Part shown: positions 1-64,000 of the stretch, piece after piece | How positions within the stretch are numbered: position 1 is the stretch's first letter | Layout: the number at the start of each line of letters is the position of its first letter | Assembly (NCBI GenBank): GCA_019096065.1 | Contig: JAGUCH010000002.1 | Coordinates: 632,501-696,500 of the forward strand | Length of the DNA: 64,000 nt | Source: Paracyclopina nana | Lineage: Eukaryota; Arthropoda; Copepoda; Cyclopoida; Cyclopettidae | Direction: 5' to 3' | Translations under genes and position numbers: made by a program | Notes under the pieces: model-generated | Seen by the model: only the letters and a program-made list of their open reading frames with translations | What the model was told of the DNA's origin: nothing | Database searches by the model: none

Positions 1-292
1 GGGAGTGTCTGGCTTGACCGGTCAGGGTATGGACAAGTTCCTGGATGAGTTGAGTCATTATGCAAAAATCCTTTGCGATTCAGACTGTCCAGGATTGACA
101 AGAGACCGCCATGTGTTGCATGTGACCAAGGCATTGGAATTCCTGCTCAAATTCCTGGAGAATGAACAGGACTTGCTCATCGGTGCGCACTTTTTAAGGC
201 GAGCCGTGCAAGAAATCGGCCACATTTCCGGCAAGGTGAGCTCGGACAAAATCCTTGATGTCATTTTCGCGGACTTTTGCATAGGCAAATAA
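1..292 (+). CDS. GTPBP3: GTPBP3/MnmE-type tRNA modification GTPase, C-terminal part (5' truncated by window)
   Basis: This is the last exon of a homologue of bacterial MnmE (GTPBP3 in animals), which acts in mitochondria with MTO1 to install 5-taurinomethyl- or carboxymethylaminomethyl-uridine at the tRNA wobble position. The frame begins at base 2 and ends at TAA 290-292. The visible part starts at the SGLTGQG segment (G5-type loop of the G domain) and continues through the C-terminal helical domain. It ends in FCIGK, the family's signature C-terminus, whose cysteine lies near the active site. The start and G1-G4 motifs lie outside the window. Identification rests on the SGLTGQG and FCIGK motifs together with the helical spacing between them. 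No intron is visible in this portion. Confidence 0.87.
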   Translation, partial: GVSGLTGQGMDKFLDELSHYAKILCDSDCPGLTRDRHVLHVTKALEFLLKFLENEQDLLIGAHFLRRAVQEIGHISGKVSSDKILDVIFADFCIGK

Positions 293-2687
293 ACAATTTT
301 AAAAAATGAGGTTTAGAGTTTTGGCGGAAAGTTGCGAAATTGTCCTTGCAATTTGACAGGTGGCACACCGGCCTCATTTTCGAACCGAGCTATTATTTTT
401 AAGGCGCTCAATCAAAATAATAATATGTTTTTCACGGAATTTTCATCGCATAAAAAATAAAATAAAATGAGGTTATTTCATGCTTTATTATTTTGATATG
501 TATTATTTTAATTCAAAAGGGGGAAATTTTCCAGCTTTGAATTGTGATGTAGGTGAAAACGCTTGATCGGGCAAGAGTCGGTCCGATTTTCGGGTATTTG
601 AAGGGACGCTACGCGAAAAGAGAAGAGGCCCGTTCTGTTTAGAGTCAGGCTAGTTAAAGCGCACACTTTAGTCACAAAAATCACTCTTCTTCTTCTGCTA
701 CATGCGAAACATTTTCTAACAAGTGTGAAAAGGCGAAAATGCAGAGCTGAAATTCAGTTTTCCGTCAAATCCCACGGCTCCCGCGCGGATCACAGGTAAG
801 CTGTTGCCATTTCGCGACTTTTGGCAAAAATTCAAAAACTCACTTAAAAAATCATAACAAAGCGAAAATTGTCATCATTTTCCCATTTTAAGTGCTTATG
901 GAGCCATTTTTGCATACTTTACTGCATGAATTTATTGAAATTAGTGACATTAATGAATTCATTGATGTTTCCAGAGTTTTAGGGTAAAAAGTTGAAATTG
1001 ATTAATGTTGATTTATGAGATAACTGTCCTTTTAGTGGAGATCCAGATAAAGGGAGAAATTGTCTCACAACTGACGTTGAAAGTGCCAAATGGCTGCTGC
1101 ACTTTTTATCCCAACTGTTGACAGCATCATCACCATTGGCAAAAGTTGGGCAAGCCTCACATTTCACATTTTTGACAGAATATTTAAAAAGTGTCATGCA
1201 ATTTTACTAAAATCAAACATGTTCAATGTTCCTACTTGCAAATGTCAACAAACCTTGAAATGCTACCAAATTTGCACTTGTCCACATTGAATGAAATGCT
1301 TGAAAAAAAAATACAGCTTTTTTCACAACTAAATTAACATATATTCAAAACCTGGATTTAATATTTTAAAGCTGAATTTTTTATAAGTTGATTTTTAAGA
1401 ATTCAAGTTTCTGCCTAATTCAAATTTTAGGCAATGTTAAACTTAGTTCAAGGAGCATTTTGGAGTTTGGCTATTTTTGGCTGAAATAAGAAAATGTTAG
1501 GCATCTTTTGCTCCATAAAGAGTCTTTATTGAAGCAGGTGAAATCTTAGCTAGTTCATGACTCTTTACAAGTTCAACATCATGAAGAAGATTTCACCCCG
1601 GAAGATAAAGAAATTTGCTGCTTGAAACAACAACAACTGTAAAAGAGGTTTTTTCCTGGCTATTTGGAATTGTCATGCAACAACAAAAAAAACAGCTGTT
1701 TTGTTCTCCCCTTTTAATTTTAGAATCATGAAAATGTGGTAAGTTGTGAGATCATTTGTGTTGTACATGTGTCACACTTTGGCAGCTGAGCTAGTTAGTG
1801 ATTTAATTTGATTTATTTGCTGCTTGATCAAATTGCATGCCACTTGCCTTGATGAAAATAATACACATATATTTTGGACAATTTCACCAAATTCACATCG
1901 AGTTCAGATTTTCCCATAAAATGGCTGAGGGCTATTTTCATTGTCTTGTCATAGATTGTTTTAAAAATGGCTGCTGCACTTTTGCCAACTTTTATTATGG
2001 CTGTCATTTTCTCATCAAAGTCTCTTATTACACCTTTGTTATAGGCAGCAATTTCAAATTGAAGTTTTCTAATTCTGGTCAAAGAAAATAAATATATTAG
2101 GGGTATTGTAATTGTTTTTAACTTGATAAAAATTATATATGTTACTTAATTATTTTAACTATGTTGGAAGATTATAATCGAACTGTTCATAACTTTATTG
2201 TTTTAAGTATTAGTGGACCTTCATTAGTCCTTTTAAAATAGATATCACAATGAGTCATTACCTTGTTAGGCTTTGTAGTGATGATCTTCTATTAAGATAA
2301 AAAAACTTGATAAATTTTGGAATTTCCCTAGATGTATCTAACATAACGTTTTTGATACTTATTAATGTTGCTTAGCAATAATAAATAATAAATGATATTA
2401 TGTCTCTTATTCTCCTGAAAAATGTCAAATCAACTATTAATACATTACATACTCTATGCTCTAAAGAAGTATTTCATTAAGAAAATTACTTAACCTAGCA
2501 CATGTAAGCGATGAGTTAACACGCAGCGCCATCTATTGCCAAACAAGTAGACCAAAACAAAAACGTTTTTTCCAGGTTGAAGTCAATCCCGAGGCAAAAA
2601 GACAGCCAATAAACATAATGGCGGATTCTCTAAGCAAACAGCTGTGATAAAATAACATTACTTACATTGGGGCAAAACAGAAAAACC
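293..2687. other. Intergenic region upstream of the GALNT gene
   Basis: No convincing coding exon is seen. A CAG|GTAAGC splice-donor match follows base 795, so 600-795 could be a non-coding first exon of the downstream GALNT gene or of another transcript. This is inference only. The rest is AT-rich. Open frames on both strands at about 1828-2091 mirror each other and show no family similarity. Confidence 0.4.
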
Positions 2688-5600
2688 ATGTTGAAATCCC
2701 TTGGGCTTCGGTGTCGTAGGCACACCTGCAAAATCATCTTGCTCACTTCGCTAGCTTGGTGTGTGCTTGACTTGGTCATCTTACTTAGCTATTCAGATTG
2801 CTCCAATGGCATTGGTTGGGGCTGCCCCAATGGCAACAACAATAACAATAATGTCAACAATTTGGCACCTGGCAAGAGAGGTGCGCTGCAATATGCCCAT
2901 CAGGTGCCCGACTCTTCGCAGGTGTCCCAACGGGAAGGGTACAAGCAGGTGGCCTTAAGAAGGTGGAGTCCTGCACCTGTGGTGCCCAAAAACCCTGGAA
3001 GCCCTGGAGAAATGGGCAAAGCTGTGCATATCCCTAAAGAGCGCGAAGAGGAGCGCAAGGAAAAGTTCAAGATTAACCAGTTCAATCTTTTGGCCTCTGA
3101 GATGATCAGGCTTAACCGGTCCTTGTCGGACGTCCGCTTAGCAGCGTAAGTTAAGCTTCTCTAGGTTTAACCGGTTTTACTCGCTAGTTAATTCACTGAG
3201 CTGATTTTGTCGGCTTTTTTGCAACCCTGTGATGTCACACCATGGCTTTTCAGCAAGTTCATTTTGCTTAGTTAATGGGTCACAGTTTGTAAAATTTGCC
3301 TTGCTGCTTCTCCGGAATGAGAAGGTATCGTACAAATTGCCCTTGGTGAGCAGGATAAAACCTTGCCTCAGTATTCACTTCGCTTACACACAGTTTAATA
3401 ATCAACTTGGTTTCATAAACTCACCTTTGTTTTTTACTGAGAAGGTTTTAAAATTGCCCTAGGTGTGTAATTGAAACCAAGCTGAATCATGATCCGAGCA
3501 AAGCGAGGTGAATAGTGGGTCGAGGATTTAATTTACTCACCAAGGGTATTTTTCATGTTACCTTCTCAGTCCGGAGAAGCAGCAAGTCAAATTTTATTAA
3601 CTGTGGCCAATTTTCCGAGCAAAATGAACTTGCAGAAATGTCATGTTGTGACATCACATGGTTGCAAAAAAGCTGACACGATTGGCCAAGTGAATTTACT
3701 TGTGAGTGAAGCTGGTTACATTTATTAAAATAATATAAAATATAAAAAAATGACGTGCGAAGCAAATATCAAAGTAATGAGATTTATTCATCGACTCTCC
3801 AATTCCAATTTGAGTGGAGAAGATAAAGCGAAGATTTGCCTTTTCGCTTTCAGGTGCAAGACTAAGTCATATCCGGATTTGTTGCCCACAACAAGTGTGG
3901 TCATTGTGTTCCACAACGAGGCTTGGACCACATTGCTGAGGACTATTCACTCCATCATTCTAAGATCTCCAAGAGATCTCCTGGAAGAAATCATCCTGGT
4001 GGATGATGCTTCTGAGCAGGAGCATTTAGGCAAACAATTAGAGGACTATGTGGCCACTTTATCAGTGCCAGTCCATGTCTACAGAACTGGAGAGAGATCA
4101 GGTATGATTTAAATGGTAATAAGCATTGACTTAAATTATCTATTATGTTCTCTCTGCAGGCCTTATAAGGGCTAGGCTGTTAGGAGCCAAGCATGTGAAA
4201 GGATCTGTGATCACATTCCTTGATGCTCACTGTGAATGCACTGAAGGTTGGCTTGAGCCTTTACTAGCTGAAATTGCCTCCAATCGGAAGGCAGTGGTGT
4301 GCCCAATCATCGATGTCATCTCTGATGACACCTTTGAATATGTCACAGCCTCTGACATGACTTGGGGAGGCTTCAATTGGAAGCTCAACTTCAGATGGTG
4401 AGGCTTGTTTTTCATGCTCTGTCAATAAGGCAAAAATCTGCTTAAAATTGACATTCTGCACAATCCGGATTACAACAGATTCAGTATACCTTTGCTCCAC
4501 ATGGAGAAAACCAGATCAATCTGCTTCATAATGAATTTGATCTGAGTTTGCTTAGCTGTGCGAAAAAAGCCATGAACCCTTGCAATTCCTTCTCAACATC
4601 TATTCACAAGGCAAATTTCATAAATATCATTTACAATCAAATGGACATTGAAATGTGACAAACTGCATGATTTGCTAGATTACTACAAAGGAAAGCTTTT
4701 GCTTAGCGATGGCTGTGCCTCACCTGTGCACAAAAAGCAATGAAACCTTAATTGATGTTTCTGACTCTTTCGCTCTTTTCAGCAAGCAAATCTGTTCAAC
4801 ACCGCTTAAGTCAATAATATTATTTAACCAGTTATACTCGCAAGTTAATTCACTTTGCCAATCGTGTCAGCTTTTTTTCATCCCTGTGATGTCACAACGT
4901 GGCATTTTGGCAAGTTCATTTCAATCGGAAAATATGTAGCAGTTAATTAAATTTGACTTGCTGCTTCTCCGGACTGAGAAGGTAACATGAAAAAAGCCCT
5001 TGGTGAGTAAAATAAATCCTCGACCCACTATTCACCTCGCTTTGCTCGGATCAGGATTCAGCTTGGTTTCAATTACTCACCTAGGGCAATTTCTACATTG
5101 TTACTCTTTCAGTCCCTAAACACAGTTAGTTAAATACTACTACTTGCTGCCTTTTGCGAGTCAGAAAGTAACATAGAAATTGCCCTAGGTGAGTTGATGT
5201 AACCAAGCCGAATCTTGAACTGAGCGGAAGTTAGGTGAATAGTGAGGCAAGGTTTTATGCTGCTCACCAAGGGCAATTTTTACGATACCCTCTCAGTCCG
5301 GAGAAGCAGCAAGTCAAATTTCACTAACTGCGAAATATTATTCGAGCAAAATGTTCTTGTCGAAAAGCCATGGTGTGACATCACAGGGTTGCAAAAGAGC
5401 TGACACAATCAGCAAAGTGAATTTACTCGACAGTACAACCGGTTACTATGTTTAAGTAATTACCTAGGTATCGAGTGCCTCAGAGGGAGATGGATCGAAG
5501 GGGAGGAGACAGATCTCAGCCTTTGTTCACCCCAGCCATGGCTGGTGGCTTGTTCTCCATTGACAAGGATTACTTTTACGAGATTGGCTCCTATGATGAG

Positions 5601-8600
5601 GGCATGGACATTTGGGGTGGAGAGAACCTCGAAATGTCCTTCAGGGTGAGTATAACCAAGTGTTTGTGATTATTCGAGCTAGGCCAATGATCCCAAGTGG
5701 CAACTAGGTATGGCAATGTGGAGGAACCCTAGAAATTGTGCCCTGTTCACATGTGGGCCATGTGTTCAGAGACAAATCACCCTACACCTTTCCTGGTGGG
5801 GTGGCCAAAATTGTCAACAAAAATGCTGCCAGGGTAGCTGAAGTTTGGATGGATGAGTGGAGGGACTTTTATTATTCAATGAACCCAGGTTAGGACTGCT
5901 AACTAACAGAGCTAACAACTAACCAAAAGTGTTTTTGAGTGCTGTTTGTGTTTCCAATGCTTCTAGTGTAATAACCATCACTCTTTTCTCACAACTTGTG
6001 TGCCCAACACTCTGTTGTTAGAGCCTCCATTATTAGCTATCAATAATCACTAGTCCACTGTTCATCTGCGAAAAAAGACCTTTTAAGGAAAAAAACTAAC
6101 TTGCTTCAATGTCAGTAATTTAATGAATGCTTCATGACCTTGCTTTGGGTGCCTTTACCTGGTCCTACTACAGACCGCTTTTGGTCCAACTGTGACTGAC
6201 CTTACCTGGTCCTACAAGTCAGATAGTACTTTGAGCTACCATCATGACAGACATGTTCCTGTTAAAATACTATTTTTATTAAAACAAGGTATATTTTCTT
6301 TGGTTTGTAAAAAGCCACTTTTCATCGAAAAAGAAATCCTATCAGACATAGGTATTTACTCTGCTAGTAGGACATAGAAAGATCTTACTTGTAGTACCAA
6401 GTTCAATCTAACTTGTAGTACCAAGTTCAATCTAACTTGTAGTACCAAGTTCAATCTAACTTGTAATACCAAGTTCAATATAACTTGTAGGACCAGGTTC
6501 AATATAACTTGTAGTGCCAAGTTCGATCTAACTTGTAGTACCAAGTTCAATATAACTTGCAGGACCAAGTTCAATCTAACTTGTAGTACCAAGTTCTTTA
6601 TAACTTGTAGTGCCATGTTCGATCTAACTTGTAGTACCAAGTTCAATATAAGTTGTAGTACCAAGTTCGATCTAACTTTTAGTACTTTTAAAATCGACTT
6701 GATTTGTAGGACCAAGTTCGACCTGATTTGTAGGACCAGGTAAAGTCTGCCACAGAAAAACCAGTTACACTGCGTCACTGTACAACCAAGGACCTTGTAG
6801 GTCCAGGCTCTCTTTCGGTATACTTCTCATATTAGCTCACCAATTACCTTTTTAATGAGACCTTCAACTGTCTGATCTGCGTTCAGTTTGCTAGACTGAA
6901 ATTCACCTGAGTAGGTGCAAGTTTATTTGTGTATTACCAAGCTTTTCTGCCAATTCGCAGATGAACAATGCTTCTGTACTAATACATTTAGTCCACCTTA
7001 ACTTGGGAGCTTTGTAGATCAAAAGTAGGAGCAGATCTTAGTAGGACACTAGCTAGCTTAGAACATTAACCAGTTGTGTAGTAGGGTGATGGTGGTAACA
7101 TTTGCCTTTCAGGTGTGGATGTGTGGTGGTGAACTGATGATTGCCACCTGCTCACATGTGGGCCATGTCTTCCGAAAGTCCACCCCTTACACCTTTCCTG
7201 GGGGGACCTCAAAAATAGTTAACCACAACAATGCCAGACTGGCTGAAGTCTGGCTAGATGAGTGGAAAGAGTTCTATTTTAGCATCAACCCAGGTTAATT
7301 TAAACATCAACCAAAACTCAAGCATGCCCCTGTTTGTTTATGTAAAGAAACTTAGTTAGTGGTTATAGAAGCCTTTTTACTCTTCTTCCATACCTTTTTT
7401 TTCTTAAACACACTCACACTTATATTAATGCACTTACAATTGGAAACAAAAGATTGTTTGGCTTTTTTTCAAAGTGTTGGCTTCTTTTCTCTTCAAGGAG
7501 CCAGAAATGTGGACATTGGAGACCTGACTGCCAGAAAAGAGCTGAGGAAGAACATTCAGTGCAAGTCTTTTAGATGGTACCTGGAAAATGTCTACCCTGA
7601 ATCACAAATGCCCCTGGACTACTACTATCTTGGAGAGGTAAGTAAAGTACTTTACATACTTGGCAATATAAAGTCCCTTCAAGACTACTTCATACAATAT
7701 GCAGAGTTTCAAGCAGTTTTAAGAACATAATTTCAGGGTTTTGCATTTTACAGAGGGACATAAACTAAATTGCTCACAACTTGACAAGCCCCAGTGGGTG
7801 TACAGTTTATGTCCCTCTGTAAAATGCAAAACCCTGTATTTCTACAATCTTGGAGAGGTAAGTAAAGTACTTTTCTTCAATTTAAAGTACTTTACATACT
7901 TGGCAATATAAAGTCCCTTCTAGACTACTTTATGCAACATAAAGAGTTTCATGCAGTTTTAAGAGTAGAATTTCAGGGTTTTGCATTTTACAGAGGGACA
8001 TAAACTTTACACCCACTAGGGTTTGTAAAGTTGCCAGCTGTAATTGTTTTATTTTATTTTCAGATTAAAAATGATGGCACTCATAATTGCCTTGATACCA
8101 TGGGTCATAAAAGTGGAGAAGAAGTTGGCCTCAGTTACTGCCATGGCCTTGGTGGAAATCAGGTGAGATCACAACATCAGGCGAAACCAGGGATATTTAA
8201 GCAGCAGCTTTTCATTTTAGGTATTTGCCTATACCAAAAGGCAGCAAGTGATGTCAGATGACAATTGCTTGGATGCTGCCACACCCGACGGACCGGTTAA
8301 GCTTGTCCGCTGCCATGGCATGGGTGGAAACCAAGCATGGGTTTATAATGAAGACGTAAGTACATAAATTCGAGCGGAGCGACTCCTCTTTAAAAAAATA
8401 TATAGTAAATCCAAAATTGCTGTGCAACATTGTTAAAAATCAAAATATAAAGCAAATCCCAAGCATTAAATTGCTATGCAACATTATCAAAAAAGAAATA
8501 AGCAGATAAACCAGTTTTTCTTTTCTCTGCAATGTTGCTAAAAATATGCAAATTTTTAACCAAACTCAGTCCCTAAAAATTTCCGTTGAGTAACTTTTAG

Positions 8601-9049
8601 CCGAAAATAGATGCTAAAAATGTGATAAAATGTTAAATAGAAGGTTTTGTCCTAAAACTGCATAGAGCTTTTTGTTTATTTTCAAATTTCCCCACTCCGC
8701 TCGAATAATCTGCGGCGGCAAAGCGCCGCTCCCCTGCACTAGGACGCCTAACCAAATTTGAAGTTAGATACAGTTTAGGGCTACTTAAGCAATTTTCCCC
8801 ATTTTTGGCCCAATGCAGCTACAAATAAAGGCTAGGTGATGCTGCTCGGTTAATCCAAGGCATATTGACTTTGGACGTCCAAATGCATGTTTCCTGTTTC
8901 AGGACAAAACGATTCGCCACATGAACACAAACAAATGCTTGACAACGCAGAAGAACAACCCGAGTAGCCCAAAATTGAGCGACTGCCAGCCTAATTACAC
9001 CTATCAGCAATGGATTATGGGCTCTAAATTCAAGTGGCAAGCTAATTAA
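2688..9049 (+). CDS. Polypeptide N-acetylgalactosaminyltransferase (GALNT/pgant family, GT27) with two alternative exons 5
   Basis: This Golgi type II enzyme transfers GalNAc from UDP-GalNAc to Ser/Thr and so starts mucin-type O-glycans. Exons: 2688-3145, 3854-4101, 4160-4397, 5468-5645, then either 5708-5888 (5a) or 7113-7293 (5b), 7498-7637, 8064-8162, 8221-8355, 8903-9049. With one exon 5 the CDS is 1824 nt, giving 607 aa, typical for the family. The signal anchor is at about residues 14-35. The GT-A domain starts at about 153; the metal-binding DxH (DAH) is at 257-259, WGGEN is in exon 4, and CSHVGHVFR is in exon 5. Exons 7-9 encode a ricin-type lectin domain with CLD and QxW-like repeats. 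ATG 2688 is chosen because it immediately precedes the basic and hydrophobic anchor. Introns 1 and 3 carry related inverted-repeat elements, and the 5a-5b intron holds a minisatellite. Confidence 0.93.
3169..3718. mobile_element. Inverted-repeat element (MITE-like), GALNT intron 1
   Basis: Long imperfect terminal inverted repeats run from an AACCGGTTTTACTCG-like end, through GTGATGTCACACCATGG, and back through GTGACATCACATGG to a GCTGGTTA end. It has no coding capacity. A related copy lies at 4825-5445 and a partial relic at 13768-13945. The boundaries are approximate and no target-site duplication was resolved. Confidence 0.65.
4825..5445. mobile_element. Second copy of the same inverted-repeat element, GALNT intron 3
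   Basis: The ends (TAACCAGTTATACTCGC at left and ACAACCGGTTA at right) and the subterminal GTGATGTCAC / GTGACATCAC arms match the intron 1 copy. The interior is itself palindromic, with TCACCTAGGGCAA and TTGCCCTAGGTGA. Because each copy is largely self-complementary, the two copies could also pair with each other across exons 2 and 3. Confidence 0.65.
5708..5888 (+). other. Alternative exon 5a of the GALNT gene
   Basis: This 181-nt exon encodes residues about 375-435, from VWQCGG through CSHVGHVFR and PYTFPGG to MNPG. It starts in phase 0 after a TAG acceptor and ends in phase 1 before GTTAGG. Its length and phases are identical to exon 5b, so either one closes the frame. Including both (362 nt) would shift it. 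The segment corresponds to the flexible loop over the active site of GalNAc-transferases. Confidence 0.85.
6382..6740. repeat. 24-bp minisatellite between GALNT exons 5a and 5b
   Basis: About 14 imperfect tandem units of CTTGTAGTACCAAGTTCAAT followed by CTAA (24 bp) are present. Variants GTAGGACC and GTAGTGCC become commoner towards the right end. Related ACCTGGTCCTAC words occur just upstream at about 6155-6220. Open frames through the array simply reflect the repeat unit length being divisible by three. Confidence 0.9.
7113..7293 (+). other. Alternative exon 5b of the GALNT gene
   Basis: This 181-nt alternative to exon 5a encodes [22 protein letters not shown] and ends INPG. The acceptor is TTTCAG and the donor GTTAAT. 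It keeps the catalytic HVGH, but roughly a third of the other positions differ from 5a, including WM for WQ and KST for DKS in the loop. It is intact and free of stops, so it does not look like a decayed duplicate. Confidence 0.85.
7621..8006 (+). repeat. Local duplication of the exon 6 3' end plus intron, with nested inverted repeat
   Basis: Segment 7621-7767 contains the last 17 nt of GALNT exon 6, its GTAAGT donor and 130 nt of intron. It is repeated at 7841-8006 with a small insertion. An arm reading GGGTTTTGCATTTTACAGAG occurs at about 7736 and again at about 7976, and in reverse complement at about 7806-7834. The second donor at 7858 is therefore a decoy copy of the genuine one at 7638. 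Confidence 0.85.
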
Positions 9050-10061
9050 TTAACCAATTAAGCCCCTTCTCCCTTTGCCTGTGATAGCTTCTTTGTGGGC
9101 TCAAAAATGTTCCCCTATGATCCATTTTTTCCTTTTTTTTTTAGTTTTTTGACTTCTCACTCCCTTTTTAAAAAAATCATCTTTTAGCAGCCATATCAAC
9201 AGTTATTATTATCATTATATAAAAGCTACTATACCACAATATTACAAGATGAATCATCTTTGCAACCTTGTTTTTATTGAAATTTTTTAGTGCCAATACA
9301 CTGAGAGCATTCTGATTAATTGTAGGTTTGTGCCGTGATACACTGTGAAATACATTCCAAAATTACATTGTTGTCCTCTAATGAGCAAAAAGTGAGAAGA
9401 TTCCCATTAAAACTTAATTCATCATAGTTCTCTCTTAAATTGAGGTAGAGGTGACAAACACACACAGATATTGACATGAATTATTGAATTTGTGGGGCAA
9501 AATTGTCCAATTTTAAATCCTGCCAAAAAAGGAATTCACATAAGTATCATAACAATAACGTTGATGTAGGGCGATCCTAGCGGCCTTTATTGGCAACATC
9601 TGGGAGTCTCAGCTGACACTGCTAGCGAAAAAACACTGAGTTATCACGTTATTGCGACTTGAGAAGTAGTTCGAAAAAAAGGCCCAAGCAAATTGGTGCA
9701 ATCAAACTTATGGTATTAAACTACGGTGGTTTTAAGCCTGCAATAGCCATTACATAATTAATATCAAGAATATCGAGTCCAACATCAGTAAAATAAAAGT
9801 AACAATTTTCTATAATTTTTCACCCTAAAGAATTGGCCCGACTCATCAAAACGAAACATGATTTTGAACTCAACTCCCAAGTGTTTCTTCAAAAATGTCA
9901 GTAGATGGCATGTCTTTGTTATGATACTGTTGTCTATAGCTGCTTTTTGCTGATCAAAACTATTTCATAGTTACATAACTTATATCAGCTCAAAGGCTTT
10001 AAAACAGGATTTTGAAAACATCAATTTGACAGATACTTGTTTCATCATCACAATTGTTACT
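9050..10061. other. Intergenic region between GALNT and nuclear receptor 3' ends
   Basis: This holds the convergent 3' flanks of the two genes and one copy of a short inverted-repeat transposon (9543-9928). No coding exon is seen. Confidence 0.6.
9543..9928. mobile_element. Short non-autonomous element, family with AGTATCATAACAA ends, copy a
   Basis: The terminal inverted repeat is AGTATCATAACAA at left and TTGTTATGATACT at right. Internal landmarks are GCGATCCTAGCGGCCTT and CAACTCCCAAGTGTTTCTTC. It has no coding capacity. Further copies lie at 13967-14376 (inverted) and 16566-16938. The size (about 370-410 bp) and multiple dispersed copies fit a MITE. Confidence 0.8.
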
Positions 10062-13000
10062 TTACAAGTTGCTGTTGTCAGCTTCTTCTTGTATTTTCTC
10101 TGAAGCTTCTTCTCTCATTTGTGGCTGCATTTGCTGTTGTCTGGCTTGAATGAACATGCCCACAACTTTGGCAATGTCTCCCATTTGCTTCAAAGCCAGC
10201 TCAAAGTTTTCATAGTCCAAGAAGGAGCTGCAGCCTTCAGCCTTCAGCCTTCTTTTCAGCAGCCTCAAAAAGGTCAGCCTGAGCTTGAGCAGTGGGAAAA
10301 GTTGTGGGTCACTCTCAAGGCCTGAGACATCCAGTAAAGTCATGAGACTGAGAAGCTTGAAGCAAATGTCATCCCTGACCAAATTGGTCACATGGCTCAA
10401 GCTGTCATAATACTGCCTCACAACATCTGGAGTCAACTGGTATTCTCCAACCTTGTCCATATAGGAGCCTTGAGTGTTCTCCAGCCAAGCAGGAATTTCC
10501 CTGAAAAAAATGTGAATTGGCAAGAAATTCCTTTTTTTATTACTAAGTGTCAAGTCTTGCTACAAAATGAAACCCTGTGACATTTTGACGACATTTCATC
10601 AATTTTCTTAAATGGACTTTTTTTAATAATATAAAATATATCACTTCAATGAGACTTGATTGTCAACCTGAAAAGTTAATTATGTAGCTGAATTTTAAAT
10701 TTAAATTTCATTAAATTAATGTTTTCTTTGACATTGAACAATTTTTGAGGACTTACAGGAAATCAATGTCATTGTAGGCAACAACTCATTTTACCAAAAA
10801 ATTATAAGTTAATTTAGTGAGGAACATCTCAAATCCAATATTAGAGCTCTTAGGCTTGAAAGTTAGCCTTCAATTTCAATTTATTTCATTACATTTTTTG
10901 ACTTTTTTAGCTATTTTTAAAGGACTTAAGAAGTACTTGTTTTCTTCTAAGTTACAAAGCATAGCATTGTTTTAATTGATGTTACTCAGTGGTTACTTTT
11001 TTCAATAAAAGGCTAAATCTTAAAATAGTAAGACTTTTAAGTTGAAACTGATCCTCCAGAAGTACATTTCCAACGGAATTTTCAAATTTTTCAGTTACTA
11101 AAAAGTTCTTAACAAGAACTGACTTACGGGAAATCCTGGAGCCAGTTGATTTTGGTGCCAACTCCTTCAACAAAGTAGAACATTTGCTCCAGAGCTGATT
11201 TGCAAGACTCCATTCGAACCACGAATAAAGCAATTGCTGACAAGTAGTTTTTCCTCCAAATCTGGGCTTTGAAGTCATGTGAGAGTTGCCTGAATTCTGG
11301 CTGAGCCACCAAAACCTGTCTGAACCTCTCACAAGTGGCTGCCATCACATTTGGCATGAAATCCTCAGACAGCCTAATTTTGATGGTGAAATGGTTCAAC
11401 AGCTGACTAATTAGAATGCCTGGCATTTTTTGCTTTTTGTAGCTCGCTTCAAACTTGAACAGCTGCTGATGCAGCCATCTTTCTTCAGTCTCAGTGTATG
11501 ACACTGACACTGTCATGGCAGTCAAACACTCGACCACACGTGAGTTTTCATCAGACCTGTTAAGAAAACAACTTGTTCAATAGTTAACATGCAACAAGAA
11601 CAAGTGGCGCCACCTATAAGCCAAAGGCGTAAAGTCGTTCGATTAAAAGCGCCATCTAGTGCGGCAACTTGAGCAAGTACATTTGACATGGCTGCGCTAC
11701 ATGGATGATCTAAAGTCGGCAATTGATTCGCTTCTGGAGCACTTATGCCGAAAACTTCATTCATACAACATAATCTTCGGATTAAATGTCACCCCTTTCA
11801 GACCATAAAGCTAAACGCAACTCACACAAATTTTCAAGCATTTCGTTGTTGAAACCAAATTATTCTAGCCTGGCTCCGCTGATCAGCTAATCAAATTGCC
11901 GCTCTTAATCACGTGACAAGCTTCGCGTGAGGCAGTTTTTCTCAAAACACTTGCTCGTAAAGCGCCATCTGTCGTAAAAGTTTGTCCCTCCACTGGCTTA
12001 TAGTCCTCTAATGAACATGAACGTTTCCAAAAAAAAATTGAGTAGTTTGTTCACCTTTTGGTCAGGCTGATCATGATGATGATCTAAAGTCGGCAATTGA
12101 TTCGCTTCTGGAACACTTATGCCGAAAACTTCATTTATACAACATAATCTTCGGATAAAATGGCACCCCTTTCAGACCATAAAGCTAAACACAACTCACA
12201 CAAATTTTCAAGCGTTTCGTTGTTGAAACCAAATTTTTCTAGCCTGGCTCCGCTGATCATCCAATCAAATTGCCGCTCTTAATCACGTGACAAGTTTCGC
12301 GTGAGGCAGTTTTTCTCAAAACACTTGCTCATAAAGCGCCATCTATCGTAAAAGTTAGTCCCTCCACTGGCTTATAGTGCTTACATCAACAAGAACGTTT
12401 CCAAACAAAATTGATTAGTATTCATAGTTAGTTCACCTTTTGGCCAGGCTGATCATGTTTCCTGGCCTGTTGAGGACATTGCTTGCCTCAAACACTTGCT
12501 CCATGCTCTGAAGAGCCTCAATCAGCTGGGGAACCCTGTCAACTCCAATGTCTTCCCTGAGATCATGGTAGCCAAACTTGAGCAGCCTCACACCCTCTTC
12601 ATGGATCTTGGCAATCCTCCTGGACTCCCTAAGGTTCATGTCATCAGTCTGGTGGAACAGAATGATGAAAGCAATCAAGCCCAAGTAGAAGTGGGGATGC
12701 TTGAAGAACCTTCCAATGAGGTCAATGGCATTTTTGTACTTGAGCAGCAGCCACTGGTCTTGGATCCTGAGGATGCTTTCGTTGAACTCTTCGAAGGCAA
12801 TGACCTTTAGGTGAGCCAGGTCATCGACAGTCGCTTTGGGGAGATTGGTGTCCAGGATCCAGGAGAGCTGGTCCAACCCAGTTGGAGCTGAAAAGTACCT
12901 GGACAAGAGGTACTGGCAAAAGAGGAAGGCATTGTGAGTCACCAGGATGGTCTTGTCTTCTTCGCAGAGGCTCTGGAACAAGGGCAATTGCTTGGCAAAT

Positions 13001-15223
13001 CTGGTGTAAGCTGTGACCAAGCTGCAGAGGTGCATGGTGAAGCTGTCTAAGCTGACTTGGCTGGAAGAGATCTCCCCCATGTGGAGCAGCATGATGTTGT
13101 CCCTGAATTGGCTGCACACATCCAGGTCTGACATGGCCAGAACATAGATCTGGAGCAAAGGTTCAAAATTGGCATTAAGTAAGGTTGGCAAGGTTGCTTA
13201 CCTCAAGGATTTGAGCAATTTGAGACTGATCTGTGGCTGAATGGCATGACAAGTTGGTAGATGTGGATGAGGCTCTGTCAGAATCTTCAGGTGAGTCCTC
13301 AGCTGGCTCATTTTTGACCACCTCCAGACTAGGAATCAACCTAGGGCAAGGTTGAACAGGTTGGTGATTATGCAATTGCTCAAGGACCACAGGGTAAGAT
13401 ATTTCATGAGTCTCCTGCTTAATGTGTGGAACAGATGTTGATGACTGGTGCTGATTATTATGCCAATGGTCATTGTAGGTGTGTCTGGAACATGAAGGAG
13501 AAATTCATTTATGGAATTTTTTTTTTAAATTCATTTTAAAGTCATTTGGTGAAAAGGGCTTTTCACATCCAGTGACATTTGCCAGCCAGCTTTTGATGAA
13601 AATTGCCCTTGGCAATTTCTTATTGTGCAACTTTGCGAAGCCAAAAATTCTTTACAAATAAGATGTCGCAAAAAGCAATCTTCTGATGGAAAATGAACCA
13701 GCCAAGAGCTTTCATTAGCATTAATTTAATTCTTAACTGTAAGCTCAACAAATTGAATACATTTACTAACTGAAACCGGTTTTACTTGAGAGTAATTCAC
13801 TTTGCCAGTTGACTCAGCCTTTTTGCATTCCCAATGCTATTTGAAGTGAATGAAAACCCTGGGGATATTTTTTACTGAGCTTATGGTAAATAAAAAGCCC
13901 TAGGGGTAATTTTTACTTAATGGTAAATAAAAACCTTCTAAGCAGTCCGGAAAAGCAAAAGACAACAGTATCATAACAAAGACATACCATCTACTGACAT
14001 TTTTGAAGAAACACTTGGAAGTTGAGTTCAAAATCACATTTCGCTTTGAGAAAGCGAGCCACTTTTTCAGGGCAAATATTGATTATAAGTTGTTGCTTTG
14101 ATTTAACTGATGCTCAGCATCAGGACTCTTGACATCTTGATATTTTTTATATAACGATTATTATAGACTTAAAACCATTCTGGCTTAGCGTCAAGAAGAA
14201 TGCTTTCATAAGTTTGATTACACTAATTTGCTTGGGCCTTTATTACGTACTACTACTCGAGTCGCAAAAACGTGGCAGCTCAGTGTTTTTTCTCAAGCAG
14301 TGTCAGCTGAGAATCCCAGATGTTGCCTAAAAAGGCCGCTGGGATCGCCCTACGCCAATGTTATTGTTATGACACTAATGTGAATTTCCTCTTGACAATG
14401 ATTAAAAATTGCGACTTATTTGGCCTTACCTATGCCTAGCATAGACGGATCTCATTTGGCTTTGCTCCATCAGGTGAGTGGCAACAAATGAGCTGAGTCT
14501 CTTTGGATTGGGGTGGATTCTCCGGATGTTCCCCCTCAGAAGGTCATTGGAACTGAGCATATGCTCATAGTGAGAGGATCTTCTCATTGTGTGCATGAGC
14601 TGGCTGCATTGATGAATGGCAGCCTCAATGTTGCCCTGCCTGGTTTGCTCTCCTATAACTGGTCTCTTCTGAGTCATGGCACCAATCTGCTCAGCCCTTC
14701 TAGCATAGGGGTCATTGTCCCAGACTGACTTGGCCAATGTCTGGTGTTGGTGGTTGACTTGCTGGTCTTCACTTGGACTGGTCTTCTTCTTCTTGAGGTA
14801 ATTCCTGAACCTGACCTTCTTCTGCTCAGTGGTGAGCACCCACCTGGCATCCATGCCAATTCGCAGGCACCTGGCATACCTGCATTTCTGGCACTTCCTC
14901 CTGTTCTTCACTGTGATCTCACAATTGCCTCCAGACTTGCACTCAAACATGGGGCATTTGGTGGACTGGTGGGCTCTTCTAAAGAAGGCTCTGCAGCTGT
15001 AGCAGCAAATGCCTCCATAATGCAAATGGTGCTTGTCATCCTCAGGTGCCAGCTAAAAAGAGGAAATTATGGATATCCTTGGCAGAAGAGAGGTGAAGGC
15101 ACTATTTACCTCTGAGCAAATGGCACAGATCCTCTCTGCTCTGGATATGTCCCTTGGATCCATCCTCAGCAGTGCCATTTCCATGGACTGAGGCAAAGGC
15201 TGCTGCATTGCATACCCAGTCAT
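10062..15223 (-). CDS. Orphan nuclear receptor with two LBD-like domains in tandem
   Basis: Exons on the minus strand are 15223-15110, 15052-14430, 13484-13202, 13149-12437, 11556-11128 and 10500-10062. They total 2601 nt, giving 866 aa. ATG 15223 follows two in-frame TAG codons. The DNA-binding domain (about residues 32-105) has two C4 zinc fingers split by intron 1. Finger 1 reads CAIC...CYSCRAFFRR with a longer than usual loop, and finger 2 is C-x5-C-x9-C-x2-C followed by RYARCLRIGM. A hinge runs to about 340. Exon 4 (341-578) looks like a complete ligand-binding domain with the LBD signature FAKQLPLFQSLCEEDKTILV at about 391. Exons 5-6 (579-866) look like a second one, with FRQVLVAQPEFRQLSHDF at about 656. 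It should be a nuclear ligand-responsive or constitutive transcription factor; the ligand is unknown. No clear AF-2 core is seen at either domain end. The closest named subfamily was not determined. Confidence 0.85.
11704..12457 (-). repeat. Tandem duplication (about 375 bp x2) in nuclear receptor intron 4
   Basis: Unit 11704-12076 is repeated at 12078-12457 with few differences. The right-hand end of each unit contains the final 21 nt of exon 4 plus its GTGAAC donor. The left unit therefore carries a decoy exon tail and donor at about 12050-12076 inside the intron. Both units contain AAAGCGCCATCT and CACGTGAC. Confidence 0.88.
13768..13945. mobile_element. Relic of the GALNT-intron inverted-repeat element
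   Basis: The left end, CTGAAACCGGTTTTACTTGA followed by GTAATTCACTTTGCCA, matches the ends of the elements at 3169 and 4825. The right half is missing or replaced. It lies in nuclear receptor intron 2. Confidence 0.5.
13967..14376. mobile_element. Short non-autonomous element with AGTATCATAACAA ends, copy b (inverted)
   Basis: It starts AGTATCATAACAAAG and ends ATTGTTATGACACT. The interior contains GAAACACTTGGAAGTTGAG and GGGATCGCCCTACG, the reverse complement of copy a. It is inserted in nuclear receptor intron 2. Confidence 0.8.
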
Positions 15224-16565
15224 GCTACTAATGTTTCATTCTTCTCTTGCTTCAGAGATAAAATTAAAGTATCAAAAGTCAGCTCAAGAAGAACCTGATC
15301 CCAAATCTAAAGGTCAGAGTCCAGGCTAAATTTTGTACTGGACTGTACCCTGCACATTTTAAAACCTGAGGGGTAGCCTCACCCAGACAAAATTCCTCAT
15401 GAAAAATATGCATATTTTTTGGAAAATTATGCACCAAGGGTTCATTTGGAAGAAATCCTGGCCTAGCGCTTCACATAGCTTAAAAACTTTAAAAGCCTAT
15501 AGCGCCTCTACCTTAAATTTTTTGAAGTTTCTTTATAACAAAGACCACCTTTAAAAATCCAATATCTAACTTCCTTTACTTCATAAGCAAGTCTCTAAGA
15601 CACACAGGAAGGGAGATATTTAAGCTCATACTTATAATCAAAGTGCTTTGATGCAAGTTGATTTTTGCAAGACTGTACCTCCTCTCACTTCAACTCTATC
15701 GATTTTCTTATGAAGTAAGAAAAGTTAGATCTTTTGATTTTGGAGGAGATCAATTTTATTCTTTATGACAGTAAAACCACCCAAAGCTGAGCTACACCCT
15801 TTATTGAAATTTTATATTATGGGCAGCGCTGGGCCAGGATATTAAGCTTTTGCAATTGACTTATTTATTATTGATAATTGGCTCTACAGGCAACTTTTAA
15901 TTGCTAATAGGCAATCAATTGATTATTGGTGTGGTCAAGCTATAAGAAAATACTTAATTTAGGTCATATTGCTTTGATTAATTCTAATCTTTTACCCATG
16001 TCAGTTATATAATATAACTTTTGCAAATCTGCAAATCTGCTAAAAGACAAGCTAAAAAAACTTTTTAGCAGCAAATCTGTAAATAGTATTTCAACATGAA
16101 ATCAAGGTAATAATAAAACCTTTACATTATATGAATACACACCTGTCATAGCATAAGCATTTTTTAAAGCTATTTAGAATCTTTACTTTAGCTAAGAATC
16201 AGTCATTACTTCCAATTAAGACCTTCTCGAGAAAGCAGGAAAATATGGCAAAAAGCCCTAGTTTTTACATTGGCACTCACCTGACTCAGGACTGGTGAAT
16301 TTCTAGGGATTCAGCTTAAAAAGCTGTGCAATGAGCTGCTCTCTCAGTCTTTCAAAGCTGAGTAGCTGTTATGCTAAATCAGAAGCTGTAATCTCTCTTC
16401 TTTTGCTTGAACATATTCTCTCTCTTCATTTTGCTCTGCTAAGGCAGAAGCTGCAGCCTTTTAAAGTGCAACACAACTGCAGAACAAGCCGAGCTGGGCC
16501 ACTTGGGCCTTAAAGTGCTACCAGACATCATACCTGTACTACTTGTGACCTTGTACATTCACATT

Positions 16566-16938
16566 AGTACCATAACAATATGAATGACGCAGAGCGATCC
16601 TAGCGGCCTTTTCGGGCAACAGTTGGGATTCTGGGCTGACACTGCTCGAGGAAAAAGCTTAGAAAGCTACTTTTTGCGACTCTAGTAATAGCTCAAAATC
16701 AGGACCCAAGTAAATTTGTATTATCAAACTTTTCAGAGAATTACTTCAAAACGGAAAAAATGAAATAAAAAAAAATTATCAAGATGCTTGAGTCCTAGGC
16801 TTAAGTAAAATAAGACTAATCATTTGAAATAATAATTTGTCTTAAAAAAGGTACTCGACTCATTAACTTGATTTTGAGCTCAACTCCCAAGTGTTTCTTC
16901 TAAACTGACGGTAGATGGCATACTTTTGATATGATACT
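16566..16938. mobile_element. Short non-autonomous element with AGTAYCATAACAA ends, copy c
   Basis: It starts AGTACCATAACAATA and ends ATATGATACT. It shares GCGATCCTAGCGGCCTT and CTCAACTCCCAAGTGTTTCT with copies a and b, in the orientation of copy a. Confidence 0.75.
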
Positions 16939-17624
16939 GATGTCTATAAATTAATAACATAATTTCTAGTTACTTTCAAGCATAATGCAAAGTTAATTTT
17001 TTTATGTTTAAAAAAAGAAAACATTTGGTAAAATGGTAAAGACAATATTGAAAAAATACAAAGCTGGCTTTTTGGCAGATGTTTTGGCTTTTTCATGCAG
17101 ACACGCCTGGATTTTTGTTTTTTAAAGGCCTCCGTCACCATTGAGACACTTGCGACAACACACACGTACGTAAAAACGAGCGCGCGCGCTTCTTAAAAAG
17201 CTAACTTGTGTGCTTCCTCCTCTTTCATGATTATGTAACACCTCATGCTTGCACATGGGGAAAACTATACCTAAAATCTGAGTCTGGAATTTATTTTCAA
17301 GAGCTTTGAATAAAAATGCATTTTTGAAGATACTTTGACCACTTAATTCTTGAGCTTAAAAAATCATCACATGAAATAAAATAAAATGGTACATTTTATT
17401 TAGAAAACATTGTGACATTCTCTGCATCATAGATTGAGAAAAGCCTAATGTTTACAAAAGATAATTTTGAAAAGAATTGTATTAAGAGACTTTGCAGCTT
17501 TGACATTAATTTTGGCTTTTGAAATTGTGCTGATTGGCTAGTAAATAAGTTGATATTTCCTTTAGAGAAGTTAACAAGCTTTGCCAAAAAAGAAGCAGCT
17601 TTCTTTTTCAAATCTCAAAGAGTG

Positions 17625-17632
17625 TTCTAGAA
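17625..17632. promoter_or_regulatory. Possible heat-shock element core upstream of Hsp70
   Basis: TTCTAGAA is a minimal inverted TTCnnGAA pair, about 280 bp upstream of the Hsp70 ATG. Only one good pair is seen rather than the usual three or more, so a strong heat-inducible promoter is not supported. Confidence 0.3.
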
Positions 17633-17908
17633 AACCACGTTTTTGAAGCAACACTGCCTCAGTTGCGCGTTAAGTGCTCCAAAATTTTCATTCAACTCAA
17701 TATTTGCCAACTTCAAGCTTTTATGAAAAATTCCATTAAAGCATCAAAGTAAATCCAGTTTTGGACTTCTTTTTAAAAGATAATAAAAGTGTAGAAAGCA
17801 TTGAAAATCATTCAAAGTTAGAGAGAAAGTCAAGACCTATTTTTGAAAGCAGCATGCTTTTTCCACATATAGTTATTTCTGCTTGAGGTCTCCTGTTGTA
17901 TAAGAGAA

Positions 17909-20079
17909 ATGGCAGCTAAAGCCCACAATCTGGCCATTGGCATTGACTTGGGCACCACCTACTCCTGTGTTGGAGTCTTCCAGCATGGCAAGGTGGAGAT
18001 CATTGCCAATGACCAAGGCAACAGGACCACACCTTCATATGTGGCCTTCACTGACACCGAAAGGCTCATTGGAGATGCTGCCAAAAACCAAGTGGCCATG
18101 AACCCAACCAACACCATCTTTGGTACATTTCAATTCTTAGTTACAATCAAGCCTAAAATAATAACTTAACAATATTCAAAATACTTAAGATGCCAAGAGG
18201 TTGATTGGCAGAAGGTTTGATGATGCCACAGTCCAAAGCGACATGAAACATTGGTCTTTCAAGGTAAACATAAGAAATAAGTCATTAGTTGAGTTGATGT
18301 TATGTAATCCTTACATAGGTTGTCAATGATGCAGGCAAGCCCAAGATGGAAGTTGAGTACAAGAGTGAGACCAAGACTTTCTTCCCTGAGGAAATCTCCT
18401 CAATGGTCCTGACCAAGATGAAGGAGACTGCGGAAGCTTACTTGGGTCATAGCTGTGCCAAAGCTGTGATTACTGTTCCAGCTTACTTCAATGACTCCCA
18501 AAGGCAAGCCACCAAGGATGCTGGAGTCATTTCTGGCCTTGAGGTTCTTAGGATCATCAATGAGCCAACCGCAGCTGCCATTGCCTATGGTCTTGACAAA
18601 AAGGTAACCAACATCATATCATCGCTTAAGTATGCCTATTTTTAATGTAAAGTCATACAGACTGAAGGGGAGAAGCATGTCCTGATCTATGATCTTGGTG
18701 GTGGAACCTTTGATGTGTCCGTCTTAACCATTGAGGATGGTATCTTCGAAGTCAAGTCCACTGCTGGTGACACCCATCTGGGAGGAGAAGACTTTGACAA
18801 CCGCATGGTCAGCCACTTCATCAATGAGTTCAAGCGGAAGCACAAGAAGGACATCACTGGAAACAAGCGAGCTGTCCGGAGGCTGAGGACTGCATGTGAG
18901 CGTGCCAAGCGAACCCTCTCCGCCTCTGCTCAAGCCAGCATTGAAATCGACTCCTTATTTGAGGGTGTTGACTTCTACACTTCCGTCACCAGAGCCAGGT
19001 TTGAGGAGCTCTGCGCTGACCTCTTCAGAGGCACCATGGAGCCTGTCGAAAGAGCACTCCGGGATGCCAAGTTTGACAAGTCTGACATTCATGAGATTGT
19101 ACTTGTTGGCGGCTCCACCAGGATTCCCAAGATCCAAAAACTCTTGTCTGACCTGTTTAATGGCAAGGAGTTGAATAAGTCCATCAATCCGGATGAGGCT
19201 GTGGCCTATGGTGCTGCAGTTCAAGCTGCCATTCTCCAGGGCAATACATCTGAAGCGGTCCAAGATCTTCTTCTGCTGGATGTCACTCCTTTGTCACTGG
19301 GAATCGAAACAGCTGGAGGTGTGATGACCGCTCTCATCAAGCGCAATACCACCATTCCCACCAAGCAGACCCAGACCTTCACCACCTACTCTGACAACCA
19401 ACCGGGTGTCTTGATCCAGGTGTTTGAAGGTGAGCGAGCCATGACCAAGGACAACAATCTCCTTGGCAAGTTTGAATTGTCTGGCATCCCGCCTGCACCA
19501 AGGGGCGTGCCTCAAATTGAGGTCACCTTTGACATTGATGCCAATGGCATCCTCAATGTCACTGCCATGGACAAGTCTTCCGGAAAGGCCAACAAGATCA
19601 CCATTACCAACGACAAGGGAAGGTTGTCGAAGGAGGACATTGAGAAGATGGTCAATGATGCCGAAAAGTACAAGAATGAAGATGAGACCCAGAGGGAGCG
19701 GGTTGTCGCAAAGAACAATCTGGAGGCCTACTGCTTCAACATCAAGTCGACCATCGATGATGAAAAGTTTAGGGGCAAAATCAGTGAGGATGAAAGGAAG
19801 ACTGTGTCCACCAAGTGTGATGAGACCATTAGGTGGTTGGATGCAAATCAGCAAGCAGACAAAGAAGAGTTTGAGCACAAACAGAAGGAGCTGGAGGACT
19901 TGTTCAACCCCATAGTCAAAAGGATCTACTCTGAGGCTCAAGGTGGCTCTGAGATGCCCCAGGATGGAGGCATGCCACCAGCAGGTATATTAAGTTACTA
20001 TTTTCAATTCAAGCATCATGCCATCTTAATTTCAGCTGGAGGCTCCAAAGCTGGACCAACCATTGAAGAGGTGGACTAA
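17909..20079 (+). CDS. Cytosolic Hsp70/Hsc70 chaperone
   Basis: This is an ATP-dependent folding chaperone. Exons are 17909-18122, 18190-18263, 18319-18603, 18661-19984 and 20036-20079. They total 1941 nt, giving 646 aa, the normal cytosolic length. Visible Hsp70 signatures are [15 protein letters not shown] near the N-terminus, the second signature [18 protein letters not shown], the third signature [14 protein letters not shown] and the substrate-binding domain from about residue 395. The C-terminal EEVD binds TPR co-chaperones such as Hop and CHIP. Four introns of 51-67 bp suggest a cognate (constitutive) gene rather than an intronless heat-inducible copy. An AATAAA polyadenylation signal lies at 20113-20118. 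Several long antisense frames here are coding shadows. Confidence 0.97.
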
Positions 20080-20251
20080 CCTTGTTTTTTGTACTTTTGT
20101 ATATGTAGTTGCAATAAAGAAGTGGAATGTAGAAACTAATGCTTGTGCACTTATGAATGGTTTTCAATTTATAAAATTGGATAGGTTTATTATATCAAAT
20201 AGTACACATTACAACCTGAATGTATAAATGTATGAAATGTGATGAGGCTGT

Positions 20252-22596
20252 TTATTTGAAAAATGGAGTCTGTTTGTCTGGGCTGGCTGTCTGATTGAGC
20301 CAAGCTGGAGTGAAATTGAATGCAGGTTGTGTGGACAATTTGTTGATAATTTCCGTAGAAATGGAAACGCGGTTGAGGCCACCCCGACTGAAAATGTTGT
20401 TGAATCTCTGGTCGGGAACCTTCAACAGAGCCAAATCATCTTGAGACCTGAAAAATAATAAGCATAAATGGAAGTATTTTTGATTGGTCAAAAAGATTTT
20501 GTCATCTAAGGAATGAAATAAAATATTTGAATATTAAAATATGTTAAATTTGTTTACATTGAGGAATTGATTTTTTTAATTTTTAAATATATATTTAGAG
20601 AATAATTACCCTCTTTCTCCTTTGGCTGGCCTCAGGTTGGATCCTGATGGCTCTTCTCTGGTGCCAATTTTGGCCAATTCTGCAACATCCTTTTTGATGA
20701 AGGAGAATTGCGAAAATGCACTGCTTAACGGGTGCAGAAAGGAGGCTCCAGTGCTGGCTTGCCTACTCATCCTAAAAAAAGAGCAGAAATCAGCCTTGCT
20801 ATTTTCACACTTGATCAACTAGTCATCTTGACCATGACTTTTTATACTGACTGAACAACACAGTCAGAGTCACGTGACCTGTAATTTCATTTTTTTGCAA
20901 GTCACGTGACTCTTCAAAAAATGCCCAAAACTGCATGTAGAACTGGTTATTATGCTCTCATGAGCACTTTTGTCACAAAAGTATCTTTTCCTTATAGTAA
21001 AGCTATAAAAAGCCATTTTTTTTCTTTTTTTACTGCTTAAGCGCTTACCTCTGAAATTGTCTAGTATAAGTTATTTTTGAGCTTAATTGGCCAATTAACC
21101 TAACTTTTATAAACCCATTTTCATTTTTAGAAAGAAATTGAAATGAAAATGAAAAATTCCTTCAATACTATAATTTTAAAACTTAAAAGTATTAGCCCTT
21201 ACTTTATTACATTTTTAATTTTTGATTGCTTTTTGGTTCACCTATTTGAGCTATTGGTAGTTTCATTATTTGCAGTGTCAATCTCAAAAGCTGAGTGCCT
21301 TCTAACTCTTGTGTGCACGGTTGGGGGCACAAAAAGGGTTTCCATAAGGTCACTGCTATCCATAGAAAGGGTGAGGGTTGGAGTAGGGATGCTTTTCTTG
21401 GGTCCACTGGAGGCCATTTTGAATTTCTAACTTCACAAAGGGCTGGTAAATGTACGACTGCCAACTAGTTTTCAGATCGGACTTGATAGGATTCGACCAG
21501 TGTGCAATGCGCAATTCACTACATAAAACTTGTTTGGGGACGTCACACAAGCTCTAACGTCATCAGCAAATGCCAATTTTTCCCCTTATTCCTAATAAAA
21601 AATGCGCAAAAATGTAGACTCTTTGTTTAACCGAGCAGTCTATCTGGTAACAAAGATAAAAATGTATTCATATTTGTGCTCAACAGAGATATTTTGTTTT
21701 TCGTGCCTTTGAGTTCAAAAGAGTGCTCATGTGCTCAAATAATTACTCACTTTTGAGTATCTGTGCATAAATGAGAGCTCTTGTGCTCTCTATAGTGGTG
21801 TGTGCTCAAAAGAGTGCTCTTGTGCATGAATCATTACTTTTGAGTCATTTCGAGTGTTATTGTGTTCATATGAGTGCTCATGAGGTAATAATAAAGCGTT
21901 TGTGCTTATCAAAGTGATCTTGCGCTCACAGAGTGCTCTTGCGCTCACACAGAGTGCTCTTGCGCTCACACAGAGTGCTCTTGCGCTCACACAGAGTGCT
22001 CTTGCGCTCACACAGAGTGCTCTTGCGCTCACAGAGTGCTCTTGCGCTCACAGAGTGCTCTTGCGCTCACAGAGTGCTCTTGCGCTCACAGAGTGCTCTT
22101 GCGCTCACAGAGTGCTCTTGCGCTCACAGAGTGCTCTTGCGCTCACAGAGTGCTCTTGCGCTCACAGAGTGCTCTTGCGCTCACAGAGTGCTCTTGCGCT
22201 CACAGAGTGCTCTTGCGCTCACAGAGTGCTCTTGCGCTCACAGAGTGCTCTTTTGCTCATTTGAGTGCTTTGATGCCAAAAAGTGTGCTGTCATATAAAG
22301 AACGATTTTGTTCCTAGTACATTGCTCAGTATATTGCTTATTGTGCTCAGTAAAAGTACTGCTTTGCTCACAAGAAGGATTACGTAGGTAACCTTGTTGA
22401 TATGAACCTTTTTGTCCAAGATTTCTATTTGATTCTTAGCATGCTAAAACAACATTGATGGCTATAACAAAAATAAATTAAAGCCAAAATGAATTCTGAA
22501 TAATGAGAAAGGCAAAATGGGAATGAAAATCAATGTCAAAGTGGAATTATTAAGAGCAGTTACTTACCTTGCTTGGCTGATCTTCATTGTTGCCAT
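20252..22596 (-). CDS. Unknown protein with two alternative first exons
   Basis: No family is recognised. The common exons are 20771-20610 and 20447-20252. Two upstream exons can each join to the first in phase 2: 22596-22568 (ATG 22596) gives 387 nt (128 aa), and 21417-21242 (ATG 21417) gives 534 nt (177 aa). Both combinations close the frame exactly to the TAA at 20252, which is the main support. The longer isoform has a Ser/Thr-rich N-terminus with RVRRHSAFEI, resembling a basophilic kinase site. The shared part is polar with FNNIFSRGG and INKLSTQPAF near the C-terminus. No signal peptide or membrane segment is apparent. The 19/21-bp minisatellite lies in the long intron. Confidence 0.6.
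21915..22262. repeat. 19/21-bp minisatellite (GAGTGCTCTTGCGCTCACA)
   Basis: Four 21-bp units with CACACAGAG are followed by about a dozen near-perfect 19-bp units. Degenerate half-units (GTGCTCAAAAGAGTGCTC and similar) extend to about 21670 on the left and 22380 on the right. The GAGTGCTC / GAGCGCAAG arms make each unit partly self-complementary. Reading frames through the array are artefacts of the repeat. Confidence 0.93.
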
Positions 22597-24173
22597 TAAA
22601 AATTGTTTTGGCTGCTGAGAATGGCTCTGATTTCACCACAGAAAGAGATGCTTTAAAAGAGTGCTTTTTTACAACTGAACCAGTTTCCTCAATCACGATC
22701 TTGATTATGGGGAAGTACAACACGTGACTTAGAAACCAAGGGAATTTTTGCGCCAATTCCCTAAATCCAAGTCAAGTCCAACTTTGCTGTTTGAACGCAA
22801 TTCACTAAATGTCACCTTGAGCTAAGTGATAATTTTCCGTAGGATTCCTCACTAAATATTCAGCATTTGGTCACGTGGCTTTGGATGGGAATTTCCAGAC
22901 GCCAAAACTGGTTTTGGTTCATTTTTGTACTTTGAGTCATAACTACTGACGCCTTCTTGCTAATAACCTATATTTTAGGGAAATTTGAATTGTGGCTTAA
23001 GCAAAGTTTCCAGACTTTTGAAGCTTTTTTGGAACTATTGAAGGAAAAAAGTAGTCAATTTTCCCTTTTTGGCACTTGTTGACTCTAGATGATTGGCTTT
23101 TAATATTTCTTGTCAAATAATGTCAATTTCAGCAATTGCATCACCTTTTCTGATATGTGCACTAGGGTGAGTTATTATGCAAGACAACTAGCTAATTGCA
23201 AACTTCATGAGAAGGCAAACATCAAATGAATTTGAATTTGCAAATTTTTTTTGATTCTGCTCTAAAATCACTTTGCCATGACTCTAATTAGATCAGTCAG
23301 AAATCAATAGAGCTCCAATTGCATAAAATCAAGCTTTTTTAATGATTTTGAATAATCTGGATGCACTTATTGCAAAATGTCATTGCTTGCTTGGCTTAAA
23401 CACATCCAGAGGATGACCCAAGGATGAGAACAGTTTGTTGTGATGCTCAGTCACGCTTTTTGGCCTTACAAGTAATTAGAAATGGTAAAAGATGACAAAG
23501 TGGTGCAAATAATTTTTGATGTCTAGTTCCACAAACTTTCTTCTTTCAAAGCAAAAAAGTAATTCAGAGTACTAACTCATGCTGATTTGTAGTAAATATT
23601 TGGTACATGTGACACCATTAGTGATGGCTTTATAATTGGTAAATGATAGCAGCTAACATAACATAATTTGTCTTCCTTTTTTTGGATCACTGACACTGAA
23701 AAATAAGGGAGAAAATTATTTCTTGTGAAATATACAGCATCATTTTTTGTAGCATCAAGGGTTATCTGAAAAGTTACCAGTTCTATGAGAAAAATTTTTT
23801 ATAATTTTTTTGGTAATTTTGGCTATACCTAAAACATTTTGTTCACACACTGATATTGGGCTAGGACACTTAGTGAACATTTAAGTTCAAGAGTGAATTT
23901 CTTGACCACTTGATCCTTAGATTGTTTTTACAGCTACAAAATCCTTAGAGGCCAAAGTCAGTGTAATGTGAACTTTGATCACACTTTTGCTGGTCATAAG
24001 TCGATTAAGCAAGGTAGTCCAATTTTTTTTGTCAGCTGCCCTGCTACACTCCAAGTTCCAGTTAGTGAGCATAGCATAGGAGTGACACCACACAATAGTT
24101 TCTCATGCAGAAATCAGTCAGGATCTGAACTTGGAGCCATCAGGATGGAAAAAATAGGAGTATTGTAAACAAA
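22597..24173. other. Intergenic region
   Basis: No coding exon or repeat stands out. The region separates divergent genes and presumably contains their promoters. Confidence 0.5.
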
Positions 24174-27100
24174 ATGATGCTGTTATTAACTTGCCTTGTT
24201 GCCTCACTTGTGTGCCATACCTCCTCCACTGGTCTCAGCTTCCAATCTGATGACTTGAAATTGGCCACATTGGATCCACAGCTGTACAAACTTGTCAAGG
24301 ATCCAGTGGTCAAAAAGTTCACTTTTGAGCTGGAAGATGCAGTGACTGTTAAACCCAATCCAAGTTTCAATAGGCTCATTCAGGCACCAACTAAAGTGCC
24401 AAAAAATCCAGTCAATCAGCTATCAAGGTTTCATCATGCACCAAATAATTTTGTGCCAAGATCAAGAGTGGATGAGCTCAAGACTAATTATGTACCAAGA
24501 GACATAAATACTCTCAAAGGTGGACCAACAACAAAGACTCCAAAGTTTGAGGTGGATCATCGAAGAAAAAAGTTTAGGGATTGGAGGCAGAAGAAACTTT
24601 TGGAAATAAAGAAAATAGACAGCCAAATTTCCAAGATTAGTGAAGTAAGTAGTTAAAATCAAAGCTTACAACTTCCATTCTAACTGGTTCTTTTTAGAAT
24701 TTGAATGTTTTACAGGCTCAGCCAAAAAAGCCAAACAGTGGTCCTTTTTGGCACCATGCCAACCTGGATAGGATGGACACTGGGGAAACCACCACAACCA
24801 CCACTGCCAAACCACAGACACAGCAACCTTTTTCATCATGGTTTGGCTTTGACACTTTGGCCTCTAAATTAAGGGGAGCTCTGGACCCATTTTTTGGCCC
24901 ACAAGACCCTGAAGACACTCAGGAATCTGAATCTCAACAAGTCAGCAGTGGAAGATTCATACCATACTTTACCATCCTTCCAAATAGTTTCTATAACAAA
25001 AGACCCATGCAAAGCTTTCAGAAACATCCTGGGATGCCTCAACATGACCACACCAGAGCCTTCCAGGAGCCCCAAAAGAGACCATTTCATGAACCTAAAC
25101 TGGCAGCATTCCAAGAACCAAAAAGACCATTTCATGAACCTAAACTGGCAGCATTCCAAGAACCAAAAAGACCATTTCAGGAACCCAAGAGACCCTTTCA
25201 TGACCCCAATGCTGACTTGGAGTCTTTTGATAACTTCAGCCTTGATTATGCTCCATACCAACCTAAAAACTCCATTCCTAATAATGCCCAGAGTAGCCCA
25301 AACTATCCTCAAGGCAACCCGAACAGTCCGCCTATGTTTCAAATTCACAAGCAAGACAACTCAAATTATCACCCGAAGTACATCCCAATGGCCCTGGAGA
25401 AACACACCTTGACCACTGAAAAGGTGCCTGTTGACAGAGGAGTCAAGACAAGGCTGTATACCAAGGTGACAGATGTCACAACAACAGGAGGGGATGAGCC
25501 AACAAGAGCAGCCTTTGTGGTTGATGAAGATCCTGCAGCCATTTTTGATGAGGATGATATTCAACTGGCTCCTTGGAGGCCCTATGGTGAAGAAGAAGAC
25601 CAAATTGAAGAGGACATCTCAAGACAGGATTATGAGCATGAACCACAGCCTTCCAGCTATCCAGGTTACTTTCCCAGACCAACCCAACCTCCTCAGTACT
25701 ATCCTGACCTTTCGCATGAACAACAAACCCCTTTCAGAAGAGCCCCAGACTATGGACCTAAGTACCCTAGCTCTGAACCCTATGGGTCTTCAAGGCATCC
25801 TGGGTCATCAGGACCTGGATATCCTGGGCCATCAGGACCTGGATATCCTCCCAGGTCTTCAGGCTATGGTCATGAGCCACAATATCCCTCAGGAAATGAC
25901 TTTGGTATCCCATTGCCAATGGATGACTACAACCCAGCCAAAGGACGCAACTCAGGTTACAGGAAGCCCAGACCAAGCCCAGAACCCCAGGAACTGGAGC
26001 CCCCCTACCCTACACCCAGTGATTTTGGCATGCCTTCATCTCCTCCAAAAGACCAAAGGCACATGATTCCTGCCTACAGGAAAAGGCTGAAAGAAGCCTA
26101 CAACCCTGAGCCAGAGGATGAATCGCTAGACCTTAACTTCCATGAGGATAGGAAAAGAAACTTGCAAAACTTCTTCCAGGACAAGGAAGAACACCCCGTT
26201 TTGTTTGGAGAGTTTAATGAGGAGGATGAAGATGCCAGAATCATTCCTCCTCCCATTGGAATGGCCAAGGAAAACAAGGAAACTGACAATGAGGAAAGCG
26301 ATGATGAGTATTCGCATAACCATGATCCATTTGAGTTCCCCAGCTCTTACTATTCTCTGCCAGAGCAGAAAGATAGCAACTATGGGTATGCCATGGCAGG
26401 TGATTCCAATTGGGACAATTTCTTTGATGGACATGCTGACAATGTGGAGAAGGACATTCATACTTTGTCAAGACAATCTGCAGACCATACTGCACCACCT
26501 GAAAACTACCAAGAGGAAAATAACCAAGAGGGAACAGAAGACTACCCTACTCAAAACCCAAATTATGATGTAAGGAATCTTTTAACTGACTTTCTCATTT
26601 GTTTTTGAAATGATTTGTGATTGCAGGAGTTTGAGCAGGTGCCTGAGGTACCCAATTACAGGGAACAAGATGACAACAATCATGATGAGCAACAGGCCCA
26701 CCAGCCAGATCAGAGTAGTCCCCAATATGACTACTATGAAGAGGATTATCCTCAAGGGGAAGAAGGACACCAATCTCTTAGGGAGGACAGACAACATATA
26801 CAAGAATATGAGGAATATCCCAGCAATGATTATGATCAGGAGTACCCAGAAGGAAGACAATCGGAGGATAATAGCAATAGGTTTGCAAACAAAGGATATG
26901 ATGATTTTTATCACTCGGATGGAGACCAGGGGGACTTCTTCGGGCCCAATTTTGAAGACTTTTTCAAGAAGCTTGAGACAGGGATTGAAGATGAAATCAC
27001 CACCAGTCCCAACTATGATCAGAAGCAAGCCAAGCATGAGGAGCAGACTGACTATGATGAAGTCACCAATAATGACTTGAATCCTGAAAATTATGACAAC

Positions 27101-27265
27101 AACCATCCAGACACTCTGGAGTTCAGAATGCCATCTCATGATGAGCTGCAGAAAAACTACAAAACTGTGTCCACCTCAGCCTCAAACCAGGTGGAACATA
27201 TTGTCCAATTTCAGCCCAACAACACCAAGAGGAGAAGAATTGTTAGACTCACTAGCAAACATTGA
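24174..27265 (+). CDS. Secreted Pro/Asp/Glu/Tyr-rich low-complexity protein
   Basis: Exons are 24174-24644, 24716-26569 and 26627-27265, giving 987 aa. A second in-frame acceptor at 24698 would add six residues. The N-terminus MMLLLTCLVASLVCHTSSTG is a signal peptide. The rest is predicted disordered. It includes an imperfect repeat FHEPKLAAFQEPKRP near the start of exon 2, PGPSGPGYP collagen-like patches, and long Asp/Glu- and Tyr-rich stretches at the C-terminal end. Cysteines are almost absent outside the signal peptide, arguing against a folded disulfide domain. Composition suggests an extracellular matrix, cuticle or adhesive material, but no chitin-binding (Rebers-Riddiford) motif is seen, so function is left open. 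Confidence 0.8.
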
Positions 27266-28001
27266 GAAACTCCAGGCATTTCATTTTACTTTTTGCTTAG
27301 CCTTTAAAACTAGAAGGTCCAATTAAATTTCATCATTCTCTATGGTTTCATGTCTGATTACACATCATTGGTGGCTTGATAAAGGGTGGCTCTTTTGTTA
27401 CACATTAAGCTAAGCAAAGTGATATGCTAGTCAGCTTTTTTGGAAATGCAAGTGCACAGAAATCAGGATTTTTAATTAGGAAATGCAAATGAATTTCATT
27501 GGGTGAATGGTGTAATGGAAAATGCACATAACTAGAAATTAGTGGAACTAATTGAAAAGCAGAAATTCATGCATCATGATTTTGTGCTAAAAACAAGACA
27601 ATTGAATAACAGCTACAATAAACATCTGAGGTGTCAAGTAATAAAGATGTCAAATGTCCCTGAATATAGGGTGTTTCCATAGCCTAGATTTTTTTTTTAC
27701 AAATGATTAGCCAATAGACAACAATTAATGGATATTTTCCTTGTTTGAACTTGATGCTCAATCAACTTTGACCCTGTGTAGATTTCACCACATCTAAGTC
27801 AAATTATGGACCAACAAGTGGAAAATGAGTGGATGTTGTCATTTCTTAATGACAGGGTAAAGCTGATGAGCAAAGTTAGGACACCTTGCTTTTGATGAAT
27901 TTTTTCTTTGCAAAAATAGAAGTAACATGTGACAAAGTTCCTGTTGACAAGCTGGTATTACATGAATTTGCAGCACTTGTTGTTTGAAAAACAACAAATA
28001 A
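27266..28001. other. Intergenic region
   Basis: 3' flank of the secreted-protein gene and 5' flank of the sulfotransferase. Nothing further is recognised. Confidence 0.5.
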
Positions 28002-29291
28002 ATGTCCAATCAATACCTGAACTTGCTGTGGCTGTCATGCTTTGCATATTTGTTCTTGATCCTGGTTTTGAGGTAAAAGCTTCTTTATTTCAATTAATAT
28101 CTAGTCTAATTAATGGTAAAAAGGGCAACATTGAAGGAAGAGGATGTTGATCCACAAGCTTACACAGCATGTTCAGGACCCATCAAAAGTGTCGTGTTCC
28201 ACAAAACTCATAAGACAGCCAGTTCCACAGTTCAAAATATTCTGCTGAGATATGCAAAAAAGCAAGAGTTGAATGTGGTCATTCCTGATGGGAAAGTCTA
28301 CCAATTGTTTCCTGAGGACAGATTCACCATCAATGGATCAGGTTTGGCAGTATCAAAATGGTTCAAGGTAACTCAAAAAAAGTTATATTTGTGTCCTCAT
28401 TGTTAACTAAATTCAATTAGGCTGGATTGAAGCCACACATTTTCTGCTTACACAATAGATGGAATGGTCAGGAAGTGGCCAAATTGATACCTAGAAACCA
28501 ATCAATCTACTTCACAATACTTAGGGAGCCAGTTTCACTTTTTGTCTCTTTATGGGACTTTTACCCCTTTCCCAAAGTGGTGAACACCTCAAACATCAAC
28601 TTCTTTGTGCAAAACAAATCTAACCAACATAATGACACTAGGTAAGCAAAGTGTATAGGAAATAAACCTAAAAGACTTTAGTGAGGCTCTTTTTGAAAGG
28701 TTGCTCCTGGTCAATTTGAGAAACAGTTTGTCCTATGAATTTGGCCTTGATCCTCAACACTTTGACAACATGACAAAAGTGGATGAGAAAATTGCAGAGA
28801 TTGAAGCCACATTTGACTTAGTCATGATCATGGACCAATTTGAGGAATCAATGGTCTTGCTGAAGCATCAGTTATGCTGGGAATATGCAGATTTAACCAG
28901 TCTGAAACTGAATGCTCACTCAACTAGAAAGCCCTCAGTTTTGACCAATGATAGCAAGGAGAAATTGACGCAATGGCTTCAAGCTGATTTGAGAATATAC
29001 CAGCATTTCAAGGCTAGATTGCAAGAGTCAATTTTGACCTTTGGCTCAGAGAGGATGACAAAGGAAAGGAGCATAATGAAGAAAGCCAATGAGGAGCTAG
29101 CAAAAACTTGCAAAATCAAGTATGTGTCAAGGGGGTCACTGCCAAGGAATCAAAGGCCACCAGGCAGGAATATCAAGCCTTATGTCACCTATGGAAAAGA
29201 CCCCGAATGTCCCTTTGTGGGCATGTATGAACTCAGCTTTTTGGACTACATTAGAAACCTTCAGAGTCAAAGAGCTTCAAAAGTGAGTTAA
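28002..29291 (+). CDS. Gal3ST-like galactose 3-O-sulfotransferase A
   Basis: This Golgi type II enzyme would transfer sulfate from PAPS to a galactose-containing glycan. Exons are 28002-28072, 28124-28367, 28421-28641 and 28700-29291, giving 375 aa. The first exon encodes a short cytosolic tail and signal anchor (about residues 5-24). The 5'-PAPS loop is FHKTHKTASSTVQNILLRY, where KTHKTASST matches the family motif. The 3'-phosphate region is ILREPVSLFVSLWDFY. Intron acceptors at 28123 and 28699 have weak pyrimidine tracts but are fixed by frame closure. The tail-to-tail paralogue (29333-30501) shares NLRNSL and the overall layout. The exact acceptor (galactosylceramide or other) cannot be told. 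Confidence 0.88.
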
Positions 29292-29332
29292 GTAATTTAA
29301 TCAATACTTTTAGTTGAGTTGTAAATACTAGC

Positions 29333-30501
29333 TTAAATTGTTTTATTGAATCTTTGTCCTTGCACTTTATTTAAATGGTGGATAAGTTCCATCTCTCCCA
29401 GGCTCAGAAGGAGACAATTGGTGTCATTGCCAGAGTATTGGTACCAAAATTTACCATTTTCTGCAGGCTTTAAGACTACGTCACATTGTGATAAGACCTT
29501 CCTGTTGATCAACTCCAAAGTTTTCAAACCTTTTCCCCATGATTGCCTCTTTTTCTTGAACTTGGCCAAAAAGTGGTTATACAGTTTGTAGTCAGACCTC
29601 AGCCATGCTTTCAGGTTTTTCTCAGCAACTTTAGACAGCTGAGACTTGGTTGATTGCTGATTTTGCTCCAAGTAGACCAAATCTTGGTAAGGCCAGTGCA
29701 AAAATTCCTTCAGCAGAATGACAGATTCTGGAAAATACTCAGCTATGAGGATTACATTGAAAGTTCTTTCAATTTCTGTGATTTTCAAGTTAACCAATGT
29801 CTCATTCAATGCATCCATGGGACTCATTCCAAAATCAAATAGAAGGGAATTTCTCAAATTAACTCCCACAGAGTCCAGAAAGTGATCTGGCTTTTCGGGG
29901 CTCAGGGCAAATTGCTCTAGGTCATCAAACCCCAAATGTTGGCCAAAATTGTAGTAATCCCAAGAAGAGATGAGAACTTCCACTGGATCCCTTAGAATGC
30001 TCAAGAATACAGGCTTTGGCTGTCCTTTCACATTCATCAACTTTTTCACCTCCAATTCATTCCATCTAGAATGTAAGCAAAACAAATCTGGGTTCACACC
30101 AGCCAAATACCAAGGTGTATCTGAAACATCTGACTCAACATGAAATGCATGAGAAGGTGAGCCCAAAAAGTTCCCAGACTTTGGGAAAGCAACAGTCAAG
30201 TCATGCTTAAATGCATATCTTAGTAGAATGTTTTGAATTGTGGTGCTAGCACACTTGTGACTCTTCAAAAATACAATTCTGCTCACATGAATGCTTTTTT
30301 GCCTGTAAGAATTTAAGATGTCATTATTTGTTTCCATAAAATATTGAACTTGGCTTACCTTGACTGCTGTTGAATATTGTTGGAGCACAAAAAGGTGAAG
30401 AATGAACAGGTGAAAGCAAAGATGAAGGCAAGTTTGGCCAATTTAAAAATGGACACATAATCAGAGCTGCAACTTGAATTTTGCAAAGCTTTTAAAGCCA
30501 T
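29333..30501 (-). CDS. Gal3ST-like galactose 3-O-sulfotransferase B
   Basis: This is the convergent paralogue of the preceding gene. Exons are 30501-30359 and 30302-29333 (1113 nt, 370 aa). A signal anchor lies at about residues 18-40 in exon 1. The PAPS-binding loop is FLKSHKCASTTIQNILLRY, and ILRDPVEVLISSWDYYNF is the 3'-phosphate region. Compared with paralogue A it has lost introns 2 and 3, and the first loop has KSHKCAST in place of KTHKTASS. The stop codons of the two genes are only 41 bp apart, so their 3' UTRs must overlap as antisense RNAs unless both end almost at once. Confidence 0.9.
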
Positions 30502-32933
30502 AATGTTGAACAATTGTTGTCTATGACAAGTGAGGCAGGTTACACAAGTGTAGTTTACATCTTTTACAAATAAAAAAAGTACAATATACTGAATAATAAT
30601 TGCTAGCAAAAATTAAGAGTATTGCTAGAGTATTTAGAACGTTTGAAAAGTACTTCAAATTCACTTAAGTTTGATATTACTTTCAAGCTCTGATGTGAAA
30701 CTCTATGTAGCTATATTTTTGTAAAAAGTAATGCCAGGTAATCTTATCTATCTAGCTTAGCTTAATTCTTTGCAACTGCTTTTGATGTCAATCAGCTAAA
30801 ACTGAAACACAACATACATAATTTTAATTTGATTTTTTTCTAAATCCTGCTCCATTATTCATATTTCAAAATATGTGCTCACTTTTGCTCTCAAAGCTTT
30901 CAATCTGTTTTCAAAAATAGAACATTTTAAAAACGTTGGCAAAAAGGAGAATGCCTATACAAGGAACTACAGACAGAACGCACGCAGAACTACAAATAAC
31001 GAACGCGCACATGGACCTACAAAACTTTTTTTTATTAAACCAACCGCATATGGACCTACACTGAACCAAGCGCACCCAAGCTACATTTAACAGATACGCA
31101 CATGAACCTACATAAAAAGCTGTGCACAATGAACACTGATGATTCGCACATGAAACTACATTTGACTAATCGCACGGACTATTTGGACTTTTTTGACTAT
31201 TTGGACTTTTTGGTCAATTTTCTTTCTGCCTTCTCAAACTTTTAGGACTTTTTGGACTGTTTGTACTTAATGAACAATTTGGACTTTTTTGACTATTTCA
31301 ACTTTTCAAATGTAAAGAACTATTTGGACTAAGAGGACTATTTGGACTTTTTTGACTAATTGGGTTTTTTGGTCTATTTAATTTTCTACCTTTTCAAACT
31401 AGTCAAAATAGTCAAAAGACCAAATAGTCCAAATAGTCCAAAAAGTTCTCAAAGTTTGAAAAGGTAGAAAAGTTAATAGACAGCATAATTCTTCGGTAAA
31501 TCCACTCATATTTTGTTAAAAGTAGGCAATTTTTAGCTAAAAATAGTACTTGAAATTGATAACCATCTTTAAAAAGTTTTTTTTTAACTATTTAAGGATA
31601 GTCTTACTCTTGTAGATTCTTGTGCCCTTGGTTCATTGTATATTGATGTGCGTTCATTCTGTTGCCCAAGTGCTCTTTGATTTGCTTGTAGTTTAGTGTG
31701 CGTTTCCGTCATTTGTAGTTCATGTGCGATTAGCTGTATGTAGATTCATGTGCGATTGGGGTTGTATACATTCTAGGCCAAAAATCTTTGTAGTCTGACA
31801 TGCGCACTGTTTTGTAGGTTTATGTGCGATCGGTTGACTGTAGGACAAAGTACGCGCCCCCCTTCAAAAGCCTCGCGAGTGGTTTTAAGTAAAAACAAGC
31901 CTTATTAGGAAAGTGGAACACTTAAAATATGAACTACGTTACCAAAAAGCTAAACATGCCCATCTTTACCTTGAGCATATTTATGTTTCTCTTACCAATA
32001 AGATGATCGATCTATTGTCTCTTACCTTTCTTAGTGAATACCAAAAATGGCATAATTTGAGACTCCGTCCCTTGGGCGACCAAAAAGAAGAATTCCACAG
32101 ATTTGAATGATTTCACGTATGACCACGTTCATTCCGTTATTTGTTAACGTTTGCTCAAACTTCAAATATTCTTGAATTTTCTTGAATTCAACACATTCAG
32201 GATTCAGCTGTTGATAATAACGGTCGTTACTCGTTACCAGATTTGAGCTTTGGCACTGAATTGCGTAATTTGGCTTTTCCGATAGCTTTTTGGCAATTAA
32301 CGTTCCACCTTCCGCCATGAAAACATAAGCAAGAATTTGCTTTTATTTTTCGCTAAATCGCGGCTGGAAATCCTCAAACGCTACTACAAAAAGCCACTTT
32401 TGACACCGTAATGAAAATCAAAACAAAAACGAGGAAACCCGGATGAACATTCTAGGCGGTGCAACAGCTGACAATTAGCGAAAAAAAACGGAAAAAAACG
32501 GAAAAACGGAAAAGTTCGTTAAATGTATTGAAGTCAGTGTACTCAGTTAACGATGACGTCAAGACTCAAGAGTTGAATAGTCAACCGTTACGCGTGTTTG
32601 TCTGCATGTCTAAATTCGCAAAGCCACCATCTGGTTAACGAGAAAAGCCGTTAACAAATAAGGAGTGAAAATGCATTTTTAAGAAGCCAGCGATCTGTTC
32701 CGTTTTCAAGAAAGAGCTCCGTTATCTGGCCCAATTCCAAGAAATGAGCTCCGTTATTTGCACCATTATCAAGATGTGAGCCCCGTTATCTGGTCCACTT
32801 CCAGTATCTAATGCCTTATTTCAAGATCCGTTACCGTTATCGAGATGTCAGCCCAATTATCTGCCTTGTTATCAAGATGTGGCCTTCGTTATATTCTCCG
32901 TTTTATAACAAAGGAAAAAGGTATAATTATATT
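30502..32933. other. Intergenic region rich in repeats
   Basis: It contains a transposon-like element (30944-31864) and, at about 32680-32890, loosely repeated CCGTTATCTGG / CAAGATGTGAGC words. An ACGGAAAAA-rich stretch sits at about 32480. No coding exon is supported. Confidence 0.55.
30944..31864. mobile_element. Non-autonomous element with multiple CGCACATGAACCTACA-type subterminal repeats, copy 1
   Basis: Arms contain many variants of CGCACATGAACCTACA, direct on the left and reverse-complemented on the right. A central TTTGGACTTTTTGGAC low-complexity palindrome lies at about 31190-31450. Left end is GGAGAATGCCTATACAAGG and right end GACAAAGTACGCGCCCCCC. A second copy in the opposite orientation is at 51488-52425. 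No transposase is present. Confidence 0.75.
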
Positions 32934-34414
32934 TCATTGATCAACACTGTCATAGTACTGTAACGTTCTTGGTGGTATAGGTTGAACGGAGTTGATCTTT
33001 GCATCTTGGGATTTGATGGTGAAAACCAAAGTGCAAACCATGTGTGATCCGGCAATGGCTGCTCCAAGTATGGTTACAATTTGATTGGCACCATAGTCAT
33101 CATTTGGGTCGACAAACAGTAAGAACCATGAAGCCACAAGTATGAAGACAATACTTATTATGCTGAAAATGGTGGACTTGATGGGTACAGAGTCATTCAA
33201 GATGTTCCTAAGAAAGTACGGTACTTGAATATTGTATGGTATCAATATTACAATTGCATTACCTTGGTCTATTTAGGGACCTTTGAGGCTCAATGGTCCA
33301 AACTGCCACTTGAATGGGCGCTGTTCTGGATCGATCTCTGAGGAACTTGACCATGGCAATGTCATAAAAAATGGTGGACCAGAGTCCCAAAAAGTAGTGA
33401 TGGAACGAGTTTCAGCTTGGCTTGAAAGCTTGAAGCTAAAACCCAGCTTGAGCTACATAAGCAAAAAGCTTGGGATCGCTCGAACCAAATTTTGAAAAGC
33501 TTGAAAAAGCTTGAACCCAAAAAATGCAAAGCTTGAAAAAGCTTGACACCAAAAAATTTCAAAACTTTATCCATTTTTAATCAAAACAAAAAAGGGCGGA
33601 TTTTAAAATTAGCAAATACTTGAGGGAGTGAAGTACTTAATGAAAGTTAAAGCTAGTTCTATCATTATTTGCGCTTTTTGGGTAATTTTGTCAAATCTGG
33701 TGACTAATCGCCATTTTTTATGTCAAAATACTAAAAAAGTGAAAAGCTTGAAAAAAGCTTGAAATGTGAAATTTTGAGCTTGAAAAAGCTTGATTATAAT
33801 TTTCAAAAGCTTGGGATCGCTCGAACACATTTCTAAAAGCTTGAAGCTTGATCAAGCTGAAAATTTCCGGCTCGTTCCATCACTACCAAAAAGAGAAGAG
33901 CGAAGTTCATGTACCCAAAGAGGCCTTCGACTCCTCCATAACATAATGTTATGCCCTGAGTGATGCCAACCTTGAAAACGGCTGAACCAATGAAGATCGA
34001 CATTTGGTAAAGTATCATTACGCTTACAAAGATCCACAACTTGATTTGAAGCTTGAGATTGTCAAAGATTTCCCCTTGTGAGGCTTTGTACGCCATCTGA
34101 TATCGAACATATGACAACATGAATGTAATCAGTGTTGAACTTGTGTAAGACATTGTAAGTGGTAACAAAAATGTCGTGCATGATAAGGCTGTTCGTATTT
34201 CAAAGAGTAACACAAAAATGTATCCAATCGCAGTGCAAAGCAAGCAGAGTAGGGTAATGATTGTATCCGCTAGAAGGATTTGCTTGATGGTTGCATTCAA
34301 TTTAAGTTTATGATTTATGTACACAATGCACAAGATATTGGCAAGTATACCAATTGGCAATTCAAAGCTTAGAAGTGTTGTGAAAATTGCATTGTAAGTC
34401 TTGCTATAGGCCAT
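32934..34414 (-). pseudogene. Seven-helix receptor-like gene disrupted by a hAT-type insertion
   Basis: Exon 1 (34414-33263) and exon 2 (33207-32934) encode a paralogue of the gene at 35567-36568. The ORF is interrupted by the element at 33395-33885. Removing the element plus one 8-bp target copy leaves 653 + 274 = 927 nt, a continuous 308-aa frame. This nearly equals the 306 aa of the paralogue counted from its equivalent start. Helices 1-4 lie before the insertion, which falls at the start of helix 5; helices 5-7 follow. Shared landmarks are SYVRYQMA after helix 3, VPIKST before helix 6 and LVFTIKSQD at the end of helix 7. The allele in this assembly should give a truncated protein unless the element is spliced out or is polymorphic. 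Confidence 0.85.
33395..33885. mobile_element. hAT-type non-autonomous element in receptor coding exon
   Basis: The 491-bp insertion has terminal inverted repeats TAGTGATGGAACGAG / CTCGTTCCATCACTA. It is flanked on both sides by CCAAAAAG (33387-33394 and 33886-33893), a perfect 8-bp target-site duplication typical of hAT transposons. The interior is full of AGCTTGAAAAAGCTTGA words and encodes nothing. The perfect duplication suggests a recent insertion. Confidence 0.93.
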
Positions 34415-35566
34415 CTTTTCTATCAACTGTGTGGAGTTGCGGTCAAAAGGTATCCAAGGTAACTGAAGTTATCTCCTATTCTTTTTGTATGAGTCCCTTA
34501 CAGTAAGAGTAGAAAGCATATTTTAATGTCTATTTTCTAATATTTGCCCTTGAAAGGTACATATAATCTTATATTTGTTGTAATAGCTCACACACCTGGA
34601 TGGATGAAGAAGATTATGGCTGGAAAGTGTGTATTTGCTCAATTAAGTTCCAAATTTGCTGCAAAAAAAGATCTATTTGGACTACAAAAGTACAAAATAA
34701 AAGCTAGTTTCTTGCTGATTAATATTTGATCAGCTGAAGTCATGATACATTTTAAGTCATAGATTCAAGTTTTCAATTGGAAAGAGTAAAAAAAATAAAG
34801 AAAAAAGACTTCCACTGTCCCAATCATTAACATCAAGTGTGAAAGCAATGGCTGTCAAAGCAAGTCTAAGTTAACAAATGGCTTTAGTGCCATCTTAAAA
34901 AAGCTCCATCACACAGTGGGTCAAAAAGCCGATTTCACGCGCACTAGAAAATCCGCCAAATCGCCCGAATTCTAATTTAACCACCAATTTACAACTTCTA
35001 ATTGGGTTGACTTCTAGGCAATGAAAAGAGACAAAAATGGTTTGAATTGACAGATACATATTCAAATTTGACTTCAAAATCAAATTTTGCTTGAAGCAGT
35101 GTTAAACAAGAGAAATGGCAGAATAGACATTTTTGCCCCTTTTGGGCATCCATAACTTTTGATTGGAATCGAATTGAATTGTTCTTTTATGACTGAGAGG
35201 TCAATCAGACCCCATTTAATGATTATTTATCAAAATTGGCTGCGGAAATTTGCGGACTTGGGAGCCCTGAATGTTAGTTTTTAGTTTACGGCCCTATGAA
35301 AATTGACACCTACGATTTCGCGAGTTTTTTTCCCGTGCGCGTCCAGAAGGCATTTTGAGCCACTGTGCATCATAGTTTTCAATTTAGTGCTTTATAGACC
35401 TCTAAGTGGCCTCAATCAGGCCTAAATATACAGAGTTTTCATGAAGCAATGCTTCCATTTGAATAGCTGGATGAAAATTGGCCAATCTGCCATAATTTGC
35501 TGTGTCTATGATTGCCCCAAAATGGGCATTGCATCCAAGAAAAAATTATCAATGACAGTGTAGGAG
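34415..35566. other. Intergenic region between divergent receptor genes
   Basis: No coding exon is seen. CAGACCCCATTTAATGATT at about 35208 recurs at about 43546 in another intergenic region, hinting at an old dispersed repeat. Confidence 0.45.
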
Positions 35567-36568
35567 ATGATTGGTCCTATTGGCATGGTTACCTTCCAAA
35601 GGCAAAGCAAAGAAAGTTGTTCAGTTGTGCAAGAAGAGCGAAGAAAAATGGTAGCTATCTATTCACTGACTTATAAGGTGGTCATGGGATTGGAGATCCC
35701 ATTTGGCATAGTTGCCAATTTATGTTGGATTGGAATCATAATAAAGAAACTCAAATTGAGGTCTTGCATCAAACTAATCCTACTTGCCAATTCCTTCTTG
35801 GTTTTGATGTGCTTAATCATTAGCACAGTTGGATACCTACTTGTCTTGATTGGTCAAGCGAGGACTCAATTGGCTTGTACAACATTTTTGTACCCATTTG
35901 TTCTGGCATTCATCTCCTCTGCCATGATGACATCGGTCTTATCATATGTTCGATATCAAATGGCGTTCAAGGCCTCTCTTGGAGAAATATATGACAATGA
36001 CAAGCTTCAATTGAGGCTGGTGCTCTTCATTGCTGGTTTGATGTGCTATCAAATCTTGAGCTTTTCAGTCTCAGCATTTACTCCATTTTCCCCTTCAGCT
36101 GCTGTTGCATTATGTTCTGGAATTTCTGCAGACCCATCAGGAGTTCCCAACTTCTTGATGCTCCAATGTGGTTCTTTGGTCACCTTTTACTATGACTGGT
36201 GCATGTTTAAGTTCCTGGCTCATCGTGACAGAGTTGCACCCCTTCAAATGGTGGCCTGGACCACTGAGCCACCAAGGAGATCCTCACCACCATCCAGACC
36301 CATAAGTCATTCTGTGCCAGTAAAATCCACCTTGATGACTACAGTGCTAGTCATATTCCAATTGGTTACATCTGGCATCCTCATCAAACTGGATGCTAAC
36401 AATGAGCTTGGAATCAATCAGATGGCTGTTTTCTTTGGTACAGCTCTTTCTGGACTTCTCATGGTTGGCACTCTGGTTTTCACCATTAAATCTCAAGACA
36501 AGACTAAGGCCACAGTTGTTGCCTTACCACCTAGAGGTTTACAGTATCATGACACTACTACAAATTGA
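35567..36568 (+). CDS. Orphan seven-helix receptor-like membrane protein
   Basis: This is an uninterrupted frame of 333 aa from ATG 35567, or 306 aa from ATG 35648, the start equivalent to that of the disrupted paralogue. Seven hydrophobic segments are visible. Helix 1 carries GIVANLCWIG, echoing the class A GN motif. A cysteine precedes helix 3 (LACTTFLYP), helix 3 ends SYVRYQMAFKAS (where class A receptors have DRY), and helix 7 ends LVFTIKSQ. It resembles a rhodopsin-like GPCR in outline but lacks DRY, CWxP and NPxxY, so ligand and family stay open. An alternative is a non-GPCR multipass family. The tail PPRGLQYHD is also found in the paralogue as PPRTLQYYD. Confidence 0.75.
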   Translation: MIGPIGMVTFQRQSKESCSVVQEERRKMVAIYSLTYKVVMGLEIPFGIVANLCWIGIIIKKLKLRSCIKLILLANSFLVLMCLIISTVGYLLVLIGQARTQLACTTFLYPFVLAFISSAMMTSVLSYVRYQMAFKASLGEIYDNDKLQLRLVLFIAGLMCYQILSFSVSAFTPFSPSAAVALCSGISADPSGVPNFLMLQCGSLVTFYYDWCMFKFLAHRDRVAPLQMVAWTTEPPRRSSPPSRPISHSVPVKSTLMTTVLVIFQLVTSGILIKLDANNELGINQMAVFFGTALSGLLMVGTLVFTIKSQDKTKATVVALPPRGLQYHDTTTN

Positions 36569-36782
36569 TTGAAAGGGTTCTTTTTTTTAATTTAAAGACA
36601 TTTCTTCATTGGATCTTTTTGGCCGTTTTGACAATTGGTCCAATACTCTACTGTCTGTATCAGATAGGATTCAGTTTCCAAAACTGGTTATTAAGTGGAA
36701 ACAACAACAGTTATGTTTATTAAGTCTTGTTTGATTGCTAATAAATGAACACAGAGAAAACCAAAGTATGAGATCACTTTTA

Positions 36783-38392
36783 TTACACTAAGTAGGTGCC
36801 ATCCTCTTCTTCTTGCCTTGACATCCTGGAGCTTGAGTAGGGAGGTGGTGGAGGTCTTGGCAGGACCTCATAAGTTGACCTGTTGATAGAAGCTCTATCT
36901 AATAATGCCATGGATCCCCTTGGTGATTGGTAAGGATCATTGCCTGCCATCCAAGCAGGAGGTGGGGGTTGCCCAGGCACAAAAGGTTCTGAGGTGAGAG
37001 GTGCAGGGGTTTGCAGCATTGGTGTTACATCTCTTGACTGGGCTAGCCTTCTCAAAGTTTCAGTCTGCTTCATCACACTGGAAGCTCTTCTGGCTCTGGC
37101 AGGATCCATGGTAGCCAGTGTTGAAGTTGAGTCATTGATAGGTTTTCTTTCTTTTTCCTCAACAGAGTTGCAACAAGTGAAACAGTCCTGTAAGAATGGA
37201 ATTATAAAAGATCTTTGATAGGGTTTTTCCAGTTTACCTTTACAACCAAGAATAGGGACTCAGTGAAGGCTTGCCATTCTTCTTCGGGCTCTCCTTTTCT
37301 TTTGGTACATAACAGAGCAAAAAGGACAATAGCAGACAGTAGAAAAATGACTCCAGCTGGAATGGCACTGGCCAAAAATTCACTTGTCACAGGTCTCCTG
37401 GGTACCAGAGACCTCTTTGGCAGTGGCCGGAATGGGAGGTTGTCCAAAATTGGCAGGTCTCCTCCTTTCTTTGGTAGACTGATAGATGTTGTTGATTCCA
37501 TGTCTTCTTGTTGCTGTATCAATCTAAAGGCACACCAATCAATGGCAAATCCTTTGTCTCTGAAATATCTCTCCACTGAAGTCCTCTTGAAGTTTCTGGG
37601 ACAACTGGGAAAGTTCCTCAAGGGAAATGTCTCCCTGTCTAAAGACAATAAGGCTTTGCTGAAATTGGCTTGACTTCCCAGCTGAAAAATGTCATCATTA
37701 TTTGTTGTCTAATTTTTTCATCTCTAAAATTACCTGGAGAACCACACCATCCTTTTCAGTAGGCTTCACTGGCCTCCTGTAGCCTACTTCAAGGCTGGAT
37801 GCAATCATGGTTAAATGTAGGTCCAGTTCAGACTCTGGCCACAGCCTATCCTTGAACAGATCCTTAAGTCCTTTGATTCGGTGAGCATCAAAGATGTCCT
37901 CAATGTTGAGGTTGTCAATTTTTAACTTGACTATGTGGAGTGGTGATTCTCCTGTATTGGTTGTCACATTAAGGGTCAATTTGAGTAAGCCTGTCTCAAA
38001 TGTCTCCATGTTTGTAGATACCACATCCAATTCCACCAATTCATCAGTCTTGGGTGGCACACCATAAATGAAGCCTGTGGAAGTAAATATGATGAATTAA
38101 TCTTTTCAGCTTTGTCTTGCTTACCAGCTGAATGCCTTTGGCTGTATTTGTATTTAATCCATTCTGGCATGTCTGGAAGTCCCCTTAAAGTGGGGAAATA
38201 GCTGTAAGTGAACCTTGTGACCCCACCATAGTCTCCATTCTCCCATTGAAACATGGAAGGATTAAAGGCAAATCTGAACACTCTGTGGGCATGCACAAAG
38301 ACCACTTTTTGATGATTGCTTTCACAATTTGTCGAGACTGCGAACAAGAGTAGCAGTGTAATGGACTGTATTGCCATCATGACCATCATCAT
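36783..38392 (-). CDS. Alpha/epsilon-sarcoglycan homologue
   Basis: This is a single-pass subunit of the sarcoglycan complex, which steadies dystrophin-dystroglycan at the muscle membrane. Exons are 38392-38125, 38074-37734, 37681-37238 and 37187-36783 (1458 nt, 485 aa). A signal peptide covers about residues 1-24. The extracellular cadherin-like part includes FVHAHRVFRFAF, PDMPEWIKY, FIYGVPPKTDELVELDVV and, near the membrane, SCPRNF and IDWCAFRL; its cysteines match the family's disulfide pair. The transmembrane helix is at about 305-327. The cytosolic tail has TLRRLAQSRDVTPMLQTP, the segment conserved in vertebrate SGCA/SGCE, and a Pro-rich PPPPPYSSS end. The first ATG of an ATG triplet at 38392-38384 was taken as start. 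Confidence 0.92.
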
Positions 38393-39963
38393 CAGTTCCA
38401 AGCTGGGGCCAAACTAATGCAGCTCTTCTGCTCTCTTTTTGGTGATAATGGGCTTTCTCTCTGGCACTATGGAATTTGCCCTCTCACCACACAAGTCCCA
38501 TCATTATTGGAATACCCTCAACCTAATCATCGATGAGCCCTGAAAGATCTGAACACATCTGAATTCATCATGCATTGCAAAGTTTTGCACCTCTTAAGCT
38601 TGCAGATTTGCAGAAAGATAAGTGACTTTCATAGGGTCATTTATTACACCCAGAGCAATGTATTTCCCTTGGGGCTTTAGTGCTATCACAAGAAAGCAGC
38701 AATAGAAATAGGGTTGTCAATATTGGGGAGGGTCATTTTTCTGCAAAAGCAGCAGTATTTGAAAGGGAAAATGATTGAAATGAAATATGGGAAAGTTGTC
38801 AGCCTCCTTCTTCTTTCTCTCCAAGGAAAAGGCAAAGTTTTGCCCTGAAAAACAGGTGAGATGATGCATGCTTTCTAAACTGCTGTTCAAGCAAAAATAA
38901 AAAAAAGATTGAGCAAAATATGGGATATGACCAAGCTTTGAAGTATCATCTAAATCAGCAAAGCTAATACTATGTGTCCACTTTTGCTCTGCTAAAAAAT
39001 ATATGGAAAGGCTTTTGGAAAGCTTTTTATGATGATGTTGGTCCTCATTAGTATTCAAAGTGTCACTTTTGGTATATTACCATCTGTAGTCGATTCTCCC
39101 CTGAAGTTTGCCTTCTCCTCCTTTGCTGCATTTTTGAACACTCTTAACATGGCCTACATGCTTTTGCACTGATCTGAGAGATTTATCAAGTGTTTGGAAA
39201 TCCTGAGCTGATGATGTTTAGTGTTCAGCTGCTTTGCTTTACTTTGCAGCAGCAAATCTGGCAAGTTGAAATGTTGCTCTCTTTGACAGAATTCACACTC
39301 AACTTAGAGAGTCTGCCTTTAAAAGAAAGCCTGACTGATGAGCTGAATTTAGCCCAAAAAAGGGAAATATGCAGTTATGATGTGGAATACACAATGGGAA
39401 AAGCAGTGTGTCTAGTTTCTTTGGTGTCAAATTGCAAGCATTCACTGTAGTCATGGGCCAAAAATACCTCAAAGGGTTAATTGCTTTCAGTATCTTTTTT
39501 ATGCATTGCTATTGAGGACATGCACACACAACAAGACATCTTTCCAGCAGTGTGAACTCATAAAATGTGGCCTAAGCTTTCTCATCTCATCAGTCTTGTT
39601 CACTTTCTTTATTATATTTATTCTGAATTTATTTCAGAATTAAAAAAAGTCACATGGCATTTTTATTTCAAAAATGGAAGTTGTGGAAAGCTTGTCAGTT
39701 TTTTAGAATTCCATAATTTTTGACCATTCAAAAACAAATCTATAATTTACGTATTAAATATAATTGAGTCATTTACATTGCTGTTTCTTTTTCAAGCATT
39801 GAAAAACTTTCTACTTAAGAAATAAATCTTCATTTCACTAGTATCATACAGTGAGGTTTTGTGAGCTGATAGCAATTCTTCCCCTACTTAAAGTACTCAA
39901 AAAGTGGGCTCTTATTTTATTGAAGAGAAGTAAAATGTCTGGTTTATAAAATCACAATTATTG
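38393..39963. other. Intergenic region
   Basis: AT-rich sequence with no recognisable exon, RNA gene or repeat. Confidence 0.5.
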
Positions 39964-41481
39964 TCATGCATTTCCAATCAGGCTCATTATTGAATCATTG
40001 AACCTAGAAATGACTCCAAATGTCACTTTTCCTCTTGCCTGGCTTGCTAAAGGCTTTATGGAACATAGTAAGTCACTTAACTCAACACATAAAAAGACAA
40101 AAATCAACTTGGCTTCATTACTATCCATTGCGTATTGACCAGTAATGATACCATCACCCATTTTGACTGAGATGGGAATTTCCAGGCTATTGATTGGGAA
40201 TCTAGGCCCTATTTTAAATGGCTTGCCAATGCCATACATGATTTCAGACTCTAATCCTTGGTTTATCACAATCAAAGACTTTTTTCCACTCATGTGAGTC
40301 AAAACTTGGCATGTTGGCCTGCAATGGCTTCATTGACAATTTTTATTAAAGCAAGAAACACCTTGTTCACCTTGTTCACCTTGATCTTTTCTTGTTTAGT
40401 GAAGGCATTTGAATCCAAGCATTTGTTGAAAAATCATGCAGATAAACAATATCAAGGGCTTTAGTGCCCCAAACTCCTCCAGCCAAAATAGCATTATAAT
40501 TATCTACCATTACACCACAAGGAAGTGTAAAATATTCTCCATTTTGAATTTCAACCAGTGCTGGTCCATCAAGGAGTGTTTTCCTATCTGTGATTTTTGT
40601 GGTCATGTAATCATTAATACTGCTTCCCCAGCCACCAACTAACCAATGGTGTGTAGCGTTCATTTGAATAGATGTCGTCCAAGATCTCCTGAAAAAGATC
40701 TTTTTGAAATTCTTTGGAGCAGATCAAACTAAACTAACCCTATGGAATGGTTGTAAGCCCCCTCAGACAGTTTGTTTGTCATGTCACAACACAATCCTGA
40801 ATTGACTTGGTTATTCTTTTCCCAGGGTGATCCTCTGCATAATACCATTGATGGAATGTCATCCATCCAAACCAAAGGAGTGCTGCCATTGAGCTCAAAG
40901 GTTGAGCTCCAAATTGAAGTTGAGGGCAAAAATGAAAACAACTCAGTATCCAGTCCTAAGTCAATAACTTGATACTCAAGTGGGTCAGTGGATACAAGCA
41001 GCAGGTAGTCTAGAATATTTTTGGAACATATTGACCCAGTGCATAACACTTTCTTTGGTATGGCAAGTTTTTTTTAAGCTTACAAGTTGTTATAACTGTT
41101 GTAGTTGTTGAAATCGTTGTAGATGTTGTCATTGCTGTTGTGGTTGGCTTGTGGCAAATGCATTCCTTGCAAGCAACCTTACTCAAAGGAGAAGCTATAC
41201 AGCAGTCACCTCCATCATAACCACATTTCTCATTATTTTCAGAATCATCACATATAGAATTTCCTATGATTTTTATGATACAGCTGTCAACCTAATAAAT
41301 ATGTAAGAGTTAACAACATATATTGATCATTCTGCCATCGTACTTTAAAAGCAAGTTGCTCTATCGGTATTTCCTTCTTCAATAGGATGAATATAGTTCC
41401 TATGACTATCACAATTGATAATGGTAAAAATAAGGCCCATAATAATGATTTCCAAACTTTACAATTGCAAGAAATCCTCAT
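39964..41481 (-). CDS. Type II membrane protein with LNR module and Kelch-like repeats
   Basis: Exons are 41481-41344, 41291-41084, 41009-40739, 40688-40380 and 40318-39964 (1281 nt, 426 aa). The N-terminus has a basic tail and a signal anchor at about residues 12-34. Exon 2 holds a Lin-12/Notch repeat (CDDSENNEKCGYDGGDCC) with a trailing CKECICH and a Thr-rich linker. The remaining exons contain Kelch-like blades, for example HHWLVGGWG and NAILAGGVWG with following Trp and Tyr positions. Intron 2 is the least certain; the acceptor at 41010 was chosen because it keeps frame and gives a normal 74-nt intron. The same LNR plus C-x2-C-x-C module appears in the gene at 62554. It may be a cell-surface adhesion or recognition protein, by inference. 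Confidence 0.75.
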
Positions 41482-41865
41482 TACCTCCCAAACTTAAGGA
41501 GAACTGATATGAGTTTACCTGGAATTGATTTAAACTGACAGAATGTGAATGCCAAGACATAATGTGAAGAAAACTAACTGTTTTATTAGGGAAAGCTACT
41601 AGAATTGCCAACTCAAGCAGGCAATTAAACTTATCAAAATAAATAAAAATATGAGTGAAAATGCATGCTAATTTAAATAGCTGACAATCGACTAAGTTGA
41701 TGAAAAGCTCATATACTCAGATACTAATCTAGGCCAAGTTTACCTGTTTATTGCTTGTTTTTCAGGCTGCTAATTGTTTAATTTGCTTATTTGCTTGTTG
41801 ATAAGTTGCACTAATAAAAGCATTTGACCCTGATGTGTCTATCAATTTGGCTAGTTTCATTTTAG

Positions 41866-42970
41866 ATGTTCTCAATGAAGGTTTTGCTGCTGGCCCTTCT
41901 TGCTCTCCAGTCAGCTTTTGCTGGTAATATGTGTATTTATCATTCCATTGTAGCATGAAGCATAATTTTTGTTGTTGTAGCAAAGCGCTTTGGACCGGTC
42001 CCTGCTTTGAACAAAGGGATAGGTGGTAGAATTGTTGGAGGGCAAGATGCAGATCCTGGTGAATACCCTTGGCAGGTGTCATGGAGGGGTTCTGCTGGCA
42101 GTGGATCATACCATTCGTAAGTGTCATGCATTGGCTCTAGAAACCTAGGATTTGTCTAAAAATATCTTATCATTGATAACCAGATGTGGTGGATCCATAT
42201 TAAATGAAAACTGGGTTCTCTCTGCTGGTCATTGTTGTGATGGTCTCAGTGATAATGGTGAGCTGCTTGCTGGAGTCATTGACAGATACGATGATGAAAA
42301 TGGCCAACTGAGATCATTTGTATCCATTATCCATCCAAACTACAACAGCTTGAATGTCAACAATGACTTGTGTTTGTTGCAAGTAAGTTAGACTTTATTT
42401 TAGCTCCAAATGCAGTCATCCAATCATCAATTTTAGGTTGATGAGCCATTTGATTTTTCTAATGGAACCATTGGACCAATTGCTTTGAATCCCAATGAAA
42501 ATTGGGAGAGTGGCACAAAGTTCACTGTTACTGGTTGGGGCAGTACTTCTGTTAGTATAAGTGTCATTATACTATGATTTATTTATTTATGAATTATTTT
42601 TTTAAGGAGGGTGGAAGCCTTCCTTTGACCTTGCAAGAAGTGGAAATCCCATATGTTGGAGCTCTTATTTGTAAGGCTGAATACTTCCCTCTGTCAATAA
42701 CTGCTGGTATGATTTGTGCTGGAGAATCTGGCAAAGACTCTTGCCAAGGAGACAGTGGTGGACCCATGGTCCATTTTGATGAGGATGGAAAACCTGTAAG
42801 AACTATTGTTTTGACGAATTCAATGACTTTCCAACATAACCTTTTATTTACAGTCTTTGGTTGGAGTTGTAAGTTGGGGAATTGGATGTGCCAGACCAAG
42901 AAAACCTGGAGTTTATGCCAGAGTTGCTCACTATATTGACTGGATTGAAGAAACAATGAGTTTCTATTGA
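41866..42970 (+). CDS. Trypsin-like serine protease 1 (S1 family)
   Basis: This secreted zymogen has exons 41866-41923, 41981-42116, 42184-42382, 42437-42550, 42607-42795 and 42854-42970 (813 nt, 270 aa). The signal peptide is about residues 1-19 and the short propeptide ends GGR|IVGG at 36/37. The catalytic triad is visible: His in SAGHCC, Asp in NNDLCLL, Ser in [10 protein letters not shown]. The Asp at the start of that last motif (position 189 in chymotrypsin numbering) predicts cleavage after Lys or Arg. It probably digests food or processes extracellular proteins. AATAAA lies at 42994-42999. The paralogue at 43964 lacks the intron between exons 2 and 3. Confidence 0.95.
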
Positions 42971-43906
42971 TACTGACTGCTATTTATTTTCTGAATAAAC
43001 ATTTACTATGTACTTAAATTAGGAACATAAAACTGTAATTTTGAGTCATTTTATGTTGCAAGCTCAGCTCAACGCCTCATTCAGCAAAAAACTTGCTGGG
43101 GCTCCATCAGTTGTTGCCTTCATCTTTTTCTTAAATGAAATTATTGTGTCATCAAGAACATGGCTATAAAACAAACCAGAAACCCCATTTTTAATGTTTT
43201 ATTGCACATAAGCACTTCTTTGTTTGAGCTGTATCAAATGAAAGGGACCATATTTCCTATGATATTGAATTGAACTGGTGATTTCAAAAGCCATTTTCAA
43301 ACAATAGAGAAATTCCACCAAATTCTCATTTCAGCTTCTTTTTTTATTTTTGAGAACTTCTTAGCCATGAAAAAAGCTCAAATTAGTGAGAATTGATAGA
43401 AACAGGTTAAAATTCATCTTCAAAATGAAAATTTGTCTGAAACATGATGGAACACAGTAGAATTGCCAAATTTGCCTACTTTCAGGATTCCATAATTTTT
43501 TTTTTTACATTAATGACATTTAGCTACTATGGCTTAGATGGTAATCAGACCCCATTTAATGATTGCACCACTGTGCACCATTTGATGACTGACTTTTGAT
43601 TGTTCACCTATTTGTGTAAGTACGTAAGTCAGGGATTAGTTACATGCATTTGCAGAACTTGAGTGTAAATAAGGGATTGGCCTTGTTTCTATGATTGCAA
43701 TGACTGTTTATCAGGGAAATATGAGGCTACTAATGACATTTGTTTAGTAGCTCCCATAATCTAGATGTTGCATTACGTCAAAAAGCTATGTATGACTTAT
43801 GAACTTGCATCATAGAGATGCTCATTTCCTAGAACTTCATTCATACACTACACCCTCATAATTGAAAATACGTCAAGCAATGTTTTATCAGGATTTTGAC
43901 CACCCC
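42971..43906. other. Intergenic region between trypsin genes
   Basis: 3' flank of trypsin 1 and upstream region of trypsin 2. It shares the word CAGACCCCATTTAATGATT with about 35208. No exon is seen. Confidence 0.45.
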
Positions 43907-43940
43907 TATAAAAGGTCTCTTCAGTTTTGGATTCTTCAGT
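43907..43940 (+). promoter_or_regulatory. Core promoter of trypsin 2 (TATA box and TCAGT initiator)
   Basis: TATAAAAG is at 43907-43914 and an arthropod-type initiator TCAGT at 43936-43940. The initiator A falls 31 bp after the first T of the TATA box, leaving a short 25-nt leader to ATG 43964. Confidence 0.75.
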
Positions 43941-43963
43941 CAAAGGAAAAACTTTGAACAAAA

Positions 43964-44997
<1,034 letters not shown>

Positions 44998-45266
44998 CTT
45001 GTCCTCTAGAAAAATTAGCTCAATAATAAATTCTCATTTGAAATAATGACAGTTTAAACTCAAGTTCTTGAACCATTACTGTAATGAGTTGAAAAGGTTT
45101 GCATGCACAAATTTAATTAATTCAGTGGTAATTATTATTGAGTGTCTAGTTGTGATGATACTCGAACTGTTCATTAGCTGCCATATGTTCAGTAAATAGC
45201 TTCAAAGAAAAAACACTTGTGTAGCTTTTGGCTTCAATCATATCAGTAATCAGTGTTCAATGAGAG

Positions 45267-46864
45267 ATGAGAGCTCCAAAGAAAAAAGAAATATTTTGTT
45301 ATTTATGCATAGGATCTACAATTCTCTTTCTTATGGACTATGTCTATGGAAACTCACAAACATTTAGAATACAAAATGTGATTGACTTGAAAAATGTGAA
45401 GAGTGATGCCTTCATTGCCAATCATTATGTTACTATTGGACATAATCAGTGTTATAAAATGGGAATAAATTATGAAATGTCTAAGAAGCAAGAATCTTGT
45501 ATATGTGTGGAATTTTACTCTGGTGTTGACTGTGGCATACCCAAGCAAGTTTGGGCAAATTATCCATTGTCAGGTGCCTTATAGTTCATAACTTTAATTA
45601 ATTTGTCTTATTGGAACTGTTCAGATAGGAACTTTGTGCGAAGACAAGCCCCAAGAAGAGTGATTATGGGCATAACTGTTTTGCATGAATGCATGCTAAC
45701 AGAAGTAAGATTTCATGAGCTGGCTTCAGTAGTGGATGTATTCATCATTTCTGAATCCAATATAACTTCGGGTAAAGTTCTTCTAGTCCAATGTTTAAAG
45801 ACTCAAATGAATGATTTCAGGTGGAGACACAAAGGAGATGTTATTTTGGAACAAGTTTCATGATGGCTACCTTTCAGAATTCCACCATAAAATCATTTAT
45901 GTTCCCTTGTTGAGCATTCCACAAGGATACATCAATGATGGCTGGCTGCTTGAAATGTATTTGTTCTTCATTAACACACTGACAGTTATAAAAGAAATGA
46001 ACAAAATAACCTTAGGTTTATCCGACAACATTGGAGTGAAGTGGGTTTGTCAAAAGTTCTTAATATTGATGATGATGACATAGTGATAGCTTCAGATGCT
46101 GATGAGATTCTATCTCCTGAAGTAAGACATAATAAAATATCAGGGATCAAATAATAATGACATTTTTAATAAAAAGGTATTACTATTTATTAAGTTGTAC
46201 GATGGATGGGATGATCCCATAACAGCTACATTTAGATGGACTGTCTTCAATTTCTATTGGCAGCATTCAAAGCAAATCAGCAACAGTGAGATTAACATCA
46301 TCATTAAGAACACATCAATCACAGTATTTACTTCTAGTTACAGTGGGATCTACTTACAAGTTCTTAAGAAATACATGTCACAATAACATTTATCATGTCA
46401 GAAGCAAAAGATATCACAAACTTCAATTGGTGGATGAAGAACCTTTCAAAACATCATTTCTGGTAAAAAGTTATAACACTGATAAATGTAATTTGCATCT
46501 TTTTTCAATGACTTTGTATTCCAGATTGGAAATCAAGAAACATATGCTGGATTCCATTGTTCTTGGTGTCTTAGTCCACATGACATAAGAACTAAATTGC
46601 TAAGTGCTCAAAAAGATGACAAACCTAGGTGGGGAGATTTTCCTGAAAAAACTAGCATTGAATACATCACATATTTAACAATGAATGGTAACATTTGATC
46701 ATCACCACTACAGAATAGCAAAATGACTCTTGAATGTAGGAATTTGGTTTGATGACAAAGAAACATTTAGAAGAACCGATATTTCAATGGATCCTCAATT
46801 TGCCCCTAAATATATTCTTGACAATCATGAAAAGTATAAACATTGGTTAAAGCCTAATAAATAA
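45267..46864 (+). CDS. MGAT3-like N-acetylglucosaminyltransferase 1 (GT17)
   Basis: This is related to beta-1,4-mannosyl-glycoprotein 4-beta-N-acetylglucosaminyltransferase, which adds bisecting GlcNAc to N-glycans in the Golgi. Exons are 45267-45573, 45625-45771, 45821-45956, 46016-46121, 46177-46285, 46344-46462, 46525-46687 and 46740-46864 (1212 nt, 403 aa). The signal anchor is about residues 9-28. An EGF-like cysteine cluster (CICVEFYSGVDCGIP) precedes the catalytic part, as in vertebrate MGAT3. Catalytic landmarks are RRVIMGITVLHE, the DxD-type SDADEI at about 223-228, FRWTVFNFYWQHS and FHCSWCLSP. The eight-exon layout matches that of the next gene intron for intron. Confidence 0.9.
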
Positions 46865-46956
46865 TATCTACACAAGTTTTCAACAATTGAACACACCTGC
46901 TGATTTCCTGCCACATGTTTCACATTATTAACAAACAAATGATCAGCTTACCAACC

Positions 46957-48828
46957 ATGTCACTTAGGGGTAAAGCACTGCTTTATATTTTTGTAAGTAA
47001 ACAGTTAACTGTTAATGCATTTCATGCAATTATTGTGTAATTTCAGCAATTGCTTATTCTGTTCTGTGGTGTTCGGCTTACAATCATGTTCCTTACTAAT
47101 CCACCCCTCATTGAAAAGTCTTTGCTGTCAAAGCAACCATTGGAGCAAATTCATGCAATTTTGGGCTCACAAAAGTATTATCCAAGATTTAGTGAAGTAG
47201 ATCTTGAGAATAATCAAACATCTTTTAACATTGATCTCAATGAATTACCATATCACAGATATGAGTCAAATTTTCAAATATTTCCAGGAAGTGAAGTAAT
47301 ATTTTTAGCATTGATTGATTTGAATTCAATCTTTTATTTGAATTAATTGCAGAATACTACATGCTTTAAAGAGGGAACTGATTTCACACAAACATTTGGT
47401 ACCATGAAGTGCATTTGTAAAGAAAGCTATTTTGGTGTTGATTGTGGAATACCTAAAATAGTGTGGAGCAATCATGGCAAAACTGGTAGGCACATACACT
47501 TAACAAACCTTGCTATTGCCCTAGTATTTTACTTGCAACAGAGTTCACTCAAAGAAAAATACCACGAAGGATCATTATGGGAACTATCGTCAACCATGAA
47601 CTACTCTGGACAGAAGTGAGGATCAAACAGCTGTCAAATGTTGTTGACGTCTTCATCATCATGGAGTCAAGCATGACCTCAGGTTTGGAAGTATCTTTGA
47701 ACATTACTTTTTGATTGATTAATAAAACTTGGCTTACAGGAGGTGATCCCAAAAAGCTGCACTTTAAAGAAGCCCTCAAGAATGGATACTTGTCAGAATA
47801 TCAATACAAAATCATGTACCTGCACTTGGAGGCTATTCCCATGGATTTTGTGTATGATGGGTGGTTAGCTGAAATGTAAGAGTTGACCACCAGTAAGTCC
47901 TGTCATCAAAAACAAATATTGCTTTTCAACAGGTATTTGAGAGAATTTTGGAGCAAGCATGGACTATCAAGGATTGCCAATGTTTCAGATGAAGACATAA
48001 TATTGAACTTTGATGCAGATGAAATTCCTAAAGAAGAGGTACACCTAATTTAGCTATCGAGAGTCACTCAAATCACTTTTTTGAAGGCTCTGATGTTTCT
48101 TAAATGGTATGATGGTTGGCATGATCCTATACAGCTGTCTTTTAGATGGACATTGTACACTTTTTATTGGCAACATCAGAACATTGCCAATCTCAGTAAA
48201 ACATTCTTCAACCATATTTTTTTCAAAAAAAAAAATCATTATTTTAGTCAATTGTGGATCTACTGCCAAGTTTCTTAAGGAATGTTGTAACAACAACATT
48301 TATTTCATAAGAAATCCATACATGCACAAGAAAATTACAGGAAAAGACTTACCAGCACTCAATGCTCCATTTGTGGTAATTAAAAGCAAAAAAACAACTC
48401 AAGAACTATTTTTTTTAAATTAGATTACTTGCTAGATTGGAAGCAGATACTTTTATGCTGGCCACCATTGCTCATGGTGTTTTGATGCTCAAGGAATCAG
48501 AGAAAAACTTATATCAGCCCAAAAAGCAGACAAACCCAGATGGGGAGATGTTCCTGAATTCCTGGAAGAGACTTTCCTCAACAACTTGATCAGAAATGGC
48601 TAGTTTACCATATTTCACTTTTAACTCATTTTTTGAAAGTTTATCTTTGTAGGCATGTGGTTTAATGGACGTCAGTTTCTGAAACTGACATCCCCTGAGA
48701 CTTCTCCAGATTTTGCCCCCAAATTTGTCATGGACCACCAGGAACAATTCAAGGCTTATCTTTACCCAGAATCCAATCCTGCTAGTGCTCAATACGTAGC
48801 AAAGGATCCCCTAAAGAGATACTCATAA
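46957..48828 (+). CDS. MGAT3-like N-acetylglucosaminyltransferase 2 (GT17)
   Basis: This tandem paralogue starts 93 bp after the previous stop. Exons are 46957-46992, 47047-47295, 47353-47485, 47542-47682, 47740-47875, 47933-48038, 48087-48195, 48248-48375, 48436-48598 and 48653-48828 (1377 nt, 458 aa). It has an anchor near residues 13-30, CICKESYFGVDCGIP, RRIIMGTIVNHE, the metal-binding FDADEI, FRWTLYTFYWQHQ and HHCSWCFDA. Its N-terminal stem is longer than in paralogue 1. The last intron has a GC rather than GT donor (G|GCTAGT after 48598). Exon 9 is exactly 163 nt, as in the paralogue, so this is either a GC-AG intron or an inactivating donor mutation, which would hit a TAG two codons on. 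Confidence 0.88.
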
Positions 48829-49342
48829 TTTGGCATGATCAAAAACATTTTTAGTAGGTGAAAACAGTTTGAAAGCTTGTGAGCTCAATATGTAATTGTC
48901 TTGAAATAAAAAAAAGAGCTTGCAAGACTAGCCCAGGCATTTTACAAAGTATTTCTAAAACAACTAATGCAATGCAACATTTCACTTGTGAACTCGCAAC
49001 CTTACATCCTTATGCTTAAAATGGAATGCAGTGCCTAACCGCAAAAAGGGGTTAAAAAAAGATCAAGACAAACATTTAACAATATTTTTAGAGAAAAAGT
49101 TTTTACTTAAAGTTCCAGCTAAAACCTGCAAGAATAAGTAAGTTTAACTAATGAGCAGTTTTTTCAGTCAACTGCTCATAGTAGAGAAACTGCAGTTTCT
49201 CTAGCTCATAGGTATCCCAATTTTCTTGCTCTATGATGACGTCACAGCCTTAAAATCAGAAATAATTGTAAGAAAAACATGGACTGGAGACAGATTAGTT
49301 TTTTTTATATAAAAATTCCTTCTTATATTGACGAACATATAA
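48829..49342. other. Intergenic region
   Basis: No exon or repeat recognised before the tRNA gene. Confidence 0.5.
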
Positions 49343-49414
49343 TCCGGCATGGTCTAGGGGTTAGGATAGCTGGCTCTCACCCAGCAGGCCCGGGTTCGAT
49401 TCCCGGTGCCGGAA
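49343..49414 (+). tRNA. tRNA-Glu (anticodon CTC)
   Basis: The 72-nt cloverleaf has acceptor arms TCCGGCA / TGCCGGA and anticodon stem CTGG / CCAG around loop CTCTCAC, placing CTC at the anticodon. The T arm is CCGGG / CCCGG with GTTCGATT. An internal B box (GGTTCGATTCC) is present and a run of T follows within 5 nt as a Pol III stop. It is identical to the two minus-strand copies at 54126 and 55259. Confidence 0.98.
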
Positions 49415-49595
49415 ACCTTTTTTTAATTCAATTCTGTAAAGGTAACACTTCCTGTAATCGTAATTGTCCAAGACCTAAGTCTTTTTTTTTGTCCAAACTG
49501 GGGACTATTAGAACGGGTTTTTGCTCACATAGAAGAAAGGAAGGCAAAATTCAAGAAAAATATATATTTATTCTCAAAATAGAATGCCATATATT

Positions 49596-51329
49596 TCACT
49601 CTTCCTTGGCTTCTGGAACAGCCACAAAAAACTTTTGTACAAAAACAGACGCACGCTCCGAGAGGCTTGCCAAATACTTGGAAAAGCTGGACGGTCGAAT
49701 GAACAAGAAGTAGACAGGGAAGGCTGACATGATCATGGCAAATCCAATGCCAGTTTCAATCGGGTTGGACAGCATGGGCAGCACAGTGATAATGGCTGTC
49801 AAAATGACATAGATGATAGGAAACGCCAAATGAACCTGAAATTCAACACTCAGGATTTGAATACTTTGACCACTCAAAATTCGCTTTCTTAATTTTTTAA
49901 GTACTCTACCTTGATTGGCCTCTCCCATTCCGGATGCTTGAACCTTAGGTAGATAACACAGAAAACAGCAACTCCAATAGCGAGCCAAGTAGCAAAGCCA
50001 ACATAGTTCATCAGTTGAATTATGTTGGATGAAGTGAGGTAGCACAAGGACATGAAAGTGATCACCAGTACTGCAGGGACAGGTGTGACTTTGTTAACCT
50101 GGATCATGGTGAGAGCTTGAGGCATTTGACCTTCCCTATGCATAAAAATAGGTATTTCCAAGAATTAAAACTGAAGTATTTTTGTTACCTTGCTCCTGCA
50201 AAAAAGAGCCTAGATGAAGTTAGCAAGGTTCCATTGACCGCTCCAAATGTGGAGCATGCCACAAAAATGGGAATGACCCAAGCGAATGAGCCATAAACTC
50301 TGTTAGCGAAAGTGACTGCAACAGCCTCTGATCCAAGGACTTCAGCTTTGTCCAAAATGGTATGAAAGGCCACAATTGTGAAAACATAAATCACAAGACA
50401 AAGGCTGCAAGAGATGGCAATAGCTCTCGGCAAATCTCTGACTGGATTTTTCATCTCTTCAATGATGAAATTGAGGAAGTTCCACCCAGTGTAGGCAAAC
50501 AAACCAGAGTAGAACGATGCAGCTGTGTAGGGTTTTAGCGTCAAGCCATGTTCTTAATAAACTATTTTTGATGACGTTACCAATGACAGTGATATCTGTT
50601 TCGGTGCCATTCCAATTGAAGTTGTCAGTTTTTCCCATGGCTAGCATGTACACCCCTGTACCCATGATGATGATGAGAGCGAAGACTTTAGCATAGGTGA
50701 AGTAGTCTTGAACAACAGTCGCCCATTTGACACTGAAGCAGTTGACAAAGCACAAAAAGCAAAGGCACACTGCGGCAATCAACCTTAAAGCGTCTTCTGG
50801 AGGTTCGCACTCAGGAAAAAAGGGCTTGGTCAGGTACAATGCAAATGTCAAAGACTGAAAACATCGTAATTTAAAAAGTTTAATCTTTGATGCAAAGAAG
50901 GTTGCGAACCTGAATGGCTCCAGTGCATGGTCTGACAATGACACATTCAATCCAGAGTCTGACGAAGGCTGCCAAAGGTCCAAAAGTTATGTGGATGTAA
51001 GCATAGTCAGCACCAGACTTTCTGATCATGCAGCCAAGCTCAGCATAGCAATAGGCTCCAATCATGGTGAAGAATCCACAAATGGTCCACACCACCAAGG
51101 ACAAGTTGACCGATCCAGTGGACACTAGCACTCCAGTTGGTGAGACAAAGATTCCAGATCCAATGATGCATCCAACAATCACAGTGATGCCATTGAGGAG
51201 TGTCATCTCAGCTTTCAGCTTGATGGGCTCATCCACTTCCATGATTTCAACCTTTTTCTCCAGTGAGCTTTTGGCAGTATTCTCAATGCTAGCCACTTCA
51301 GTGGCTCTAGGTGAGGATTTATCACTCAT
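49596..51329 (-). CDS. SLC7-family light-chain amino-acid transporter (LAT/y+LAT type)
   Basis: This plasma-membrane amino-acid exchanger normally works disulfide-linked to an SLC3 heavy chain. Exons are 51329-50910, 50854-50581, 50522-50189, 50135-49910 and 49835-49596 (1494 nt, 497 aa, the family norm). An acceptor just upstream (exon starting at 51351) indicates a 5' UTR intron. About twelve hydrophobic helices are present. TM1 contains [13 protein letters not shown], the unwound substrate-binding GSGIF motif. Cys at about 156 in [11 protein letters not shown] matches the heavy-chain disulfide cysteine of LAT1. [14 protein letters not shown] and [15 protein letters not shown] are family signatures in the middle. 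Intron 2 was placed so that [11 protein letters not shown] follows VIG directly. Confidence 0.93.
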
Positions 51330-51487
51330 GATTCTTTTTCCTAAAGTCTGCCTGAAAGATAATACACTCATGTATTTGAGATATTTTGAACTTGCTTGCT
51401 TGAACATAATGAGTGGCTTTCTAATTTTGTTTTGTAGCTTGATTGACTTTTCTATTTTGAATGCAAATAAGGCTTACCAATTGTTTT

Positions 51488-52425
51488 AAGGAGGGGGCGC
51501 GTACTTTGTCCTACAGTGAACCGATCGCACATAAACCTACAAAACAGTGCGCCGTAGAACTACAAAGATTTCTGGCCCAGAATGTGAACAACCCCAAGCG
51601 CACATGAATCTACATACAACTAATCGCACATGAACTACAAATGACGGAAACGCATGCTAAACTACAAGCAAATCAAGGAGCACTTGGCTTTTGAAATACT
51701 GCTCCTTATTATACATGGCTCTTATAAAATCTGTACTTAGGGATAGTAATCAGAGTACTTATAGCTACTTCTCCTTTTATAGTAAGGAAAATCCAAGAAT
51801 TACTTGATGAAAAATAATAGCTCTAATTTTAAAGGGCCACAAAGCTTGAAAAAATTTGAGCCAGAAGTTCAATATTTCACTTGATTTTTATTCCAAAAAA
51901 GCAGTTTTTAAAGACTTTTAGAACTTTTTGGACTTTTTGGTCGTCTGACTATTCTTCCTTTTCTAACTTTTAGGACTTTTTGGACTATTTGGACTTTTTG
52001 TGTGAGAAGAGCAAAACAGGCTTTATTTTTGGAACTGATGAAAAAACTAACAAAAAATCTCTATTTATGTATTTTGGTCTTGTGTGTGGCTTTTAGGAAT
52101 TGTGTGCCATATGTGTGCCTTGTTTGTAGTGTGGGCCATGCATGCCAAATTGTGGGCATTGTGTACCGTTTAAGAGGTCCTTTTTTGCAGAAGTGCCTTT
52201 AGTCAAATGTAGTTTAATGTGTCAATCATCTGTGTCGATTGTGCTAACAGCTTTTTATGTAGGTTCATGTGCGTATCTGCTAAATGTAGCTTGAGTGCGC
52301 TTGGTTCAATGTAGGTCCATATGCGGTTGGTTTAATAAAAAAAAGGTTTTGTAGATCCATGTGCGCGTCCGTCATTTGTAGTTTTGCGTGCGTTCTGTTT
52401 GTAGTTCCTAGTATAGGCATCCTTT
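51488..52425. mobile_element. Non-autonomous element with CGCACATGAACCTACA-type subterminal repeats, copy 2
   Basis: It starts GGAGGGGGCGCGTACTTTG and ends AGTTCCTAGTATAGGCATCC. The arms match copy 1 (30944-31864) in reverse order, and the centre again has TTTTTGGACTTTTTGG. TTAA stands just outside both ends (51485-51488 and about 52424-52427), as expected for a piggyBac-type target site, but copy 1 does not show clean TTAA borders. Confidence 0.7.
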
Positions 52426-54125
52426 AAGGACACATGGTGATGTGGATCGATTGTGATTATTTGGCCATGTTGTGGAGGAAGACGCGAGCGCGCTTAGCTT
52501 TGTAACTTGTGCTTGTCCTGCTGGGAGAAAGCAACAGCTCAACTATAGCCAGGCTGATGTACAGTTCCGATTTGTCCACCCACACTCCACTGCACTGAAA
52601 AGTGATGCAATCCCAGCCAAATTTTGGTCTTTTCCCCATCAAAATTAAGATTGGATGCCTTTAAAATTTGGTGGGCCCTGCACACTTCCTGGGCTAAAAA
52701 TAGCCATATTTCTTAACTATTTATGATATTGGTAAGCCACTGTGTCCAATAGTTGCTTACTCCAGCTTTTCCTAAATAGGATATCTAGTAGCATCCAGTT
52801 TTCTCCTATTTTTAAGCTTGTCTTGACACACAAAATTCCTGTTTTTATAATGGCTTCATTAGCTCTTTTGTATGTCAACTTTGTTCAGTCAAATTGCTTA
52901 AAGTGAAGATCCAAATATAGTCATTTTGCAAAATATAGAGGAATTTAATGCTTGGTGTATGGCTACTTTATATGCTTTCTGATGCAATACTTGAACATTC
53001 TTACCAGTGCAGTGCTTAGACAGGCTTAAAAAAGCATCTAGTTAACTCATGGGAATTGAGTATTGAATTCAATAACATCCACATTTTAAGTGTTTTCAAA
53101 AATAGTATTTTTTTGGCATTTTCTTTTTTTCTGTAAAGAAATTTAAGGATTTATCAAAATTGCTATTTAGAGTTAAAGTTGACCAAAATTTTTTTAAACA
53201 AGGGTAAGGCTTTTTTGACCAAACATTATTGGACCAATCAACAACTGGCGCAATTTCGCGTAGACCAATCAGAATTTAGTTGACTTTTTTGGTTTTGCGA
53301 AACGAGCCAACTTTTGTTAGGCTAATGGTAGACCTGGAACTCAAAAAATTTGGTTTAAAAAAATCATTGTCTCTTGCTGTGAGACATTTTCTGCGAAAAA
53401 TTTTTCAAAGAAGCATTTGAAGCCACCAAGACAATGAGCAGATTGGCCAACCATTGAAAAAAAAACTGGTTTTTTTGGCTGCTCGTACCTTTTGCACGTT
53501 CCTCCTTTGTCACTCCTTCATTTTTCGCGACTTTTTTCTTCCAGATTTAATATTGTCCATCAAATTACCTTGAGTCAATTTCTGACTTGACTCAATGATC
53601 ACAATTAAGTCACTTTACTCAAATCAAAACAACAACTGTCAACAAGTCAAAATTTGTAGTAAACAATTCAGCTGTATCGCTCAACTTACTTAATGCCGAA
53701 GAAAAAGGGAATGTAATTGTCCGAGTCTATTCGACCTTTGTGGACTTGACTGGATTCATGGATGCTGGATGAGATCTGCAAATGAATCCGGAAGCCATCT
53801 AAACATAGGATTCATAGCCCAGCTCCCCGCTCCACTAATAGCTTTAAGCCTTGAGCAGCCTTGAACAGTGTGCCAAGTTGGACTTTTATGGTTCTCCAAG
53901 TCCATGTGACCCTGGTGGACTTGGCTGGTGTCATAATTGCTAATGGCTTCCATCAATTCCTTTAGAAGCTATGTGAATTTGGGAATTATGGCTCAACTCA
54001 ATTGTAAGTCTTGTAAATTCAGACTTTTTGGGGCTGTCGGGCTGTCCAAGTCCAAGTGACCTTTGAGGACTTTGTGGATCCACAGCCACAGCTTTTTTTT
54101 TGATAGGACCCGAAAGCAAAATGAT

Positions 54126-54197
54126 TTCCGGCACCGGGAATCGAACCCGGGCCTGCTGGGTGAGAGCCAGCTATCCTAACCCCTAGACCATGCCGGA
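54126..54197 (-). tRNA. tRNA-Glu (anticodon CTC), copy 2
   Basis: The 72-nt sequence is identical to the gene at 49343-49414, on the opposite strand. Downstream on the minus strand a TTTT run serves as Pol III terminator. Confidence 0.97.
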
Positions 54198-54254
54198 TAA
54201 TTGGAAGAATAATTGAGAAGCTTTTGAAGCTTTACTTTAGAGCCTTATGGGTCT

Positions 54255-55095
54255 GTATAAATATAGATGCGTTAGATGACTTAGATGATCATCTTTGTCA
54301 TCTATATTTGTACCGTTTTTGGTCCAAATATAGATGATTTTTGCCGATTGTCATCTATATTTGTACCACCAATCTCCTGCACTTTCAAGACGTATAAATA
54401 TAGATGATTTTTTGCTGTCATCAATATTTGGACTAATTTAGTTAGATGATTGCAATTAGCTATGATGAGCTACTTTAGAGCTAACATTAAGCTGGACCCA
54501 AAATATTTTTTAAATATATTCTACCTGTCAATTGACCAGACTACATAACCTAAGTAAAAGAAATTGAAATTAAGAGTTTCATAGGAATTTCCGAAATAAA
54601 TTGTACTTTGAAGCATGAGCAGGTAAGCCAAAAAAAGCCAACTTTTTAAATGCTTTTTTGGAACAAAAAACAAGTGAAATATTGAACTCAAAATGTGTCA
54701 AGCTTTTTGGCCCTAAAAAAATAGAGCTATTATTTTAGTTCTTTAAAAAGTTATTCATGGATTTTCCTTACCATAAAATGAAAAGTAGTTATAATTGTTC
54801 TGATTATTTTTCCTGACTCAGGTTTTAAAAGAGCCATGTATTTATCATAAGGAGCAATATTTCCTGCCATTATATTTACTTGAGCTTGGTTTAAGCCTAA
54901 AATCATCTATATTTAGTCCAGATATAGATGACTTATCCAAGAATCATCTATGTTTATACCGCACTTGAGCACAGGCAAGTAGCAGTCCAAATATAGATGA
55001 GGATTGTCAAAAATCATCTGAAAATGGTGCAAATATAGTTGACAAAGATGATCATCTAAGCCATCTAAATCATCTAACGCATCTATATTTATACA
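54255..55095. mobile_element. Large palindromic element between two tRNA genes
   Basis: Inverted ends run TGTATAAATATAGATGCG, then TTAGATGACTTAGATGATCA at left, and return as TGATCATCTAAGCCATCTAA and CGCATCTATATTTATACA at right. Many internal ATAGATGATT / TCATCTATATTTG words occur in both orientations. It has no coding capacity. The central 54640-54880 shares sequence with the element at 51690-51880. Confidence 0.75.
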
Positions 55096-55258
55096 GAGTG
55101 CTTTGGGGCGATACATTTGATGAAGGCCTAAAATTGGGCCACTGACATAAATGATCCGGATTCAAAGATTGGATCAACAATTGTGGGATCTAGATGTCTA
55201 AAAAATTATTAAAGTGGGACTTTATTCAATTTATCAATAGTTAGGTTTAAAAAAAAGT

Positions 55259-55330
55259 TTCCGGCACCGGGAATCGAACCCGGGCCTGCTGGGTGAGAGC
55301 CAGCTATCCTAACCCCTAGACCATGCCGGA
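55259..55330 (-). tRNA. tRNA-Glu (anticodon CTC), copy 3
   Basis: The 72-nt sequence is identical to the copies at 49343 and 54126. A T-run lies immediately downstream on the minus strand (complement of the A-run before 55259). Confidence 0.97.
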
Positions 55331-55576
55331 TTACTGAGAAGTTGGCTAAAGTTTTTCATTATTTATTATAAATTGATGATGTAATGAAATAATAAGGAAA
55401 TATTATCAGTTTTTCTTCTGTAATGCACATTCTGTTAAAATCTTGATTTTCATTCTACTTTAAAAGATCAATAATATGCATAGATTTTTTTGCAAGATTT
55501 TCTGGTACAATTTCATGAAAGGAGAAAAGTAAAATAATAATTAAATTAATTTAAAAAATGTCTTATTTTCGCCGAG

Positions 55577-55897
55577 TCAGCAATGAACTTGAACATTTTT
55601 GGCCACGATTGGAAGATGTAAGTACTCCAAATTTCGAATGAATTCAGCTTTCTCTTTTTGTCTGTCAAATGAAAGCAGCATAAATACTTCAATAGATACA
55701 GGAAAGGGGTTGTGACATTGTTGTTGAGCAAAAACAAGACGACAAAAGTATCTATTTTCATCATCCGGCTTTCTTACAATTACACCGCGCACAGCGGATG
55801 TTTCAAGTGAGAAAAGCGCGCTTGTCACATGCCATTTATGCGCGTTTTGTCTCACTGTGCAACTACGGTAGCGCAGCACATGGAAAAAATCCAACAT
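55577..55897 (-). CDS. Doubtful short reading frame (106 aa)
   Basis: An ATG-to-TGA frame of 106 aa on the minus strand has mixed composition (Cys, Trp, charged residues) rather than low complexity, for example RKPDDENRYFCRLVF and MLLSFDRQKEKAEF. No family is recognised, no splice partners are evident, and it sits in a repeat-rich region. It could be a small gene, an exon of a larger one or a chance frame. Confidence 0.3.
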   Translation of the reverse strand: MLDFFHVLRYRSCTVRQNAHKWHVTSALFSLETSAVRGVIVRKPDDENRYFCRLVFAQQQCHNPFPVSIEVFMLLSFDRQKEKAEFIRNLEYLHLPIVAKNVQVHC

Positions 55898-57139
55898 TTC
55901 TCACCCTAATGTTGTTCATTTCCTGTGTCCACTAAAATAAAGTGTGATCCAAAAAATGCCAAACAATTCCAATTCCAATAAATTTCCATAAATTCGGATA
56001 ATTTGAGCAAAAAAATCGAAAACATTTTAGTTCTATTTTACATTCAAAATCTTAAATTACTTTCATTAATTTTCCATATCATATGCTAGGCAATAATAGC
56101 AAAAAAATCTGGAAACATATAAAAAGTTTTCTTTTAAAATATTATAAATATAGTAAGTGATTTAAGTGAATATTTTAATATTTTATGATCAAAGTTGCTT
56201 GGATGTTGGAATATAAAATCAATTTTAATGCATTTGTCAAGTTTAAAAACTGAAAAATATTAGTTTTGCTAATTTTGACTCAGCCTTTGGAAGGGGTGAT
56301 TATTGTCTTGTGTGCCCACCCTTTAGAAAAGCTCTTCTGTGCAGCAGATGCCAAGACAGATTCTTTCTAAATTTGGGCAGCTTCCAAGGAAATATTTTCT
56401 CCCCCTTCCACCTCAGTCAAATTTCACCTCTGGAGCTGAGAAGACTGAAACACAGCTGAAAAAGACCCTCAAAAAAGGTCAGGTTTTGCATTCAGATCAA
56501 TAGAGCTTACTTGTAAAACATTGCTCATGATCTAATGCAGGGCCAGACCTAGAATATCACATAATAATATTTTTTATTGGCTCCCTTTTTTCCTGCTCCT
56601 TTTGGAGTACAAAACTTGAGTTTCTGGTTTTTACAGCTTGGTTTGAAGCTGTTGCACCTCGTTCAAATCACCTTGTTGTTAGGCAAGTTACAACTTCCTG
56701 GTCTGACTTCTTTTAAGGCATCTTCTTTGTTGTGAGTGTCTGTTGTTGCTACATTATGTAATAATACTAAATGATATGAGAATAAATCAAGTCATTGAAC
56801 TGGCCAATAAAAACTGTAAACTGTGGTCCAGGCAAAACCAGATTTTTACTAGTACCTAGTAAGGTAAAAAGTCTGCAATTCTCAGAAGCATCATTACTAG
56901 TGTTACCAGGTCATAAACAACCCCATATTCAAAATTAGATATAAGAAAGCAAATGCTTAAAAAAGCCTCTTAAATCCCCCTTTGAATTCCTTAAAGTTTG
57001 CTAGGTTTGAGGTTTGGCCTCAAAGTTGGGTTTTATTGGCAATTTTTTGGTTTTTGGCTTTGATGTGGAATCTGCAATAGCTCAGTGCTTTGAGAGTCTC
57101 TTCTTTACTTTATTGTGTTGCTCAGTGGGCGCTCAGCCC

Positions 57140-57178
57140 TATATAAAGCTTGCAGTGTCCACTGTTCAAGGTCTCAGT
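57140..57178 (+). promoter_or_regulatory. Core promoter of the Cys-rich secreted protein gene
   Basis: TATATAAA is at 57140-57147 and a TCAGT initiator at 57174-57178, about 34-36 bp apart, with ATG at 57213. The arrangement resembles the trypsin 2 promoter. Confidence 0.6.
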
Positions 57179-57212
57179 CTAAGGATTGCTACAAAACCAA
57201 TATCTATTCACC

Positions 57213-58118
57213 ATGAAGGTAAATCAAATTTTGTTGGAAACACACTGAAGAAACAACTTGAATGTTTTCCCAACCTAGGCATTTATACCATTGAGCTTGC
57301 TGGCTTTTGTTGGCATGGCATGTGGACAAGAAGACAAAGTCAGTGCTGCCAGCTTGAATGCCATTTTGCCCGAAGGCTACACCAGGGTCTGCGAAGAGGG
57401 TGAACGCCCTGGACCCCCCACAAAAAGGCAAGCTGAGGACCAATTTGGAGGAGAACCCCCATGCTGGTCAGTTGTCTCTGAGGACTTTGATAAAGCTGAC
57501 TGCCAATCCACCTTTGAGAGCACTTGCTCCAAATCGAAGCCGTATGTCGGTCGGGGTGATGTGAGTAAACAAGCATTTGCAAGCCAGCTAGAGCAAAACT
57601 GCATTTCATATCTTTTGTTCCCTGTTTGATTCTAAGAAAATGTTATATTATGGGTCATGTCCAAAAATTGAGTTTTAACTGGGCTTTTACCACTTTTTAG
57701 ACTGCCATGTGCATCTTCTTCCCCAATGCTGGCAAATGGTTCAAGCTTTCTGGCACCTATGGATGGTGTGGAGCTGACAACTGCTGTGACTTCCACCCCA
57801 AGAACCAGTGCAATGAGTTGAGGCCCCTGGCCACCTTTTTCCCCCTGCCAGCTGAATATGAGAACTGTGAAGCCATTGCATCTGAAACTGCTGACAGCTT
57901 GGCCAGTGTTGGAGCTGAGCTTATGAAAGGATCTGTAATATTTTCACATGTAATGTGAACAACTTATGATAACAATACTTTGTTTGCAGCCTGATCAACC
58001 TGAAAGGCAGATTTGCATCAAGCACCAAGATGGCAACTGGGCTACTGAACCAGTTAATCTGGTTGACTGTGGTGGCAATGGATGCTGCAGGTTCACTTTT
58101 GTCAACACCCAAGAATAA
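57213..58118 (+). CDS. Secreted cysteine-rich protein, unknown family
   Basis: Exons are 57213-57218 (only ATG AAG), 57279-57560, 57701-57934 and 57990-58118 (651 nt, 216 aa). The signal peptide is MKAFIPLSLLAFVGMACG. The mature chain has about 14 cysteines, including two CC pairs (DNCCDF, GNGCCRFTF) and GTYGWCGADN, and RQAEDQFGG just after a KR dibasic pair. It is acidic and extracellular by prediction. No domain is recognised; the cysteine spacing suggests one or two small disulfide folds. All internal introns are phase 0. AATAAA lies at about 58134. The peroxidase gene converges on it, with 66 bp between stop codons. Confidence 0.82.
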
Positions 58119-58184
58119 GTTTAACTATTGGATGAATAAATATTTCATTTTGTCTTTGAGAAAAGGTTTTTTTTTATTTCATCT

Positions 58185-61100
58185 TCACAATGACCTGACT
58201 CTCTCTGGGAATCTTGAGCCCAAGAGTTCTTGAGTGATTTCATTGGCTATGGCTTTCATCTGGAAAAGAGTAAGAGAGGTTGGGTGATGTTCAGCCTGGA
58301 TTGTTCCGAATGCAGTACTTACATTTAGTTGCCTATTGGCTGAGCATGACTTGTACGGGTTGTAGTCTGTATTTGGCTGTAATGTGACCCAGGACTGAAC
58401 TCGGTCCAATCTGGTAACATCGCACAAAATGTCACCCAAAGTCCTCTGCAAAATCTCAGATTTGGCCACTTTGGACAGCCCATTGGCATTTTGGTGAGTG
58501 TAGAAAAACCTGTCTCCCTTCTTCAACTTGCTGAACTAAAAAATGGAAAAAACTAAATAAATGATCTTTTAAGAAAGTTTTCTACCAATGGCTTACTTGA
58601 TCAGAGATGAGACAGGCAAAGGTGGGACCGACCACGCCCCCACGGACACTCAACTCGGCCACGCCCCCTGCAAAGAGGTCAATGTCTTCTACAGTCTTGT
58701 ACACTTCCTTTAATTTGTTCCAATAATCCTCCTCCAGCTCTGGTGGCTTTTGAGCCCAACCGGTTATTTCCCTGAGGCCACAAGCCTTCCTGAAGGCGTT
58801 GTAACCTGGGATTCCATGGTCACGCCCTCTTTGGATGTTCAATGAGAGCAAATCCTCGCCAAAGTTTTCCCTTTTGCTGAAAATAAGGCAAGATTGAAAC
58901 ACGTGGTTTTGTTGACAAACAAACAGCTGACTTTGATAACCACAGCAACTCTCAAGCTAAAATTGTAAGCTATTATGAAAAAATATTTGTTTACAAAAAT
59001 AAACATGACAAATTTACCAAGCTAAGTGTTGAAATAATTTTTTGCCTGCTTAGTTAGTAATCTAGGAGCTGGCCAAGCTATGAACTAAAGTAAACAAAGA
59101 TTTGACCCGTATGCTGTTGGTATCATAATAAAAAAACAGGTGACATAGCAGGCCAATTTAAAAATGCTGGATATGACTTTTTTGCAATTAAACAAAAAGG
59201 TCACAAAATGAGCTGATTTCTCATGATAAAAATTTGGTTGTTAAAGCTCAGCTTACTGATTCTTCTGGAACAAGTGGTCAGTGATTTCAGTGGTAAAGAA
59301 TGCATCACAGGTTTGAGGCTCTTGGGTGATCAAGCCTTCAATCATGTTCTCCAATGGCAGCCTCTCTCCCCTCACAGATTGGCCATCAAAGACCTCTCTG
59401 AGCCTCCACAGCCAATAAATGTCCTTCTTCCCAGACTCAGCCCTGGAATTCCTCTGAGAGACCAGCTTGAACATGCCATTGATCATGGAGTGGCCAAATC
59501 TGAAGGCAGCTGATGCAAAAGAGTTGAAAATAGAGGCATCCACATTGGCATCATATTGAGTGTCTTCAGCCACAATCAAGTCATAGGATTTCATAAAGTC
59601 CACGCCCAAAATTGAGGGCAGGAATTCACCATAGACAATGTTTTGCAGTTCAGCTCCAACCAATCTTCTTGTTTCTTGATACAAAATCTCATCCTTGAAA
59701 AAAATAATGGTCCAAATTGACAGCAAAAAAAGAGGAAATGGCCACTAAAATATTTGCTGTTTGTCACTCTGCTATTATTTTTGAAACAATAGGCCAATTA
59801 AGTCATTTCTGTGGCATGCTACTCAAAAGAGGGCGCACTAGCTCAAAACAGATAATCCAACTTCTCACTGTTCTCTTTTGGATAGCGCTCTTCATAGGAA
59901 AGTGTTACCAGATGGCATATTTACCTTTTGCAACTGAGGCGGTAGGTATTCTTTGAGTAGTTTGGCAATTCTGTTGTGCTCCCGAAGGAACACAGTGTGC
60001 ATTGTGGACAAAAAAGGGTGCTCATTGGCCCGAGTGTCCCCGCCTACAAAATCAGCTGATGTTTCTGGCCTGATCAGTTTGGTATTTGGCCTTAAATTGA
60101 GTTGCTCGCGTGTTGGCAGTTGATCATTATTTGAATTTCTATTCAATCTTCCATCCCTAAAAATTATTAAAAATTAAAAAAAAGTGAAATTATTATTTTT
60201 TTTACATTACCTGTATTCCCTGAGGATTGCAGCGTATTCTTGGTCTGATCCATACACATTGCTGGCATCTATGAAAGCCGTTATTTCATTGAACTGCTCG
60301 CGTACTGGTGTTCGGCATACGGGTCGTGACCTCACGAAATTCAAGCACTGAACAGTTGAGTTCATCCATGAGTAGAATCGGTCACTAGTTGGGATTGGTA
60401 TAGTGAAACAATCCGGACCTTGAACTTGGCAGCAATTGGTTTCTTCTGAAATGTAGTAAATAAGTATGTGGATGACTTCATCACTTTGCAATTTCGGTTG
60501 CTAAGCAGTGCTTTTTTGCACACTGTAGCACTCAAGGTCTCACAGAACATCATCATTGTCTTACTTCAATAAAGACTAACGTACTTTTTGGTTGCGTTCA
60601 TTGCACAATTTCAGTCCTGATGTTCAAAAGTGAAATTCAAAGATGCCACCAAGATTTGATTTAACATTTCACAAATTATCTCGGATTTCTCTGACTACAA
60701 AACAATATGCGTCAAAGTGATCTTACCGTCTTTTGGCGTCAATGTCAAGTCATGGTCAAGGAATTGAGCGAATTGCATGACCATGTGGGTGAACCTGTAG
60801 TCAGGTATGTCAGAATCAGGGTGGTTTTTCTGGGAAATCCACCTAGGGTTGGGTAACCGGGAAACCCTACCGCCCCTTGGTTCATCGATGCCATTCTCAT
60901 AGGATGCTGGCAAAAGGCGCCTGAATGTCTGGCCCGCTGAACCCCACTCAGGGTGCCCAAGGTTGTTGCACCTGCCGGATATCGTACGGTAGCGGGCACC
61001 TGCATCACAGGTGTGAGGTTCTGAGGTGGGAAGAGTCTTGAGAAAGCACTGGCGGTGCCTACCTGAAAAGGCGACATTTCACTTTGTTGCTGAGGTGTTG

Positions 61101-61488
61101 ACATTTGATGATAATTAATGAGACCAAGGTTTAACCTTTACAAGGTTTGCTATAGTAAGGTACTTTAAAGTGCATTTACTTCTTCCTTAAACTGATCTTT
61201 TGGGCCTTGTTAAAGCCAAATGTCATGACAATAAGATCATTCTGTCCACCTTGAAAAAACTAGCGCCATTTCGCTTCTTTAAAGGAACTGCCGCATTTTT
61301 AATTGTAGCATTGTTTTGATGACAAAGAAAGCAAGGATAATTTGGAAAATATTGCAGAAAATCATTGCGTCCACTTAAAAAATCATTTTGCAACATTTGG
61401 TCCCAAATTGTTAAATAAAAAATTAGAATCACTCACTTTGCGACAAGGTCAGTGTGAAGATGGGGAGTAAAACTAAGAAGAACTTCAT
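58185..61488 (-). CDS. Animal haem peroxidase (peroxinectin/chorion-peroxidase type)
   Basis: This secreted enzyme uses H2O2 to oxidise substrates, for example in immunity, adhesion or protein cross-linking. Exons are 61488-61437, 61062-60727, 60445-60211, 60156-59925, 59693-59257, 58876-58597, 58535-58323 and 58259-58185 (1860 nt, 619 aa). The signal peptide is about residues 1-17. The catalytic domain opens with YRTISGRCNN and PRW. Covalent haem-link Asp and distal His lie in FLDHDLTLTP (about 119-121). FLREHNRIA contains the catalytic Arg region. The proximal His is in FRFGHSM (about 353), followed by LNIQRGRDHGIPGYN. The last exon is only 24 codons. No RGD-type or separate adhesion domain is evident before the catalytic part. 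Confidence 0.94.
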
Positions 61489-62553
61489 CGAGCTGCACTT
61501 TTTAAGGCCCTCGAAAAATGAATTCTTCTCTGGTTATTGCATGTGGTATCTCAGTTGTGCACTGAAGAAGAAGTTGGTGTGTGTAAAATTTGGTGGAAGC
61601 GCGCGCATGCGCACGTGGCTCCAGACGTTTACACCAACAACATCAACAACAACAAAGCTGCTATGCTCATTTCACGAGTTTTAACTGCATTGTTTTTTAC
61701 CAGAGAGCATGGGCTTGGTTAAAAAACTTGACCAAGCTTAAAAAACCGGTGCTTATGTAAAAGTAAATTGCAAAAATTCCTTTTTTTCCATAGAGAATTC
61801 ATTTTTCTGGGTAAAGAAAATTTCTCAGAGGTTTACCTTGAAGGTTGTCAAATTTTGTACTGAAGGAGAAGAAGACATTCATTCGAGTGTATTGTGGTGA
61901 AGACAATTTGCAGGTTATTATGGGCGTAGTTAGAGAATTTGTACTTGTATTATCTGATAGAAAATGCTGTTATGCAAGGTGTGGCTCCCTCTTTTTGGCG
62001 GATTCTTGACAAAATGACAAGAAAATACATGGTAATTTCAGTGTTTTGGTCAGCCATCACTTTTTACATCTCATACTTTTTGCATGATGTCATTTTGACA
62101 GAAAAAAAATTCCTGGCTGAAGAGAGGTTTAGCAGTGATTTAAATCAAACTTCCGCGGTGTAAACATTAACTAGATTAGAATAAAATCAATATAAATGTT
62201 GTTTTTTGAATAGTCCATTGTGCACTTATTGGTTTTCCATGTGATTGCTAGGGTCAGGAAATTTCCTAGAAATGACCACAAATAGCTCTAGGAGTATCCA
62301 TTTATAGTCTGAGTTAAAAGATACACAAGCAAGAACATAAGCAAGAAGTAGAAAATAACAGACAAAAAATTGTATTAAGGCAATTAGTCTTCAGTAATAC
62401 AAATGATGTATTGCAATTTAGACTTTTAAATTAAGTTTTGCTATTTATGGTACATACTTTTAATGTGTATAATTATGCAGGTATGTAAAGAAAATTTTTC
62501 ATTATATGTACCTCACTTGCTAAGCTACTCTCTTATAAAGCAAGCTTAGAAAT
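61489..62553. other. Intergenic region between divergent peroxidase and FN2/LNR/lectin genes
   Basis: It contains one possible small membrane-protein frame (61972-62163) and otherwise nothing recognised. Confidence 0.5.
61972..62163 (+). CDS. Possible small single-pass membrane protein (63 aa)
   Basis: ATG 61972 to TAA 62161-62163 encodes 63 aa. A basic N-terminal part (RILDKMTRKY) is followed by a hydrophobic segment (VISVFWSAITFYISYFL) and a charged tail (TEKKFLAEERF). This layout is common among small mitochondrial inner-membrane proteins, but no family is recognised and a chance frame is possible. Confidence 0.35.
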   Translation: MQGVAPSFWRILDKMTRKYMVISVFWSAITFYISYFLHDVILTEKKFLAEERFSSDLNQTSAV

Positions 62554-64000
62554 ATGATTGTTTCTAGAAGTAAATTATTTGCAACGGTTGGAATTGCTTT
62601 GATTCTTGGTGGAATAATAGCAGCTATTCTGTCATCACTATCAAGTCCACCAACAGAGACCAAGAAACTTTTGAGTGGTGTGAAATTCCATTTTGATGAA
62701 ATCATGAAATCTTCTTTATGCTTACAATTTAGATTGCAATGATTGTATTTTCCCGTTTGAGTTCCAAGGAGCTGAATTTACAGAGACTTGTGCTGCAATG
62801 GGCGATTATTACATCTGCCCCATAAGCGTTGATGCCAAAGGATCATTGATTCACAGAGCCCTTGCAGTTTGTCCTACTCAAGAGAGATGCAGAAAAAATG
62901 CAACATCTCAAATTGTATCCCTGGATACAACCCAACCAGAAATTCTGAGCCCTCATACGCCAAAAAAACTCTCAGTAAAACTTACACGTTTTATCAACAT
63001 TGAGTTTTAGTCATTATGTAACATTAACTGCCTTGATACCTAGGTAAAATCGAAAACACCCATTTTCCTTGTCACATTCGATTTTTTCCAATTTTTTTAC
63101 TTAGGTGGTATGGAAGTTAATGTTACATAATGACATAAACTCAACCTGGGTAAAACGAAGGAGTGCTAACACGTTACAATAACTTTCAGAAAACTTAGGA
63201 AAATTTCTGGTTGGGAACAAATACGTATGGTGGAACCATGAATACATTGATCTCAACTACATCAATACTCAATTTTGAAAATGAGTGCATCATCACTTAT
63301 TGGAAAGGCGATGATTTTTGTGATGATGGAAACAACAATGAAGGCTGTGATTTTGATGGTGGTGATTGCTGCAACCCATTGGCTAATTTTGACTTTTGCA
63401 ACCTTTGCCAATGCTCTGATTTCAACATGAAGGATAACTACACCAAAGCTACAACTTATGGGCCAGAAATGTGTAATTCCATTTCTTAAGTCTATAAATC
63501 CATTTCTATTTCATCTTAGGCATTTCTGTTCTTATATGAGTTTGATTGTAGTTATGTGCAATTTTAGTATTGTTTCGTCCAAGCCAAATTTTTTTTTGTT
63601 AATGCATTGATAGAATCAAGTATTAGTTTGGCTTATTTTCAGATTGTGACTTTGGTGGGGTTTTGATTGGGTATGAGTGTTTTTGGCTGAAATCATATTC
63701 GAGAACTTTTGATGATGCAGTTGAACAGTGCAAAAGTCTTGACACAAAGCTGTATGAGCCAAGGGATGCCGCTAAATATTCCTTAGTTATGAAAGCATTC
63801 AGTCAACATGCTCAACCAATCTGGATTGGCATTACTAGACAGTCAACGTCAACGTACAATTAAAATGTATTTGGTTGCTATCTGTGAGAAAATAATAATA
63901 ATTATTTATTCAGATTTGTGTATCACAGTGATGGCTCTTATCTCATGTACTCCAATTGGAAGCCAGGAGAGCCAAGTTCGCCAAAAGGCTTGGCAGATTG
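62554..64000 (+). CDS. Type II membrane protein with FN2, LNR and C-type lectin domains (3' truncated by window)
   Basis: Exons are 62554-62677, 62733-62974, 63199-63472, 63643-63853 and 63914 onwards; frame is kept throughout. The signal anchor is at about residues 9-28 (VGIALILGGIIAAIL). Exon 2 encodes a fibronectin type II-like module (CIFPFEFQGAEFTETC...YYICP). Exon 3 encodes an LNR (CDDGNNNEGCDFDGGDCC) with trailing CNLCQCSD, very like the gene at 39964. Exons 4-5 begin a C-type lectin domain (GYECFWLKS, DDAVEQCKSL, WIGITR, YSNWKPGEPSS); the last motif includes the EPx carbohydrate and Ca2+ site region. The chain continues beyond base 64000. The exon 2 donor (CTCTCA|GTAAAA) and exon 3 donor (ATGT|GTAATT) were fixed by phase and are moderately certain. 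A cell-surface recognition role is inferred. Confidence 0.8.
62998..63146. repeat. Short inverted repeat in the FN2/LNR/lectin gene intron 2
   Basis: The left arm at 62998-63030 and right arm at 63115-63146 share GTCATTATGTAACATTAACT in opposite orientation. They are separated by about 85 bp, giving a stable hairpin or a tiny MITE. Confidence 0.7.

Follow-up and report, generated by a model that had tools for sequence, protein, structure and literature searches.

The locus considered here raises the question of whether one nuclear receptor can carry two ligand-binding domains (LBDs) in a single chain. It lies in a window of 64,000 nt, the whole stretch of DNA analyzed, from Paracyclopina nana (GCA_019096065.1, contig JAGUCH010000002.1, positions 632,501-696,500 of the forward strand). 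To our knowledge, each nuclear-receptor chain has a single LBD, and the dimers formed by LBDs of different chains are central to receptor function. The best explanation, at a probability of roughly 0.85, is a single polypeptide with the order DNA-binding domain (DBD), hinge, LBD1 and LBD2, a nuclear receptor whose LBD would have been duplicated in tandem within the gene, after which the family would have expanded in this lineage to about 25 genes. At the level of sequence and prediction, the evidence establishes the domain order, the homology of each half to the other and of both to a related receptor's LBD, their joint divergence and the constraint on them.

Gene model and paralogous loci

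The gene is predicted on the minus strand from 15223 to 10062, with six exons, 866 codons and a stop at 10062. All five introns of the splice model are GT-AG, and the frame is maintained throughout. Exon 1 (15110..15223) contains a putative start codon, the 5' end being uncertain, and the first DBD cysteines, and ends at a GT donor with the frame kept. Exon 2 (14430..15052) completes the C4 zinc-finger DBD and begins the hinge, which continues through exon 3 (13202..13484). The DBD matches PF00105 at residues 32-106 (E 6.9e-15, above the cut-off), as a C4-type double zinc finger should, and no second PF00105 stretch, such as a receptor of the 2DBD class would possess, was found in the window protein. 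LBD1 is predicted from exon 4 (12437..13149). LBD2 is predicted from exon 5 (11128..11556), which carries its N-terminal half with an H1-like W motif and a signature stretch, and exon 6 (10062..10500), which carries its C-terminal half and the stop codon. The initial annotation had assigned about residues 341-578 to exon 4 and about 579-866 to exons 5-6; that model is reproducible, and the peptides it cited are located where it placed them. Intron 4 (11557..12436), which separates the two LBDs, includes a 300-nt direct duplication (copies 11704-12003 and 12078-12377, 96%).

Counting that of the window gene, the same genome contains 33 stretches matching LBD1 at E<=0.1. Of the 26 LBD1-bearing loci, a script recount found 24 in which LBD1 is preceded by a DBD and followed by LBD2, all on one strand. 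Specifically, the LBD2 of the window gene has three paralogues (E 8e-15 to 5e-14), each on the same strand and 3' of DBD and LBD1 matches. At C2:1822241-1823980, the DBD, LBD1 and LBD2 are encoded within one uninterrupted frame of 580 aa, and in 13 more genes one frame of 361-409 aa encodes the latter half of LBD1 together with LBD2. One paralogue, at C9:2010926, seems to have three LBDs, and the gene at C9:1423519 has two predicted 3' exons. A scan of IMG/VR with an LBD1 stretch as query gave 26 pattern matches, none of them a relative.

These loci bear on the objection that the receptor stops after LBD1, exons 5-6 being part of another transcript or of a neighboring gene. Such an artefact of the gene model is very improbable. 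It is consistent with an in-frame ATG 5' of the W motif in the frame of exon 5, with the introns that keep LBD1 and LBD2 apart in the window's subgroup, and with the family member at C8:5131541, where a DBD and LBD1 are present and no LBD2 was found in the ~3.6 kb downstream of LBD1. However, the junction between exons 4 and 5 is a compatible phase-2 junction, intron 4 has no exact minus-strand AATAAA, and the identical order recurs in nearly all of the loci. Moreover, the distances of LBD1 and LBD2 correlate (r 0.82, 19 genes; 0/5000 permutations). Because C2:1822241-1823980 has all three domains in a single frame, the DBD-LBD1-LBD2 layout is not likely to be produced by the gene model.

Homology and predicted fold of the two halves

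In a Pfam scan, LBD1 matches PF00104 at E 0.017, which fails the curated cut-off, while LBD2 is without any Pfam match and PF00104 matches none of the 16 aligned LBD2 rows. Since LBD1 is weak and LBD2 unmatched, Pfam alone would have rejected the two-LBD reading, and the proposal of the initial annotation to abandon that reading if only one PF00104 domain appeared would have misfired. The assignment of LBD1 as an LBD C-terminal to the DBD is supported by this PF00104 match, by DAF-12, by the family profile and by the paralogue model described below. In the PDB search with LBD1, the nuclear-receptor matches are DAF-12 and VDR, weak at E 0.009 to 0.9 (DAF-12 at 0.009).

Direct comparison of the halves indicates that the predicted LBD1 and LBD2 resemble each other beyond chance. 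For the window's subgroup, hhalign in local mode aligns the LBD1 profile collinearly with that of LBD2 over 174 columns (95.7%, E 1e-8), and the profiles from all rows give 93.0% (E 3.4e-7); column-shuffled profiles reached the real score in 0 of 60 trials in each case. The big-group profiles align weakly in this mode (10.4%, E 0.003), again with 0/60 shuffles. In global mode, the all-rows score was reached by 3 of 150 shuffles, and the score of each of the other four pairs by 0/150. In the global alignment, FRQVLVAQPEFRQLSHDF of LBD2 lies opposite the signature stretch of LBD1, and at least 90% of the 16 aligned LBD2 rows carry the W of TETEERWLHQQL. A profile of four canonical LBDs from the same genome gives 7-11% against LBD1 and at most 0.5% against LBD2. 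The two-LBD observation made in the initial annotation is thus confirmed by the splice model and by a profile alignment above chance.

A receptor in which a single LBD was found provides a bridge to LBD2. This receptor, L081 (C8:5531092), shows only one LBD stretch in the 5.5 kb read, which matches PF00104 at E 0.0033, covering 15-201 of 213. It matches the subgroup LBD2 HMM at E 2.5e-19, the LBD2 of C3:10253675 at E 5.6e-14 (residues 10-240) and that of C1:8045382 at E 6.6e-7. Searched with phmmer against the window's own LBD2, L081 is unmatched up to E 10, and it is the paralogues that supply the link; against the big-group LBD2 profile it is likewise unmatched (0.1%). Another receptor, C1:8915719, was rejected as a bridge, as it matches neither profile in global mode. 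In PDB searches, the LBD2 profile including L081 finds DAF-12 at E 4e-5. The 16-row LBD2 profile finds DAF-12 at E 0.12, ranked after a HALC3_109 chain at 0.017, the profile of four window-subgroup pieces without L081 finds occludin chains only (E ~0.1), and the sole match of L081 alone is Huntingtin-interacting protein 1.

Structure prediction provides further evidence. The AlphaFold model of the C2:1822241-1823980 paralogue has a mean pLDDT of 83.6, and the helix series of its two halves are closely similar. Its pTM is 0.63; pLDDT is 51-69 at residues ~111-160, and the linker at residues 228-238 is the sole segment below 50. When the model was compared with Foldseek, all of the best 50 of 1096 matches were nuclear-receptor LBDs; the best E is 0.012, with none at or below 0.001 among the matches listed, and the aligned half is not specified. 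A prediction of the window LBD2 made without an alignment was discarded (pLDDT 44). Taken with its homology to L081 and to LBD1, the paralogue model indicates that the predicted LBD2 is a true nuclear-receptor LBD, one to which Pfam is blind. Overall, the order of the paralogues, the one-frame paralogue, the L081 homology and the AlphaFold model all support two tandem LBDs in one receptor, as originally proposed.

Divergence and origin of the two LBDs

In a phylogenetic tree, all 20 LBD1 rows fall into one clade (98/96) that excludes ordinary LBDs, which suggests that LBD1 is the added copy; LBD2 groups with single and canonical LBDs. It is likely, judging from the sequences, that the C-terminal LBD2 is the original LBD and that LBD1 is a copy inserted between the hinge and LBD2. 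The window gene is placed differently by its two halves, because its LBD1 lies in the big group (99/97) and its LBD2 in its own subgroup (87/95, on a long branch). For the closest pair, dN/dS is 0.23 for LBD1 and 0.17 for LBD2. Values are 0.11-0.34 throughout, with LBD2 below LBD1 in two of three comparable pairs and above it in the third, and they are rough because dS exceeds 1. Together with the correlated distances, these values indicate that the halves diverge jointly and that both are under constraint.

The same data bear on whether LBD1 is the sole functional LBD, the C-terminal half being an LBD-derived helical surface for dimerisation or cofactors that takes no ligand. The divergence of all 16 LBD2 rows beyond the reach of Pfam would fit this reading, as would the apparent lack of an AF-2 motif in the window protein, where the pattern finds no match; the pattern equally misses the controls, two SVP rows and an RXR row. 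Nevertheless, the dN/dS of LBD2 is the lower one in most pairs, the main helix series is retained by LBD2 in the paralogue model, and LBD2 clusters with single and canonical LBDs. A C-terminal half reduced to such a surface is unlikely, as is, to a similar degree, the loss of ligand binding by one half. The absence of an obvious AF-2 motif would also fit repression or non-classical coactivation, but a pattern that misses its controls is a weak test.

Architecture and possible function

If the preferred reading of a tandem LBD duplication is correct, each half of the window protein may adopt an LBD fold, as in the good model of the paralogue, and the two could pack as a covalent LBD pair in cis. 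Such a pair may replace or compete with the usual LBD dimer partner, and the single DBD would contact DNA while one or both pockets gate transcription. A stricter version, a ligand-gated pseudo-dimer in cis that replaces an RXR-type or homodimer-type partner, is tentative, with the balance tilted somewhat against it. The retention of both halves in 24 of the 26 loci and the confinement of pLDDT below 50 to the linker favor a pseudo-dimer, but the pTM of the paralogue model does not, and the genome includes a DBD gene that, by recognition, we take to be of RXR type, so a dimer partner is at hand. Slightly better, if still short of an even chance, are the prospects of two independent modules, which would either take two inputs or combine a sensor with a docking platform.

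No tandem-LBD nuclear receptor was found among the matches listed in the open-licence PMC literature. Four architectures are drawn in Fig. 1A of PMC10497141 (DBD+LBD, DBD only, LBD only and 2DBD+LBD), and DBD+LBD+LBD fits none of those four. The 2DBD receptors likewise possess a tandemly duplicated domain; in them it is the DBD that occurs twice, beside one LBD (PMC10497141), whereas the window gene has two LBDs and one DBD. The NR1L/HR97 receptors of crustaceans are also divergent NR1-type receptors with a lineage-specific expansion and strongly diverged LBDs, comprising HR97a, b and g in Daphnia, 12 members each in Tigriopus japonicus and T. californicus, and 8 in P. nana (PMC4247118). By description, the passages on NR1L/HR97 give each receptor a DBD and an LBD, and a second LBD is unmentioned there (PMC4247118). 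In the HR97-like MAR receptors of decapods, which are NR1-type, LBD divergence weakens domain prediction as it does here, with E of 1e-3 to 1e-6 for the MAR3 LBD; the sections describing them give an LBD for each transcript, with no mention of a second (PMC6599367). A ligand-binding domain is also reported to be duplicated inside TGF-beta receptors (PMC13187141), although these are a cell-surface family unrelated to that of the window gene.

DAF-12 and VDR-type LBDs are the nuclear-receptor matches of LBD1 in the PDB, and DAF-12 is also matched by the LBD2 profile including L081. Unlike the window gene, DAF-12 and VDR have one LBD per chain. It is conceivable, though we would put it at rather less than even, that the family represents a new architectural class of nuclear receptor, DBD-LBD-LBD with one DBD-LBD-LBD-LBD gene, comprising about 25 genes in one arthropod and acting as a built-in single-chain dimer that integrates two inputs. 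An expanded two-LBD family would offer a natural way to test if an LBD dimer fits in one polypeptide and how the rules for partners and AF-2 can be relaxed, and it would bear on the evolution of lineage-specific receptor sets. Pfam-based domain counts overlook DBD-LBD-LBD, and the arrangement may therefore sit unannotated in other arthropods. At C9:1422019, the LBD1-C + LBD2 exon is present as a second copy, with which alternative splicing could exchange the output half.

The window gene and its paralogues

The nuclear-receptor gene of the window lies on the minus strand in a genome of 92 Mb, which is assembled in 10 contigs, nine of them 6 to 18 Mb long (window at C2:632501-696500). Spliced translation places its exons at 15223-15110, 15052-14430, 13484-13202, 13149-12437, 11556-11128 and 10500-10062. 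All five introns are GT-AG, and the joined exons give 866 codons plus a stop. The initial annotation proposed that this receptor carries two ligand-binding domains (LBDs) in tandem, here called LBD1 (exon 4) and LBD2 (exons 5-6). In Pfam searches, the DBD (residues 32-106) passes as zf-C4 (E 6.9e-15), LBD1 matches the LBD model under the cut-off (E 0.017) and LBD2 has no match. Among PDB sequences, LBD1 finds DAF-12 (0.009 and 0.016) and VDR (0.2-0.9), with a repeat protein ranking above both (0.0034), and no receptor was found with LBD2.

The same domain order recurs in the genome. As a query, window LBD2 retrieves three paralogues (E 8e-15 to 5e-14), and window LBD1 retrieves at least 33 stretches at E<=0.1, its own among them. 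The LBD2s of the big group, a set of paralogues distinct from the window's subgroup, retrieve at least 21 and at least 16, all such counts being lower bounds. A script that paired each LBD1 stretch with the closest DBD match upstream of it on the same strand yielded 26 loci, and by this assignment LBD2 is also present in 24 of them (that of C1:8660115 comes from a separate search). Of the remaining two, C4:3934185 has LBD1 and an initial portion of LBD2 with no DBD match, and at C8:5131541 a DBD and LBD1 are present with no LBD2 found in the ~3.6 kb after LBD1. The locus C9:2653456, with LBD2, a partial DBD match only and no LBD1 match, looks truncated.

A single 580-codon open frame spans DBD, LBD1 and LBD2 in the paralogue at C2:1822241-1823980, and nothing there suggests an intron at the position where its relatives have one. 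The frame at C2:3684710 has 597 codons, about 20 of which resemble a short in-frame intron. Thirteen further genes cover the second half of LBD1 and LBD2 in a single frame of 361-409 codons (C9:1422019, two genes at C2:1307229, C3:3706561, C3:7931359, C4:7111664, C4:7156738, C8:6229344, C9:2009901, C9:2025430, C9:5968421, C7:5059312 and C8:1264920). Within the window's subgroup (the window gene, C3:10252430, C3:6035398, C1:8043720 and C1:8660115), LBD1 and LBD2 are separated by introns or frame changes, so for the window gene we infer their join from its splice sites, the phase of the junction and its kinship. Its intron 4 has no exact AATAAA on the minus strand. This intron also contains a 300-nt direct duplication (11704-12003 and 12078-12377, 96%), and a short stretch directly before the second copy (~12050-12077) resembles the end of exon 4.

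Two paralogues on C9 are unusual. In the gene at C9:2010926 (C9:2009901-2014024; loci L041 and L039), a 322-codon frame joins the end of one LBD1 to the start of the next, and both LBD1 copies have a homologous short intron. Judged from its sequence, this gene is likely DBD-LBD-LBD-LBD, with a DBD, two LBD1 copies and LBD2. At C9:1425994-1427133 (loci L053 and L056), the exon that encodes LBD1-C and LBD2 occurs again, with 380 codons and an apparent AG acceptor, ~240 nt downstream of its first copy. The interval between the copies has no further DBD or LBD1-N match, and the second copy is a candidate mutually exclusive 3' exon.

LBD2 as a ligand-binding domain

Judged by sequence homology, LBD2 is an LBD. 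The link runs through L081, a receptor locus elsewhere in this genome (DBD at C8:5531092) with one LBD stretch within the 5.5 kb read. The L081 LBD matches the LBD2s of two subgroup genes, C3:10252430 (E 5.6e-14, residues 10-240) and C1:8043720 (6.6e-7), and window LBD2 in turn matches these two LBD2s at 4.3e-18 and 5.5e-18; directly, L081 and window LBD2 do not match up to E 10. An HMM of the subgroup's LBD2s, including the window's row, finds L081 at 2.5e-19, and that of the big group at 0.57 only. The LBDs of L081 and of a second receptor, C7:4417077, align with PF00104 at 0.0033 (positions 15-201 of 213) and 0.001 (positions 15-206), both below the curated cut-off. Against the PDB, DAF-12 is retrieved (4.1e-5, 6e-5 and 4.4e-4) when L081 joins three LBD2 rows in one profile; four LBD2 rows without L081 find only occludin (~0.1), and L081 alone finds no receptor.

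LBD1 and LBD2 profiles were also compared directly in local mode, each with 60 column shuffles. Within the window's subgroup the comparison gave 95.7% (E 1e-8). Setting the subgroup's LBD1 against the LBD2 of the big group gave 92.9% (E 3.8e-7), pooling all rows 93.0% (E 3.4e-7) and the big group by itself 10.4% (E 0.003); in every case 0/60 shuffles reached the score. The LBD2 profiles of the two groups match at 96.9% (E 1.9e-10; 0/40 shuffles). A canonical-LBD profile of four LBDs of the same genome (two SVP, RXR and HR78) gave 7-11% for LBD1 profiles and 0.5% or less for LBD2 profiles; with C7:4417077 added, it gave 46-91% and 0.6-45%, respectively.

The predicted fold comes from the C2:1822241 frame, of which residues 113-580 were modelled with an alignment of 30 rows of uninterrupted frame pieces. 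This AlphaFold model has a mean pLDDT of 83.6 and a pTM of 0.63; 13 helices are assigned to its first half (3-226) and 10 to its second (244-467). Long helices follow one another in the same order in both halves and are of similar length, whereas the additional helices of the first half are turns of 4 residues. Residues ~111-160 have a pLDDT of 51-69, and the only segment below 50 lies between the halves (228-238). In a Foldseek search of the PDB, the best 50 of 1096 matches are all nuclear-receptor LBDs by description; the best E among the matches listed is 0.012, and the output does not tell which half aligned. This good model describes the paralogue; for the window protein itself, LBD2 folded without an alignment gave a pLDDT of 44. 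In the window protein, both halves would fold as LBDs on one chain behind one DBD.

Evolution and possible function of the two halves

In an IQ-TREE analysis of 45 LBDs, 20/20 LBD1 rows form one clade (support 98/96). LBD2, two single LBDs and the four canonical LBDs all lie opposite, and two changes on the tree are required to account for the LBD2 rows. This separation favors LBD1 as the added copy, with caution since the rows are very divergent and some lie on long branches. Window LBD1 groups with the big group (99/97), but window LBD2 joins the subgroup of the window gene (87/95). Overall, distances among LBD1s correlate with those among LBD2s across 19 genes (r 0.82) and across the 15 big-group genes only (r 0.80), with 0/5000 permutations in both cases. 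The dN/dS ratios (NG86) of LBD1 and LBD2, which are rough because dS exceeds 1, are 0.23 and 0.17, 0.17 and 0.11, and 0.28 and 0.34 in three pairs; in a fourth, dS of LBD1 is saturated (4.0) and LBD2 has 0.14. Sequence and prediction show the order, homology, constraint and co-divergence of the two halves. Big-group LBD1 has a short intron at the same place in the 14 junctions inspected, nine spanning 52-65 nt between markers and five 137-345; both LBD1 copies of the C9:2010926 gene share this intron position.

In the working model, the second LBD is tethered to the receptor and would either form an LBD pair in cis or supply a second regulatory input. A pattern search found no obvious AF-2 motif, and the same pattern also missed control receptors. 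The Fig. 1A legend of PMC10497141 lists four modular types of nuclear receptors, a two-LBD type not among them, and excerpts of PMC8363021, PMC7827873 and PMC6599367 do not mention such a receptor. No report of one was found among the matches listed from open-licence PMC papers. An NR1L expansion in copepods is described in an excerpt of PMC4247118.

Other features of the window and genome

Two inverted repeat pairs (9508-9712/14207-14411, 85%; 9783-9941/13954-14112, 83%) each have one arm downstream of the window gene and its partner within intron 2; they resemble a dispersed element. At 6382-6685, a 24-nt unit is repeated 12.7 times in tandem, beside exons whose translations presumably represent a polypeptide GalNAc-transferase. 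On the plus strand, what we take from its translation to be an Hsp70-like gene starts at ~17909. Elsewhere in the genome, translated receptors seem to resemble Knirps-type, EcR, RXR, HNF4, SVP, FTZ-F1-like and other receptors. The presence of both Knirps-type and EcR-like receptors indicates an arthropod host, and genome size and the NR1L expansion of copepods make a copepod-like crustacean a tentative guess. Two DBD genes ~17 kb apart in opposite orientation (C1:8885457 and C1:8902289; L014 and L015) are presumably Knirps-type, and three genes at C1:9.79-9.83 Mb are assumed to be SVP-like. Three tRNA-Glu(CTC) genes lie in the window at 49343-49414, 54126-54197 and 55259-55330.
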